From: Novosphingobium sp.
Lineage (GTDB): Bacteria; Pseudomonadota; Alphaproteobacteria; Sphingomonadales; Sphingomonadaceae
Assembly: GCA_017987575.1 (NCBI GenBank)
Contig: JAGNTK010000001.1
Coordinates: 1,507 to 46,159, forward strand
DNA length: 44,653 bases
Direction of reading: 5' to 3'
Below, piece after piece: positions 1 through 44,653 of the stretch (its first letter is position 1; every line of letters starts with the position of its first letter). A program made the position numbers and the translations under genes. The notes beneath the pieces are model-generated. The model was not told the origin of the DNA. It did not search any database and saw only the letters and a list, made by a program, of their open reading frames with translations.

Positions 1-98
1 CCGGCGCGGGCCTGAACCTGCTTGTTGATGTGCTCGTAATAGGTTTGGGTCGACAGCCAGCTCATGCCGCCAATCAGGCCAATCTTGCGCAAATTCAT
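1..98 (-). CDS. Aspartate/glutamate racemase family protein, N-terminal fragment
   Basis: Only the first 32 codons are inside the window; the gene runs off the left edge. The translation opens MNLRKIGLIGGMSWLSTQTY, which matches the start of Asp/Glu racemase family proteins (KIGLIGGMSW followed by ST..YY). These are cofactor-independent two-cysteine racemases, but the catalytic cysteines are not visible here. A GGGGAG Shine-Dalgarno sequence precedes the ATG at 98 by about 3 bases. It lies 57 bp downstream of the diheme cytochrome gene on the same strand. Substrate specificity cannot be read from this fragment. Confidence 0.75.
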   Translation of the reverse strand, partial: MNLRKIGLIGGMSWLSTQTYYEHINKQVQARA

Positions 99-155
99 TA
101 CTCCCCGGGTGGAAACCCCTGTTGCCTGCGCCTTAGGCGAGGCTGGAGCCGAGGT

Positions 156-1148
156 CTAGCGCAAGCCCCTTATCCAAGCATGAATGACCGCCAGCCCGTC
201 GCGGTCAAGGCTCGCTCGACCGACTTCCGGCATCGAGACCCCGCCTTCAAGGCTCGCCATGCGGTGGTAGAGGATCGATTGCTCGGGCTTGCCCGGCACG
301 ATTCCAAACTCCAGACCGCCCGATCCGCGTCCTGCCGCGACGGGCCGCTTGCCGATCCCGATCATCACCGGATCGCTGATTTCCCAGCCGAGAAACAGTC
401 CTGAATTCGACGCCGCCCCCGCAGGGTTGTGACAATGAGCACAATTGATATCAAGGTAACCGCGCGCGGCATCGGCCACCGGCACCTTGGCGCGATCCTC
501 CCACAGCGGGATGCGGCGCGCGACCTTGGGAGCGTGATCGAGCTTTCCGGTTCTGGCAAAATCGGTCAGCCATGCCGCTGAGAGGTTGCGCACTTTCGGC
601 CCGATCGGCGTCACTTCCCCGTTCAGCGCATGGCATTCCTTGCACTGGTTTTTGTTTGGAATGGCATAGGAAATCGCCTCCCCCGCCGGGGTTCGCGCAT
701 CAACACGCGCGCCTGCAACCACCAGCTTGGCGTCGGTCTGCTCGGCGTTCCACTGATAGGGCAATGCCAACCAACCCGTTTCTCGGTGCAGCAAGACGCG
801 GGTTTCGAGCAGCCGACCTTCGAGCTTGAAGGTTTTGATCAAAGCCGTGCCGACCGGGAATTTGAGCAGACCATCGCCTTCTGCCAGCGCCTTTGCACCT
901 TGGGGCACGTAAACGAAGCGCAGCTTTTCCGAACCATCTGACCACAGCGGCGTGTTAAGCCGGTAAGGCGTTACGCCCGGCGCGGGAATTTGTGCGGCGG
1001 GATCGGCGAAGAAACCAAACTCAGACAGGTTCTGCGGTGATGCTCCATTTGTGATGACACGTTCACGAACCTGCACCGCAGTTGGCGCTTCGGCCCGGGC
1101 AACGATTGCCGATCCGGCAAGCAACAAGGAAGCGAGCAGCAACCTCAT
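156..1148 (-). CDS. SO2930-family diheme c-type cytochrome
   Basis: 330-residue exported cytochrome. Residues 1-20 form a signal peptide (cleavage near ARAE-A). Two heme c attachment motifs are visible: CKECH at 169-173 and CAHCH at 236-240. The overall pattern matches the SO2930-type family (TIGR03806 in my recollection), which is habitually encoded next to a parallel beta-helix protein, as here. It should act in the periplasm as an electron carrier or redox enzyme; the substrate is unknown. Its ATG at 1148 overlaps the beta-helix gene stop as ATGA, so the two are probably translationally coupled. It is the downstream gene of the pair. Confidence 0.85.
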   Translation of the reverse strand: MRLLLASLLLAGSAIVARAEAPTAVQVRERVITNGASPQNLSEFGFFADPAAQIPAPGVTPYRLNTPLWSDGSEKLRFVYVPQGAKALAEGDGLLKFPVGTALIKTFKLEGRLLETRVLLHRETGWLALPYQWNAEQTDAKLVVAGARVDARTPAGEAISYAIPNKNQCKECHALNGEVTPIGPKVRNLSAAWLTDFARTGKLDHAPKVARRIPLWEDRAKVPVADAARGYLDINCAHCHNPAGAASNSGLFLGWEISDPVMIGIGKRPVAAGRGSGGLEFGIVPGKPEQSILYHRMASLEGGVSMPEVGRASLDRDGLAVIHAWIRGLR

Positions 1149-2347
1149 GGTCGGGCGCGTGTATCCAGTGCGGCCGGTGCACCGACCGCGACCGGGATAG
1201 TGATTGATGGCGGAGGGATCAGGTTGAGCAGCGCGGGCTTCGCCTCAGCCATGCCCACATCTGGTCCCGGAACACCTAGCGACAGGATCGGCAGCGGATC
1301 GTTGGCAATTGGCGGCTTGCCCAATCCGTCCCAAACAACATCAGGCAGCCGCCCGCCGAACGCCGCCTTCAGCATATCGCCGCCAGGCAGTTGCGGTTCA
1401 TTGCCACCGCCCGAAAAGCGATTGCCGGACAGGATCACGTTGCGCGGCAGCGGGTTGTAGGTCTTGTCGGTGAACGGCTTGGGATAGGCCACCACCAGCA
1501 CCTGCGCGGTCGGGTTGTCGGAGATGGTATTGGCGCGGACCAGCACGCCGTCGTTGGCCATCACCATCACCCCGGTACCGCGCGGAACCCCTGCAACAAT
1601 GTTGCCCTTTGGCGCAAAGTTGGGGGTGTCATTAGCCACCACCAGATTGTCTTCGATGATCGTATTGCCGCCGCCCATCACCGGCAGGTTGGGCAAATCA
1701 AAAATCAAGATCCCGCCCGTGTTCCGCGACACCAGATTGCCGGTGACCAATGCATCACGGCTGTTCTCGATCTCGATCCCTGCGACAGACTGTTCAACGA
1801 AGTTGTACCGGACGGTGATTGCCTTGGACTGACCCACATAGATCCCGGCATCCGACGCGCCCGAAACCTTGCAGCCATCGACCAGCACCCCGGTGCTCGA
1901 AACCGGGTAGATCCCATAGGCGCCGTTGGTTTCCTTCGGCCCGCCAGTCCAGGTCACGCGGACACGGTAATAGACGATATTGTCCGCGCCCTTCGATTTG
2001 ATCCCGTCGCCCTTGGTGTTCTCTACCGCGAAATCGCGCAGGGTGACTTCGTCCGAAGTGACCAGCAAACCCTCGCCCGCGCCCTTTTGTCCGCTGAAAT
2101 CGAGCACCGTTGCGTCCATGCCGTTGCCGCGCACAGTCACGCCTTTGACGTCGAGGCTGAGGCCGTCAGTCAACACAAACCGCCCCGCCCCCAGCTCGAC
2201 CACATCGCCCGGCTCGGCAACAATCAGCGCCTCCTGAAGGCGTGCCTGAGCGCCCTCCCCGGCGGCGACGGCAATCGTCTTGGCGTGGGCGGGAGCAGCC
2301 AGGGCAAGCGCGCTGGCCGCAGCGATAAGCAGTGCGGGCATCCTCAT
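1145..2347 (-). CDS. Exported parallel beta-helix repeat protein, partner of the diheme cytochrome
   Basis: About 400 residues. The start chosen (ATG at 2347) puts a clean signal peptide first: MRMPALLIAAASALALAAPA, cleaved near AHA-K. A longer frame upstream would add 21 residues with no signal character, so it was rejected. The body has right-handed beta-helix repeats of the NosD/CASH type, with recurring G-N-x-(I/V) turns such as VTGNLVSRNTGG and VRANTISDN. The C-terminus is proline-rich. The family (TIGR03805 in my recollection) co-occurs with SO2930-type cytochromes. It probably binds or processes an extracytoplasmic polysaccharide or acts as a scaffold; this is inference. ATGA overlap with the cytochrome gene. 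Confidence 0.85.
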   Translation of the reverse strand: MRMPALLIAAASALALAAPAHAKTIAVAAGEGAQARLQEALIVAEPGDVVELGAGRFVLTDGLSLDVKGVTVRGNGMDATVLDFSGQKGAGEGLLVTSDEVTLRDFAVENTKGDGIKSKGADNIVYYRVRVTWTGGPKETNGAYGIYPVSSTGVLVDGCKVSGASDAGIYVGQSKAITVRYNFVEQSVAGIEIENSRDALVTGNLVSRNTGGILIFDLPNLPVMGGGNTIIEDNLVVANDTPNFAPKGNIVAGVPRGTGVMVMANDGVLVRANTISDNPTAQVLVVAYPKPFTDKTYNPLPRNVILSGNRFSGGGNEPQLPGGDMLKAAFGGRLPDVVWDGLGKPPIANDPLPILSLGVPGPDVGMAEAKPALLNLIPPPSITIPVAVGAPAALDTRARP

Positions 2348-2393
2348 GGATGGGAGTTTTGGACTGACAGCGATGTAAGTCAATCCCGCGCGA

Positions 2394-2705
2394 TCACCGC
2401 TCCTTGGCAAGCCCCGTAGCGCAGAGCGCCGCCGAACTGGCCGTTACCGATAGCGCCTCGGCATCGCCGACCTTGCGAACTGCATCGACATAGTCGCCCA
2501 AACTGCGCTTTTCGCCCTTCAACTTTCTTAGCTTGTTCAGCTGCATCAGCGAGAGCCGATCAGTCATCCGCGTGGCCATGCAGGCCGCGTTCTTCTCAGA
2601 CAGTCCTGCCTCGATCATCGCGCTTTTGACCTGGCCATAGGCAAGCTTGCTGGGCGCGCAGGCTGCTGCCGCGCCAATCACAGCGATAATCAGAAAATTC
2701 TTCAA
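2394..2705 (-). CDS. Small putative lipoprotein, TTG start
   Basis: 103 residues, function unknown. I start it at TTG 2705 because GGAGG lies 5 bases upstream and the protein then opens with a lipoprotein signal, MKNFLIIAVIGAAAAC, with the lipobox cysteine at residue 16. The longer open frame to 2774 runs through a repeat element and looks non-coding. The mature part is helical and contains a second and third cysteine (NAACMATRM and AALCATGL) that could pair. It precedes the beta-helix/diheme cytochrome pair by 46 bp on the same strand and may be their third partner. Confidence 0.65.
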   Translation of the reverse strand: MKNFLIIAVIGAAAACAPSKLAYGQVKSAMIEAGLSEKNAACMATRMTDRLSLMQLNKLRKLKGEKRSLGDYVDAVRKVGDAEALSVTASSAALCATGLAKER

Positions 2706-2713
2706 CCCAACCT

Positions 2714-2812
2714 CCGTCCGTCCTGAGCTTGTCGAAGGACCGTTCTTTCTTCGGGCCGCAGTGCAGGACCTCAAAGAGAAGGACAGTGCTTCGACAAGCT
2801 CAGCATGGACGG
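2714..2812. repeat. Inverted-repeat element E (CTGAGCTTGTCGAAG family)
   Basis: Two 26-base arms face each other: 2714-2739 and 2787-2812. They match at all but about four positions around the core CTGAGCTTGTCGAAG. About 47 bases lie between them. This core is a dispersed intergenic repeat well known from sphingomonad and other alphaproteobacterial genomes (from memory). It sits in the 126 bp gap between pntB and the lipoprotein gene and could fold as a hairpin in the pnt transcript, perhaps stabilising its 3' end. Confidence 0.8.
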
Positions 2813-2831
2813 GTTTGGATGAACAGGAAAT

Positions 2832-4391
2832 TTAGTGAGCCAGTGCCTTGACGATATCGTCGACCATCTTCTTGGCATCGGCCAGCAGCATCATGGTCTG
2901 GTCCATATAGAACACGTCGTTATCGACCCCGGCATAACCGACCCCGCCCATGCTGCGCTTGATGAACATGATGGTCTTGGCCTTGTCGACATCGAACACC
3001 GGCATGCCATAGATCGGCGATGACTTGTCGGTCTTGGCCGCTGGATTGACCACATCGTTGGCGCCGATGATGAAGGCGACGTCGCACTGCCCGAATTCAG
3101 AGTTGATATCTTCCAGCTCGAACACTTCGTCATAGGGGACATTGGCTTCAGCCAGCAACACGTTCATGTGCCCCGGCATGCGGCCCGCGACCGGATGGAT
3201 CGCGTATTTGACGTTGACGCCTTCCTTCTTCAGCAGATCACCCATTTCGCGCAGCGCGTGCTGGGCCTGGGCCACGGCCATGCCGTACCCCGGAATGATG
3301 ATGACATTTTCGGCTTCCTTGAGCAGGAACGCCGCATCCTCGGCACTGCCGCGCTTCCACGGCCGCTGTTCTTTGGCTTCTCCCGCAGGACCAGCCTCTG
3401 CACCAAATCCGCCCGCGATCACCGACAGGAAGCTGCGGTTCATCGCCTTGCACATGATGTAGGACAGGATCGCACCCGAGCTGCCGACCAGCGCCCCGGT
3501 GATGATCATCGCGGTGTTGTGGAGCGTAAAGCCCATCGCCGCCGCCGCCCAGCCCGAGTAGGAATTGAGCATCGACACAACCACCGGCATGTCCGCCCCG
3601 CCGATCGGGATGATCAGCAGGAACCCAATCAGGAAGGCCAGCACGGTGATCGCGGCGATCACCCACAGGCTCTGGTCGGTCATGAAATAGCCGGTCAGGC
3701 TGATGATGGCGATCAACGTCCCCAGGTTTATCACGTGCCGCATCGGCAGCAAGATCGGCGCGCCGCTCATCTTGCCGGCGAGCTTGAGGAAGGCGATGAC
3801 CGAGCCCGAGAAGGTAATGGCGCCGATGGCAATGCCAAGGCCAAGCTCAAGCCGCGACACGGGCGCAATTATCGCATCGCAGCCGCTATAGTTCTTGTGA
3901 TTGATCAGGTCATTGATCGCGGAGCAAGCTTGGCCACTTACGATCCCGAAGGCTTCGGGATTGAGGTAAGCCGCCCAGCCAACCAGCACCGCGGCGAGGC
4001 CAACGAGGCTGTGAAAGGCCGCAACCAGTTGCGGCATGTCAGTCATTGCGATCCGGCGAGCGGTAACCAGCCCGATCGCCGCACCCAGTGCAATTGCAAC
4101 GAGAATCTGCAACAGGGAAACTAGGTCCAGAGTCAAAATCTCGTTGTCGCAGCTTGACCCGCATTTCATCCAATCGACCATCATCGGCGGATGCACGATC
4201 AAGGTGGTAAGGACCGCGATCAGCATCCCGATCATGCCAAAGCGGTTGCCCGCACGGCTGCTCGACGGGCTCGACAGCCCCCGAAGTGCCAGAATGAACA
4301 GCACGCCCGAAACGAGATAAGCGATCATCGCCCAAGCCGGTGTGGCGCTGTGCCCGGCCGTTGCGGCCGCAGAAAGGAGCGTGAAGCTCAT
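2832..4391 (-). CDS. pntB: NAD(P) transhydrogenase subunit beta
   Basis: 519 residues, an integral membrane subunit of the proton-translocating transhydrogenase (hydride transfer from NADH to NADP+ driven by proton influx). The N-terminal half is a series of hydrophobic helices (dII). The C-terminal about 180 residues form the NADP(H)-binding dIII domain with GYGMAVAQAQ, HPVAGRMPGHMNVLLAEA and GANDVVNPAA. The start at 4391 follows the pntA2 stop as TGATG, one base shared; a longer frame to 4496 lies inside pntA2 and was rejected. Last gene of the pnt operon. Confidence 0.95.
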   Translation of the reverse strand: MSFTLLSAAATAGHSATPAWAMIAYLVSGVLFILALRGLSSPSSSRAGNRFGMIGMLIAVLTTLIVHPPMMVDWMKCGSSCDNEILTLDLVSLLQILVAIALGAAIGLVTARRIAMTDMPQLVAAFHSLVGLAAVLVGWAAYLNPEAFGIVSGQACSAINDLINHKNYSGCDAIIAPVSRLELGLGIAIGAITFSGSVIAFLKLAGKMSGAPILLPMRHVINLGTLIAIISLTGYFMTDQSLWVIAAITVLAFLIGFLLIIPIGGADMPVVVSMLNSYSGWAAAAMGFTLHNTAMIITGALVGSSGAILSYIMCKAMNRSFLSVIAGGFGAEAGPAGEAKEQRPWKRGSAEDAAFLLKEAENVIIIPGYGMAVAQAQHALREMGDLLKKEGVNVKYAIHPVAGRMPGHMNVLLAEANVPYDEVFELEDINSEFGQCDVAFIIGANDVVNPAAKTDKSSPIYGMPVFDVDKAKTIMFIKRSMGGVGYAGVDNDVFYMDQTMMLLADAKKMVDDIVKALAH

Positions 4392-4675
4392 CACTTCTTG
4401 TCCTTCTTCTTGTACATCGCCAGCATCCGTGCCGTCACCGCAAACCCGCCAAAGATGTTGACGCTGGCCAGCACCACCGCCAGCAGCCCGAGCCACTTCG
4501 AGGACGCAGACCCCGCCGCCGCCGCCGCAATCAGCGCACCCACGATGATCACCGATGAGATCGCATTGGTCACCGCCATCAGCGGCGTATGCAGCGCCGG
4601 GGTGACTGACCAGACCACGTAATAGCCCACAAAGCAGGCCATCACGAAGATCGAGAGAATTGAGATGAAGTCCAT
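4391..4675 (-). CDS. pntA2: NAD(P) transhydrogenase subunit alpha part 2
   Basis: 94 residues with three hydrophobic helices and the conserved TPALHTPLMAVTNAIS segment typical of the membrane part of the alpha subunit. In alphaproteobacteria the alpha subunit is normally split into a soluble pntA1 and this short membrane pntA2, so this is not a frameshift. I prefer the ATG at 4675 to a GTG at 4702 because the protein then begins MDFISILSIF like its relatives. It overlaps pntB by one base. Unusually, pntA1 is not directly adjacent: a foreign-looking gene lies between. Confidence 0.93.
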   Translation of the reverse strand: MDFISILSIFVMACFVGYYVVWSVTPALHTPLMAVTNAISSVIIVGALIAAAAAGSASSKWLGLLAVVLASVNIFGGFAVTARMLAMYKKKDKK

Positions 4676-4698
4676 TAAGCGGGCTTTCCTTAGCTGCG

Positions 4699-5529
4699 TC
4701 ACCAGTGGTCGTGTTGATCGGTCTTCACGAACAAGGTCCCGGGGCAGTAGATTGGGTCGGGGCGATTGGCGGGACTCATGTCATGGTAGCCTGTCCGCCG
4801 AAATGGCTGAATGACATCAAATCGGGCATGCGTGGCATCGTGTTTCGTCGGTCGAAACGCCAAACCTCCTGGCGAAATGGTCAGCGAACCCTCGGCCCAC
4901 CTGCAGAGATAGCCTTGCTTGCACAGCGTAAACGATAGAGCCGGTTTGTCAGCGCGTTTCACGACTACATCGAACCGGAACTCAGCAGGTTTACCCTCTC
5001 GAATCTTGTACATTCCAAGTTTGATTGTCGCCAAAAATGGCCAACGCGTCTGCTTCACATCCCGTTGGGACATCGTTGGGACAACAGCCTTTGCAGGTGC
5101 AACCGGAGCACAGCCGGTAAATTGCAGCTGAGCCATCTCCATGCCTAGCCCCTCGTCGAACCAAGCATCAAATGTCCCATCCTTGTCGAGATCCATCACG
5201 CAAACGCGGCGATCGAAACTGAGGCTGCCAGACTCGCCCGGGCCAAGCGTACAACGGATGGTCAAGGCGGAAACCGCGGGTGCCAGCTGTGTACCCTTAC
5301 CAACTAGCAACCGGCCATTCTCGCGAAAATCGGCGTCGAGCTCATACAAGGCCGTTGGCAGCAGTCGGGTCTGAAACAGGGTTTCACCCACAACGGCGAA
5401 AATCGGTTCATGCGGTAGCTCAGTGGGCTCGAATTCCCACTGCAAGCCGTAATAGTGACGAAAGGTCTTGGCCTCTGCGGGCTGAGTTAGCGCGCCAAAC
5501 ATAATAGCCAAAGCCGCTAGGAGCCTCAC
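4699..5529 (-). CDS. Uncharacterised exported protein lodged inside the pnt operon
   Basis: 276 residues, not recognised. Residues 1-20 are a signal peptide (MRLLAALAIM through PAEA, cleavage before KTF). The rest is soluble and beta-rich, with several cysteines. An EF-hand or dockerin-like loop, DLDKDGTFDAWF, lies near residues 113-124. It starts with GTG at 5529, overlapping the pntA1 stop as GTGA, and ends 23 bases before pntA2, so it is co-transcribed with the transhydrogenase. A hand count over 4921-5100 gives about 52% GC against about 70% in pntA1, which suggests later acquisition. No role in transhydrogenase is implied by its sequence. Confidence 0.8.
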   Translation of the reverse strand: MRLLAALAIMFGALTQPAEAKTFRHYYGLQWEFEPTELPHEPIFAVVGETLFQTRLLPTALYELDADFRENGRLLVGKGTQLAPAVSALTIRCTLGPGESGSLSFDRRVCVMDLDKDGTFDAWFDEGLGMEMAQLQFTGCAPVAPAKAVVPTMSQRDVKQTRWPFLATIKLGMYKIREGKPAEFRFDVVVKRADKPALSFTLCKQGYLCRWAEGSLTISPGGLAFRPTKHDATHARFDVIQPFRRTGYHDMSPANRPDPIYCPGTLFVKTDQHDHW

Positions 5530-6641
5530 CCGAGCAGCCTCTCGTTCACAACCTTGCCGCCCAGTGTGAGCCGCACGGCATTGCCGATTTCCTCGTCTAG
5601 TACCGGCCGCCCGGCGTCCTTGTCCCAGAACGCGCTCAAGAAGTTGAACAGATTGCGGGCGAACAGCGCTGAGGCGTCTGCCGCGAGATGCGCCGGGGTG
5701 TTGGACCAGCCGATGATCTTGACGCCGTGTTTGACCACGACTTCGTCCGCCTTTGATCCTTCAACGTTGCCGCCTTGCGCCACGGCAAGGTCAAAAATCA
5801 CGCTGCCCGGCTTCATCGACGCAATCTGCGCGTCCGAAATCAACCGCGGCGCTGCGCGGCCTGGGATCAACGCGGTGGTGATCACGATGTCCTGCTTGGC
5901 GATATGGCTGGAAACCAGTTCGGCCTGCGCAGCCTGATATTCTGCGCTCATTTCGGTGGCATAGCCGCCCGCGCCTTCGCCTTCGATCCCGGCGACGTTC
6001 TCAACAAAGATCGGTTTGGCACCAAGCGACTGGATCTGTTCCTTGGTGGCAGAGCGCACGTCAGTGGCCGAAACCTGCGCGCCCAGCCGCCGCGCGGTGG
6101 CGATCGCCTGAAGGCCAGCAACGCCGACGCCCATAACGAACGCCTTGGCGGCGCTCACCGTGCCCGCCGCCGTCATCATCATCGGGAAAGCTCGGCCATA
6201 GGCATTGGCCGCCTCGATCACCGCTTTGTAGCCCGCGAGGTTGGACTGGCTGGACAGGATGTCCATGCTCTGCGCGCGGGTGATGCGCGGCATGAATTCC
6301 ATTGCGAGGGCTTCAAACCCGGCCTTGGCATATTCATCGACCCGCTTGCGCTGGCCGAAGGGATCGAGCCCGGCGACAATCCACGCCCCGGCATTCGCGC
6401 CTTTCAGCGTCTTTAGGTCAGGCCCCTGCACGCCGAGCACGATATCCGCGCCCTTGACAGCATCCTTGACCACTTCCGCGCCGGCAGCGACGAATTCGGC
6501 GTCGCTGATCGACGCGCCCTCACCCGCTCCAGCTGCGACCGCAACGCTTGCGCCCAGCGCGATGAACTTCTTCACCGTTTCAGGGCTGGCCGCGACCCGG
6601 GTTTCCCCGGCCGCGGTCTCTTTCAGGACGGCTATCCGCAC
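5526..6641 (-). CDS. pntA1: NAD(P) transhydrogenase subunit alpha part 1
   Basis: 371 residues, the soluble NAD(H)-binding dI domain, related to alanine dehydrogenase. The family opening KETAAGETRVAASPETVKK is at residues 7-25. The Rossmann glycine region is at VMGVGVAGLQAIATARRLGA, and ATDVRSATKEQ follows. It starts with GTG at 6641, 12 bases after the small cytochrome oxidase-like gene, and has no strong Shine-Dalgarno sequence. It overlaps the next, unrelated gene by four bases. Confidence 0.95.
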   Translation of the reverse strand: MRIAVLKETAAGETRVAASPETVKKFIALGASVAVAAGAGEGASISDAEFVAAGAEVVKDAVKGADIVLGVQGPDLKTLKGANAGAWIVAGLDPFGQRKRVDEYAKAGFEALAMEFMPRITRAQSMDILSSQSNLAGYKAVIEAANAYGRAFPMMMTAAGTVSAAKAFVMGVGVAGLQAIATARRLGAQVSATDVRSATKEQIQSLGAKPIFVENVAGIEGEGAGGYATEMSAEYQAAQAELVSSHIAKQDIVITTALIPGRAAPRLISDAQIASMKPGSVIFDLAVAQGGNVEGSKADEVVVKHGVKIIGWSNTPAHLAADASALFARNLFNFLSAFWDKDAGRPVLDEEIGNAVRLTLGGKVVNERLLG

Positions 6642-6653
6642 TGGCAGCGCGGC

Positions 6654-6779
6654 TTAATTCGTGATCATGTAGATGGTGAAGATCGTCACCAGCGCGGTCA
6701 CGACTGAGCCCCATTTCACCAGGCCGATAAAGCCCGAAAAAGTTGCCTCGTGTGCTTTCATGTCGTTGCCGCTAGCCAT
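6654..6779 (-). CDS. aa3-type cytochrome c oxidase subunit IV-like small membrane protein
   Basis: 41 residues with one membrane helix (GSVVTALVTIFTIYMITN at the C-terminus) preceded by HEATFSGFIGLVKWG. This is the pattern of the bacterial aa3-type oxidase subunit IV family (PF07835 in my recollection). ATG 6779 is chosen because GGGAAG lies about 7 bases upstream; a longer frame from 6848 lacks family similarity. Members of this family are often found at the head of the alphaproteobacterial pnt operon, as here. A role with respiratory complexes or with the transhydrogenase is inferred. Confidence 0.8.
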   Translation of the reverse strand: MASGNDMKAHEATFSGFIGLVKWGSVVTALVTIFTIYMITN

Positions 6780-6941
6780 CCTATGCTTCCCTGCTGTTAC
6801 GGGTTGAATTCGTGCCGGGTCTCTATCGTTCAATTCCCGCGCGCTCAACGGAGAATTTGATCCAATCCGCAGCCTTAATCGGCTCTTTACCCAATTTGGC
6901 TATGCGGGTCCCCTTGGACCACTGGGGGAATACACGGGGTT

Positions 6942-8363
6942 ATGGCGGAGATCGAACAGCGCCTATTGATGCTGATCGACGATGAACCGGCACAAAGCCG
7001 GCTCATCACCGCGCTTGCATCCCGCGAAGGCTGGCGCACGCTGGTCGTCAAGGACAGCGAAACCGCGATTGCCACACTCGGCACCCGTCAGGGGATGCAA
7101 CTAGGTGCAATCGTTCTGGATCAATGGGTTCCGGGCGATGAAGCCTGCACCCTTATCGCCGAACTGCGCGCGCGCCGCCCGATGATCCCGATCCTGATGC
7201 TGACCACCAGCGCTTCACCGCTGCTGGCGGTTGAAGCGATGCGCGCCGGGGCGACAGACTATCTGGTCAAGCCAGTTGCGCCCGAACGGCTGATGCAGGC
7301 GCTGCGGATGGCGACCACCCGCGAAGCACCGCGCGATGAATTACAGCCGCTGACCGAAAAAATGCCTTCAACCCCCGATTTCGATGCCATGATCGGGGCA
7401 GCCCCTGCGTTCCGCTCGGCGCTGGCAGTTGCGGCGAAGGCGGCACGCGGCCATGCTCCGGTCCTGATCGAGGGCGAAAGCGGCACCGGCAAGGAGATGC
7501 TGGTTCGCGCCATTCAAGCCGCGAGCCCCCGCGCCAAAGGTCCGTTCCGGCTGCTCAACATCGGCGGCATTCCCGCCAATTCGGTTGAATCCGCGCTGTT
7601 CGGGCATGAAAAAGGCGCCTTCCCCGGCGCGTTCGATCGGCACATTGGCGCAATGCAACACGCCGACGGCGGGACGCTGGCGCTGGATGAGGTTGATCGG
7701 ATGCCGCTGTCTGTGCAGCAGCGGCTGGTCGAAGCCTTGCAGCGCGGCGATGTTCGCCCGATCGGTGCGCGCCATTCGTTCCGGATCGATGTGCGGTTGA
7801 TCGCCGCCAGCAACCTGCCACTGAAAGACATGGTTGCAGCAGGGTTGTTCCTGCCCGAATTGCAGTCGCTGCTTGGTGTGTCGACCGTCCATGTCCCGCC
7901 GCTGCGCAGCCGGGTCGGTGATATTCCGGCACTGGCCCGGCACTTCCTTGCCCGGATCGGCGAACAGCCGGGACTACGGGCATTGGGCATTACCGATGCG
8001 GCACTCTCGCTGCTGGCCGCCTTCGATTGGCCGGGCAATGTCCGCCAGTTGCAAGCCGTGCTGTTCCGCGCCGCCGTATTTTGCGATGGCGACGCCCTGA
8101 CTGCCGATGATTTTCCGCAGCTTTCCGATTTGCTGGGTGAAAGCGCCACCGCTTCGTCTGGATCGCATCAGGAAGGCGTAGGCGTAGTCCTCTACACCAC
8201 CGACGGTAACCTTCGCCCGCTTGAAGAGATCGAGGCTGACGTGATCCGCCTCGCCATCGGCCATTACCGGGGCCGGATGACCGAAGTCGCCCGCCGCCTC
8301 GGGATCGGCCGCTCGACACTCTACCGCAAGCTGACCGAATTGGGCATTGGCGACGCAGCTTAA
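6942..8363 (+). CDS. NtrC-family response regulator with degenerate sigma-54 loop
   Basis: 473 residues. Receiver domain: acidic pair D13-D14, phospho-acceptor D60, T88 and K110. AAA+ domain: Walker A GESGTGK at 178-184 and Walker B LALDE at 246-250. A C-terminal Fis-type helix-turn-helix contains EVARRLGIGRSTLYRKL. The sigma-54 contact loop, normally GAFTGA, reads GAFPGA (225-230): the critical threonine is proline (codon CCC at 7623-7625). The receiver, AAA+ and HTH order is otherwise complete. It may no longer activate sigma-54 and could act as a repressor or sigma-70 regulator. It is divergent from the pnt operon. No histidine kinase is adjacent. Confidence 0.88.
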   Translation: MAEIEQRLLMLIDDEPAQSRLITALASREGWRTLVVKDSETAIATLGTRQGMQLGAIVLDQWVPGDEACTLIAELRARRPMIPILMLTTSASPLLAVEAMRAGATDYLVKPVAPERLMQALRMATTREAPRDELQPLTEKMPSTPDFDAMIGAAPAFRSALAVAAKAARGHAPVLIEGESGTGKEMLVRAIQAASPRAKGPFRLLNIGGIPANSVESALFGHEKGAFPGAFDRHIGAMQHADGGTLALDEVDRMPLSVQQRLVEALQRGDVRPIGARHSFRIDVRLIAASNLPLKDMVAAGLFLPELQSLLGVSTVHVPPLRSRVGDIPALARHFLARIGEQPGLRALGITDAALSLLAAFDWPGNVRQLQAVLFRAAVFCDGDALTADDFPQLSDLLGESATASSGSHQEGVGVVLYTTDGNLRPLEEIEADVIRLAIGHYRGRMTEVARRLGIGRSTLYRKLTELGIGDAA

Positions 8364-8384
8364 GCCCGCTTCCGGGGCATAAGC
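8358..8384 (+). terminator. Weak hairpin over the regulator stop codon
   Basis: GCTTA (8358-8362) pairs with TAAGC (8380-8384), with an inner GCCC/GGGC pairing, overlapping the stop codon at 8361-8363. There is no T-run, so intrinsic termination is uncertain. Confidence 0.25.
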
Positions 8385-8458
8385 ACGCTCCAAACCCTTC
8401 CAATTGCCACAAATTCTGCCAGATTGCGTGCTATGTTGGGCAGTAAAGGCAGTTAGCT

Positions 8459-11260
8459 ATGATCCTGTGGGCAGCAGTAGTTGGAGCGCTGATTGGCTGG
8501 ATCGCGACCGGTTGGGGTGATAGCTCAATCGGCCTGATCCTGGGTGGATTCGTCGGCGCCTTGATGGGCAAATGGCTGAATTCCCTGCTGCAGGACCAGA
8601 TCAACGCCGGAATTGAACGCGGCCTGGCCCTGCGCGAAGTTTATTCCGAACCTCGGGTCGAAGGACCGGCACCCACCGCCGCGCAACCTGCGCCGATCCC
8701 TGAACCAGTCGCGCGCCCCGCCGTGCCAGCCGAACCAGCGCTGGCACAGGCATGGCCCGAACCGGCAGCCGAACGCCAGACTTACACGCCCAAACCGCAC
8801 GAGCCCAAAGCACCGTCGATGCTCGAAGGCGCGATTAGCCGCGTGGTCGAATGGTTCACCGGGGGCAACACCATCGTCCGGGTTGGGCTGGTGGTGCTGT
8901 TCGTCGGGCTGGTGTTCCTCGCCCGACTGGTTGCCAGTGCCGGGCTGTTCCCGCTGGAGGCGCGGCTGGCCACCATTGGCTTGACCGGCGCTGCTCTGCT
9001 CGGCTTCGGGTTCTTCAAGCGGCTCCAGCGCCCCGATTTCGCACTGCATTTGCAAGGCGGAGGGGTCGCGGTGATGTACCTGACGGTGTTTGCCGCCGCG
9101 CGGATTTACGAAGTCATGCCGCCGCTCGCTGCCTTCGGCTTCATGATCCTGATTGCCGCGCTCGGTGCCTATCTGGCGGTCATGCAGAACAGCCGGATAA
9201 TGGCCCTCGCCTCATTCCTGGGCGGCTATGCCGTGCCGGTATTGCTGGGCGGAGAGGCGGAAACACCGCTGGGGCTGTTCAGCTATATCACTGTGCTCAA
9301 CCTGGCGGTGATGGCAATCGCCTGGAAGAAGAGCTGGCGGCTGCTCAACCTGCTGGGCTTTTTCGCGACATTCGGGATCGCCTCGGCCTGGGGCCTTGGT
9401 GCCTATCAGGACCGGCATTTCCTGATCTGCCAGGTGTTTCTGGCTCTGTCGGTTGGGATCTACCTCGCCACTGCGCTGCTCTATGCCCATAACACCCCTG
9501 GCAAACTGGGCAATGCGGCGGATTCTACGCTGCTATTCGGCACTGCGCTGGCCGGGTTCGGCTTGCAGGCCGGGCTAGTGCAGGACAAGCCCTATGCCGC
9601 CGCTTGGTCAGCGCTGGTATTCGGCGCGGTCTATCTGGGCGTTGCGGCATGGGCGCTGAAGCGCAAGCAGCAGGGCATGGGCCTGCTATCCGAATGCGTG
9701 CTGGCGATCGGGATCGGGTTCGTAACCCTGGCAATTCCTTTGGCGCTCGACGTAAAATGGACCGGCGCGGCCTGGGCGCTGGAAGGTGCTGGCGCGTTCT
9801 GGGTCGGATCACGACAGGCACGCTGGATGCCCCGAGCGTTTGGTTTAGCCTTGCAGGTGTTTGGCGCGCTCGTCGCTTTTGGGACGTTCGGCACCACCAT
9901 TTCAGCGGTACCTTTCGCCAACAACGGCTTTGTCGGGCCGCTGCTGATCGCGGTGCCGCTGCTGCTGACGGCCTGGTGGTTGCGCGAGCCGTCGCCGCAC
10001 AGCGGATCGCGCTGGGCGCTGCGCTGGGCCCCGATCGAGGCGGATATGGGCAAGCCGTGGTTCCTCGCCGGGTTTGGCTTTGCCGTGATGGCGCTGTGGC
10101 AGGAAGTGACCCGAATGGTCCCTCCGGCGACCAGCGAAGACTATGCTGAAATGGTCTTCTCCTGGCCCAATCAGGTCCTGCTGTTCATGCTGGGGGTTTT
10201 GGCGCTGATGGCGCTGGGCAACTGGTTTGGGAGAACGCGCGGCTGGCGCGTGGCAACTTGGCCGGGACGACTGTCGCTGCCGCTGATCGCATTGGCTTTT
10301 GCGATGGTGCTGGTGATGGGCCGCGAAGTGCTCGACCTGCCAGATCTGATCGCGTGGGTCGTGGCGCTTGGAGTGCATTACCGGATGCTCCAGCTGCGCG
10401 ATACGGCCCGCGGCGGCCAGCACAGCAAGTGGGACGCGGCGATGCACACCGGCGGGGTGTTGTTGCTGACCGCGATGCTGGCCGATTGCCTCTATATGCT
10501 GATCGATCGAACCAAACTGTGGAACACTTCGTGGGCCGGGGTGGTATTCCTCGCCAGCGCCACCGCGATGCTGTTCGGCCTGACCCGCTGGGCGGGCCGC
10601 GCCGCCTGCGGTCAAACGCAAGGGTTTGGTTGGCCGCTACACCCCCATGCCCGGGCCTATTGGTGGCGTGCCGGGATGGTGCTGGCCGTGCTGACCTATG
10701 GCGGCGCGCTGGCCGCAGCGTGGTTGGCAGCTGGCGATGTTGAACCGTTGCCTTATGTGCCGCTGCTCAATCCGATCGATCTGACCGTCGGCCTCGCGAT
10801 TGCCGCGCTCGCCCATCGACGCCAGATGCTCCAGACTGCTAATCCGCAGCCCAAGCTGGCCGAGTGGGTTGCCGGAAACGGTGGGCTTGGCGCACTGGCG
10901 CTGCTGGGCTTTGTCGCAGTCAACGGCATCTGGGTGCGCACTGCGCATCACTTCATGGATGTGCCGTGGGATTACACCACCCTTTCCAGCCCGACCGTAC
11001 TGACCGGATTCTCGATCCTGTGGACGTTGATGGCAATGGGGCTGATGCTCTATGCCCAGCGCAAGGAACTGCGCGTGCCGTGGCTGGCGGGTGCAGGCCT
11101 GCTCGGCGTGGTTGTGGCCAAGCTGCTATTCGTCGATATGTCACAGGCCGAAGGCATTGCCCGGATCATTGCGTTCATCGGGGTGGGTGTATTGATGCTG
11201 CTGATCGGCTATTTCGTCCCCCTTCCGCCACGTAAGGGTGGCGCTGAGGAGAAGTCATGA
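8459..11260 (+). CDS. DUF2339 family polytopic membrane protein
   Basis: 933 residues. The N-terminus has two glycine-rich hydrophobic helices, then a Pro/Ala/Glu-rich linker (residues about 70-130), then roughly two dozen membrane helices to the C-terminus. The conserved segment EWFTGGNTIVRVGLVVLFVG and the following LARLVAS are typical of the DUF2339 (COG5373) family. Function is unknown; it is suspected to be an envelope or glycan-related membrane protein. Its stop overlaps the next gene start as ATGA. Genes of this family are commonly paired with DUF3999 genes, as seen here. Confidence 0.88.
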   Translation: MILWAAVVGALIGWIATGWGDSSIGLILGGFVGALMGKWLNSLLQDQINAGIERGLALREVYSEPRVEGPAPTAAQPAPIPEPVARPAVPAEPALAQAWPEPAAERQTYTPKPHEPKAPSMLEGAISRVVEWFTGGNTIVRVGLVVLFVGLVFLARLVASAGLFPLEARLATIGLTGAALLGFGFFKRLQRPDFALHLQGGGVAVMYLTVFAAARIYEVMPPLAAFGFMILIAALGAYLAVMQNSRIMALASFLGGYAVPVLLGGEAETPLGLFSYITVLNLAVMAIAWKKSWRLLNLLGFFATFGIASAWGLGAYQDRHFLICQVFLALSVGIYLATALLYAHNTPGKLGNAADSTLLFGTALAGFGLQAGLVQDKPYAAAWSALVFGAVYLGVAAWALKRKQQGMGLLSECVLAIGIGFVTLAIPLALDVKWTGAAWALEGAGAFWVGSRQARWMPRAFGLALQVFGALVAFGTFGTTISAVPFANNGFVGPLLIAVPLLLTAWWLREPSPHSGSRWALRWAPIEADMGKPWFLAGFGFAVMALWQEVTRMVPPATSEDYAEMVFSWPNQVLLFMLGVLALMALGNWFGRTRGWRVATWPGRLSLPLIALAFAMVLVMGREVLDLPDLIAWVVALGVHYRMLQLRDTARGGQHSKWDAAMHTGGVLLLTAMLADCLYMLIDRTKLWNTSWAGVVFLASATAMLFGLTRWAGRAACGQTQGFGWPLHPHARAYWWRAGMVLAVLTYGGALAAAWLAAGDVEPLPYVPLLNPIDLTVGLAIAALAHRRQMLQTANPQPKLAEWVAGNGGLGALALLGFVAVNGIWVRTAHHFMDVPWDYTTLSSPTVLTGFSILWTLMAMGLMLYAQRKELRVPWLAGAGLLGVVVAKLLFVDMSQAEGIARIIAFIGVGVLMLLIGYFVPLPPRKGGAEEKS

Positions 11261-12636
11261 TTGCCCGCCTGAACCGCTTGGCCTGCGCCGCGCTGCTTTC
11301 CGTCAGTCTGATCGGCTGCTCGGCCGAAGAAGCGCCTGAACCCAAGAAGCAGGACGATTTTGCGCAGGTTCTGGCCGTCGCGCCAACTGCCGGGAACGCT
11401 CTGGGGCGGGTGGTCTTACCCGCTGCAGCAGTCGCCGAAATCAAGCGTCCTGACCTGGGCGACGTGCGGATTTTTGACGCCAAGGGCCGCACGCTGTCGC
11501 TGGCGCTGGGCTATGACCGGTCGGGCGAATCGAGCCTGCTGAAAAGCAATGACTTGCCCGCCATCCCGATTGCGCAGGCTAGCGGCGGCGCAGCAGTGCC
11601 AATCGCAGTCGAAGTAACGGCTGGAGACGCCACCGTCGCTGTTACTGCCACTGACGCAGCCGCCGCCACCGATCCGCGCGCCGCGATCCTGATCGACACC
11701 CGCGAACTGGCACTACCGGTCATCGGGATTGAGCTAAACGCTGCCTTGCCCAAGGGGGTTCCAGTTACCTTTTTGCTGGAACAGGGCGCCGACCTCAAAA
11801 CCTGGCAGCCGCTTGCCGAGAAGGTCTTGCTGCGCCCGGGCAACGATCCCGAAGTTCTGGGCCAACCCCGGATCGCACTGCCGGGAGTTTCCCTGCGCGA
11901 ACGCTATGTCCGGATCAGCTGGGATGCTGCGCCGACCATAGCCGTCACTGGTGCCAAGGTGTTCGAGGCAGTTGAACGTCCACCCGCCCGGGTTGAACTG
12001 GAAACCAGCGGCGCAGCACTTTCTGGTCCGCACGAACTGCGCTTTGCCCCACAGATTGCCGTGCCGATTGCGGCAGTGAAACTGGAAATGGCCGGACAGG
12101 ACGGGATCGTTCCGGTCGAACTGTTTGGCCGCAATGACCGTTCAGAACCGTGGGGCCTGCTGGCGCGCGGGACATTGAAGCAGGGAGAGCCCGCGCTGGG
12201 ATTGGAACTTTCAGGCAGCACCACCCGCGAATACCGGCTGGTTGCCGATCGGCGCAGCTCCGGCTTTTCGCAGGTACCCAAGATCAGCCTGACGGTGGAA
12301 CCGATCACCATCTTCGCCGCGTTCAATGAAGGCGGACCCTATAGCCTTGCGGTCGGTCATGCCAACGCCAGACCAGCCTGGTTCGATCCCGCCGATCTTG
12401 GCAAACCCAGCGACCTGCTGAGAGCCTGGCGGCGCGAAGCAGAGGTAGCCAGCGCGGGCGATGCACCAGTGATCCTGCTGGCTCCAGCGGCCCCGGAAAC
12501 CGGGTTCGATCCGCGCACCCTGGCCCTGTGGGGAGCACTGCTGCTGGGCGTGGCGGTTCTGGGCTTTGCCGCATGGCGGCTGCTCAAATCGGGGGGCGCA
12601 GCATCCACCAAAGAAGGAAATCAAAATGCCGACTAA
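11257..12636 (+). CDS. DUF3999 family lipoprotein/membrane protein
   Basis: 459 residues. The N-terminus is a lipoprotein-type signal (ACAALLSVSLIGC, cysteine near residue 21). A long beta-rich periplasmic region follows, with one membrane helix near the C-terminus (LALWGALLLGVAVLGFAAWR) and a short cytoplasmic tail. It matches the DUF3999 family that accompanies DUF2339 proteins. ATGA overlap with the upstream gene indicates co-translation and probably a complex. Function is unknown. Confidence 0.85.
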   Translation: MIARLNRLACAALLSVSLIGCSAEEAPEPKKQDDFAQVLAVAPTAGNALGRVVLPAAAVAEIKRPDLGDVRIFDAKGRTLSLALGYDRSGESSLLKSNDLPAIPIAQASGGAAVPIAVEVTAGDATVAVTATDAAAATDPRAAILIDTRELALPVIGIELNAALPKGVPVTFLLEQGADLKTWQPLAEKVLLRPGNDPEVLGQPRIALPGVSLRERYVRISWDAAPTIAVTGAKVFEAVERPPARVELETSGAALSGPHELRFAPQIAVPIAAVKLEMAGQDGIVPVELFGRNDRSEPWGLLARGTLKQGEPALGLELSGSTTREYRLVADRRSSGFSQVPKISLTVEPITIFAAFNEGGPYSLAVGHANARPAWFDPADLGKPSDLLRAWRREAEVASAGDAPVILLAPAAPETGFDPRTLALWGALLLGVAVLGFAAWRLLKSGGAASTKEGNQNAD

Positions 12637-13138
12637 GCGCCTGATCCTTGCCGCGCTGCTGCTGGGTGCGATGCCGCTGGCAGCAAAGCCCGCCAAGCCG
12701 CCGCTGCCAGTTGCGCCGCAGGGGATCGCGGTGGGCCAGGTGCTGGATGATACCTTGGGCAAAACCGTGAATGGCTGGCTGCATTCTTCGGGATCAATGT
12801 ACGGCAAGTCAGAATCCAAAGGCGAAGTCACCACAATCCGGCTTGATTGCTGTGTCGCCGTGTTCAGCAAGGGGCGCAGCTATATCGTTGCACTGACCGA
12901 ACCGGTAACGCGCAGCCCAACCGGCGGCGTAATCAAGGAAAAGATCGTTGCGCTCAAACGGATCGATGCCCGGCCTGGAGAGGTTCAGGAGGAATGCAGC
13001 CTGTTTGGACTCAACCTGGGTCTGACGCTGCGCAATCCCAAGACCATGATGGCGCGTTCGGTAGTAATAGATAATGGCGGTTTTGCGGTGCTCGAATGGA
13101 AAGACACGTTCCGCAATTGTGCTAGCGACGGACTGTAG
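12626..13138 (+). CDS. Uncharacterised exported protein, third gene of the DUF2339 operon
   Basis: 170 residues, not recognised. I start at ATG 12626 because AAGAAGGAAA lies just upstream and the protein then has a signal peptide (MPTKRLILAALLLGAMPLAA, residues 1-20). It overlaps the DUF3999 gene by 11 bases. The mature part has a CC pair (LDCCVAVF) and two further cysteines (EECSLF, RNCASD), suggesting disulphides. It converges on folP with only 3 bp between stops and no clear terminator. Confidence 0.75.
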   Translation: MPTKRLILAALLLGAMPLAAKPAKPPLPVAPQGIAVGQVLDDTLGKTVNGWLHSSGSMYGKSESKGEVTTIRLDCCVAVFSKGRSYIVALTEPVTRSPTGGVIKEKIVALKRIDARPGEVQEECSLFGLNLGLTLRNPKTMMARSVVIDNGGFAVLEWKDTFRNCASDGL

Positions 13139-13141
13139 AAC

Positions 13142-14242
13142 CTAATCCGCCAGCTGGCTGAAGTCAGTCAGCGCCGCATCGCGCAAACCTTGCCAGACAT
13201 TGCGGGCCTGAACAGTCTCCGCGACATCGTGGACCCGCAACAACTGCACGCCCGCTTCCATGGCCTTCATCGCCAACGCGACGGATCCGCCCAGCCGCTG
13301 GTGCGCGGGTGCCTCATTGCTGAGCGCCCCGATCATCCGCTTGCGACTTACGCCCAGCAGCAACGGTTGGCCCAGTGCATGGAACAGCGGCAGCGCATTC
13401 AATAAGGCGAGATTATCTGCAACCGATTTACCGAAACCGACGCCCGGATCGAGCAAAATCTTCTCACGCGGAATTCCGGCTGCCAGGGCGGCATCTCGGC
13501 GCGCAGCCAACCAATCGAACACATCGAGCACGACATCGCCATATTTGGCGTCAGCGTGGAGATCCTCGCCCTCGCCCGGCGCATGCATCAGTACTACCGG
13601 CACACCCGCACGGGCCGCGAATTCAAGACTGCGCGGATCGTGGCGCAGCGCAGAGACATCGTTGATCAGGTGCGCGCCAGCGGTCAGCGCCGCCTCCATC
13701 ACTGCGGGCCGCCGGGTATCGGTGCTGATCGCCGCGCCCATCGCCGCCAATCGCTCGATCGCTGGGATCACGCGCTTCAGCTCGTCCCCTTCCCACACCG
13801 CCGCTGCGCCGGGCCGGGTGCTTTCGCCGCCAACGTCGACAATCGCCGCGCCGGCTTCGACCATCGCCGCAGCGTGGGCGTGGGCGACTTCGGGGTTGTC
13901 CATGAACTGGCCGCCGTCAGAAAAACTGTCCGGTGTGACATTGAGAATGCCCATCACCTGCGGCTGATCGAGCCGCACAGTGCGCGCGCCAAGCTGAAGC
14001 GGCACATGAACGCGTTGAAGGTTTTCCCACTGCTGCTGGACCGCTTCCGGCAGGCCCGGCAGCGCCGCCCGCAGTTCAGGTACAGAATAGCGGCGCCGGC
14101 TGGCAACCTTGCCGTCCTTGCGCCCGATCAGCGCAAACCGGCTGGCATAGACAAACCCGCCCGCCAAGCGGATTGCTTCGCCTTCCTCGCTTTGCGGCGA
14201 GTCAGCAAGGGCGATGGGACGGAGGTAGAAATTTGAACTCAT
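13142..14242 (-). CDS. folP: Dihydropteroate synthase
   Basis: 366 residues. Condenses p-aminobenzoate with the pterin pyrophosphate in folate synthesis, in the cytosol. The DHPS signatures are present: MGILNVTPDSFSDGG (near residue 98), VDVGGESTRPGA, ISTDTRRP, LINDVSALR and LLDPGVGFGKS. The catalytic barrel is preceded by about 90 extra residues, common in alphaproteobacterial FolP and of unknown role. A good AGAGGTGG Shine-Dalgarno sequence precedes the ATG. It converges with the DUF2339 operon; repeat element D lies just upstream. Confidence 0.95.
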   Translation of the reverse strand: MSSNFYLRPIALADSPQSEEGEAIRLAGGFVYASRFALIGRKDGKVASRRRYSVPELRAALPGLPEAVQQQWENLQRVHVPLQLGARTVRLDQPQVMGILNVTPDSFSDGGQFMDNPEVAHAHAAAMVEAGAAIVDVGGESTRPGAAAVWEGDELKRVIPAIERLAAMGAAISTDTRRPAVMEAALTAGAHLINDVSALRHDPRSLEFAARAGVPVVLMHAPGEGEDLHADAKYGDVVLDVFDWLAARRDAALAAGIPREKILLDPGVGFGKSVADNLALLNALPLFHALGQPLLLGVSRKRMIGALSNEAPAHQRLGGSVALAMKAMEAGVQLLRVHDVAETVQARNVWQGLRDAALTDFSQLAD

Positions 14243-14264
14243 AATCCACCTCTAACCCAAAACG

Positions 14265-14406
14265 CGTCATGCTGAACTTGTTTCAGCATCTATTTCGCGG
14301 CCTGAACTGAAGCTCTGCACGGCAAGCGATCCAACCGCGACGTCGCTCACGTCAATCACTGCGGTCTGTGCCGGGTAATGGACCCTGAAACAAGTTCAGG
14401 GTGACG
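14265..14406. repeat. Inverted-repeat element D (CTGAACTTGTTTCAG family)
   Basis: Arms at 14265-14290 and 14381-14406 read CGTCANNCTGAACTTGTTTC and its complement, differing at the NN positions (and their symmetric counterparts). Each arm is itself a small palindrome (CTGAA...TTCAG). About 90 bases separate the arms and hold no gene. It fills the 193 bp gap between folP and ccrM. The core is a dispersed repeat familiar from alphaproteobacterial intergenic regions (from memory). Confidence 0.8.
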
Positions 14407-14435
14407 ATGAAGGCCAGGTCTGCGCTTAAGTGAAA

Positions 14436-15578
<1,143 letters not shown>

Positions 15579-15592
15579 TCAAACCCCCAAAG

Positions 15593-15601
15593 TTATCCAC
15601 A
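15593..15601 (+). promoter_or_regulatory. Perfect DnaA box upstream of ccrM
   Basis: TTATCCACA matches the consensus 9-mer exactly. It lies 24 bases upstream of the ccrM start codon, in the 5' leader or promoter. I saw no second box nearby, so it looks regulatory rather than an origin. Confidence 0.65.
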
Positions 15602-15605
15602 GGGT

Positions 15606-15767
15606 GAGTCTTTGCGGACTCCACGTCAAGCGCAAACTCGCGGGAATCCTAGGGATTCGTGGTTAAGATCGGGTGAAATAAAGCAGAACGAAACGAGTCC
15701 GGCACATCATCTAGAGTCTCGGGATTCACACCGGACTCAACATGTGGTGGTGTGGCTGAGCGGACTC
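15606..15767. promoter_or_regulatory. Dense GANTC methylation-site cluster upstream of ccrM
   Basis: Nine GANTC sites start at 15606, 15617, 15644, 15654, 15695, 15714, 15723, 15734 and 15763. Chance predicts under one in this length. Eight are in the ccrM-rnhB gap; the ninth is in the rnhB 3' end. A CtrA-like TTAA-N7-TGAA (7 of 8) is at 15663-15677. In Caulobacter, GANTC sites, CtrA and GcrA control cell-cycle genes, including ccrM. A promoter whose activity depends on methylation state is inferred. Confidence 0.7.
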
Positions 15768-16393
15768 GGTCGCGAAAAATCCACCGCCGCCACCGGCGCG
15801 AAACTGCGCCGATGGAGTGGGGTCGCTCCAAACCGCTCCAGCGCTGCCAGATGCTCGGCCGTGCCGTAGCCCATGTTGCGCTCCCAGCCGTAGTGCGGAT
15901 GCTCTAGCGCCGCGGCACGCATGATCCGGTCGCGGTGTTCCTTGGCGAGGATCGATGCGGCCGAGATCGAGGGCACCAGCGCATCGCCGCCCACGATGGC
16001 CCGTGCTGTCCAGCGCCATTCCGGCACGCGGCCCACCGGGGTCTTGTTGCCATCGATCAGGACTTCATCGGGTTCGAACCCCAGCCCCACCACTGCGCGG
16101 GTCATCGCGAGCATGGTCGCGGCAAAGATGTTGATCCGGTCGATCTCCTCGGCCTCAACCACGCCCAGCGCCCAGCGGCAGCTGGCCTTGATCTGCGGTT
16201 CGAGCATAGCGCGCCGCTTGGCCGATAGCTTCTTGGAATCGTCGAGCCCCGCAGGCGCGTTTGGCCCCAACAGACAGGCAGCCGCGACGACAGGCCCGGC
16301 CAAAGGCCCGCGCCCAGCCTCGTCCACGCCGACCACCATCTGCCCATCGGGGCACTTGGCAAGGATCAGATAATCACCGATATCAGCGGCCAT
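15737..16393 (-). CDS. rnhB: Ribonuclease HII
   Basis: 218 residues. Removes RNA from RNA-DNA hybrids, including single ribonucleotides. Signatures: [18 protein letters not shown] with the first catalytic Asp-Glu pair, [38 protein letters not shown] and [12 protein letters not shown]. The start is ATG 16393, with AGGAG about 10 bases upstream; the longer frame to 16594 lies inside the opposite-strand gene. The start codon overlaps that of the divergent sugar dehydrogenase gene in a shared CATG. It lies upstream of ccrM on the same strand. Confidence 0.92.
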
Positions 16394-17504
16394 GCGCACC
16401 AAACTCCTGCTCGCTCTATCCCCCCTCGTCCTGATTGCTGCAAGTTGCGGCGGCCCCGCGTCTGGGGATAGCCCCGCCAAGATCCAGACCCTCGACGGGC
16501 AGTTCATCACGCAGGAGCTGGGTACGTTCAACGAGCCCTGGGCGCTGACGGTGCTACCCAGCGGCGCGATGTTGATCACCGAGAAATCGGGCAAGCTGAA
16601 GCTGCGTCGGGCTGATGGCGCGATTCAGGACGTTCCCCTGCCCTTCACGCCTGACTATGGCGGCCAAGGCGGTCTGGGCGATGTTATCGCTTCACCCGAT
16701 TTCGCCAAAACCGGTCGAATTTACTTGAGCTGGGTCGAGGCTGGCGAAAACGACACTCGCGGCGCCGCAGTCGGCACAGGCACTCTGGTGCTCGGCCAAG
16801 GCGCGCCCTGGCTCGATGGTTTTGAAGTGATCTGGCGGCAGAACCCGAAAGTCACTGGCAAAGGCCACTTCTCTCACCGGCTGGTTGTCAGTCCTGACAA
16901 GAAGCACCTCTACATCGCTTCGGGTGATCGGCAGAAAATGGAACGCGCGCAGGATCCAGCCAGCGATCTGGGCAAAGTGATCCGCCTGCCGATTGACGCA
17001 AGCGGCAAACCCAGCGGCGCGGCGGAGCGTGTTTCGCTCGGCCATCGCAACATCCTCGCCCTGCAATTCGCCCCCGATGGGCGGCTGTGGGAAATCGAAC
17101 ACGGACCGGCTGGCGGCGATGAACTCAATCTGGTGAAGCCCGGTGCCAACTATGGCTGGCCGCTGGTTTCCGAAGGGCGGCACTATTCGGGTACTTTCAT
17201 CCCGCACCACGATACCCGCCCCGAATTCACAGCGCCGGCGCTCTACTGGAACCCGGTGATCGCGCCGGGCGGAATGGTGTTCTACACCGGCAAGATGTGG
17301 CCCGAATGGAAAGGCCAGTTGCTGATCGGAGCGATGAAACCCACCGCCATCGTGCGGGTGAAGATCGACGGCGAGAAAGCCACTGAGGAAGCGCGCTATC
17401 CCATGCCCAAGCGGATCCGCGCGATTGCCCAGGCCCCCGACGGCGCCTTGCTGGTGCTGGAAGACAAAGCTGACGGACGGCTGCTGCGGCTTTCGCGCAA
17501 ATAG
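16392..17504 (+). CDS. PQQ-dependent sugar dehydrogenase family lipoprotein
   Basis: 370 residues, six-bladed beta-propeller of the soluble aldose sugar dehydrogenase (GSDH, Yli-type) family. N-terminal lipoprotein signal with lipobox IAASC (cysteine at 19). Family features: [73 protein letters not shown] and GGMVFYTG. It would oxidise sugars in the periplasm using PQQ; no PQQ synthesis genes are in the window. Its ATG shares CATG with rnhB and lacks an obvious Shine-Dalgarno sequence. Confidence 0.88.
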
Positions 17505-17543
17505 CATCGACTTTCTGCCCGCCGCGCCCTAACCGGCGCGGCG

Positions 17544-18062
17544 ATGACCGATAGTGCTTCCTTGATCCCGCTCGACAATGTCGATCCAGCCTTGGTCGAG
17601 GCGTTGCTTGACCGCGCATTCGAGCCGGAGCGCAAAACCCGCACCGCCTACAAGGTGCGCGAAGGGTCCGATTGGCTGCCGGCCTTGTCGTTCGCCGCGA
17701 TCGACAGCGCCGAACATCTGGTCGGCACGATCCAGTGCTGGCCGGTGGCTCTGACCGATCCGGCAGGCCGCAAGCACCCCCTGATCATGGTCGGGCCGGT
17801 TGCTGTGCTGCCCGAAGCGCAAGGGCTGGGCTATGGTCAGGCACTGATGAGCGCCGCCCTCGCCGCGCTCGATCCGCGTGCGCCGCTCCCGCAGGTGATG
17901 ATCGGCGATCCCGAATACTACGGCCGGTTCTGGGGCTTTTCGAACGCTCATACCGGCGGCTGGTCGTTGCCCGGCCCATTCGAGCAGCGGCGGCTGCTCG
18001 CGCGGACGAGCAATCCGGCAGTGCTGCCTACGAGCGGTATGTTGGGACCTTGGGTGGGGTAA
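17544..18062 (+). CDS. GNAT family N-acetyltransferase
   Basis: 172 residues. The acetyl-CoA binding motif A is visible as VGPVAVLPEAQGLGYGQALM, with the Q-x-x-G-x-G loop near residues 94-99. PEYYGRFWGFSNA at about 123-135 is typical of the COG3153 subgroup. Substrate unknown. It follows the sugar dehydrogenase by 39 bases, and inverted-repeat element A starts 4 bases after its stop. Confidence 0.85.
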   Translation: MTDSASLIPLDNVDPALVEALLDRAFEPERKTRTAYKVREGSDWLPALSFAAIDSAEHLVGTIQCWPVALTDPAGRKHPLIMVGPVAVLPEAQGLGYGQALMSAALAALDPRAPLPQVMIGDPEYYGRFWGFSNAHTGGWSLPGPFEQRRLLARTSNPAVLPTSGMLGPWVG

Positions 18063-18065
18063 AAG

Positions 18066-18204
18066 GGTTCACACGAAGACACGAAGGACACGAAGTGGTT
18101 GTGCAGTGCCGCAGGCCTTTGCTCATCGCCCCAACCGAAGTTGGATAGAGCGGCTTTGCCGAAAGGCGCGACATCTTCGTGCTCTTCGTGTCTTCGTGTG
18201 AACC
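18066..18204. repeat. Inverted-repeat element A (CACGAAGACACGAAG arms)
   Basis: 139 bp. Arms at 18066-18095 and 18175-18204 match 28 of 30. They open GGTTCACACGAAGACACGAA. The inside contains a TGCCGCAGGCCTTTGC segment (18107-18122) and a GGCTTTGCCGAA...GACATCTT segment (18152-18177) abutting the right arm. Both are shared with elements B and C. No gene is inside. Confidence 0.9.
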
Positions 18205-18246
18205 ATCTTCTTGTTCCCCTCCCCCCGATCTGGCATCGCACCCGCA

Positions 18247-18786
18247 ATGCCCTATGTCCCGCCGCCTGACCTTGCAACGTTGAGCCTCGCCGAGATCGCC
18301 GAGCTTAGCGCCCAGCGCAAGTTGCCCCCGGTCGAACTTTGGAACCCGCAAGTCTCGGGCGACAGCCTGATGGTGATCAAGGCGGATGGACGCTGGTTCC
18401 ATGATGGCGGCGAGATCAAGCGCCCCGCGATGATCCGCGCCTTTGCCGGGCTGCTGCGGCGTGATGAAGCAGGCCAGCACTGGTTGGTCACGCCGCATGA
18501 AAAGCAGGCCATCGCGGTGGACGATGCGGCTTTCATCGCCACCGATGTCGTCCGCACTGGCGATGCCTTGGCGTTCCGGCTCAATACCGATGATCTGGTG
18601 CTGGCTGGGCCAGACTATCCGCTGATCGCGCGCGGCGACCCGGACCTGCCTGCAATTTACCTGGCTGTGCGGAACGGAGCCGAAGCGCGGATCAACCGCA
18701 GTACCTGGCTGCAACTGGTCGAACTGGCGGACGACGATTTGACCGTGGCCAGCCAGGGCATTCAATTCTCGCTGATCCCGGCATGA
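18247..18786 (+). CDS. DUF1285 domain-containing protein
   Basis: 179 residues, cytosolic (no signal or helix). Matches the DUF1285 family: PPVELWNPQVSGDSLMVIKADGRW-type opening (W-NP......M-I..DG-W), FHDGGEIKRPAMIRAFAGLLRRD, and WLVTPHEK. Structures of the family show a two-domain beta-barrel fold of unknown function. ATG 18247 is preferred to an upstream frame that lacks similarity. It overlaps the NUDIX gene by ATGA; linkage DUF1285-NUDIX-cca is common in alphaproteobacteria. Confidence 0.88.
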   Translation: MPYVPPPDLATLSLAEIAELSAQRKLPPVELWNPQVSGDSLMVIKADGRWFHDGGEIKRPAMIRAFAGLLRRDEAGQHWLVTPHEKQAIAVDDAAFIATDVVRTGDALAFRLNTDDLVLAGPDYPLIARGDPDLPAIYLAVRNGAEARINRSTWLQLVELADDDLTVASQGIQFSLIPA

Positions 18787-19364
18787 GCCTGATCCCGCGC
18801 CTTGAACGGCTCCACGCCGAGGGCCATGCCCGCGCGCTTGAATTGCACGACGAAAGTGGACTTGCAGAGCGCGAACTGCGCCCTGCAGCTGTGCTCGCTG
18901 CGATCACCGAGCGTGACGATCGCCCCGGCTTCCTGCTGATCCATCGCCCTTCCAATATGCGCAGCCATCCGGGCCAAGTCGCCTTCCCCGGCGGCAAAAT
19001 CGACCCCGGCGAAACCCCGACCGAAGCCGCGCTGCGTGAGGCCTGGGAGGAGCTGGGCATTCATCAGCGTGACGTGCAGGTGATCGGCGCGAGCGATACC
19101 TACCGAACCGGATCGGGTTATGCGATTACCCCGGTGATAGCAGTGGTCCCGCCTGATCTGGTGATCAACCCCAGCCCAACCGAAGTCGCGCAATGGTTCG
19201 AAGCCCCGGTCGATTTCGTGTTCGATCCCGCCAACCACACCCACCATTCAGGGTTTTGGCAAGGACGGACAAGAAGCTATATCGAGATCATGTGGCAGGA
19301 ACATCGGATCTGGGGGGTGACCGCAGGGATCATCAGTAACCTTGCGAAACGGATCGCGTGGTGA
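18783..19364 (+). CDS. NUDIX hydrolase, CoA pyrophosphatase type
   Basis: 193 residues. The Nudix box GGKIDPGETPTEAALREAWEE (about residues 63-83) carries the REAWEE metal-binding glutamates. The preceding SHPGQVAFPGG segment is the UPF0035/CoA pyrophosphatase signature. It likely cleaves CoA or its derivatives to phosphopantetheine and 3',5'-ADP. Start overlaps the DUF1285 stop (ATGA). Element C separates it from the CCA enzyme gene. Confidence 0.9.
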   Translation: MSLIPRLERLHAEGHARALELHDESGLAERELRPAAVLAAITERDDRPGFLLIHRPSNMRSHPGQVAFPGGKIDPGETPTEAALREAWEELGIHQRDVQVIGASDTYRTGSGYAITPVIAVVPPDLVINPSPTEVAQWFEAPVDFVFDPANHTHHSGFWQGRTRSYIEIMWQEHRIWGVTAGIISNLAKRIAW

Positions 19365-19374
19365 TGCCATTTTC

Positions 19375-19520
19375 TCACGCCAAGTCGCCAAGACGCCAAG
19401 AGCTTGCACCTGTCCGCAGGACACCTGCCTTTGCTAGCGTGCGGTTTGAACCGCACCGTGAACAAATGAATTGGCTTCGCCGACTGCCCGACATCTTGGC
19501 GCCTTTGCGTCTTTGCGTGA
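19375..19520. repeat. Inverted-repeat element C (CACGCCAAGACGCCAAG arms)
   Basis: 146 bp. Arms at 19375-19399 and 19496-19520 match 21 of 25. The arm sequence differs from elements A and B, yet the inside shares TCCGCAGG (19413), GCGGTTTG (19441, also in B) and GGCTTCGCCGACT...GACATCTT (19473-19497). It ends 7 bases before the CCA enzyme start codon, so its right arm occupies the ribosome-binding position. Confidence 0.85.
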
Positions 19521-19527
19521 TCAAAAT

Positions 19528-20814
19528 ATGACAACCCTTCCAGCAGACGCCCCGTGGCTAAACCGCCCCGCCCTTGCCGTACTGGTGGGGGCATTGGGTG
19601 CCGGTCAGGCGCGCTATGTCGGCGGAGCAGTGCGCGATACTTTGCTGGGGATCGCGGTCAAAGACGTCGACATCGCCACGCCGCTGGAGCCGCAAGAGGT
19701 GATGCGACGGCTGAAAGCTCACGCCATTCAGGTCATTCCAACCGGGATCGACCACGGCACCGTAACCGCAATCATCGAAGGCGGCCCGGTTGAGATCACC
19801 ACCCTGCGCCATGACGTTTCGACCGACGGCCGGCGAGCCACGGTGGCCTTTGCGCAAGACTGGCAGGACGATGCCGCGCGGCGCGATTTCACCATCAACG
19901 CGCTCTATGCCGATCCTGCCAGCCTGGAAGTGTTCGATTACTTTGGCGGACTGGACGACATTGCCGCACGGCGCGTCCGGTTCATCGGCGATGCCCGCCA
20001 ACGGATCCGCGAAGATCACCTGCGGATCCTGCGCTACTTCCGCTTTCAGGCGAGGTTTGGCAGTCAGCCTGCTGATTTGGAATCAGAAAATGCCTGCGCC
20101 GAACTCGCCGCGACGCTGAAGGGCCTGTCTCGCGAACGGGTCGGCATGGAGATGATCAACCTGCTCGGCCTGCCCGATCCCGCCCCCACGGTGGCGCGAA
20201 TGGCGGAGCTGGGCGTGCTGGCTGAGGTGTTGCCCGAAGCCGATGTTGCGGCGTTATCGGCACTTGTGGCTGAGGAAGAACGGCAGGACGTTGAGGCCGA
20301 TGCGCTGCGGCGGCTGGCGGCGCTGATCCCGGCGGATGTTCAACTGGCCGAAAGCGTGGCCAGCCGGTTCCGGCTATCAGGCGCGCAGAAAAAGCGGCTG
20401 GCCCTGGCGGCGGGGCGCATCCTACCCGGCACGGGGAGGGGGACCAGCGAAGCTGGTGGAGGGGCACAGGCTGGTTCTCCCGCCCCCGAAAGCTCACGCG
20501 ACTCCGATGGTGCCCCTCCACCAGCTTCGCTGGTCCCCCTCCCCCAAGGGGGAGGAATGGCCCGCGCCCTCGCCTATCGCATCGGCCGCCCCGCCGCGCT
20601 TGACCGCTTGCTGCTGACCGGCGAAAGCGTTGCACCGCTAAAAGACTGGGAAATTCCGACCTTCCCAATCAAAGGCGGCGACGTTGTCGCACGCGGGGTA
20701 ACCGTTGGACCAGAGGTGTCGCGGATATTGAAGTCATTGGAAGACCGTTGGATATCAGACGGGTTTCCAGGGTTCGGGAGAACGTCGGAACTACTCGAGG
20801 AGATTCTACGTTGA
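19528..20814 (+). CDS. cca: CCA-adding tRNA nucleotidyltransferase with an in-frame repeat insertion
   Basis: 428 residues. Adds or repairs the 3' CCA end of tRNAs. The class II nucleotidyltransferase head shows VGGAVRDTLLG and KDVDIATPL with the catalytic D-x-D, then TLRHDVSTDGR, RRDFTINALYAD and the RNA-binding segment IREDHLRILRYFRF. Residues about 298-343 are encoded by a palindromic repeat element and are low-complexity (Gly/Pro/Ser-rich). Normal family sequence resumes at ARALAYRIGRPAA. ATG 19528 was chosen from homology; no Shine-Dalgarno sequence is visible because element C lies immediately upstream. Confidence 0.92.
   Translation: MTTLPADAPWLNRPALAVLVGALGAGQARYVGGAVRDTLLGIAVKDVDIATPLEPQEVMRRLKAHAIQVIPTGIDHGTVTAIIEGGPVEITTLRHDVSTDGRRATVAFAQDWQDDAARRDFTINALYADPASLEVFDYFGGLDDIAARRVRFIGDARQRIREDHLRILRYFRFQARFGSQPADLESENACAELAATLKGLSRERVGMEMINLLGLPDPAPTVARMAELGVLAEVLPEADVAALSALVAEEERQDVEADALRRLAALIPADVQLAESVASRFRLSGAQKKRLALAAGRILPGTGRGTSEAGGGAQAGSPAPESSRDSDGAPPPASLVPLPQGGGMARALAYRIGRPAALDRLLLTGESVAPLKDWEIPTFPIKGGDVVARGVTVGPEVSRILKSLEDRWISDGFPGFGRTSELLEEILR
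20420..20556. repeat. Inverted-repeat element F inside the CCA enzyme gene
   Basis: A perfect 34-base inverted repeat, 20433-20466 against 20511-20544, with core GGGGGACCAGCGAAGCTGGT. A less perfect extension of the pairing reaches about 20420 and 20556. The loop is 44 bases. It lies wholly within the open frame of cca and is read through without a stop. The core is a dispersed intergenic repeat in related genomes (from memory). Confidence 0.92.
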
Positions 20815-21272
20815 CGAACATACCAGCTTGGGCGTGGGCCATTCCACTAATCGCTGCAATAATCGCGTTCGCGGGTGTTGCGGCGACAATCACAGTCCAA
20901 GCTCGCTACTTCCAAAAGCAGCTAAAATCTTCTCACACGTTGAAGATAGCTGAAATGCGACAGGCTTGGATCAACGACCTTCGTACCGCCATGGCAGTCT
21001 TCCAATCATATGGAGTGACGCCAGATTCAAATCACAATGAAGTTCGGGAATTCTATGAAACTGGGACCCGAATCGAATTGCTCATGAATCCTGCCGACCC
21101 TGATTTCGATGAACTTCAATCTGCCATGTATGAATTCGTCGGAATAGAAGACACCACAGAAAAATTTATGGCAAATCCGAAATATATAGAAATCTGTCAG
21201 AGGATTCTAAAACGCGAATGGGAAGTACTAAAAGCAGAATTGAGCAATACTGAAGGGCCTACGGAAAGCTAA
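20811..21272 (+). CDS. Low-GC membrane-anchored protein of unknown function
   Basis: 153 residues. TTG start at 20811 overlapping the cca stop (TTGA), with GAGGAG 8 bases upstream. An N-terminal membrane helix (about residues 7-27) is followed by a helical cytoplasmic part with RQAWINDLR, a pattern I associate with small membrane proteins of accessory regions; no function is assigned. GC is about 43% over 20881-21240 by hand count, far below its neighbours. Its TAA overlaps the parC stop on the other strand. The base composition points to horizontal acquisition. Confidence 0.75.
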
Positions 21273-23554
21273 AACTTGTTATCCCGCGGGAACCCCGTCG
21301 GCGGCATCCGGCCTGCCGCGCCGCGCGCGACTTTCCACAGCATCATGTCGCCTTCGGTGCGGGTCCGGCCGGTATCGCCGCCCATCTTCCAGCTTAGCCC
21401 CTCGTCGAGTTTCAGCGTGGTTGCATCGGCCAGCCCGCCATCGCGGTAGCGTTGCAGGGTGACGCCCTGACCCTTGGCCAGCACGGGCAGTTCCTCCAGG
21501 CTGAAGATCACCAGCTTGCGGTTGTCACCCACCACGGCCACGTGATCGTGCTCGGGCGGGATTTCGCGGACCACGGCCAGCTTGACCCCCGGCTTGGTGG
21601 TCATCACGCCGCGACCTTTGCGGGTTTCGGCGAGCAGCTCGTCGGCCTCTGCCGCAAACCCGCGTCCGACATTGCTGGCGAGCAGCAATTGCGCCTTGGG
21701 ACGATAGACCAGCAGCGCGACGATTTCAGCGCCGGCGTCGATATCGATCATCGTCCGGATCGGCTCACCAAACCCGCGTGCGCTGGGCAGCTTGTCACAG
21801 CCCAGCGTGTAGAACCGGCCGTTGTCGCAGGTGATCAGCAGCTTGTCTGTGGTCTGGGCGTGGAGCGCATGGGCCGGGCCATCGCCTTCCTTGAACTTGA
21901 AATCCTTGTCGAGCGCTTCGTGGCCCGATGCGCCGCGAACCCAGCCCTTGGCCGAGAGGATCACCGTCACCGGCGCCTTTTCGATCATCGCATCCATACT
22001 GAATTCGATCGTCGGCGCCGCTTCGGCAATCGTGGTGCGGCGGCGGCCGAGCAGCGTGTCCTCACCGTAATCCTTGCGCAGATTGGTCAGATCGCGCTTC
22101 AGCCGGGTGCGCTGGCGGGCCGGGCTTTCGAGCAGCTTCTCAAGCTCCTCCTTCTCGGCCAGCAAGGTATCGCGCTCGCGCCGCAGCTCCATTTCCTCAA
22201 GCCGCCGCAAAGACCGCAGCCGCATGTTGAGGATAGCTTCGGCCTGCCGGTCGGTCAGGCCGAATTCAGCCATCATCACCGGCTTGGGCTCATCCTCAGT
22301 CCGGATAATCTCGATGATCCGGTCAAGATTGAGGTAGGCGATGATATAGCCGTCGAGCAGTTCGAGCCGGTCGGCAATCTTGTCCAACCGGTGCTGAGTG
22401 CGGCGCAGCAGGATGTCGATCTGGGCGATCACCCATTGCTGCAGCAACAGCTTGATCCCCATAACTCCCGGCGTGTGGCTGGCATCGAGGACGTTGAGGT
22501 TGAGGTTGAACCGCGTTTCCAGATCGGTCAGCTTGAACAGCGATTGCTTGAGCAGCTCGGGATCGATGTTGCGGCTTTTGGGCACGAATACCAGCCGGAT
22601 CACCTCGTCACTCTCGTCGCGGATGTCTTCCAGGATCGGCAGCTTCTTGTCGGCAATGAGCTGCGCGACCTGCTCGATCAGCTTGCCCTTTTGCAGCTGA
22701 TAGGGGATTTCGGTGATGACCAGTTGCCACTGCCCGCCCGGCAGTTTCTCGATGCCGGTATCTTCCCAGGAACCATCGGGATTGCGCCCGGTCGAAAACC
22801 GCCCGCGCACCCGCATCGCGCCCTTGCCGGTCTCGTAAGCCGCGCTGATTGTGGCGGCGCTTTCCACCACCACGCCGCCAGTCGGAAAGTCCGGACCGCG
22901 GAACACCTGCATCAGCTCGCTGTGCTCAACTTGCGGATTGTCGATCAGCAGCAGCGTGGCGTCGATGATCTCGGCAACATTGTGGCTGGGGATATTGGTC
23001 GCCATGCCGACCGCAATCCCGCTGGAACCATTGGCCAGCAGGTTGGGGAAGATCCCGGGGAATATCTCCGGCTCTTCCTCCTCGCCGTTATAGGTCGGGA
23101 TGAAATCGACCGTGCCTTCGTCCAGCCCGGCCATCAGGTGGATCGCGGTCTTGGTCAGGCGGGCTTCGGTATAGCGATAGGCCGCGGCATTATCGCCGTC
23201 GATATTGCCGAAATTGCCCTGCCCTTCGACCAAGGGATAACGCAGGCTGAAATCCTGCGCGAGCCGGACCATCGCATCATAGACCGACTGATCGCCGTGC
23301 GGGTGATACTTACCGATCACATCGCCAACCACGCGGGCCGATTTCTTGAAGGCGTCGTTCGGATTGAGTTTCAGCTGCCGCATTGCCCACAGCAGGCGGC
23401 GGTGCACCGGCTTCAGCCCATCGCGCAGATCGGGCAGTGAGCGCGCGGTAATCGTGGACAGCGCATAGACAAGGTACCGCTCGGACAGCGCCGAATCGAA
23501 CGGCGCGTCGACGATGGCGTCAAACGGATCAGGTTCAGTCGTATCGGTGGTCAT
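21269..23554 (-). CDS. parC: DNA topoisomerase IV subunit A
   Basis: 761 residues. Breakage-rejoining subunit of the decatenating topoisomerase. The N-terminal region [19 protein letters not shown] (41-59), GKYHPHGDQ (81-89) and catalytic Tyr128 in AYRYTEARL are clear. A coiled-coil segment (about 430-480) and C-terminal beta-pinwheel repeats follow. The length fits alphaproteobacterial ParC and is too short for GyrA. Where E. coli ParC has Ser80, a quinolone contact, this protein has Gln89. It lies downstream of the ferredoxin gene on the same strand. Confidence 0.95.
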
Positions 23555-23596
23555 GCTGGCGCCGCCCTAGCAGGGGGGCAAATCACTCGCCAAGGG

Positions 23597-23929
23597 TCAA
23601 CGTCGCTGCATATCCCGGCTTTCCCCCGGAATTCGCACTTCCAGACCGTCCAGCGCATCAGTCAGCTCAATCTGGCAAGCGAGGCGGCTGGTGCGGGTGA
23701 CGCCGGCGGCAAGGTCGAGCATGTCCTCCTCGTCATCGCTGGCGCGGGGCAGCTTGGCGAACCAGTCCTTCGCCACGATCACGTGGCAGGTTGAACAGGC
23801 CATCTGGCCCTCGCAGGTCCCTTCCAGCGGCTGATCGGCAAGCTGTGCGACTTCGAGCAAGCGCTGGCCGGCCTCGGCCGTGGCCTCTACCCGGTCGCCA
23901 TTCACGGTGATGAAGGTGACTTTGACCAC
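23597..23929 (-). CDS. Adrenodoxin-type [2Fe-2S] ferredoxin
   Basis: 110 residues. Cluster ligands Cys39, Cys45, Cys48 and Cys85 fit the C-x5-C-x2-C...C spacing of vertebrate/ISC-type ferredoxins. LEGTCEGQMACSTCHV and SRLACQIELT are typical. It probably donates electrons for iron-sulphur cluster assembly or a P450. It is 3 bases downstream of the cysteine desulfurase gene, supporting an Fe-S assembly role. Confidence 0.93.
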   Translation of the reverse strand: MVKVTFITVNGDRVEATAEAGQRLLEVAQLADQPLEGTCEGQMACSTCHVIVAKDWFAKLPRASDDEEDMLDLAAGVTRTSRLACQIELTDALDGLEVRIPGESRDMQRR

Positions 23930-23932
23930 GCC

Positions 23933-25024
23933 CTATACTCCCTGCGCCTGTGCCGCCGCCTCGATCGCGTGGCAGGCCGTTTCGACCTCATCGCGGGTCG
24001 TATAGCGGCCAAATCCAAGCCGGATCGAATTGCGGGCCTCTTTCGCTTCCAGCCCGATTGCGCTGAGCACCCGGCTGGGTGCGCCAGTCCCGCTGCCGCA
24101 GGCCGAGCCAGCCGAGAAGGCGAGCTGCCGGCAGTCGCTCAGCAGGCGCGGAAAGTTGAGCCCATCCAGCCGCAAATTGAGATTGCCGGGCCAACGCGCG
24201 GTCTCGCTGCCATTCAGTGTCCAGCGGGCGAGGACCTGGCGGGCCAGACTGGAAAGTCCTGCGAGGTGCTGAAAATCCTGCTCCATCCGGGCTTTTGACA
24301 GCGCCGCCGCAGCTCCAAAACCGGCGCACAGCGCAGGGCTGAGCGTGCCCGATCGCAAACCGCCTTCCTGCCCGCCGCCGTGGATCAATTCGCCAATCTT
24401 GACCCCATCGCGGACCCACAGCGCGCCGATCCCCTTGGGGCCATAGAGCTTGTGTGCGGTGATCGCGATCAGATCAGCCTGCTCGGGCAGATCCAGCTTA
24501 CCTGCGGCTTGCACCGCATCGCACAGGAACAGTGCGCCTGCATTGTGCGCGCGTTCGGCCAGCCGAGCGACTGGCTGGATCGTGCCAATCTCATTGTTGA
24601 CCTGCATCACTGCTACCAGACCGGTGCCTTCGGAGAACGCAACCTCGGGATCGACCAGCCCGGCCGCGTTGACCGGCAGCTCCTGCACCGGCCCGCCGCT
24701 GGCCTGCGCAGCGTTGAACACCGCCGAATGCTCAATCGCTGAGCAGGCGATGGGCCCGCGCGGAACTGAACGGATCGCCTGATTGATCGCCTCGGTCGCG
24801 CCGCTGGTGAAAATTACCCGACCACCCTTGGGCAGCAGGCCCGCAACCTGCTCACGCGCAACTTCAACCGCAGCAGCAGCCGCGCGGCCAGGGCGATGCA
24901 TCGAGTGCGGATTGGCGAACCCCATGCTTTCCGGACCCGACAGCCACGGCATCATCGCATCGCGCGCCTCGGGGGCAAGCGGGGTGGTAGCCTGATGGTC
25001 AAGATAGATGAATTGGGCGGTCAT
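23933..25024 (-). CDS. Cysteine desulfurase (NifS/IscS-like)
   Basis: 363 residues, PLP enzyme taking sulphur from cysteine to supply Fe-S cluster or thiouridine synthesis. LDHQATTPLAPEA opens the fold; PLP lysine is Lys192 in TAHKLYGPKG. The mobile-loop catalytic cysteine is Cys309 in SAGSACGSGTGAPSRVL. GGGQEGGLRSGT is the conserved phosphate-binding region. It is shorter than E. coli IscS (404) and lacks a long C-terminal tail. First gene of a minus-strand unit with the ferredoxin and perhaps parC. Confidence 0.92.
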   Translation of the reverse strand: MTAQFIYLDHQATTPLAPEARDAMMPWLSGPESMGFANPHSMHRPGRAAAAAVEVAREQVAGLLPKGGRVIFTSGATEAINQAIRSVPRGPIACSAIEHSAVFNAAQASGGPVQELPVNAAGLVDPEVAFSEGTGLVAVMQVNNEIGTIQPVARLAERAHNAGALFLCDAVQAAGKLDLPEQADLIAITAHKLYGPKGIGALWVRDGVKIGELIHGGGQEGGLRSGTLSPALCAGFGAAAALSKARMEQDFQHLAGLSSLARQVLARWTLNGSETARWPGNLNLRLDGLNFPRLLSDCRQLAFSAGSACGSGTGAPSRVLSAIGLEAKEARNSIRLGFGRYTTRDEVETACHAIEAAAQAQGV

Positions 25025-25157
25025 GTTCGCAATCGTTGCTTTTTGGTCACTCGTTTCTATATAGCGCCTGCTTCCCGATCATAGCCCCATCCGGTCCGGC
25101 AGGCCGTTTTAACCCGGCTGCCGCAGATGGTGCCCAACCAATGTCAGGTTCAATGCC

Positions 25158-25814
25158 ATGCCCGCAGTGATCTTTCCCGGACCCGAAGGCCGTCTCGAAG
25201 GGCGTTTTCAGCCCGCCAGCCGCCCGCGCGCGCCAGTCGCAATGATCCTTCATCCGCACCCGCAGGCCGGGGGCACGATGAACGATCGGATCACCCAGGC
25301 CATGTACAAGACCTTTCAGGCCCGCGGCTTTGCGACGCTGCGGTTCAACTTTCGCGGCGTCGGGCGCAGCCAGGGCAGCTTTGACAACGGCATTGGCGAA
25401 TTGTCCGATGCCGCAGCCGCGCTCGATTGGGTCCAGTCGATCCACCCCGAAGCCAGCACCACCTGGGTTGCAGGCAATTCGTTCGGCGCGCTGATTGGCA
25501 TGCAACTGCTGATGCGCCGTCCGGAAATCCGCGGCTTCATCTCGGTCGCGCCGCCCGCCAATATGTACGATTTCAGCTTCCTCGCCCCCTGCCCGGCCTC
25601 GGGCATCATCATTCAGGGCGCGGCTGATACGGTGGTGACGCCAAATTCGGTGCAGAAGCTGGTCGATAAACTCCGCACCCAGCGCCACATCACGATCCAC
25701 CACGAGGAAATTCCCCGGGCGAACCATTTCTTTGAAAACGAAATGGAAGATCTGATGCGCTCGGCCGACAACTACCTCGACATGCGGTTGTCGCCGGATT
25801 GCCCAATCCGCTAA
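25158..25814 (+). CDS. Alpha/beta hydrolase (COG2945-like)
   Basis: 218 residues. Typical small cytosolic serine hydrolase: oxyanion region LHPHPQAGGTM, LRFNFRGVGRSQG, nucleophile elbow GNSFG with Ser near residue 112, acid in IQGAADTVV and His in PRANHFF. Substrate not known; family members are carboxylesterases or peptidases. It is divergent from the cysteine desulfurase gene (133 bp gap with no other gene). Confidence 0.87.
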   Translation: MPAVIFPGPEGRLEGRFQPASRPRAPVAMILHPHPQAGGTMNDRITQAMYKTFQARGFATLRFNFRGVGRSQGSFDNGIGELSDAAAALDWVQSIHPEASTTWVAGNSFGALIGMQLLMRRPEIRGFISVAPPANMYDFSFLAPCPASGIIIQGAADTVVTPNSVQKLVDKLRTQRHITIHHEEIPRANHFFENEMEDLMRSADNYLDMRLSPDCPIR

Positions 25815-25815
25815 T

Positions 25816-26019
25816 TCAGCGCGGCGCCACGCTTACCGGCGCCTGACCGCTGTCATAGGGCACCAGCCACAGCGCTAGATTGGCTGCGATGATAGCTGCG
25901 AGCAGCAGCATCAGCGAGACTTGCCTGGTCCTCCCGCCACGGCGCCACAGCACCACTGCGCCGATGACCAGCGCGATGGCCGCCAGGACCATGACGGAGA
26001 GGACCAGATCAAGGCTCAT
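25816..26019 (-). CDS. Small two-helix membrane protein
   Basis: 67 residues, not recognised. Starting at ATG 26019 it has two hydrophobic helices (about 5-24 and 34-54) separated by WRRGGRTRQ, giving a cytoplasmic basic loop by the positive-inside rule. It follows the DUF937 gene by four bases and converges with the hydrolase gene, one base between stops. A frame starting further upstream overlaps the DUF937 gene. Confidence 0.6.
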   Translation of the reverse strand: MSLDLVLSVMVLAAIALVIGAVVLWRRGGRTRQVSLMLLLAAIIAANLALWLVPYDSGQAPVSVAPR

Positions 26020-26023
26020 TATG

Positions 26024-26629
26024 TCAGCGCGCCAGCTTGCCAGCCATGCCGATGATGTCGTCGAGCGGATTACCGTCATGGTTCATGTCAATCAGCGAAC
26101 CCAGACCGCCAATCAATCCGCCGCCCGAAGCCGGAGCCGCCTGTTGACCTCCGCCGAGCACCGCGCCGAGGATCGAGCCGAGCATTCCGCCGCCGCCCTG
26201 TGCTCCATCCTGCGCTCCGCCGCGTGACGAAAGGTATCCGCCGACCAGCATGGCCAGGATCGGCAGCATCTTTTTGAGCAGCTCAGGATCGAGCCCTGTC
26301 TGCCCCGCTGCGTGGCCTGCCACAGTGCGGCTGACGTCCTTTGATCCAAAGATCTGCCCGAGGATGTCGTTGCCTTTGTTAATATCGGTTGGTTCGGGTG
26401 ACAGCACATTATCGGCCAAACCCGAACCGCCCAGCCCGCCGAGCATGCCGATTAGACTGCCCAGCCCGCCTTCGCCGCCACCGGCAGTTTCGCTCTGCTT
26501 CTGAAAGCCGCCAACGATTGCCGGGAGCAAGGCGCCGGCCCCGGCCTGCGCCATTTCCGGCGGAATGCCGAGTTGCCCGGCAATTGCATCCAGCCCGCCA
26601 CTGGCGCGCAGCATTTCCATCATATCCAT
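26024..26629 (-). CDS. DUF937 domain-containing protein with dockerin-like C-terminus
   Basis: 201 residues. Residues about 1-140 match DUF937 (related to YidB): GLDAIAGQLGIPPEMAQAG, LLPAIVGGF and DVSRTVAGHAAGQTGLDPELLKKMLPILAMLVGG. A glycine-rich linker is followed by DMNHDGNPLDDIIG, resembling a single calcium-binding loop. Function unknown. A second protein at 29138-29500 shares the same C-terminal signature. Confidence 0.85.
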   Translation of the reverse strand: MDMMEMLRASGGLDAIAGQLGIPPEMAQAGAGALLPAIVGGFQKQSETAGGGEGGLGSLIGMLGGLGGSGLADNVLSPEPTDINKGNDILGQIFGSKDVSRTVAGHAAGQTGLDPELLKKMLPILAMLVGGYLSSRGGAQDGAQGGGGMLGSILGAVLGGGQQAAPASGGGLIGGLGSLIDMNHDGNPLDDIIGMAGKLAR

Positions 26630-26767
26630 TAGTCGACCCTTCCAAGAAACTTGCCCTGTCTAGCGGGACTTAGCGCCTCACTGTGCGGAGGCCAATGCAA
26701 AACGGAAGTGGGCAAACCACTGACCCGTAGTTTGACAGCCGCAACGCTTCGCCGCAGGTTCGCCGGC

Positions 26768-28600
26768 ATGGACACAAACACTCTTTCACGCCGTCAGACC
26801 CTCGCCCTGCTAGGCGCTTCCACCGCCGGACTGGCGCTGGGCGCATGCAAGCCGCCGATCATGGGCCCCGCACCAGCGGCTCCGGCGGACTATCTGGATG
26901 GCCTAGCCTGGCAAATGCTGGAGCAATCGCCAGAGGGCGCGACATCCCTGGGGGTCGACAAGGGCGCCCACGCGGGTCTGCGCAGACAATTGGGGGATCG
27001 ATCGATCGGGGGGCAACGCAAGGTCGCAGACCTGCTGCGCAGCGCCCTGAAGCAGGTAGCGCGGTTCGATGGCGTGGCGACCGACCCTGCCACCCGCACC
27101 AGCCTCGATGTGGTCAAAAGCGCTTTCTCGGTCGGGCTTGATGGCTTTGCCCTGCCCTATGGTGATGTCGCTGTCGGCGGCTGGCGCAATACGCCCTATG
27201 TCGTGATCCAGAATGTTGGGGCCTATCTCGATACCCCGCGCTTTCTCGATAGTGATCATCAAATCAACGAAGCCGACGATGCCGAAGCTTATCTGGCTCG
27301 GCTTGCAGCCTTTCCAGCCCAGTTGGATGGCGAGTTGGAACGGCTGATTGCCGATGGGCAAAGGGGGGCGACGGCCCCATCATTCTTGCTCGACAAAGCG
27401 ATCCGGCAAATGGAAATAACCTTGGCCGATGCCGCCAAGGGCGGCGGACTGGTAACGTCGCTGACAGGCCGCACCACTCAAATCCCGGGAGAATGGGGCA
27501 AAGCTGCCACCGCGCTGGCGACTGGGCCTGTCGCTGCTGCATTGGCCCGCCAGCTCGCCGAATTGAAGGCACAGCGTGGGCGGGCAAGCGATCATGCAGG
27601 CCTGTGGGCGCGCCCGCATGGCGATGAATGGTACGCCTGGGGCCTGCGCGCCAGCACCACCACCCGCAACACGCCCGATGAAGTCCACGCAATGGGGCTC
27701 GAAGCAGTCAAGGAACTCAACGCGAGGATGGATCCGATCCTGCGCGGACTTGGCTATACCAAAGGCACCGTCGGCGCCCGGATGGCGGCGCTGGGCGATG
27801 ATCCACGGTTCAAGTTCCCGAACAACGATGCCGGCAGGGCCGAAGTGATTGCGGCCATGCAGGGAAAGATCGACTTCATCCGGACCAAGTTGCCACTCGC
27901 CTTTCGCACGCTGGTCAAAGGCAACCTCGTTATCCGCCGGCTCCCGCTGGCCGAGGAAGCCGGGGCGCCCGGCGCCTATGGCGGGGCTGGTTCGATCGAC
28001 GGGACGGAACCGGGCAAGATCTGGCTCAACTTGGGCAATGTCGATCGGCACAGCCGCTTTTCAGTCGCCAGCCTGGCTTTCCATGAAGGCATTCCCGGCC
28101 ACGTCTGGCAGGGCGAATATGCCAACCGGTTGCCGCTGATCCGCACACTGCTTGCCTTCAACGCCTATAGCGAAGGCTGGGCGCTCTATGCCGAAACGCT
28201 GGGCGATGAATTGGGCGCCTATGAGGGCGATCCGGTCGGCCAGTTGGGTTATCTGCAATCGATCGCCTTCCGCGCCTGCCGGATGGTGGTCGATACCGGA
28301 CTTCATGCCAAACGCTGGACCCGCGAAGAAGCGGTCAGGTGGTTCTCCGAGACCAACGGGTCAGGCCTCGCCGAAGTGGCGCCCGAGGTGGATCGCTATT
28401 GCTCATGGCCAGGGCAAGCCTGCGGTTACAAGATGGGACATACGGAAATCCTGCGGCTGCGCGAAGGGGCCAAGGCGGCGCTGGGCGGCAAGTATGATCT
28501 GCGCGATTTCAACGATGCAGTGATCACTGGCGGCAATGTCCCGCTCGACGTGCTGGGACGTAGTGTCAGCCGGTATGTGTCTGAAAAGGCGGCGGGCTGA
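26768..28600 (+). CDS. DUF885 family peptidase-like Tat lipoprotein
   Basis: 610 residues. The N-terminus SRRQTLALLGAS is a twin-arginine signal with lipobox LGAC, so it is probably exported folded and lipid-anchored. The DUF885 metal motif HEGIPGH is at 439-445 (HExxPGH), with a second glutamate at 469 in YSEGWALYAE, arranged as in gluzincin-like metallopeptidases. ATG 26768 places the Tat signal at the true start. It probably degrades peptides in the periplasm; the substrate is unknown. Confidence 0.88.
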   Translation: MDTNTLSRRQTLALLGASTAGLALGACKPPIMGPAPAAPADYLDGLAWQMLEQSPEGATSLGVDKGAHAGLRRQLGDRSIGGQRKVADLLRSALKQVARFDGVATDPATRTSLDVVKSAFSVGLDGFALPYGDVAVGGWRNTPYVVIQNVGAYLDTPRFLDSDHQINEADDAEAYLARLAAFPAQLDGELERLIADGQRGATAPSFLLDKAIRQMEITLADAAKGGGLVTSLTGRTTQIPGEWGKAATALATGPVAAALARQLAELKAQRGRASDHAGLWARPHGDEWYAWGLRASTTTRNTPDEVHAMGLEAVKELNARMDPILRGLGYTKGTVGARMAALGDDPRFKFPNNDAGRAEVIAAMQGKIDFIRTKLPLAFRTLVKGNLVIRRLPLAEEAGAPGAYGGAGSIDGTEPGKIWLNLGNVDRHSRFSVASLAFHEGIPGHVWQGEYANRLPLIRTLLAFNAYSEGWALYAETLGDELGAYEGDPVGQLGYLQSIAFRACRMVVDTGLHAKRWTREEAVRWFSETNGSGLAEVAPEVDRYCSWPGQACGYKMGHTEILRLREGAKAALGGKYDLRDFNDAVITGGNVPLDVLGRSVSRYVSEKAAG

Positions 28601-28702
28601 TCCAAGTTATTGCCCTTCACCTGTCACACAGACCTGCTAGGCAGAGCCATCAGGGGAATCAGCGGCTCGACCGAGTCGCTCCTGGAACAGGAGTCGCTTA
28701 CC

Positions 28703-29062
28703 ATGGGATTTTTCAGTTCAATCAAGGATGCCATTTTCGGCAAGAAGGCCGAAGCCGCCACGCCCGCACCGGTTGAGGCCGCACCGGTCGCAGCCGCTGC
28801 TCCAGCCCCTGCGCCGGTTGATGTCGCCGCCGTGCTCGGCGCGATGCCAGGCGCCGATGGCCTCAATTGGCAGAGCTCAATCGTCGATCTGATGAAGCTG
28901 GTCGGGATCGACGCAAGCTTTGAAAACCGCAAGGAACTGGCTCACGAGCTGGGCGATGCTGACTATTCGGGTACGGCTGAAGAAAACATCGCGCTGCATA
29001 AGGCCGTGATGAAGGGTCTGGCTGAAAACGGCGGCAATGTCCCGGCCTCGATGCTCGACTGA
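28703..29062 (+). CDS. DUF3597 domain-containing protein
   Basis: 119 residues. MGFFSSIKDAIFGKK opens an Ala/Pro-rich linker (residues about 17-45), followed by the DUF3597 core VLGAMPGADGLNWQSSIVDLMKL and ENRKELAHELGDADYSGTAEENIALHKAVM. The core looks like a small helical, LysM-associated type domain of unknown function. AGGAG 9 bases upstream supports ATG 28703. A strong bidirectional terminator follows. Confidence 0.87.
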   Translation: MGFFSSIKDAIFGKKAEAATPAPVEAAPVAAAAPAPAPVDVAAVLGAMPGADGLNWQSSIVDLMKLVGIDASFENRKELAHELGDADYSGTAEENIALHKAVMKGLAENGGNVPASMLD

Positions 29063-29082
29063 TCACGACGCCAGCAAAACAG

Positions 29083-29118
29083 AAAGGGCTCCGAACCACC
29101 TGGTTTGGAGCCCTTTTC
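29083..29118. terminator. Bidirectional intrinsic terminator
   Basis: AAAGGGCTCC-G-AACCA pairs with TGGTT-T-GGAGCCCTTT over a 2-base loop, flanked by A and T runs. It sits between the convergent DUF3597 gene and the 29138-29500 gene and can serve both. Confidence 0.85.
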
Positions 29119-29137
29119 TTTGCGCCAGTTTGCTGGC

Positions 29138-29500
29138 CTATTTCTTGCCGAACAACCCTGAGGCCATGCCCAAGAGGTCATTCACGGGATTGCCGTCGCC
29201 ATCGCGGTCCAGCATTCCGGCCACACCCGAAAGCGCCGGGTTGTCCTTCAGCATGCCGGAGATCTTCTCCAGCCCGCCTTCACCGCCCAGTTGCTGCGCC
29301 ATCTGGCTCAGCGCCCCGACGTCGAGCCCAGTCTTGGCCGCAGCCCCGGCGATCGTATCGCCCGGCTCGGCGTGGCTCTGCCCCAGCGCGGCGACGGCCT
29401 GTTCGGCCATTTCCTTGGGGATACCGACCTTTTCGGCAAGTGCTTCAATTCCGCCGGCGGCTCCGCCAAGCTGACCCAGAATTCCGTCCAAAAGACCCAT
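29138..29500 (-). CDS. DUF937-like small protein with dockerin-like C-terminus
   Basis: 120 residues, YidB-like. MGLLDGILGQLGGAAGGIEALAEKVGIPKEMAEQA-type glycine-rich helical start, then GDTIAGAAAKTGLDVGALSQMAQQL. It ends with DRDGDGNPVNDLLGMA, matching the C-terminus of the 26024-26629 protein (GNP-x2-D-(I/L)2-GMA). Probably paralogous or domain-sharing. Function unknown; a bound metal ion is inferred from the acidic loop only. Confidence 0.78.
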   Translation of the reverse strand: MGLLDGILGQLGGAAGGIEALAEKVGIPKEMAEQAVAALGQSHAEPGDTIAGAAAKTGLDVGALSQMAQQLGGEGGLEKISGMLKDNPALSGVAGMLDRDGDGNPVNDLLGMASGLFGKK

Positions 29501-29561
29501 GTTCTGCGACTCCTAAGCAAATGGAAACGGCATATTGCGCCTGCCTTGCGTCAGTTCCAAG

Positions 29562-30002
29562 TCAAATCGCTGCCAAGTCCGGCTCCACCCACGCCAGCCG
29601 CGCGGCCACCGAAAACAACCGGTCGCACGAATAGAACTGCAGCGGCCAATCGCGTCGGCCGGTGCTGCTGGCCAACAGGTCGTTGACCGCCCCAACCAGC
29701 GCGCCATCCGCACGGCCCGCAAGAAATGCCCGCACTCCGCGAATGTAGAGCTGGGTCAGCGTTTCGTGATAGCCCTGCGTTTCATCGTTCACCCCGCCGA
29801 CGGAGAGGTTGTAGGCCTTAATGATGTCTGGAAGCTCGCGCTCAAGCGCGATGTCCGGACGTTCCAACACCAACCAGGCACAGGCGGCAAGATGGGCTTC
29901 GTGGGTCCATTCGCTTTTGGGCAGGGTGCGATCGAGCAAACCCTCGCCAATCCGGCGCACTGCAGCGTCGGTGGCAAACAGTCGGATCGAGTGGTCAGTC
30001 AT
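29562..30002 (-). CDS. Conserved hypothetical protein (WTHEAH motif)
   Basis: 146 residues, cytosolic, mostly helical. The motif SEWTHEAHLAACAWLVL followed by IIKAYN and GYHETLTQLYIRG recalls a conserved but uncharacterised bacterial family; the His/Glu residues could bind a metal (inference). It is 42 bases downstream of pckA on the same strand, with a 6-bp-stem hairpin (30012-30035) between them, and may be co-transcribed. Confidence 0.75.
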   Translation of the reverse strand: MTDHSIRLFATDAAVRRIGEGLLDRTLPKSEWTHEAHLAACAWLVLERPDIALERELPDIIKAYNLSVGGVNDETQGYHETLTQLYIRGVRAFLAGRADGALVGAVNDLLASSTGRRDWPLQFYSCDRLFSVAARLAWVEPDLAAI

Positions 30003-30044
30003 GATAGGAAACTCCGGATCAATGAAGACCCGGAGCGTTCCAGG

Positions 30045-31646
30045 TCAGGCAGCCTTGGGGGCCGAATCGAGCACGCTTTGGTCGACGTAATCGGTAAATT
30101 GCGCGAAGTTCGCGACGAATTTCCCGACCAGCTCCTGCGCGTTCCGGTCATAGGCTTCGCCATCGGCCCAGGCCGCGCGTGGATCGAGCAGATTGCGGTC
30201 GACGCCCGGCACCGCCACCGGCACTTCGAACCCAAAGTTGGGATCGCGAACGAATTCGGCATTGTTCAGGCTGCCGTCGAGCGCGGCGTTGAGTAGCGCG
30301 CGGGTTGCCTTGATCGGCATCCGCTTGATGCCGGGATCAGTCGCCTTGCCGCCCGACCAGCCGGTGTTGACCAGCCAGCACTGCGCCCCGCCTTCGGCAA
30401 TCCGCTTCTTGAGCAAGTTGCCGTAGACGCTCGGATGGCGCGGCATGAAGGCGGCGCCAAAGCAGGTGCTGAAAGTCGCTTCGGGTTCGGTTACGCCGAT
30501 TTCGGTGCCGGCGACCTTGGCGGTGTAGCCCGACAGGAAGTGATACATCGCCTGATCCGGGGTCAGCCGCGCGATCGGAGGCAGCACGCCAAAGGCATCG
30601 GCGGTCAGCAGGATGATGTTCGACGGCGGCGGGCCGAGGTTCTCATCGCTGGTATTGGGGATGAACTCAATCGGGTAGGCGCCGCGAGTATTCTCGGTCT
30701 TGCTGGCGTCGGTGAAGTCCAGCTCGCGCGTGTCCTCGTCCATCGCCACGTTCTCAAGGATCGTGCCGAACATTTTGGTGGTCGCGTAGATCTCAGGCTC
30801 ACCCTCGGCCGAGAGGTTGATCATCTTGGCGTAGCAGCCGCCTTCGAAATTGAACACGGCTTGGTCCGACCAGCCGTGCTCGTCATCACCGATCAAGGTG
30901 CGGCTGGCGTCAGCCGAAAGCGTAGTCTTGCCAGTGCCAGACAGGCCAAAGAAAATCGCGCTCTTGCCGTCCGCGCCGATGTTGGCGCTGCAGTGCATCG
31001 GCATCACACCCTGCGCCGGGAGCAGGAAGTTGAGCAGGCCAAACACGCCCTTCTTCATTTCGCCCGAATATTCGGTGTTGCCGATCAGGATCAGCTTCTC
31101 GGTGAAGTTGACCGCGATCACCGTGTCGCTACGGCAGCCGTGCCGCTCCGGATCAGACTTGAAGCTGGGCAGGTTGATGATGGTATATTCGGGCTCAAAG
31201 GCAGCCAATTCATCTGCTTTCGGGCGCACCAGCAAGGTGCGGACGAACAGGCTGTGCCAGGCCATCTGGGTGATCACGCGCACGTTGACGCGGTATTCGG
31301 GCTGGCTGCCGCCAAACAGGTCAGCGACGTAGAGCTGGTCCTGGCCCTTCACCGCTGCAAGGAAATCGGCTTTCAGGTTGGCCCAGTGCTCACCCGTCAT
31401 CGGCTGGTTGATGGCGCCCCAATTGATGGTGCTTTCGGTCACACTGTCTCGGACAACATACTTGTCTTTGACGCTGCGCCCGGTGAACCGGCCGGTATCG
31501 ACCAGCAGCGCGCCATCCTTGGTCAGCCGCCCCTCTCCCTTACGCAGGGCGTGCTCGACGAGCGCCGCCGTTCCCAGATTGGCGTGGATCGTGGCGCCCG
31601 TGGCAAAGCCCTGGCTGTCAAGCGAGACGTTAAGCGAAACGGTCAA
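30045..31646 (-). CDS. pckA: Phosphoenolpyruvate carboxykinase (ATP)
   Basis: 533 residues, converts oxaloacetate to phosphoenolpyruvate in gluconeogenesis. Kinase motif 1a GLSGTGKTT is near residues 234-242 and motif 2 GDDEHGW follows; YTAKVAGTE and NTGWSGG are also family-typical. The likely start is TTG 31646: GGAG lies 7 bases upstream and the resulting length fits the family, whereas a frame from 31760 adds 38 atypical residues. It is divergent from chvI, as in many alphaproteobacteria, where ChvI controls or neighbours pckA. Confidence 0.94.
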
Positions 31647-31686
31647 GGCGAACTCCGTGGTTGAGCGCAGCAGTGCGATGCTGATC

Positions 31687-31808
31687 GAGTCAGCGCCGTC
31701 TCTACATACGAATGCAAAGGATTCTGCGGGCCGCATAGTCCAGCCGGGCGATTCCGTCAAATGGCCCGAAAGGCCCAGCCAAAACGATTTATTTCAGCGT
31801 CTTGAGTC
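31687..31808. promoter_or_regulatory. pckA / chvI divergent promoter region with GANTC sites
   Basis: The 254 bp between pckA and chvI holds no gene. GANTC sites start at 31687, 31720, 31750 and 31804, more than expected by chance, so promoter activity may respond to CcrM methylation. I could not assign -35/-10 boxes with confidence. Confidence 0.4.
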
Positions 31809-31900
31809 TGCCTTCCAACCCAATTGCCACCTGCAGCGTTAACCGCTACCCCATTGCTCCCCACGATTTGAACAGGTGAAAGCGCGTCCAGCCCGCTCCT

Positions 31901-32647
31901 ATGGCCGAATCTGCCCCTCTCCCTCGCACCGTTCAGCAGCAAGTGATCGCGCTGGTCGATGATGATCGCAACATCCTGACCACGGTTTCCATTGGGCTGC
32001 AGGCCGAAGGTTTTGCGACACGGGTCTATTCCGATGGCGCCGCAGCTTTGAAAGCCTTGCTTGAGAATCCTCCTGACCTTGCAGTCTGTGATATCAAGAT
32101 GCCACGGATGGACGGACTGGAACTGTTGCAAAAGCTGCGCGAAACCAGCGCACTGCCAGTAATCCTGCTGACCAGCAAAGATGAAGAAACGGACGAAGCG
32201 CTTGGACTTGCGATGGGCGCGGATGATTACATCGCCAAGCCTTTCAGCCAGCGCCTTCTGGTCGCCCGGATCCGCGCGATTCTGCGCAGAGCCGAGTTGG
32301 TCCGCGACGAGGCCGAGGCCCGCGGTGAGGTCCAGCCCGCCGCCGATCTCATTGTGCGCGGGCGGCTTGAAATGGATCCGACCCGCCACCGCGTTGCCTG
32401 GGCAGGACAGCCAGTTTCTCTGACTGTGACCGAATTCATGATCCTAGAGGCGCTGGCGATCCGTCCCGGCGTGATCAAAAGCCGCAACCAGTTGATGGAT
32501 GCCGCCTACAGCGACGACGTGTTCGTCGATGACCGGACAATTGACAGCCATATCAAACGCCTACGCCGAAAATTCCGTAGTGCTGACCGCGAATTTTCGG
32601 CGATCGAGACGCTGTACGGCGCAGGCTATTCCTTCACCGATGGCTGA
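31901..32647 (+). CDS. chvI: Response regulator ChvI (OmpR family)
   Basis: 248 residues. Receiver with acidic residues D20-D22, phospho-acceptor Asp64 ([12 protein letters not shown]) and Lys113. Winged-helix DNA-binding domain: [21 protein letters not shown], then [16 protein letters not shown] and YGAGYSF. Partner of ChvG in envelope or acid stress signalling; in relatives it also affects carbon metabolism. It overlaps chvG by eight bases. Confidence 0.93.
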
Positions 32648-34205
32648 CACCCGTCCTCGCAGTGCCTGGCGCCGCCGAACTTCGCTGACCGTGCGGATTC
32701 TGGCGGTGAACATCATCGCGCTGGGCTTGATGGCAGGCAGCCTGTTCTACCTCGATTCGTACCGCAAGCAGCTGTTCGAGGAACGCTTCAAGCTGGCTCG
32801 CGCCGAGGCGGAAATTGCTGCAGCTGGACTAAACGGAGCCAGCACAGAGGCCCGCGCCAACCTTTTCCGAAACGTCGGCTCCAGCCAGAAGCTGCGGCTG
32901 CGGCTGTATGATCGCAATGGCGGGCTGGTGATGGACAGCTTTGGTCTTGCATCGCCGTCGTTCACTCTGGTCGATCCCGATAGCGAGAGCTGGTACGAAC
33001 GCGGTGGCAGGATAATCGACGGCGGCATGCGACTAATTCTGGGATCGCAGACCAGCGAGCCTTACCGCGATCCGGCACCTGACACTGCCGCCGCTTGGCC
33101 AGAACTTGGCCTTGCCGCGCAGTCCGGCCAGAGTGTCATTGCCGCGCGCGCAGCGCCGGACGAAACCCCAATGATCAACGCGGCCGTTCCGCTTGGCACC
33201 AATGGCGAGCTGCTGCTGGTCACTCGTAATGCCCGCGACATCACGCAATCCGTCCGCGATGCCCGCAGCACACTGGCGATTGTACTGGCGGTAACGCTGT
33301 TGATTTCAATCCAGCTTTCGCTGTTTCTGGCCCGCACCATCGTCCAGCCGCTGCGCGCGCTGGTTCGCGCTGCCGTTCGGGTTCGACTGGGGCGTGACCG
33401 CGCCGTGGAAGTCCCGCGCTTGCCCGAACGCGGGGATGAGATCGGGCTGCTCGCTCGTGCCCTGTCCGACATGAGCGGGGCCCTGCGCCGCCGGATCGAC
33501 GCGGTGGAAAGCTTTGCCGCCGATGTCGCGCATGAGATCAAGAACCCGCTGGCGAGCTTGCGCAGCGCGCTCGAAAGCCTGGAAAAGGTCAAAGATGATG
33601 GACTGCGCGCCGAACTGACCGCGATTGCCGCGCACGATGTCCGCCGGATCGACCGTCTGGTTACCGAAATCGCCGAAGCCAGCCGGATCGACGCCGAACT
33701 CAGCCGCACCCAATTTGCCGCGGTGGACCTGCACCTGCTGACCGGGAAACTGGTAAAGGCCCGGGCAGACCGAGGTGAAAATGGCACCTGCACCGTAGTC
33801 GTTGCACCTATTGGAGCCGGGCCATGGGATGTGCCGGGAGACGAAGCGCGGCTGGTCCGGGTGATTGAAAACCTGCTCGATAACGCGGTTTCTTTTTCCC
33901 CGCCGCTAGGTGAGGTGAGCGTGATCCTGAACCGCGAGGACGAACGCGTCGTCCTGACTGTGCTCGATTCCGGCCCCGGTATCCCGACAGAAGCCCGCGA
34001 CAAGGTGTTCGACCGGTTCCACTCATTGCGCCCGGCAGATGAGGACTTTGGCAGCCATTCCGGCCTGGGGCTCGCCATCGCCCGGACCATCGCCGAAGCA
34101 CACGAAGGATCACTGATCGCCATCGACCGTCCCGATGGCCAGCGTGGAGCCTGTCTGGTACTTGATCTGCCCGCCATGGCTGAGGAAGAGGACGACGAGC
34201 GATGA
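32640..34205 (+). CDS. chvG: Sensor histidine kinase ChvG
   Basis: 521 residues. Membrane helices at about 17-38 and 212-231 bracket a periplasmic sensor region of about 170 residues. HAMP, then the phosphorylated His298 in [13 protein letters not shown]. The ATPase domain has [13 protein letters not shown] and HSGLGLAIA. In rhizobial relatives the periplasmic inhibitor ExoR acts on it; no exoR is in the window. ATG 32640 lies within the chvI 3' end, implying coupling. Confidence 0.93.
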
Positions 34206-34621
34206 GCCTGATCCATCAGGCAACCTGTGTTGCGATCGGCGGCCGCGCTGTACTGATCGAAGGCCCGCCGGGTATCGGCAAGACCAGCCTCGCCCTCGCC
34301 CTGATCGACCGCGGAGCAGTGCTGATCGGCGATGATGGGGTCACGCTTGAGCCACACGCAGGCCGGCTGCTGGCAAGCCCCCCGCCCCGCACTGCTGGTC
34401 TGATTGAAGTCCGCAATCTCGGGCTGCTGGGCTGGCCAACCGTGAGCGACATACCGGTGGCGATGGTGGTGCGGCTCGATCCCGGTGCCCCGCGTTTCAT
34501 TGAGCACGCGGATCGAACCGAACTGGTCGGCATATTCCTGCCCCTGATCCACCTGTGGCCCGAAGGCTCCGTCCTGGCATTGAAGGCGGAATTGGCGCTG
34601 GAGCGCTATGGCCTGACGTGA
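34202..34621 (+). CDS. hprK: HPr kinase/phosphorylase, short alphaproteobacterial form
   Basis: 139 residues. Only the C-terminal catalytic domain of HprK is present, normal for alphaproteobacteria. Walker A GPPGIGKT is at 21-28, with GDDGV and the HprK signature GLIEVRNLGLL. It phosphorylates or dephosphorylates the regulatory serine of HPr. Its start overlaps the chvG stop (ATGA), tying PTS control to ChvGI expression. Confidence 0.92.
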   Translation: MSLIHQATCVAIGGRAVLIEGPPGIGKTSLALALIDRGAVLIGDDGVTLEPHAGRLLASPPPRTAGLIEVRNLGLLGWPTVSDIPVAMVVRLDPGAPRFIEHADRTELVGIFLPLIHLWPEGSVLALKAELALERYGLT

Positions 34622-34701
34622 ACCGGGCGTCCCCATCGGGGGACAGCCCGTTCCGGCCCCTTCACATTCGGTGCATCGCAGCCCATCTAGGCAGGATAGC
34701 C

Positions 34702-35616
34702 ATGACCCAATCCACTGCCCCCCGCCAACGCCTGTTGCTGGTCACCGGCCTGCTTGGCGCGGGCAAGACCACCGTGCTGAAAGTGCTGGAAGATTTGGGC
34801 TGGGAAGCGATCGACAATTTTCCAGTACGGCTGTTGGGCCGTTTGCTCGACAGTCCCGATGGTGCGGGCGGTGATTTGCGCGCGCCACTGGCGATCGGGT
34901 TTGATTCGCGAACCCGCGGGTTTGATCCTGCGAAAGTAATCGAGCGGGTCAAGCGGCTGGCTGAGCGCGATGATCTGGAAATCACCACGCTATTTCTCGA
35001 CTGCTCCGGGCAAGAGCTGGAGCGGCGCTACAACGAAACCCGGCGGCGCCACCCCTTGGCACAGGACCTGCCCGCTGCCAGTGGGATCGCGGCGGAGCGC
35101 GAAGCGATGGAGCCGCTGCGGCGCTGGGCCGATCTGGTGATCTCGACCACCAGCTTCACCAGCAACGATTTGCAACAGGCAATCCGCGAACGGTTCGCGC
35201 AGGATGCACCGGCGGAAATGACCGTCAGCATTACCAGCTTTGGCTTTTCGCGCGGCACCCCGCCCTTGGCCGATCTGGTCTTTGACATGCGCTTTCTCGA
35301 CAATCCGCACTGGGACGATGTGCTGCGGCCATTGACCGGCAAGGACGCTCCCGTCGCCGCGCATGTTCGCAAGGACCCGGCCTTTGATGAGGCCTTCACT
35401 CGGATCCGCGAGCTGATCGAAATGCTGCTGCCGCGCTACCGCGCGCAGGGCAAGGCCTATGTCAACGTGGCGTTCGGCTGCACCGGCGGGCGGCACCGCT
35501 CGGTCTTCGTGGCCGAGGAAATCACCAAGGCGTTGCGGGCGGCCGGCTATGCCCCCAGCCTGGTCCACCGAAACCTGACCGCGCGCGCGGCCGATCTGGT
35601 TGAAGGAAAGCATTGA
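34702..35616 (+). CDS. rapZ: RapZ (YvcJ) nucleotide-binding protein
   Basis: 304 residues. P-loop TGLLGAGKTT at 15-24, IDNFPVRLL, and the C-terminal signature FGCTGGRHRSVFVAEE, typical of RapZ. In E. coli RapZ guides RNase E to the sRNA GlmZ; in alphaproteobacteria the target is unknown. ATG 34702 is preferred over a start inside hprK because AGGATAG precedes it and homology begins at LLVTG. It sits between hprK and the EIIA gene. Confidence 0.92.
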   Translation: MTQSTAPRQRLLLVTGLLGAGKTTVLKVLEDLGWEAIDNFPVRLLGRLLDSPDGAGGDLRAPLAIGFDSRTRGFDPAKVIERVKRLAERDDLEITTLFLDCSGQELERRYNETRRRHPLAQDLPAASGIAAEREAMEPLRRWADLVISTTSFTSNDLQQAIRERFAQDAPAEMTVSITSFGFSRGTPPLADLVFDMRFLDNPHWDDVLRPLTGKDAPVAAHVRKDPAFDEAFTRIRELIEMLLPRYRAQGKAYVNVAFGCTGGRHRSVFVAEEITKALRAAGYAPSLVHRNLTARAADLVEGKH

Positions 35617-35698
35617 CCGTGCCTGACCTTCACGCCATGGCCCTGCGCCACCTCCCGGCGCGAATCGCAGGGATGGCTGTTCGGAGCGCGCAACCAGC

Positions 35699-36103
35699 AT
35701 GATCGGTCTGATCCTGGTCACTCATGGCAAACTTGCCGAGGAATTTGTTGCCGCGATGCAGCACGTTGTCGGGCGTCAAGAGGCCGTGAAAACGGTCTGC
35801 ATTGGCCCCAATGACGATATGGAAGCCCGCCGCAGCGAAATCGCCACCGCGATTGGTGAAGTCGATAGCGGGGAAGGCGTAATCGTTCTGACAGACCTGT
35901 TCGGCGGCACGCCTTCGAATCTTGCAATCTCGCTGATGCAAAAGGGCAAGGTCGAGGTCATCGCCGGGATCAACCTGCCGATGCTGATCCGTCTGGCCAA
36001 GGCGCGTGGCTGTATGGGGCTGGATAAGGCGGTTGTCGCAGCGCGCGATGCTGGCCGCAATTATATTACTATCGCGTCGGAATTCCTCGGCCAGGATGCC
36101 TGA
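35699..36103 (+). CDS. PTS EIIA component, mannose family (regulatory)
   Basis: 134 residues. Phosphorylated histidine His9 in ILVTHGKLAEE; DLFGGTPSNLA is the family core. No EIIB/EIIC transporters are nearby, so this is the regulatory type of PTS common in alphaproteobacteria. It takes phosphate from HPr encoded 21 bases downstream. Confidence 0.93.
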   Translation: MIGLILVTHGKLAEEFVAAMQHVVGRQEAVKTVCIGPNDDMEARRSEIATAIGEVDSGEGVIVLTDLFGGTPSNLAISLMQKGKVEVIAGINLPMLIRLAKARGCMGLDKAVVAARDAGRNYITIASEFLGQDA

Positions 36104-36124
36104 GATCGAGGGGAATGGGGGAGC

Positions 36125-36403
36125 ATGAGCCAGGTTCGCGACAGCGTTGAAATCGTCAACAACCGGGGCCTCCATGCGCGGGCGAGCGCCAAATTCGTCA
36201 ACGCCGTCACAAAGCTAGGCGACGGGGTTCAGGTCAAGGTTGAGAAGGACGGACACGATGCCGCCGGCGCCTCGATCCTGGGCCTGATGATGCTGGGTGC
36301 GGCCAAGGGCGATTCGATCGAAATCATTGTCAGCGGCGAAGGCGCCGATGCGGCGCTCACCAAATTGATCGGGCTGGTCAAGGACGGCTTCGGCGAGGAT
36401 TGA
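36125..36403 (+). CDS. ptsH: Phosphocarrier protein HPr
   Basis: 92 residues. His17 in NNRGLHARAS is the PEP-dependent phosphorylation site; Ser50 in GASILGLMMLGA is the HprK site. With hprK and EIIA-Man in the same operon it forms an intact regulatory relay; EI (ptsP) is not in the window. A GGGG-AGC leader precedes the start. Confidence 0.95.
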   Translation: MSQVRDSVEIVNNRGLHARASAKFVNAVTKLGDGVQVKVEKDGHDAAGASILGLMMLGAAKGDSIEIIVSGEGADAALTKLIGLVKDGFGED

Positions 36404-36406
36404 TCC

Positions 36407-37210
36407 GTGCCGACACGCCGCCTGATAACCGGATTTTCCAACCCCACGGTCAAGGCGCTGCGGGCGCTGCGCGAGAAAAAGCACCGCAAGGCGTCAGGCA
36501 AGTTTCTGGCCGAGGGGCTGCGCTTGCTGACCGATGCCCGGACAAGCGGCCATTTGCCCGAAGTGCTGGTGATGGCAACGGGCCGCGATCCGCATCCGTT
36601 GCTGCACGCGCTCGAAGCTGATGTCCACGCAGCAGGCGGTGAAGTGCTGGAACTGGCACCCGACCTGCTCACCAAGATCACCGGCAAGGACAACCCGCAG
36701 GCCGTGGCCGGGGTTTTCGCCGAATTTGACACCAGCCTTGCTGCCCTGGACCGGTCCTCTGCCAAAATCTGGCTGGTGGCGCAGGCGTTGCGCGATCCGG
36801 GCAACCTCGGCACCATGCTGCGAACCGGCGATGCTGTCGGCGCGGGCGGGCTGATCCTGATTGACGATTGTGCCGACCCGTTCAGCGTCGAAGCCGTGCG
36901 CGCCAGCATGGGCGCGGTGTTCACGCAAGCGATTGCCCAGGCGCGGTGGGAGGAGTTTCTGCCGTGGCTGCGCGGCGGCGCGGGACAATTGGTCGCTGCG
37001 AGCCTGCGCGACGCAGTCGACTATCGCGGCGCTCCCTATGCCGCCCCGTGCTTCCTGATGGTTGGCAATGAAAGCCAGGGCCTGCCCGAAGACTACGAAC
37101 TGGCCTGCGATCTGCGCGTGACCATGCCGATGAAGGGCCGCGCAGACAGCCTCAATGCGGCGGTCGCGGGGGCTGTGCTGGCTTATGAGGCGCTGGCGAA
37201 GCTCGACTGA
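36407..37210 (+). CDS. TrmH/SpoU family RNA methyltransferase
   Basis: 267 residues. N-terminal substrate-binding domain (GKFLAEGLRLLTDA), then the SPOUT knot with LRDPGNLGTMLRTGDAVGAGG, FLMVGNESQGLP and MKGRADSLNAAVAGAVLAYEA, the S-adenosylmethionine loop. It probably 2'-O-methylates rRNA or tRNA ribose. GTG start at 36407, 3 bases after ptsH. Confidence 0.92.
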   Translation: MPTRRLITGFSNPTVKALRALREKKHRKASGKFLAEGLRLLTDARTSGHLPEVLVMATGRDPHPLLHALEADVHAAGGEVLELAPDLLTKITGKDNPQAVAGVFAEFDTSLAALDRSSAKIWLVAQALRDPGNLGTMLRTGDAVGAGGLILIDDCADPFSVEAVRASMGAVFTQAIAQARWEEFLPWLRGGAGQLVAASLRDAVDYRGAPYAAPCFLMVGNESQGLPEDYELACDLRVTMPMKGRADSLNAAVAGAVLAYEALAKLD

Positions 37211-37252
37211 GCGTTCACCCGCCGATCAGCTTGGCCGGTTTAGAACCGCGTA

Positions 37253-37642
37253 ATGATCAAACGCCTTTCCCTGCTCGCCCTTCCGCTCCTCGCTGGCTGC
37301 GCCACGATGGGTAACGCCGCGCCCTCGCTGGTTGGGAGCAAGTGGACCTTCGTGAGTATCGATGGGCAAAAGCCAGTTTCAGGCAAGGCCTGGCTCAACA
37401 TCGATGCCAACCGGATTGGCGCAACGGTTGGTTGCAATGGGATGGGCGGCAGCGTGAAAATCGAGCCCGGTCGCCTGATCACCGGACCGTTTATGAGCAC
37501 CCAGATGTACTGCGAAGGCTTGATGGAGCAGGAGCGCGCGGTATCGCAACTGCTTAGCGGTTCTCCCCGCTATTCGGTCAAGAACGACCGGCTGGTCCTG
37601 ACCGGCGCCGGTCATCGCGCGGAATTGAAGCGGACCAACTAA
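37253..37642 (+). CDS. META domain (HslJ-like) lipoprotein
   Basis: 129 residues. Lipoprotein signal with lipobox LLAGC (cysteine at 16). META domain features: LVGSKWTFVSIDGQKP, GCNGMGG and PFMSTQMYCEGLMEQE. Family members are envelope or heat-shock associated, with no defined reaction. Converges with rmuC, 7 bp between stops. Confidence 0.9.
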   Translation: MIKRLSLLALPLLAGCATMGNAAPSLVGSKWTFVSIDGQKPVSGKAWLNIDANRIGATVGCNGMGGSVKIEPGRLITGPFMSTQMYCEGLMEQERAVSQLLSGSPRYSVKNDRLVLTGAGHRAELKRTN

Positions 37643-37649
37643 GCCCGCC

Positions 37650-39008
37650 CTACTCCGCCGCTTCGTCTAGCGTACCGCCCTCGCCACCCAGCAGCACTGG
37701 ATCATCTTCCGCCTTGGCGTGGCGCGGAGCGGCGTCGATCTGGGGGACGTCCTCAATTTCGCGCTTGCCGATCTCGATCCCTTTGTCACGCAGACGGCGG
37801 CCAGACGTAAGGACGTTGCGTTCAAAGCTCGAGACGAACTTGTTGTAGTTGTTGACCGCTGAATCGAGGCCCGAGCCGACCCGCTTGAGATGCTCCGAGG
37901 CCACCGCCAGCCGATCATAAAGCTCGGCCCCGGCCTTGCCGATCTCGATCGCTTCGCGCGCCAACTGGTCCTGCTTCCAGACCATTGCCACGGTCCGTGC
38001 AATCGCAACCAAATTGGTCGGTGTGGCCAGCAGAACCTTGTTTCGGAATGCAAATTCCCACAGATCAGCGTCCTGCTCCAATGCCGCAGCGACGAAGTGT
38101 TCGCCCGGCACGAACATCACCACATAGTCTGGCGCATCGGCGAACTGGCTCTGATAGCTTTTCGCGCCGAGCTGCTGAACGTGGGTCCGCATCGAAGCGA
38201 CATGCGCGGCAAGCGCCAGATCACGGGTCGCGTCGTCCTGCGCCTCGAACGCATCCTGATAGGCGTTGAGCGAGACTTTGGCGTCGATGATCAGGCTCTT
38301 CTGTCCTGGAATTCGCACAATCGCATCGGGCCGCAACCGGCCTTCGTCAGTGTCGATCGAATGTTCAGTGACGAAATCGGTGTGTTCAGCAAGGCCGCAT
38401 TGTTCGAGCACATTGCGGAGTTGCTGCTCGCCCCAACGCCCGCGCGCCTTGGGGGCATTGCGGAGCGAATTGCCCAGCCGCGCCGCCTCGGCCCGGACCT
38501 GTTCCTGCCCTTCTTTCATCGACTGGATCAGCCCGCCAAGCTGGCCGAAGGCGTCGATCCGGTCTTTCTCCAGCTTGCCAACTTGCGCCTCATAGCTCGC
38601 CAGACGCTGCCCAACCGGTTCGAGCAAGGCCTTGATCCGCGCCTCGTTCTTTTCTTCGGACTGGGTGAAGCGTTCCTGCGCGCGGGCCAGCATCGCCTCT
38701 TGGGCCTGCGCCAACACTTTCGCGCCGGCGTTCTCGAACTCTTTCTTGAGCCCCTCTTGTGCGGTCAACAGCAGACGTTTTTGCTCTTCGGAATTGGTGG
38801 CATGCGCCTCAAGCGTGGCGAGCTTGATCGAGGCATCACCCAAATCCTTGATCGCCGCGCGGAACCGGCCGTCCAGATCGCGCGCCGCACTCTCGCTCTC
38901 GGCTAATCGAGCCCGTAAGTCTGCCGCCGGGCGCGCGCCGAGCAGCCAACCGAGCACGGCTCCGCCAGTCAGCGCCAACAGCAAAATGATGAGAATCTGT
39001 CCGTCCAT
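37650..39008 (-). CDS. rmuC: RmuC family DNA recombination protein
   Basis: 452 residues. N-terminal membrane helix (about 3-24), long coiled coil (about 30-170), then the RmuC nuclease-like domain: GRWGEQQLRNVLEQCGL, LRPDAIVRIPGQKSLIIDAKVSLNAY and VMFVPGEHFVAAAL. It limits inversion at short inverted repeats in E. coli. It lies downstream of def on the same strand. Confidence 0.93.
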   Translation of the reverse strand: MDGQILIILLLALTGGAVLGWLLGARPAADLRARLAESESAARDLDGRFRAAIKDLGDASIKLATLEAHATNSEEQKRLLLTAQEGLKKEFENAGAKVLAQAQEAMLARAQERFTQSEEKNEARIKALLEPVGQRLASYEAQVGKLEKDRIDAFGQLGGLIQSMKEGQEQVRAEAARLGNSLRNAPKARGRWGEQQLRNVLEQCGLAEHTDFVTEHSIDTDEGRLRPDAIVRIPGQKSLIIDAKVSLNAYQDAFEAQDDATRDLALAAHVASMRTHVQQLGAKSYQSQFADAPDYVVMFVPGEHFVAAALEQDADLWEFAFRNKVLLATPTNLVAIARTVAMVWKQDQLAREAIEIGKAGAELYDRLAVASEHLKRVGSGLDSAVNNYNKFVSSFERNVLTSGRRLRDKGIEIGKREIEDVPQIDAAPRHAKAEDDPVLLGGEGGTLDEAAE

Positions 39009-39049
39009 TCCGGCACGCTAACCGGAACGGAGCGGGAACGCCAGCCCTA

Positions 39050-39616
39050 TCAAGCCGCCTTGCGCAGCTTTTCCAGCTTCTTCAGCGCCATCTGCTTTTT
39101 CAGGCGGCTGAGGTGGTCGATGAACAGGATACCTTCAAGGTGGTCCATCTCGTGCTGGAGGCAGGTGGCCATGATGCCGTCCATCTCCTCTTCGTGGACC
39201 TTGCCGTCCAGATCCTGCCAGCGGGCGCGGATTCGGGCCGGACGTTCGACGTCGGCGTAGATTTCAGGGACCGACAGGCAGCCCTCGGAATAGACCGACT
39301 GGTCATCCGACGGGTCCATGATTTCAGGATTGATGAACACCCGCGGCTGTTTGAGCGTCGGCTGGTGATGATGGTGGTGGCCATCATGATCGCAGGCAAC
39401 CGGCTCGGCATCCGGGTCATCGGGCTGGAGATCGATCACCAACACGCGCAGCGGCACCCCGACCTGGATCGCTGCGAGGCCGATCCCGGGGGCGTCGTAC
39501 ATCGTCTCGAACATGTCTTCGACCAGTGTGCGCAGCTCGGCATCGAACTGGGTGACGGGGACCGAGATCTGCTTGAGCACAGGATCGGGGATTTCGAGGA
39601 TTTCGCGAATAGCCAT
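39050..39616 (-). CDS. def: Peptide deformylase with His-rich loop
   Basis: 188 residues. Removes the formyl group from nascent chains. Motifs GIGLAAIQ (44-51), EGCLS (111-115) with the metal-binding Cys113, and HEMDH (155-159) are intact, so it should be active. A non-family insertion at about 70-85 contains CDHDGHHHHHQ. fmt, the opposing enzyme, is nearby on the other strand. Inverted-repeat element B begins about 50 bases upstream. Confidence 0.95.
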   Translation of the reverse strand: MAIREILEIPDPVLKQISVPVTQFDAELRTLVEDMFETMYDAPGIGLAAIQVGVPLRVLVIDLQPDDPDAEPVACDHDGHHHHHQPTLKQPRVFINPEIMDPSDDQSVYSEGCLSVPEIYADVERPARIRARWQDLDGKVHEEEMDGIMATCLQHEMDHLEGILFIDHLSRLKKQMALKKLEKLRKAA

Positions 39617-39668
39617 GGGATGGTCACATAGTGTCAGGTTACGCTGGCTTCAACCATGGGATTTGATT

Positions 39669-39821
39669 GGTTCACACGAAGACACGAAGATCACGAAGAG
39701 GTCATGCTGCCGCAGGCCATTGCCAACATTTCGGCGTCGCGGTTTGCAGGATCGCAGAATGGCAAGTGCGGCTTCGCAGCAAGAGCAGCATCTTCGTGCC
39801 CTTCGTGTCTTCGTGTGAACC
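39669..39821. repeat. Inverted-repeat element B (CACGAAGACACGAAG arms)
   Basis: 153 bp. Arms at 39669-39698 and 39792-39821 match 28 of 30 and are nearly identical to those of element A, 21 kb away. Core segments TGCCGCAGGCCATTGC (39708-39723), GCGGTTTG (39739) and GGCTTCGCAGC...CATCTT (39770-39794) are shared with A and/or C. It separates recR and def. Confidence 0.9.
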
Positions 39822-39824
39822 CAT

Positions 39825-40421
39825 TCAACCCATCGGCCGCCGCGCGCGCAGGGCTTGCGCCAGAGTGCCCTCGTCGAGGTAATCGAGCTCGCCCCCCACA
39901 GGCAGCCCGTGCGCCAATTGCGTGATCCGCACCGGATAGCCCTCAAGCCGCTCGGCGATGTAATGCGCGGTGGTCTGGCCTTCCAAAGTGGCGTTCATCG
40001 CCAGGACCACTTCGTCGATCCCGCCTTGCGAAACCCGCTCGATCAGGCCGCCGATGGTCAGGTCTTCGGGCCGCACACCTTCGAGCGCAGAGAGCCGTCC
40101 GCCCAGCACGTGATAGCGCCCGGTGAACAGCCGGGCGCGGTCCAGTGCCCATAGGTCTGCCACGTCCTCCACCACGCACAGTGAGCGGCCATCGCGGCGC
40201 GGATCGGTGCAGATGCCGCACGGATTGCTGGTATCGACATTGCCGCAGGTGGCGCATTCGATCAGCCCTTCGCGGACCGCATCGAGCGCCTCAAGCAGCG
40301 CCACCAGCGAGGTCTCACGCCGCTTAATCAGCCACAGCACCGCCCGCCGCGCCGAGCGCGGGCCGAGGCCGGGCAGGCGGGATAGCGCCTGGGTCAGTGT
40401 TTCGATCTCTTGCGATGCCAT
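39825..40421 (-). CDS. recR: Recombination protein RecR
   Basis: 198 residues, the RecFOR-pathway DNA-binding ring protein. Helix-hairpin-helix [11 protein letters not shown] (about 15-25), a four-cysteine zinc finger (CATCGN...PCGIC), and Toprim with [11 protein letters not shown] and [10 protein letters not shown]. Divergent from fmt with 43 bp between starts. Element B immediately follows its stop. Confidence 0.95.
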
Positions 40422-40464
40422 GGCCAGACAGATAGGGCGCGCATTCTAGAAAGGCAAAGCCACG

Positions 40465-41373
40465 ATGCGTGTCATCTTCATGGGAACCCCCGATTTCGCT
40501 GTTCCGGCGCTGCAAGCGCTGGTCGCTGCTGGGCATGAGGTCGTGGCCGCATATACCCAGCCGCCCCGCCCCGGCGGCCGGCGCGGCAAGGAATTGACCC
40601 CCACCCCGGTGCACAAGGCGGCTGAAGCGCTGGGGATCGAAGTGCGCCATCCGGCCACCCTGAAGGGCGCGGAGGAGCAGGAAGCCTTTGCCGCGCTCGG
40701 TGCCGATATCGCCGTGGTCGCCGCCTATGGCCTGATCCTGCCGCAAGTGGTGCTGGACGCGCCCAAGCACGGCTGCCTGAACCTCCACGGCTCGATCCTG
40801 CCGCGTTGGCGCGGTGCCGCGCCGATCCAGCGGGCAATCCTGGCCGGAGACGCGGAAACCGGGGTCGGCATCATGCGGATGGAGGCAGGCCTTGATACCG
40901 GGCCGGTCCTGCTGGAAGGCCGCACCCCTATTGATCGCAAGACGGCGGGCGAGCTGACCATTGAACTGGCCCAGATCGGAGCGCGACTGATTGTTCAGGT
41001 GCTGGCCGATCTTTCTGCCTATGCGGAACGGCCTCAGCCCGAGGCGGGCGTTACCTATGCCAAGAAGATCGACAAGGCCGAGGCGCGGATAGACTGGTCG
41101 CAGCCTGCCGAGCAGATTGAACGCCAAATCCGCGCCTTTGCCCCGGCACCGGGTGCATGGTTCGAATATCAGGGCGAGCGCTGCAAGGTGTTGGCAGGGA
41201 AGTCGGCCGATATCGGCGGCGCGCCAGGCATGGTTCTGGACGAAGCTTTGACCGTAGCCTGCGGGAAAGGCGCGATCCACCCGACATTGGTCCAGCGCGC
41301 CGGACGTCCTACGATGACAACTGCAGAACTGCTGCGCGGCTGGGAAATCGTTGCCGGGACGCGCCTCACTTGA
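40465..41373 (+). CDS. fmt: Methionyl-tRNA formyltransferase
   Basis: 302 residues. Formylates initiator Met-t[17 protein letters not shown] (6-19), the formyl-donor loop [21 protein letters not shown] with catalytic residues, and the C-terminal OB domain ([14 protein letters not shown]) are present. AAAGG 9 bases upstream of ATG 40465. Its TGA overlaps the truA TTG start. Confidence 0.95.
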
Positions 41374-42116
41374 CCCGCTTCGCCCTCACCCTTGAATTCG
41401 ACGGCACTCCGTTTTTCGGCCTGCAGCGCCAATCCAATGGCCCCAGCGTCCAGCAGGCGGTCGAGGCGGCGGTGCTGGCAACCACCGGGGAGGCAGGCAC
41501 GCTCCACGCTGCGGGCCGCACCGATGCCGGGGTTCATGCATTGGCAATGCGGGCCCATATCGATGTCACCAAGCCGATCGAAGCTTTCCGGCTGATGGAG
41601 GCGCTCAACCATCATCTCCGGCCTGCGCCTGTTGCGGTGCTTGACTGTCAGGTGGTGCCGGATGATTGGCATGCCCGCTTTACCTGCATTGGCCGCGAAT
41701 ACCTTTACCGGATCGCCAACCGCCGCGCGCCGCTGACGCTGGATGCCAACCGCGCATGGCAAGTGCCCCAGCCGCTCGATGCCGATGCCATGCACCGCGC
41801 CGCGCAGGCGTTGGTCGGACACCACGATTTCACCACCTTCCGCTCGGTCCATTGCCAATCGCAAAGCCCGATCAAGACGCTGGATCTGCTCAGCGTGGAG
41901 CGGGTCGGCGATGAAGTGCGGATCCGCGCAGCTGCGCGCTCTTTCCTGCATCATCAGGTCCGCTCGATGGTCGGCTGCCTCGCGCTGGTCGGGATGGGCC
42001 GGTGGCGCGAAGATCAGATCGCCGAGGCGCTAGCCGCCCGTGACCGCGCCGAACTCGGCCTCAACGCCCCCAGCGAGGGGCTTTATTTCGTCCGCGCCCT
42101 TTACCCGGAAGAATGA
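41370..42116 (+). CDS. truA: tRNA pseudouridine(38-40) synthase TruA
   Basis: 248 residues. Catalytic GRTDAGVHA (Asp near residue 52), [16 protein letters not shown] at the start, and [14 protein letters not shown] near the C-terminus. TTG start at 41370 overlapping the fmt stop (TTGA); a longer frame inside fmt lacks similarity. Start codon inferred from homology. Confidence 0.93.
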
Positions 42117-42173
42117 GTGACTAGGTTGCATTCCGCAACGCCATAACGGCGCACCAGATTCGGGAGACGACCA

Positions 42174-43268
42174 ATGACCTTCACCGGCAAGCAGCTCACC
42201 ACCCAGCTCGATGCAGATGGCACGCTGACGCTTCAGCTCAACGACAAGACCTGGGATGCGCCCAAGGCGGGGCAAGTGCTGGTCAAGATCGAAGCCAGCC
42301 CGATCAACCCTTCTGATCTGGGCCTGCTGTTCGCCAGCGCCGATACCGAAAATGCCGTCTACACTCCCGGCAAGATCGTCGCCAAGATGCCCGACAACGC
42401 CACCCGCGCGATGAAGGCTCGCCACGGCATGGCCATGCCAGCCGGCAACGAAGCGGCCGGGATCGTGGTTGCAGCAGGCGAAGGTGCTGAGCACCTGATG
42501 GGCAAGCGGATCGCCTGCGTTCCGGGCAGCGCCTATGGCACCTATGCCTATGCCGAAGCCGCGATGTCGATGCCGGTTGAAGCGAGCGCAGAACAGGCCG
42601 CATCATCGTTCGTCAACCCGATGACCGCGCTGGGCTTTACCGAAACGATGAAGCTCGAAGGCTACACCGGGATCGTCCACGCCGCTGCCGCTTCGAACCT
42701 GGGCCAGATGCTGGTCAAGATCTGCCTTGAAGACAGTATCCCGCTGGTCAACATCGTGCGGTCTGACGAACAGGTGAAGTTGCTCAAGGACCTGGGCGCG
42801 ACCCACGTGCTCAATATGACCGACGCCGATTTCATGCCCAAGTTGATCGACGCGATTGCCGAAACCAAGGCGATGATCGGGTTCGATCCGATTGGCGGCG
42901 GGACTCTCGCTGGCCAGATTTTGACCGCGATGGAAGCCGCTGCCAGCCGCGGCGCCGCCTTCAGCCGCTATGGTTCATCCGAGCCCAAGAAGGTCTACAT
43001 CTACGGCGCGCTCGATATCGGGCCAACGATCCTCAACCGCGCGTTCGGCCTGACCTGGGATCTGGCCGGGTGGCTGCTGACCCCGTTCATGATGAAGGCC
43101 GGGATGGAGATCGTCGGGCGGATGCGGATGCGGGTGATGAAGGATCTGACCACCACCTTTGCCAGCCACTACCAGATGCGCGGTTCGCTGGAAGACATGC
43201 TGACCAAGGAAGCCGTTAGCGTTTACAATGCGCGGCGGACCGGGGAGAAGTATCTGGTTGTCCCGTAA
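42174..43268 (+). CDS. MDR-family zinc-type oxidoreductase
   Basis: 364 residues. Medium-chain dehydrogenase/quinone-reductase fold: EASPINPSDLGLLFAS, GNEAAGIVVAAG, and a Rossmann region around HAAAASNLGQMLVKIC and FDPIGGGTLAGQI. The usual structural zinc cysteines are absent, as in quinone oxidoreductases. Substrate unknown. GGGAGACG precedes the ATG. Confidence 0.87.
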   Translation: MTFTGKQLTTQLDADGTLTLQLNDKTWDAPKAGQVLVKIEASPINPSDLGLLFASADTENAVYTPGKIVAKMPDNATRAMKARHGMAMPAGNEAAGIVVAAGEGAEHLMGKRIACVPGSAYGTYAYAEAAMSMPVEASAEQAASSFVNPMTALGFTETMKLEGYTGIVHAAAASNLGQMLVKICLEDSIPLVNIVRSDEQVKLLKDLGATHVLNMTDADFMPKLIDAIAETKAMIGFDPIGGGTLAGQILTAMEAAASRGAAFSRYGSSEPKKVYIYGALDIGPTILNRAFGLTWDLAGWLLTPFMMKAGMEIVGRMRMRVMKDLTTTFASHYQMRGSLEDMLTKEAVSVYNARRTGEKYLVVP

Positions 43269-43329
43269 TGGTCGGATTGATGCGGGCAAAAAATTGGTTG
43301 AATCGTCGTCCTCGACTGAGCATCCGGCA

Positions 43330-43506
43330 CTAGGTCAATTGCCATTCAAGGACGAAGGCGAAGGCAACCAACAGTAGAGCCGCGAAGAGCAACCGCTTTC
43401 CAAGCCGATCCGCCCAAGCTTTGGCCTCAGCCTGCGCTTCGGGGCTTTTGTCCTCAACAAACCATGCAATGATATAAATACCGGCAAGTATGAGTATCCA
43501 TTGCAT
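43330..43506 (-). CDS. Small two-helix membrane protein downstream of MazF
   Basis: 58 residues, not recognised. MQWILILAGIYIIAWFVEDK gives one helix; a second (LLFAALLLVAFAFVLEW) ends the protein, with an acidic/basic linker between. AGGGGGG lies about 11 bases upstream of ATG 43506. It starts 24 bases after the mazF stop on the same strand, so it is probably the third gene of the mazEF operon. Confidence 0.6.
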   Translation of the reverse strand: MQWILILAGIYIIAWFVEDKSPEAQAEAKAWADRLGKRLLFAALLLVAFAFVLEWQLT

Positions 43507-43530
43507 GGCCTAGTTACCCCCCTGACAAAC

Positions 43531-43857
43531 TCACTCGAACAAGGTCACCACTCGCGCCAACACGTCATCCAACAGTGCCGCAGGAAGGGTATCAACCTTA
43601 CGCCCTCCTCGCTCCACAATGTCGAGCACGCGGGGCTGATCGCAGCGGATCACACCAGTGGTCTTGATCCCGGTGATCTCTACCGCAAAGCCAATGCGCT
43701 GGGCGAACGCGCCACCATTCGTGATAGGTAGAACTACGGGAAGTTTGGTCACAGCGTTAAACTGCGCGGGCGAGACGATCAGGACCGGACGATGGCCCTG
43801 TTGTTCGCGGCCTTGGGCAGGATTAAGCGACACCATGTAGATGTCACCACGCTTCAC
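43531..43857 (-). CDS. mazF: MazF/PemK-family toxin (mRNA interferase)
   Basis: 108 residues. MKRGDIYMVSLNPAQGREQQ, GHRPVLIVSPAQFN and the core VVLPIT match MazF/PemK endoribonucleases. The conserved Arg and Thr/Ser in the active groove are present in RPVLIVS. Overlaps the mazE stop by 4 bases (ATGA type), the usual antitoxin-toxin coupling. Target sequence not predictable. Confidence 0.92.
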   Translation of the reverse strand: MKRGDIYMVSLNPAQGREQQGHRPVLIVSPAQFNAVTKLPVVLPITNGGAFAQRIGFAVEITGIKTTGVIRCDQPRVLDIVERGGRKVDTLPAALLDDVLARVVTLFE

Positions 43858-44111
43858 AGGATTTCCTTGCCTACGGCGGGTGCATCAAGCCACTCGCGGT
43901 CAACATTCGATGGCGATTCTGAATAGTCTGATTCTGCCAACAGTTCAGCCAGCGAATATCGCGGCTTTGGGGATGCCTCGACAGTCAGACGCTTGCCATC
44001 AATTGCAACGCCAACAGCCTCACCAGCCTTAAGGTGGAGCAGCTCGAGCAAGGCAGGCGGAACCGCCAGCATCACAGAGCCGCCGACTTTGCGAAGATTG
44101 GTTATGTGCAT
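43854..44111 (-). CDS. mazE: MazE/AbrB-family antitoxin
   Basis: 85 residues. N-terminal SpoVT-AbrB DNA-binding domain (LRKVGGSVMLAVPPALLELLHLKAGEAV-type), acidic flexible C-terminus that would bind the toxin. AGGTGA precedes the ATG. Probably represses its own promoter through the palindrome at 44129-44146. Confidence 0.9.
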   Translation of the reverse strand: MHITNLRKVGGSVMLAVPPALLELLHLKAGEAVGVAIDGKRLTVEASPKPRYSLAELLAESDYSESPSNVDREWLDAPAVGKEIL

Positions 44112-44128
44112 TGCATCACCTGCATTCA

Positions 44129-44146
44129 GTTATATTTTAATATAAC
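44129..44146. promoter_or_regulatory. Putative MazE operator palindrome
   Basis: GTTATATT-TT-AATATAAC: 8-base arms around a 2-base centre, AT-rich in a GC-rich setting. It overlaps the predicted -10 box of mazEF, 17 bases upstream of the mazE start. MazE-type antitoxins bind such palindromes to repress their operon. Confidence 0.7.
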
Positions 44147-44167
44147 ACAGCCCTTCGCGCGCGTCAA
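44139..44167 (-). promoter_or_regulatory. Predicted mazEF sigma-70 promoter
   Basis: -35 TTGACG (44167-44162), 17-base spacer, -10 TATATT (44144-44139). The -35 box overlaps the stop codon of the upstream thioredoxin-like gene (44164-44166). Confidence 0.6.
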
Positions 44168-44653
44168 TTCGAGGCAACGACGCTCTTTGCGGCAATCTTC
44201 CGAAACCAGCCAAAGATCGCCTCGACCGGGCGGCTATCGGCGTTGCGCCAGCTGACCGCGTCGCTCTTGCTGTTGAGCCGTTTGCCCTTGGGCGAGATCA
44301 CCACCATCGCCGGGGTGCCCTTCATCCGCTTGATCCCGAAGCGCTTGGCCAGATCGAGATTGCGGCCCTCCCCGATCTGCGGAGTGCCAACGTCGATGAA
44401 GGTCACCGTAAACCGCGCGCCGAATTCGGTCTTGAATGCGTCGGAAGTCAGTACCCGCGCCAGTCCTTGGCTGTCGTGGCACCAGTCGGCCCCGAATACG
44501 ACCACTGCCAGTTTGCCTTCGACCTTGGCGCTGGCGAGCGCCGTGTCGAGAATTTTGGCTGCGTCGGCATCTTGCGGGTAATAGGCAAGCCGCGCAGGCG
44601 ATGCCGTTTCAGCGGCATGACCGGTGACAGGCACCAGCCCGACCGGCATTAGC
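44164..44653 (-). CDS. Thioredoxin-like exported protein, 5' end truncated by window
   Basis: At least 162 residues visible; the frame is still open at the right edge. The N-terminal part (VGLVPVTGHAAET) looks like the end of a signal peptide. Thioredoxin fold with VVVFGADWCHDSQG: the usual CxxC is WCHDS, with only the first cysteine retained. GTPAMVV is the cis-Pro loop (cis-Pro follows Thr). A disulphide reductase role is doubtful with a single cysteine; a monothiol or chaperone role is possible. Confidence 0.7.
   Translation of the reverse strand, partial: LMPVGLVPVTGHAAETASPARLAYYPQDADAAKILDTALASAKVEGKLAVVVFGADWCHDSQGLARVLTSDAFKTEFGARFTVTFIDVGTPQIGEGRNLDLAKRFGIKRMKGTPAMVVISPKGKRLNSKSDAVSWRNADSRPVEAIFGWFRKIAAKSVVASN

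Follow-up and report, generated by a model that had tools for sequence, protein, structure and literature searches.

A GANTC-rich ccrM leader in Novosphingobium: a predicted core promoter found across the class and a helically phased inverted repeat found in one family

Introduction

The timing of CcrM is central to the alphaproteobacterial cell cycle, but to our knowledge little is known about how the gene encoding it is itself regulated outside Caulobacter. The locus studied here raises this question in an acute form, since the leader of ccrM is crowded with the very sequence that the enzyme methylates. An earlier note on this DNA reported nine GANTC sites in the 162 bp before ccrM, and we found all nine where it had placed them (15606-15767 of the 44.65-kb stretch analysed, hereafter the window; Table 1). 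It proposed that they form a hemimethylation timer that feeds CcrM activity and DnaA level back onto ccrM transcription, or else a methylated landmark in the DNA. Does this crowding of sites reflect the control of ccrM and, if so, how might that control be built? We addressed these questions by comparing the leader with the rest of its genome and with the ccrM leaders of relatives at increasing taxonomic distance.

Results

The locus and the leaders compared

Both genes of the locus are on the minus strand, with rnhB preceding ccrM. The best NCBIfam model for the ccrM product is CcrM, at 604 bits, which is under the 830-bit equivalog cut-off of that model. The rnhB stop codon lies at 15737-15739, and the 3' end of the gene overlaps the left arm of an inverted repeat described below and the two outermost GANTC sites. 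The earlier description is thus to be corrected on one point: the sites at 15734-15738 and 15763-15767 fall within the 3' end of rnhB. A profile search also identified gcrA in this genome (G000:C30, 82.7 bits against a cut-off of 26.9).

Table 1. Features of the ccrM leader and its flanking genes (window coordinates; slots counted from TTGAC).
Feature	Position	Strand	Remarks
ccrM coding sequence	14436..15569	-	377 aa; N6_N4_Mtase and RAMA domains
DnaA box TGTGGATAA on the ccrM strand	15593..15601	-	exact; overlaps last base of predicted -10 box and expected transcription start
Predicted -10 box CACCCT (consensus CAnnnT)	15601..15606	-	17-nt spacer
GANTC, core slot +19	15606..15610	.	about -16 to -12; last C is first base of predicted -10 box
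GANTC, core slot +8	15617..15621	.	within the -35/-10 spacer
-35 box TTGACG	15624..15629	-	TTGAC conserved in leaders
GANTC, slot about -20	15644..15648	.	frequent in the Novosphingobium set
GANTC, slot about -30	15654..15658	.	frequent in the Novosphingobium set
CtrA-type site TTCA-N7-TTAACCAC	15659..15677	-	7/8 to TTAA-N7-TTAA
GANTC, slot about -71	15695..15699	.	downstream edge of the dyad block
Right arm of inverted repeat, GACTCTAGATGATGTG	15703..15718	-	contains GANTC 15714-15718
GANTC	15714..15718		inside right arm
GANTC, slot about -99	15723..15727	.	between the two arms
Left arm of inverted repeat, CACCACATGTTGAGTC	15734..15749	-	contains GANTC 15734-15738 and the rnhB stop codon
GANTC	15734..15738		inside left arm
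GANTC, slot about -139, outermost	15763..15767	.	inside rnhB, 29 bp upstream of left-arm site
rnhB (ribonuclease HII)	15737..16396	-	start codon ambiguous

The closest leaders compared were those of the best 80 of at least 573 confirmed ccrM relatives, mostly from Novosphingobium, which together with the window make up the 81 leaders of what we call the Novosphingobium set. Further leaders came from the same family (58; 50 other genera), from seven other families of the order (22) and from other families of the class (40). The last were picked by hand, one per family, among the best-scoring matches listed, so that this sample leans to the CcrM proteins nearest to that of the window. Start codons of the relatives were set by rule, which placed three leaders (L025, L028, L031) on a non-start codon and one (L074) on TTG; all were counted.

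GANTC sites are concentrated in front of ccrM

The window as a whole is depleted in GANTC, with 60 sites observed against 184 expected from shuffles. A larger sample of the same genome, made of the window and 40 contig stretches, contains 610 sites in 417,607 bp, or 1.46 per kb. This sample covers about 17% of the genome, from an assembly of 2.49 Mb that is 82.6% complete, and its contigs were chosen by number, except C30, chosen for carrying gcrA. The ccrM leader is its densest 162-bp stretch, with nine GANTC against five and then four for the runners-up, so that within these 417.6 kb it is indeed the top outlier. The shuffles and the sampled genome thus rule out that the density arose by chance. 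Tandem duplication could also have produced such an array, but inspection by eye revealed no repeated unit around the nine sites.

The other GANTC-rich places of this genome deserve a brief description. The second-densest cluster, with five sites (L219:5280-5640, contig C175), contains several DnaA-box-like sequences, one with one mismatch and four with two. Its flanking genes are presumably a hemE-like gene and a DUF299/PPDK-regulatory-like gene, a type of neighbourhood that we take to be that of the Caulobacter origin, and the cluster is a candidate replication origin. The third, with four sites (31687-31808 of the window), precedes what we take to be a response-regulator-like gene (ORF from 31901, plus strand) and overlaps, on the minus strand, the 5' end of a presumed PEP-carboxykinase-like ORF. 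Finally, six GANTC are found within the 575 bp upstream of a dnaA match (L234, contig C110, 262-616).

The earlier note had raised against itself the possibility that the sites are not conserved in close relatives. We found the opposite. All 80 named relatives, the best 80 of at least 573, have 3-12 GANTC within 200 bp upstream of ccrM. At least two occur within 200 bp of the start in each of the 139 family leaders examined, including the 58 outside the Novosphingobium set, and at least four in each of the 22 leaders from other families of the order. In other families of the class, 34 of 40 leaders have at least one and six have none. Mean numbers per leader are 8.1 in the Novosphingobium set, 5.7 in the other family leaders, 5.5 in the order and 3.4 in the class. 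The sites are concentrated close to the gene: 0-200 bp upstream there are 329 sites in the family (58 leaders), 120 in the order (22) and 137 in the class (40), against 10, 3 and 8 at 250-450 bp, and the 80 leaders of the Novosphingobium set have 635 in the first 200 bp against 13 at 250-400 bp. Of the 16 self-complementary pentamers that leave the centre base free, GANTC is also the most frequent in each of the four groups. To the extent that the chosen matches are representative, GANTC-rich ccrM leaders are thus a trait found in a large part of the class. The density that had seemed distinctive is so relative to the sampled part of its own genome, but it is not peculiar to this genome.

These results leave very little credit to chance or unremarkable inheritance as the origin of the array. 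The relatedness of the leaders is the one thing we found in its favour, whereas the enrichment relative to the flanks, to other pentamers and to the sampled genome refutes it for density and conservation. Furthermore, the spacing of an upstream block changes in quantised steps while a control spacing drifts, as described below.

A predicted core promoter built around GANTC

A TTGAC sequence is present at -140 to -25 in 81/81 leaders of the Novosphingobium set, 58/58 of the family, 21/22 of the order and 29/40 of the class. We anchored each leader on the last TTGAC of this interval, which may occasionally be the wrong one, and the 11 class leaders lacking it drop from the slot counts. Relative to this anchor, GANTC recurs at +8 (or 7, 9, 10) and at +19, outside the family too. 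This was examined further in the order and in the class, the latter with 24 of its 29 anchored leaders. When GANTC starts at +19 precisely, the 23 leaders concerned all have an A at +24 and a T at +28, against 3/9 and 8/13 for the A and 4/9 and 8/13 for the T in order and class leaders lacking that site. Family leaders with the +19 site have the A in 72/72 and 40/41 cases (112/113) and the T in 55/72 and 28/41 (83/113). This pattern fits a -10 box CAnnnT separated by a 17-nt spacer from the -35 box, the first base of the -10 box being the last C of GANTC. At core slot +8 the centre base is variable in the class (five C, four A, two G and six T). GANTC therefore sits between the -35 and -10 elements of a predicted housekeeping promoter, in the window and in leaders across the class, and we found what appears to be a core promoter present across the class: TTGAC, a GANTC, and a second GANTC running into the predicted -10 box. 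A different arrangement recurs upstream of TTGAC in leaders from other families of the order (e.g. L148, L149, L151, L153): an A/T-rich stretch holds a GATTC about 20 bp before TTGAC, and a GAATC then immediately precedes the -35 box.

In Caulobacter, a set of cell-cycle promoters active at 40-60 min is characterised by GANTC between -10 and -35 (PMC4287350). The binding of GcrA depends on the methylation of GANTC, methylated sites recruiting the protein (PMC3667746), and GANTC is m6A-methylated in a Sphingomonas (PMC8067484). One could imagine a positive feed-forward and nothing else, in which methylated GANTC recruit GcrA and polymerase, CcrM activates its own gene, and the additional sites raise local GcrA occupancy. 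The GcrA-type position of the core sites and the presence of gcrA fit this idea, but it leaves unexplained the inverted repeat, the helical spacing and the sites more than 100 bp upstream. A purely positive loop would also be hard to switch off, yet in Caulobacter CcrM is limited to a brief period (PMC2217572). We therefore regard this explanation as unlikely.

DnaA boxes and CtrA-type sites at preferred positions

The exact DnaA box (TTATCCACA, 15593-15601) that had been noticed between the GANTC sites and the ccrM start is present, with the correction that it overlaps the predicted -10 box. An exact box that starts at +28 from TTGAC, on the ccrM strand, is found in 22/81 leaders of the Novosphingobium set and 20/58 of the other family leaders, with about zero expected anywhere in that stretch; exact boxes anywhere in 400 bp occur in only 32/81 and 29/58. 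Outside the family, the +28 position is occupied in 0/21 order and 1/29 class leaders. A box over the end of the -10 element and the expected start is where a repressor would bind, and so DnaA probably represses ccrM. Eight leaders of the Novosphingobium set (L018, L020, L023, L024, L025, L027, L042, L063; 8/81) have the box instead at +11/+12, in the -35/-10 spacer, and all eight have lost the +19 GANTC, an apparent exchange of one control site for another.

The CtrA-like site at 15663 was likewise recovered: TTAA-N7-TGAA (15663-15677) matches 7/8 positions of the CtrA motif TTAA-N7-TTAA (PMC4287350), and the window has just one other place that departs from this motif by one mismatch at most. 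In the family, 27/81 and 26/58 leaders (53/139) have TTAACC in the 70 bp before TTGAC, where about one is expected in each group; the order has 0/21 such leaders and the class 2/29. Within the family its commonest place is 72 bp after the left GAGTC of the upstream block. Of the leaders with TTAACC, 20/27 and 12/26 have at least three of the four bases of a second TTAA at the N7 spacing, whereas five other spacings gave 0-4. Although only a minority of family leaders have them, both types of site thus occur at preferred positions much more often than chance would allow. Together with the conservation of GANTC, they support a ccrM promoter controlled by CcrM, DnaA and CtrA. The earlier note had overlooked the layout: the placement of GANTC on the core promoter, the private inverted repeat and the helical phasing.

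An upstream inverted repeat almost private to ccrM

Farther upstream lies a 67-bp block, whose conserved part is CCaCnanATnTnGAGTC-N15-GACTCnAnATnntGTGncgGactC and whose arms form an inverted repeat of GACTCnAnATnnnGTG. It is above the score cut (over 12) in 116 of the 139 family leaders; the 23 below the cut, three of them narrowly so, indicate that it is not indispensable. The exact half-site occurs twice in the window's own assembly (82.6% complete), both times in the ccrM leader. In 34 other genomes we found 42 exact half-sites, and none for the reversed control. Judged by their coordinates, 36 of the 42 are no more than about 300 bp upstream of ccrM. The six found elsewhere are in four genomes (one each in G012, G123 and G294, three in G178), and four of the 34 genomes have none. 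This is therefore a family-level inverted repeat that is almost private to ccrM.

Two other interpretations of the block were considered and set aside. The data give no support to a general transcription-factor motif, since with at most one mismatch there are 11 matches in the window's genome against 13 for the reversed control, and both exact ones are in the ccrM leader. An RNA hairpin, terminator or attenuator was rejected, because the variable positions of the arms pair near the shuffled level; in addition, no Rfam family reached its gathering score in the window. That the arms do not pair clearly above shuffled rows argues for a protein site in DNA rather than an RNA stem.

The centre base of the GANTC in the arms is nearly fixed (GAGTC in 44/44 at slot -110 of the Novosphingobium set, GACTC in 33/35 at slot -80 of the family, both slot windows mixing spacing registers), and other bases of the half-site are also conserved. 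The GANTC of the arms could thus be a mere part of the recognition sequence of a transcription factor, in which case the upstream cluster would say little about methylation. We think this rather improbable, given that the core sites, outside the arms, vary in their centre base and that the enrichment in GANTC reaches orders without the block.

Spacing between block and promoter changes by helical turns

Measured from the block's left GAGTC to TTGAC, the spacing takes a few discrete values in 115 of the 116 leaders: 88-89 bp (5 leaders), 98-100 bp (62), 109-111 bp (47) and 120 bp (1). The exception is L074, at 61 bp. On a tree built on short flanks, 14 of 57 independent pairs differ by more than 2 bp, and in 13 of these 14 the difference is a multiple of 10.5 within 1.5 bp. 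The control spacing, from TTGAC to ATG, fits such multiples in 5 of 19 changes (Fisher probability for the contrast about 2e-4, computed by hand). The best period is 10.4 bp for the block (R 0.93), whereas the control reaches R 0.36 at best. On a ccrM tree, which is better but covers the Novosphingobium set alone, the coarse spacing classes changed six times. The block-to-promoter spacing thus changes in steps of helical turns. This is the strongest argument we have that the helix must bring two complexes face to face.

The GANTC sites show a regularity of their own. When thirteen slots of the Novosphingobium set, selected by hand among the peaks, were pooled, they matched a lattice of 9.9 bp (R 0.94; 0/4000 random sets as good; R 0.08 at 10.5). 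Among single leaders with at least five sites, 64/78 of the Novosphingobium set and 30/46 from other genera of the family fit this lattice, both counts being inflated by shared ancestry, against 0/15 in the order and 1/15 in the class. Such regularity recalls sequestration by SeqA: a GANTC-reading protein could coat the phased, hemimethylated array after replication and hold the promoter off for a set time, although we know of no GANTC-reading counterpart of SeqA. The single lattice shared by the pooled slots agrees with this scenario, as does the fact that the next GANTC-densest place of the sample is the candidate origin. SeqA itself needs, in vitro, GATC pairs phased by whole turns (PMC5145175). 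On the other hand, the lattice is absent outside the family, its 9.9 bp differs from the helical repeat of 10.4-10.5 bp that the block-to-promoter spacing does follow, and the GATC sites of oriC are themselves unphased (PMC5145175). All considered, sequestration of this type seems improbable.

Discussion

Overall, our results favor, with a probability that we put at roughly one half, a methylation-feedback promoter of the GcrA/CcrM kind to which a dedicated, helically phased upstream complex has been added. This reading builds on what was observed: the sites and their conservation, where they fall on the predicted core promoter, an inverted repeat nearly private to ccrM and a spacing that changes by helical turns. 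From these we infer the binding proteins, the dependence on methylation and the negative direction of the feedback. RNA polymerase and the housekeeping sigma factor would bind at TTGACG ... CAnnnT, and GcrA, by analogy with Caulobacter, would help to open the promoter through the two GANTC between -35 and -10. After the passage of the replication fork, the array would be hemimethylated and the promoter permissive; CcrM would then re-methylate its own leader, and transcription would fall once the array is complete. Because there are many sites, the last one would be finished late, making the shut-off sharper or delayed. DnaA, over the -10 and start region, might keep the gene off around initiation, and CtrA might modulate it from the site upstream of -35. 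In the family, an extra protein would bind the GANTC-containing inverted repeat, and its side of the helix would be fixed with respect to the polymerase. Such a layout suggests that ccrM responds to the progress of DNA replication and re-methylation in the cell.

The sign of this loop deserves comment. Since GcrA favors methylated sites, the core promoter alone predicts activation by methylation, which is opposite to the negative feedback that we propose. For the latter we rely on a statement on Caulobacter, in a modelling paper, that ccrM is transcribed only from the hemimethylated chromosome (PMC2217572). The hemimethylation timer suggested in the earlier note is plausible; a passive methylated landmark fails to explain a layout that is tied to the promoter and phased with it. 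It is possible, and we suggest it tentatively, that a dedicated reader specific to the family binds the GANTC-containing repeat, senses its methylation, and opens or closes the promoter from the right face of the helix. The GANTC methylation of the whole genome would then have a thermostat built for the purpose, in effect an equivalent of SeqA control that acts on the methylase gene itself.

The elements of this leader are exact enough to be tested: a pair of core GANTC, a DnaA box over the predicted -10, a CtrA-type site, and a dyad that is nearly private to ccrM and obeys a helical spacing rule. Should the output of the promoter depend on methylation, this would be a self-measuring epigenetic control loop, which may be ancestral in the class in its core and elaborated in one family by the dyad and the array. 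In the literature searched, which lies mostly outside subscription journals and was available in part, we found no description of the array, the private dyad or the spacing rule. Titles and abstract openings on CcrM in Sphingomonadales or Novosphingobium, on GANTC in the ccrM promoter and on the Sphingomonas GANTC methylome include none describing such a leader, and a search within PMC11514494 yielded no passage on the ccrM promoter.

Methylation-linked GcrA/CcrM promoters are already known as a kind, and the comparison with them shows what this leader adds. The CtrA-activated ccrM promoter of Caulobacter shares with it the gene, GANTC in the leader, a CtrA-type site and a likely link to methylation state (PMC2217572). 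It differs in that here we find an array of nine sites, a DnaA box over the predicted -10, and an inverted repeat that is specific to the family and in phase with the -35 box. The GcrA-sigma70 promoters at methylated GANTC (mipZ, podJ, ctrA P1) have GANTC between -35 and -10 as well. Here the core has two sites, of which one runs into the predicted -10 box, and an array lies upstream, the role of GcrA being predicted. Brilli et al. (2010) predicted DnaA sites upstream of alphaproteobacterial ccrM, mainly where CtrA sites are absent, and were unable to deduce control by methylation from site counts (PMC2877005). Their prediction comes without a position, whereas here DnaA and CtrA sites occur in one leader and the DnaA box is fixed over the predicted -10. 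Promoters with hypomethylated GANTC shielded by MucR also couple methylation to transcription by a protein over promoter GANTC (PMC5172544), but a half-site nearly private to ccrM is unlike that of a regulator with many targets such as MucR. Finally, the GATC clusters of oriC and of the dnaA promoter in E. coli, read by SeqA, similarly associate dense methylation targets and DnaA sites at a control point of the cell cycle (PMC5145175); the motif and the enzyme are different, and here the cluster lies at the methylase's own gene.
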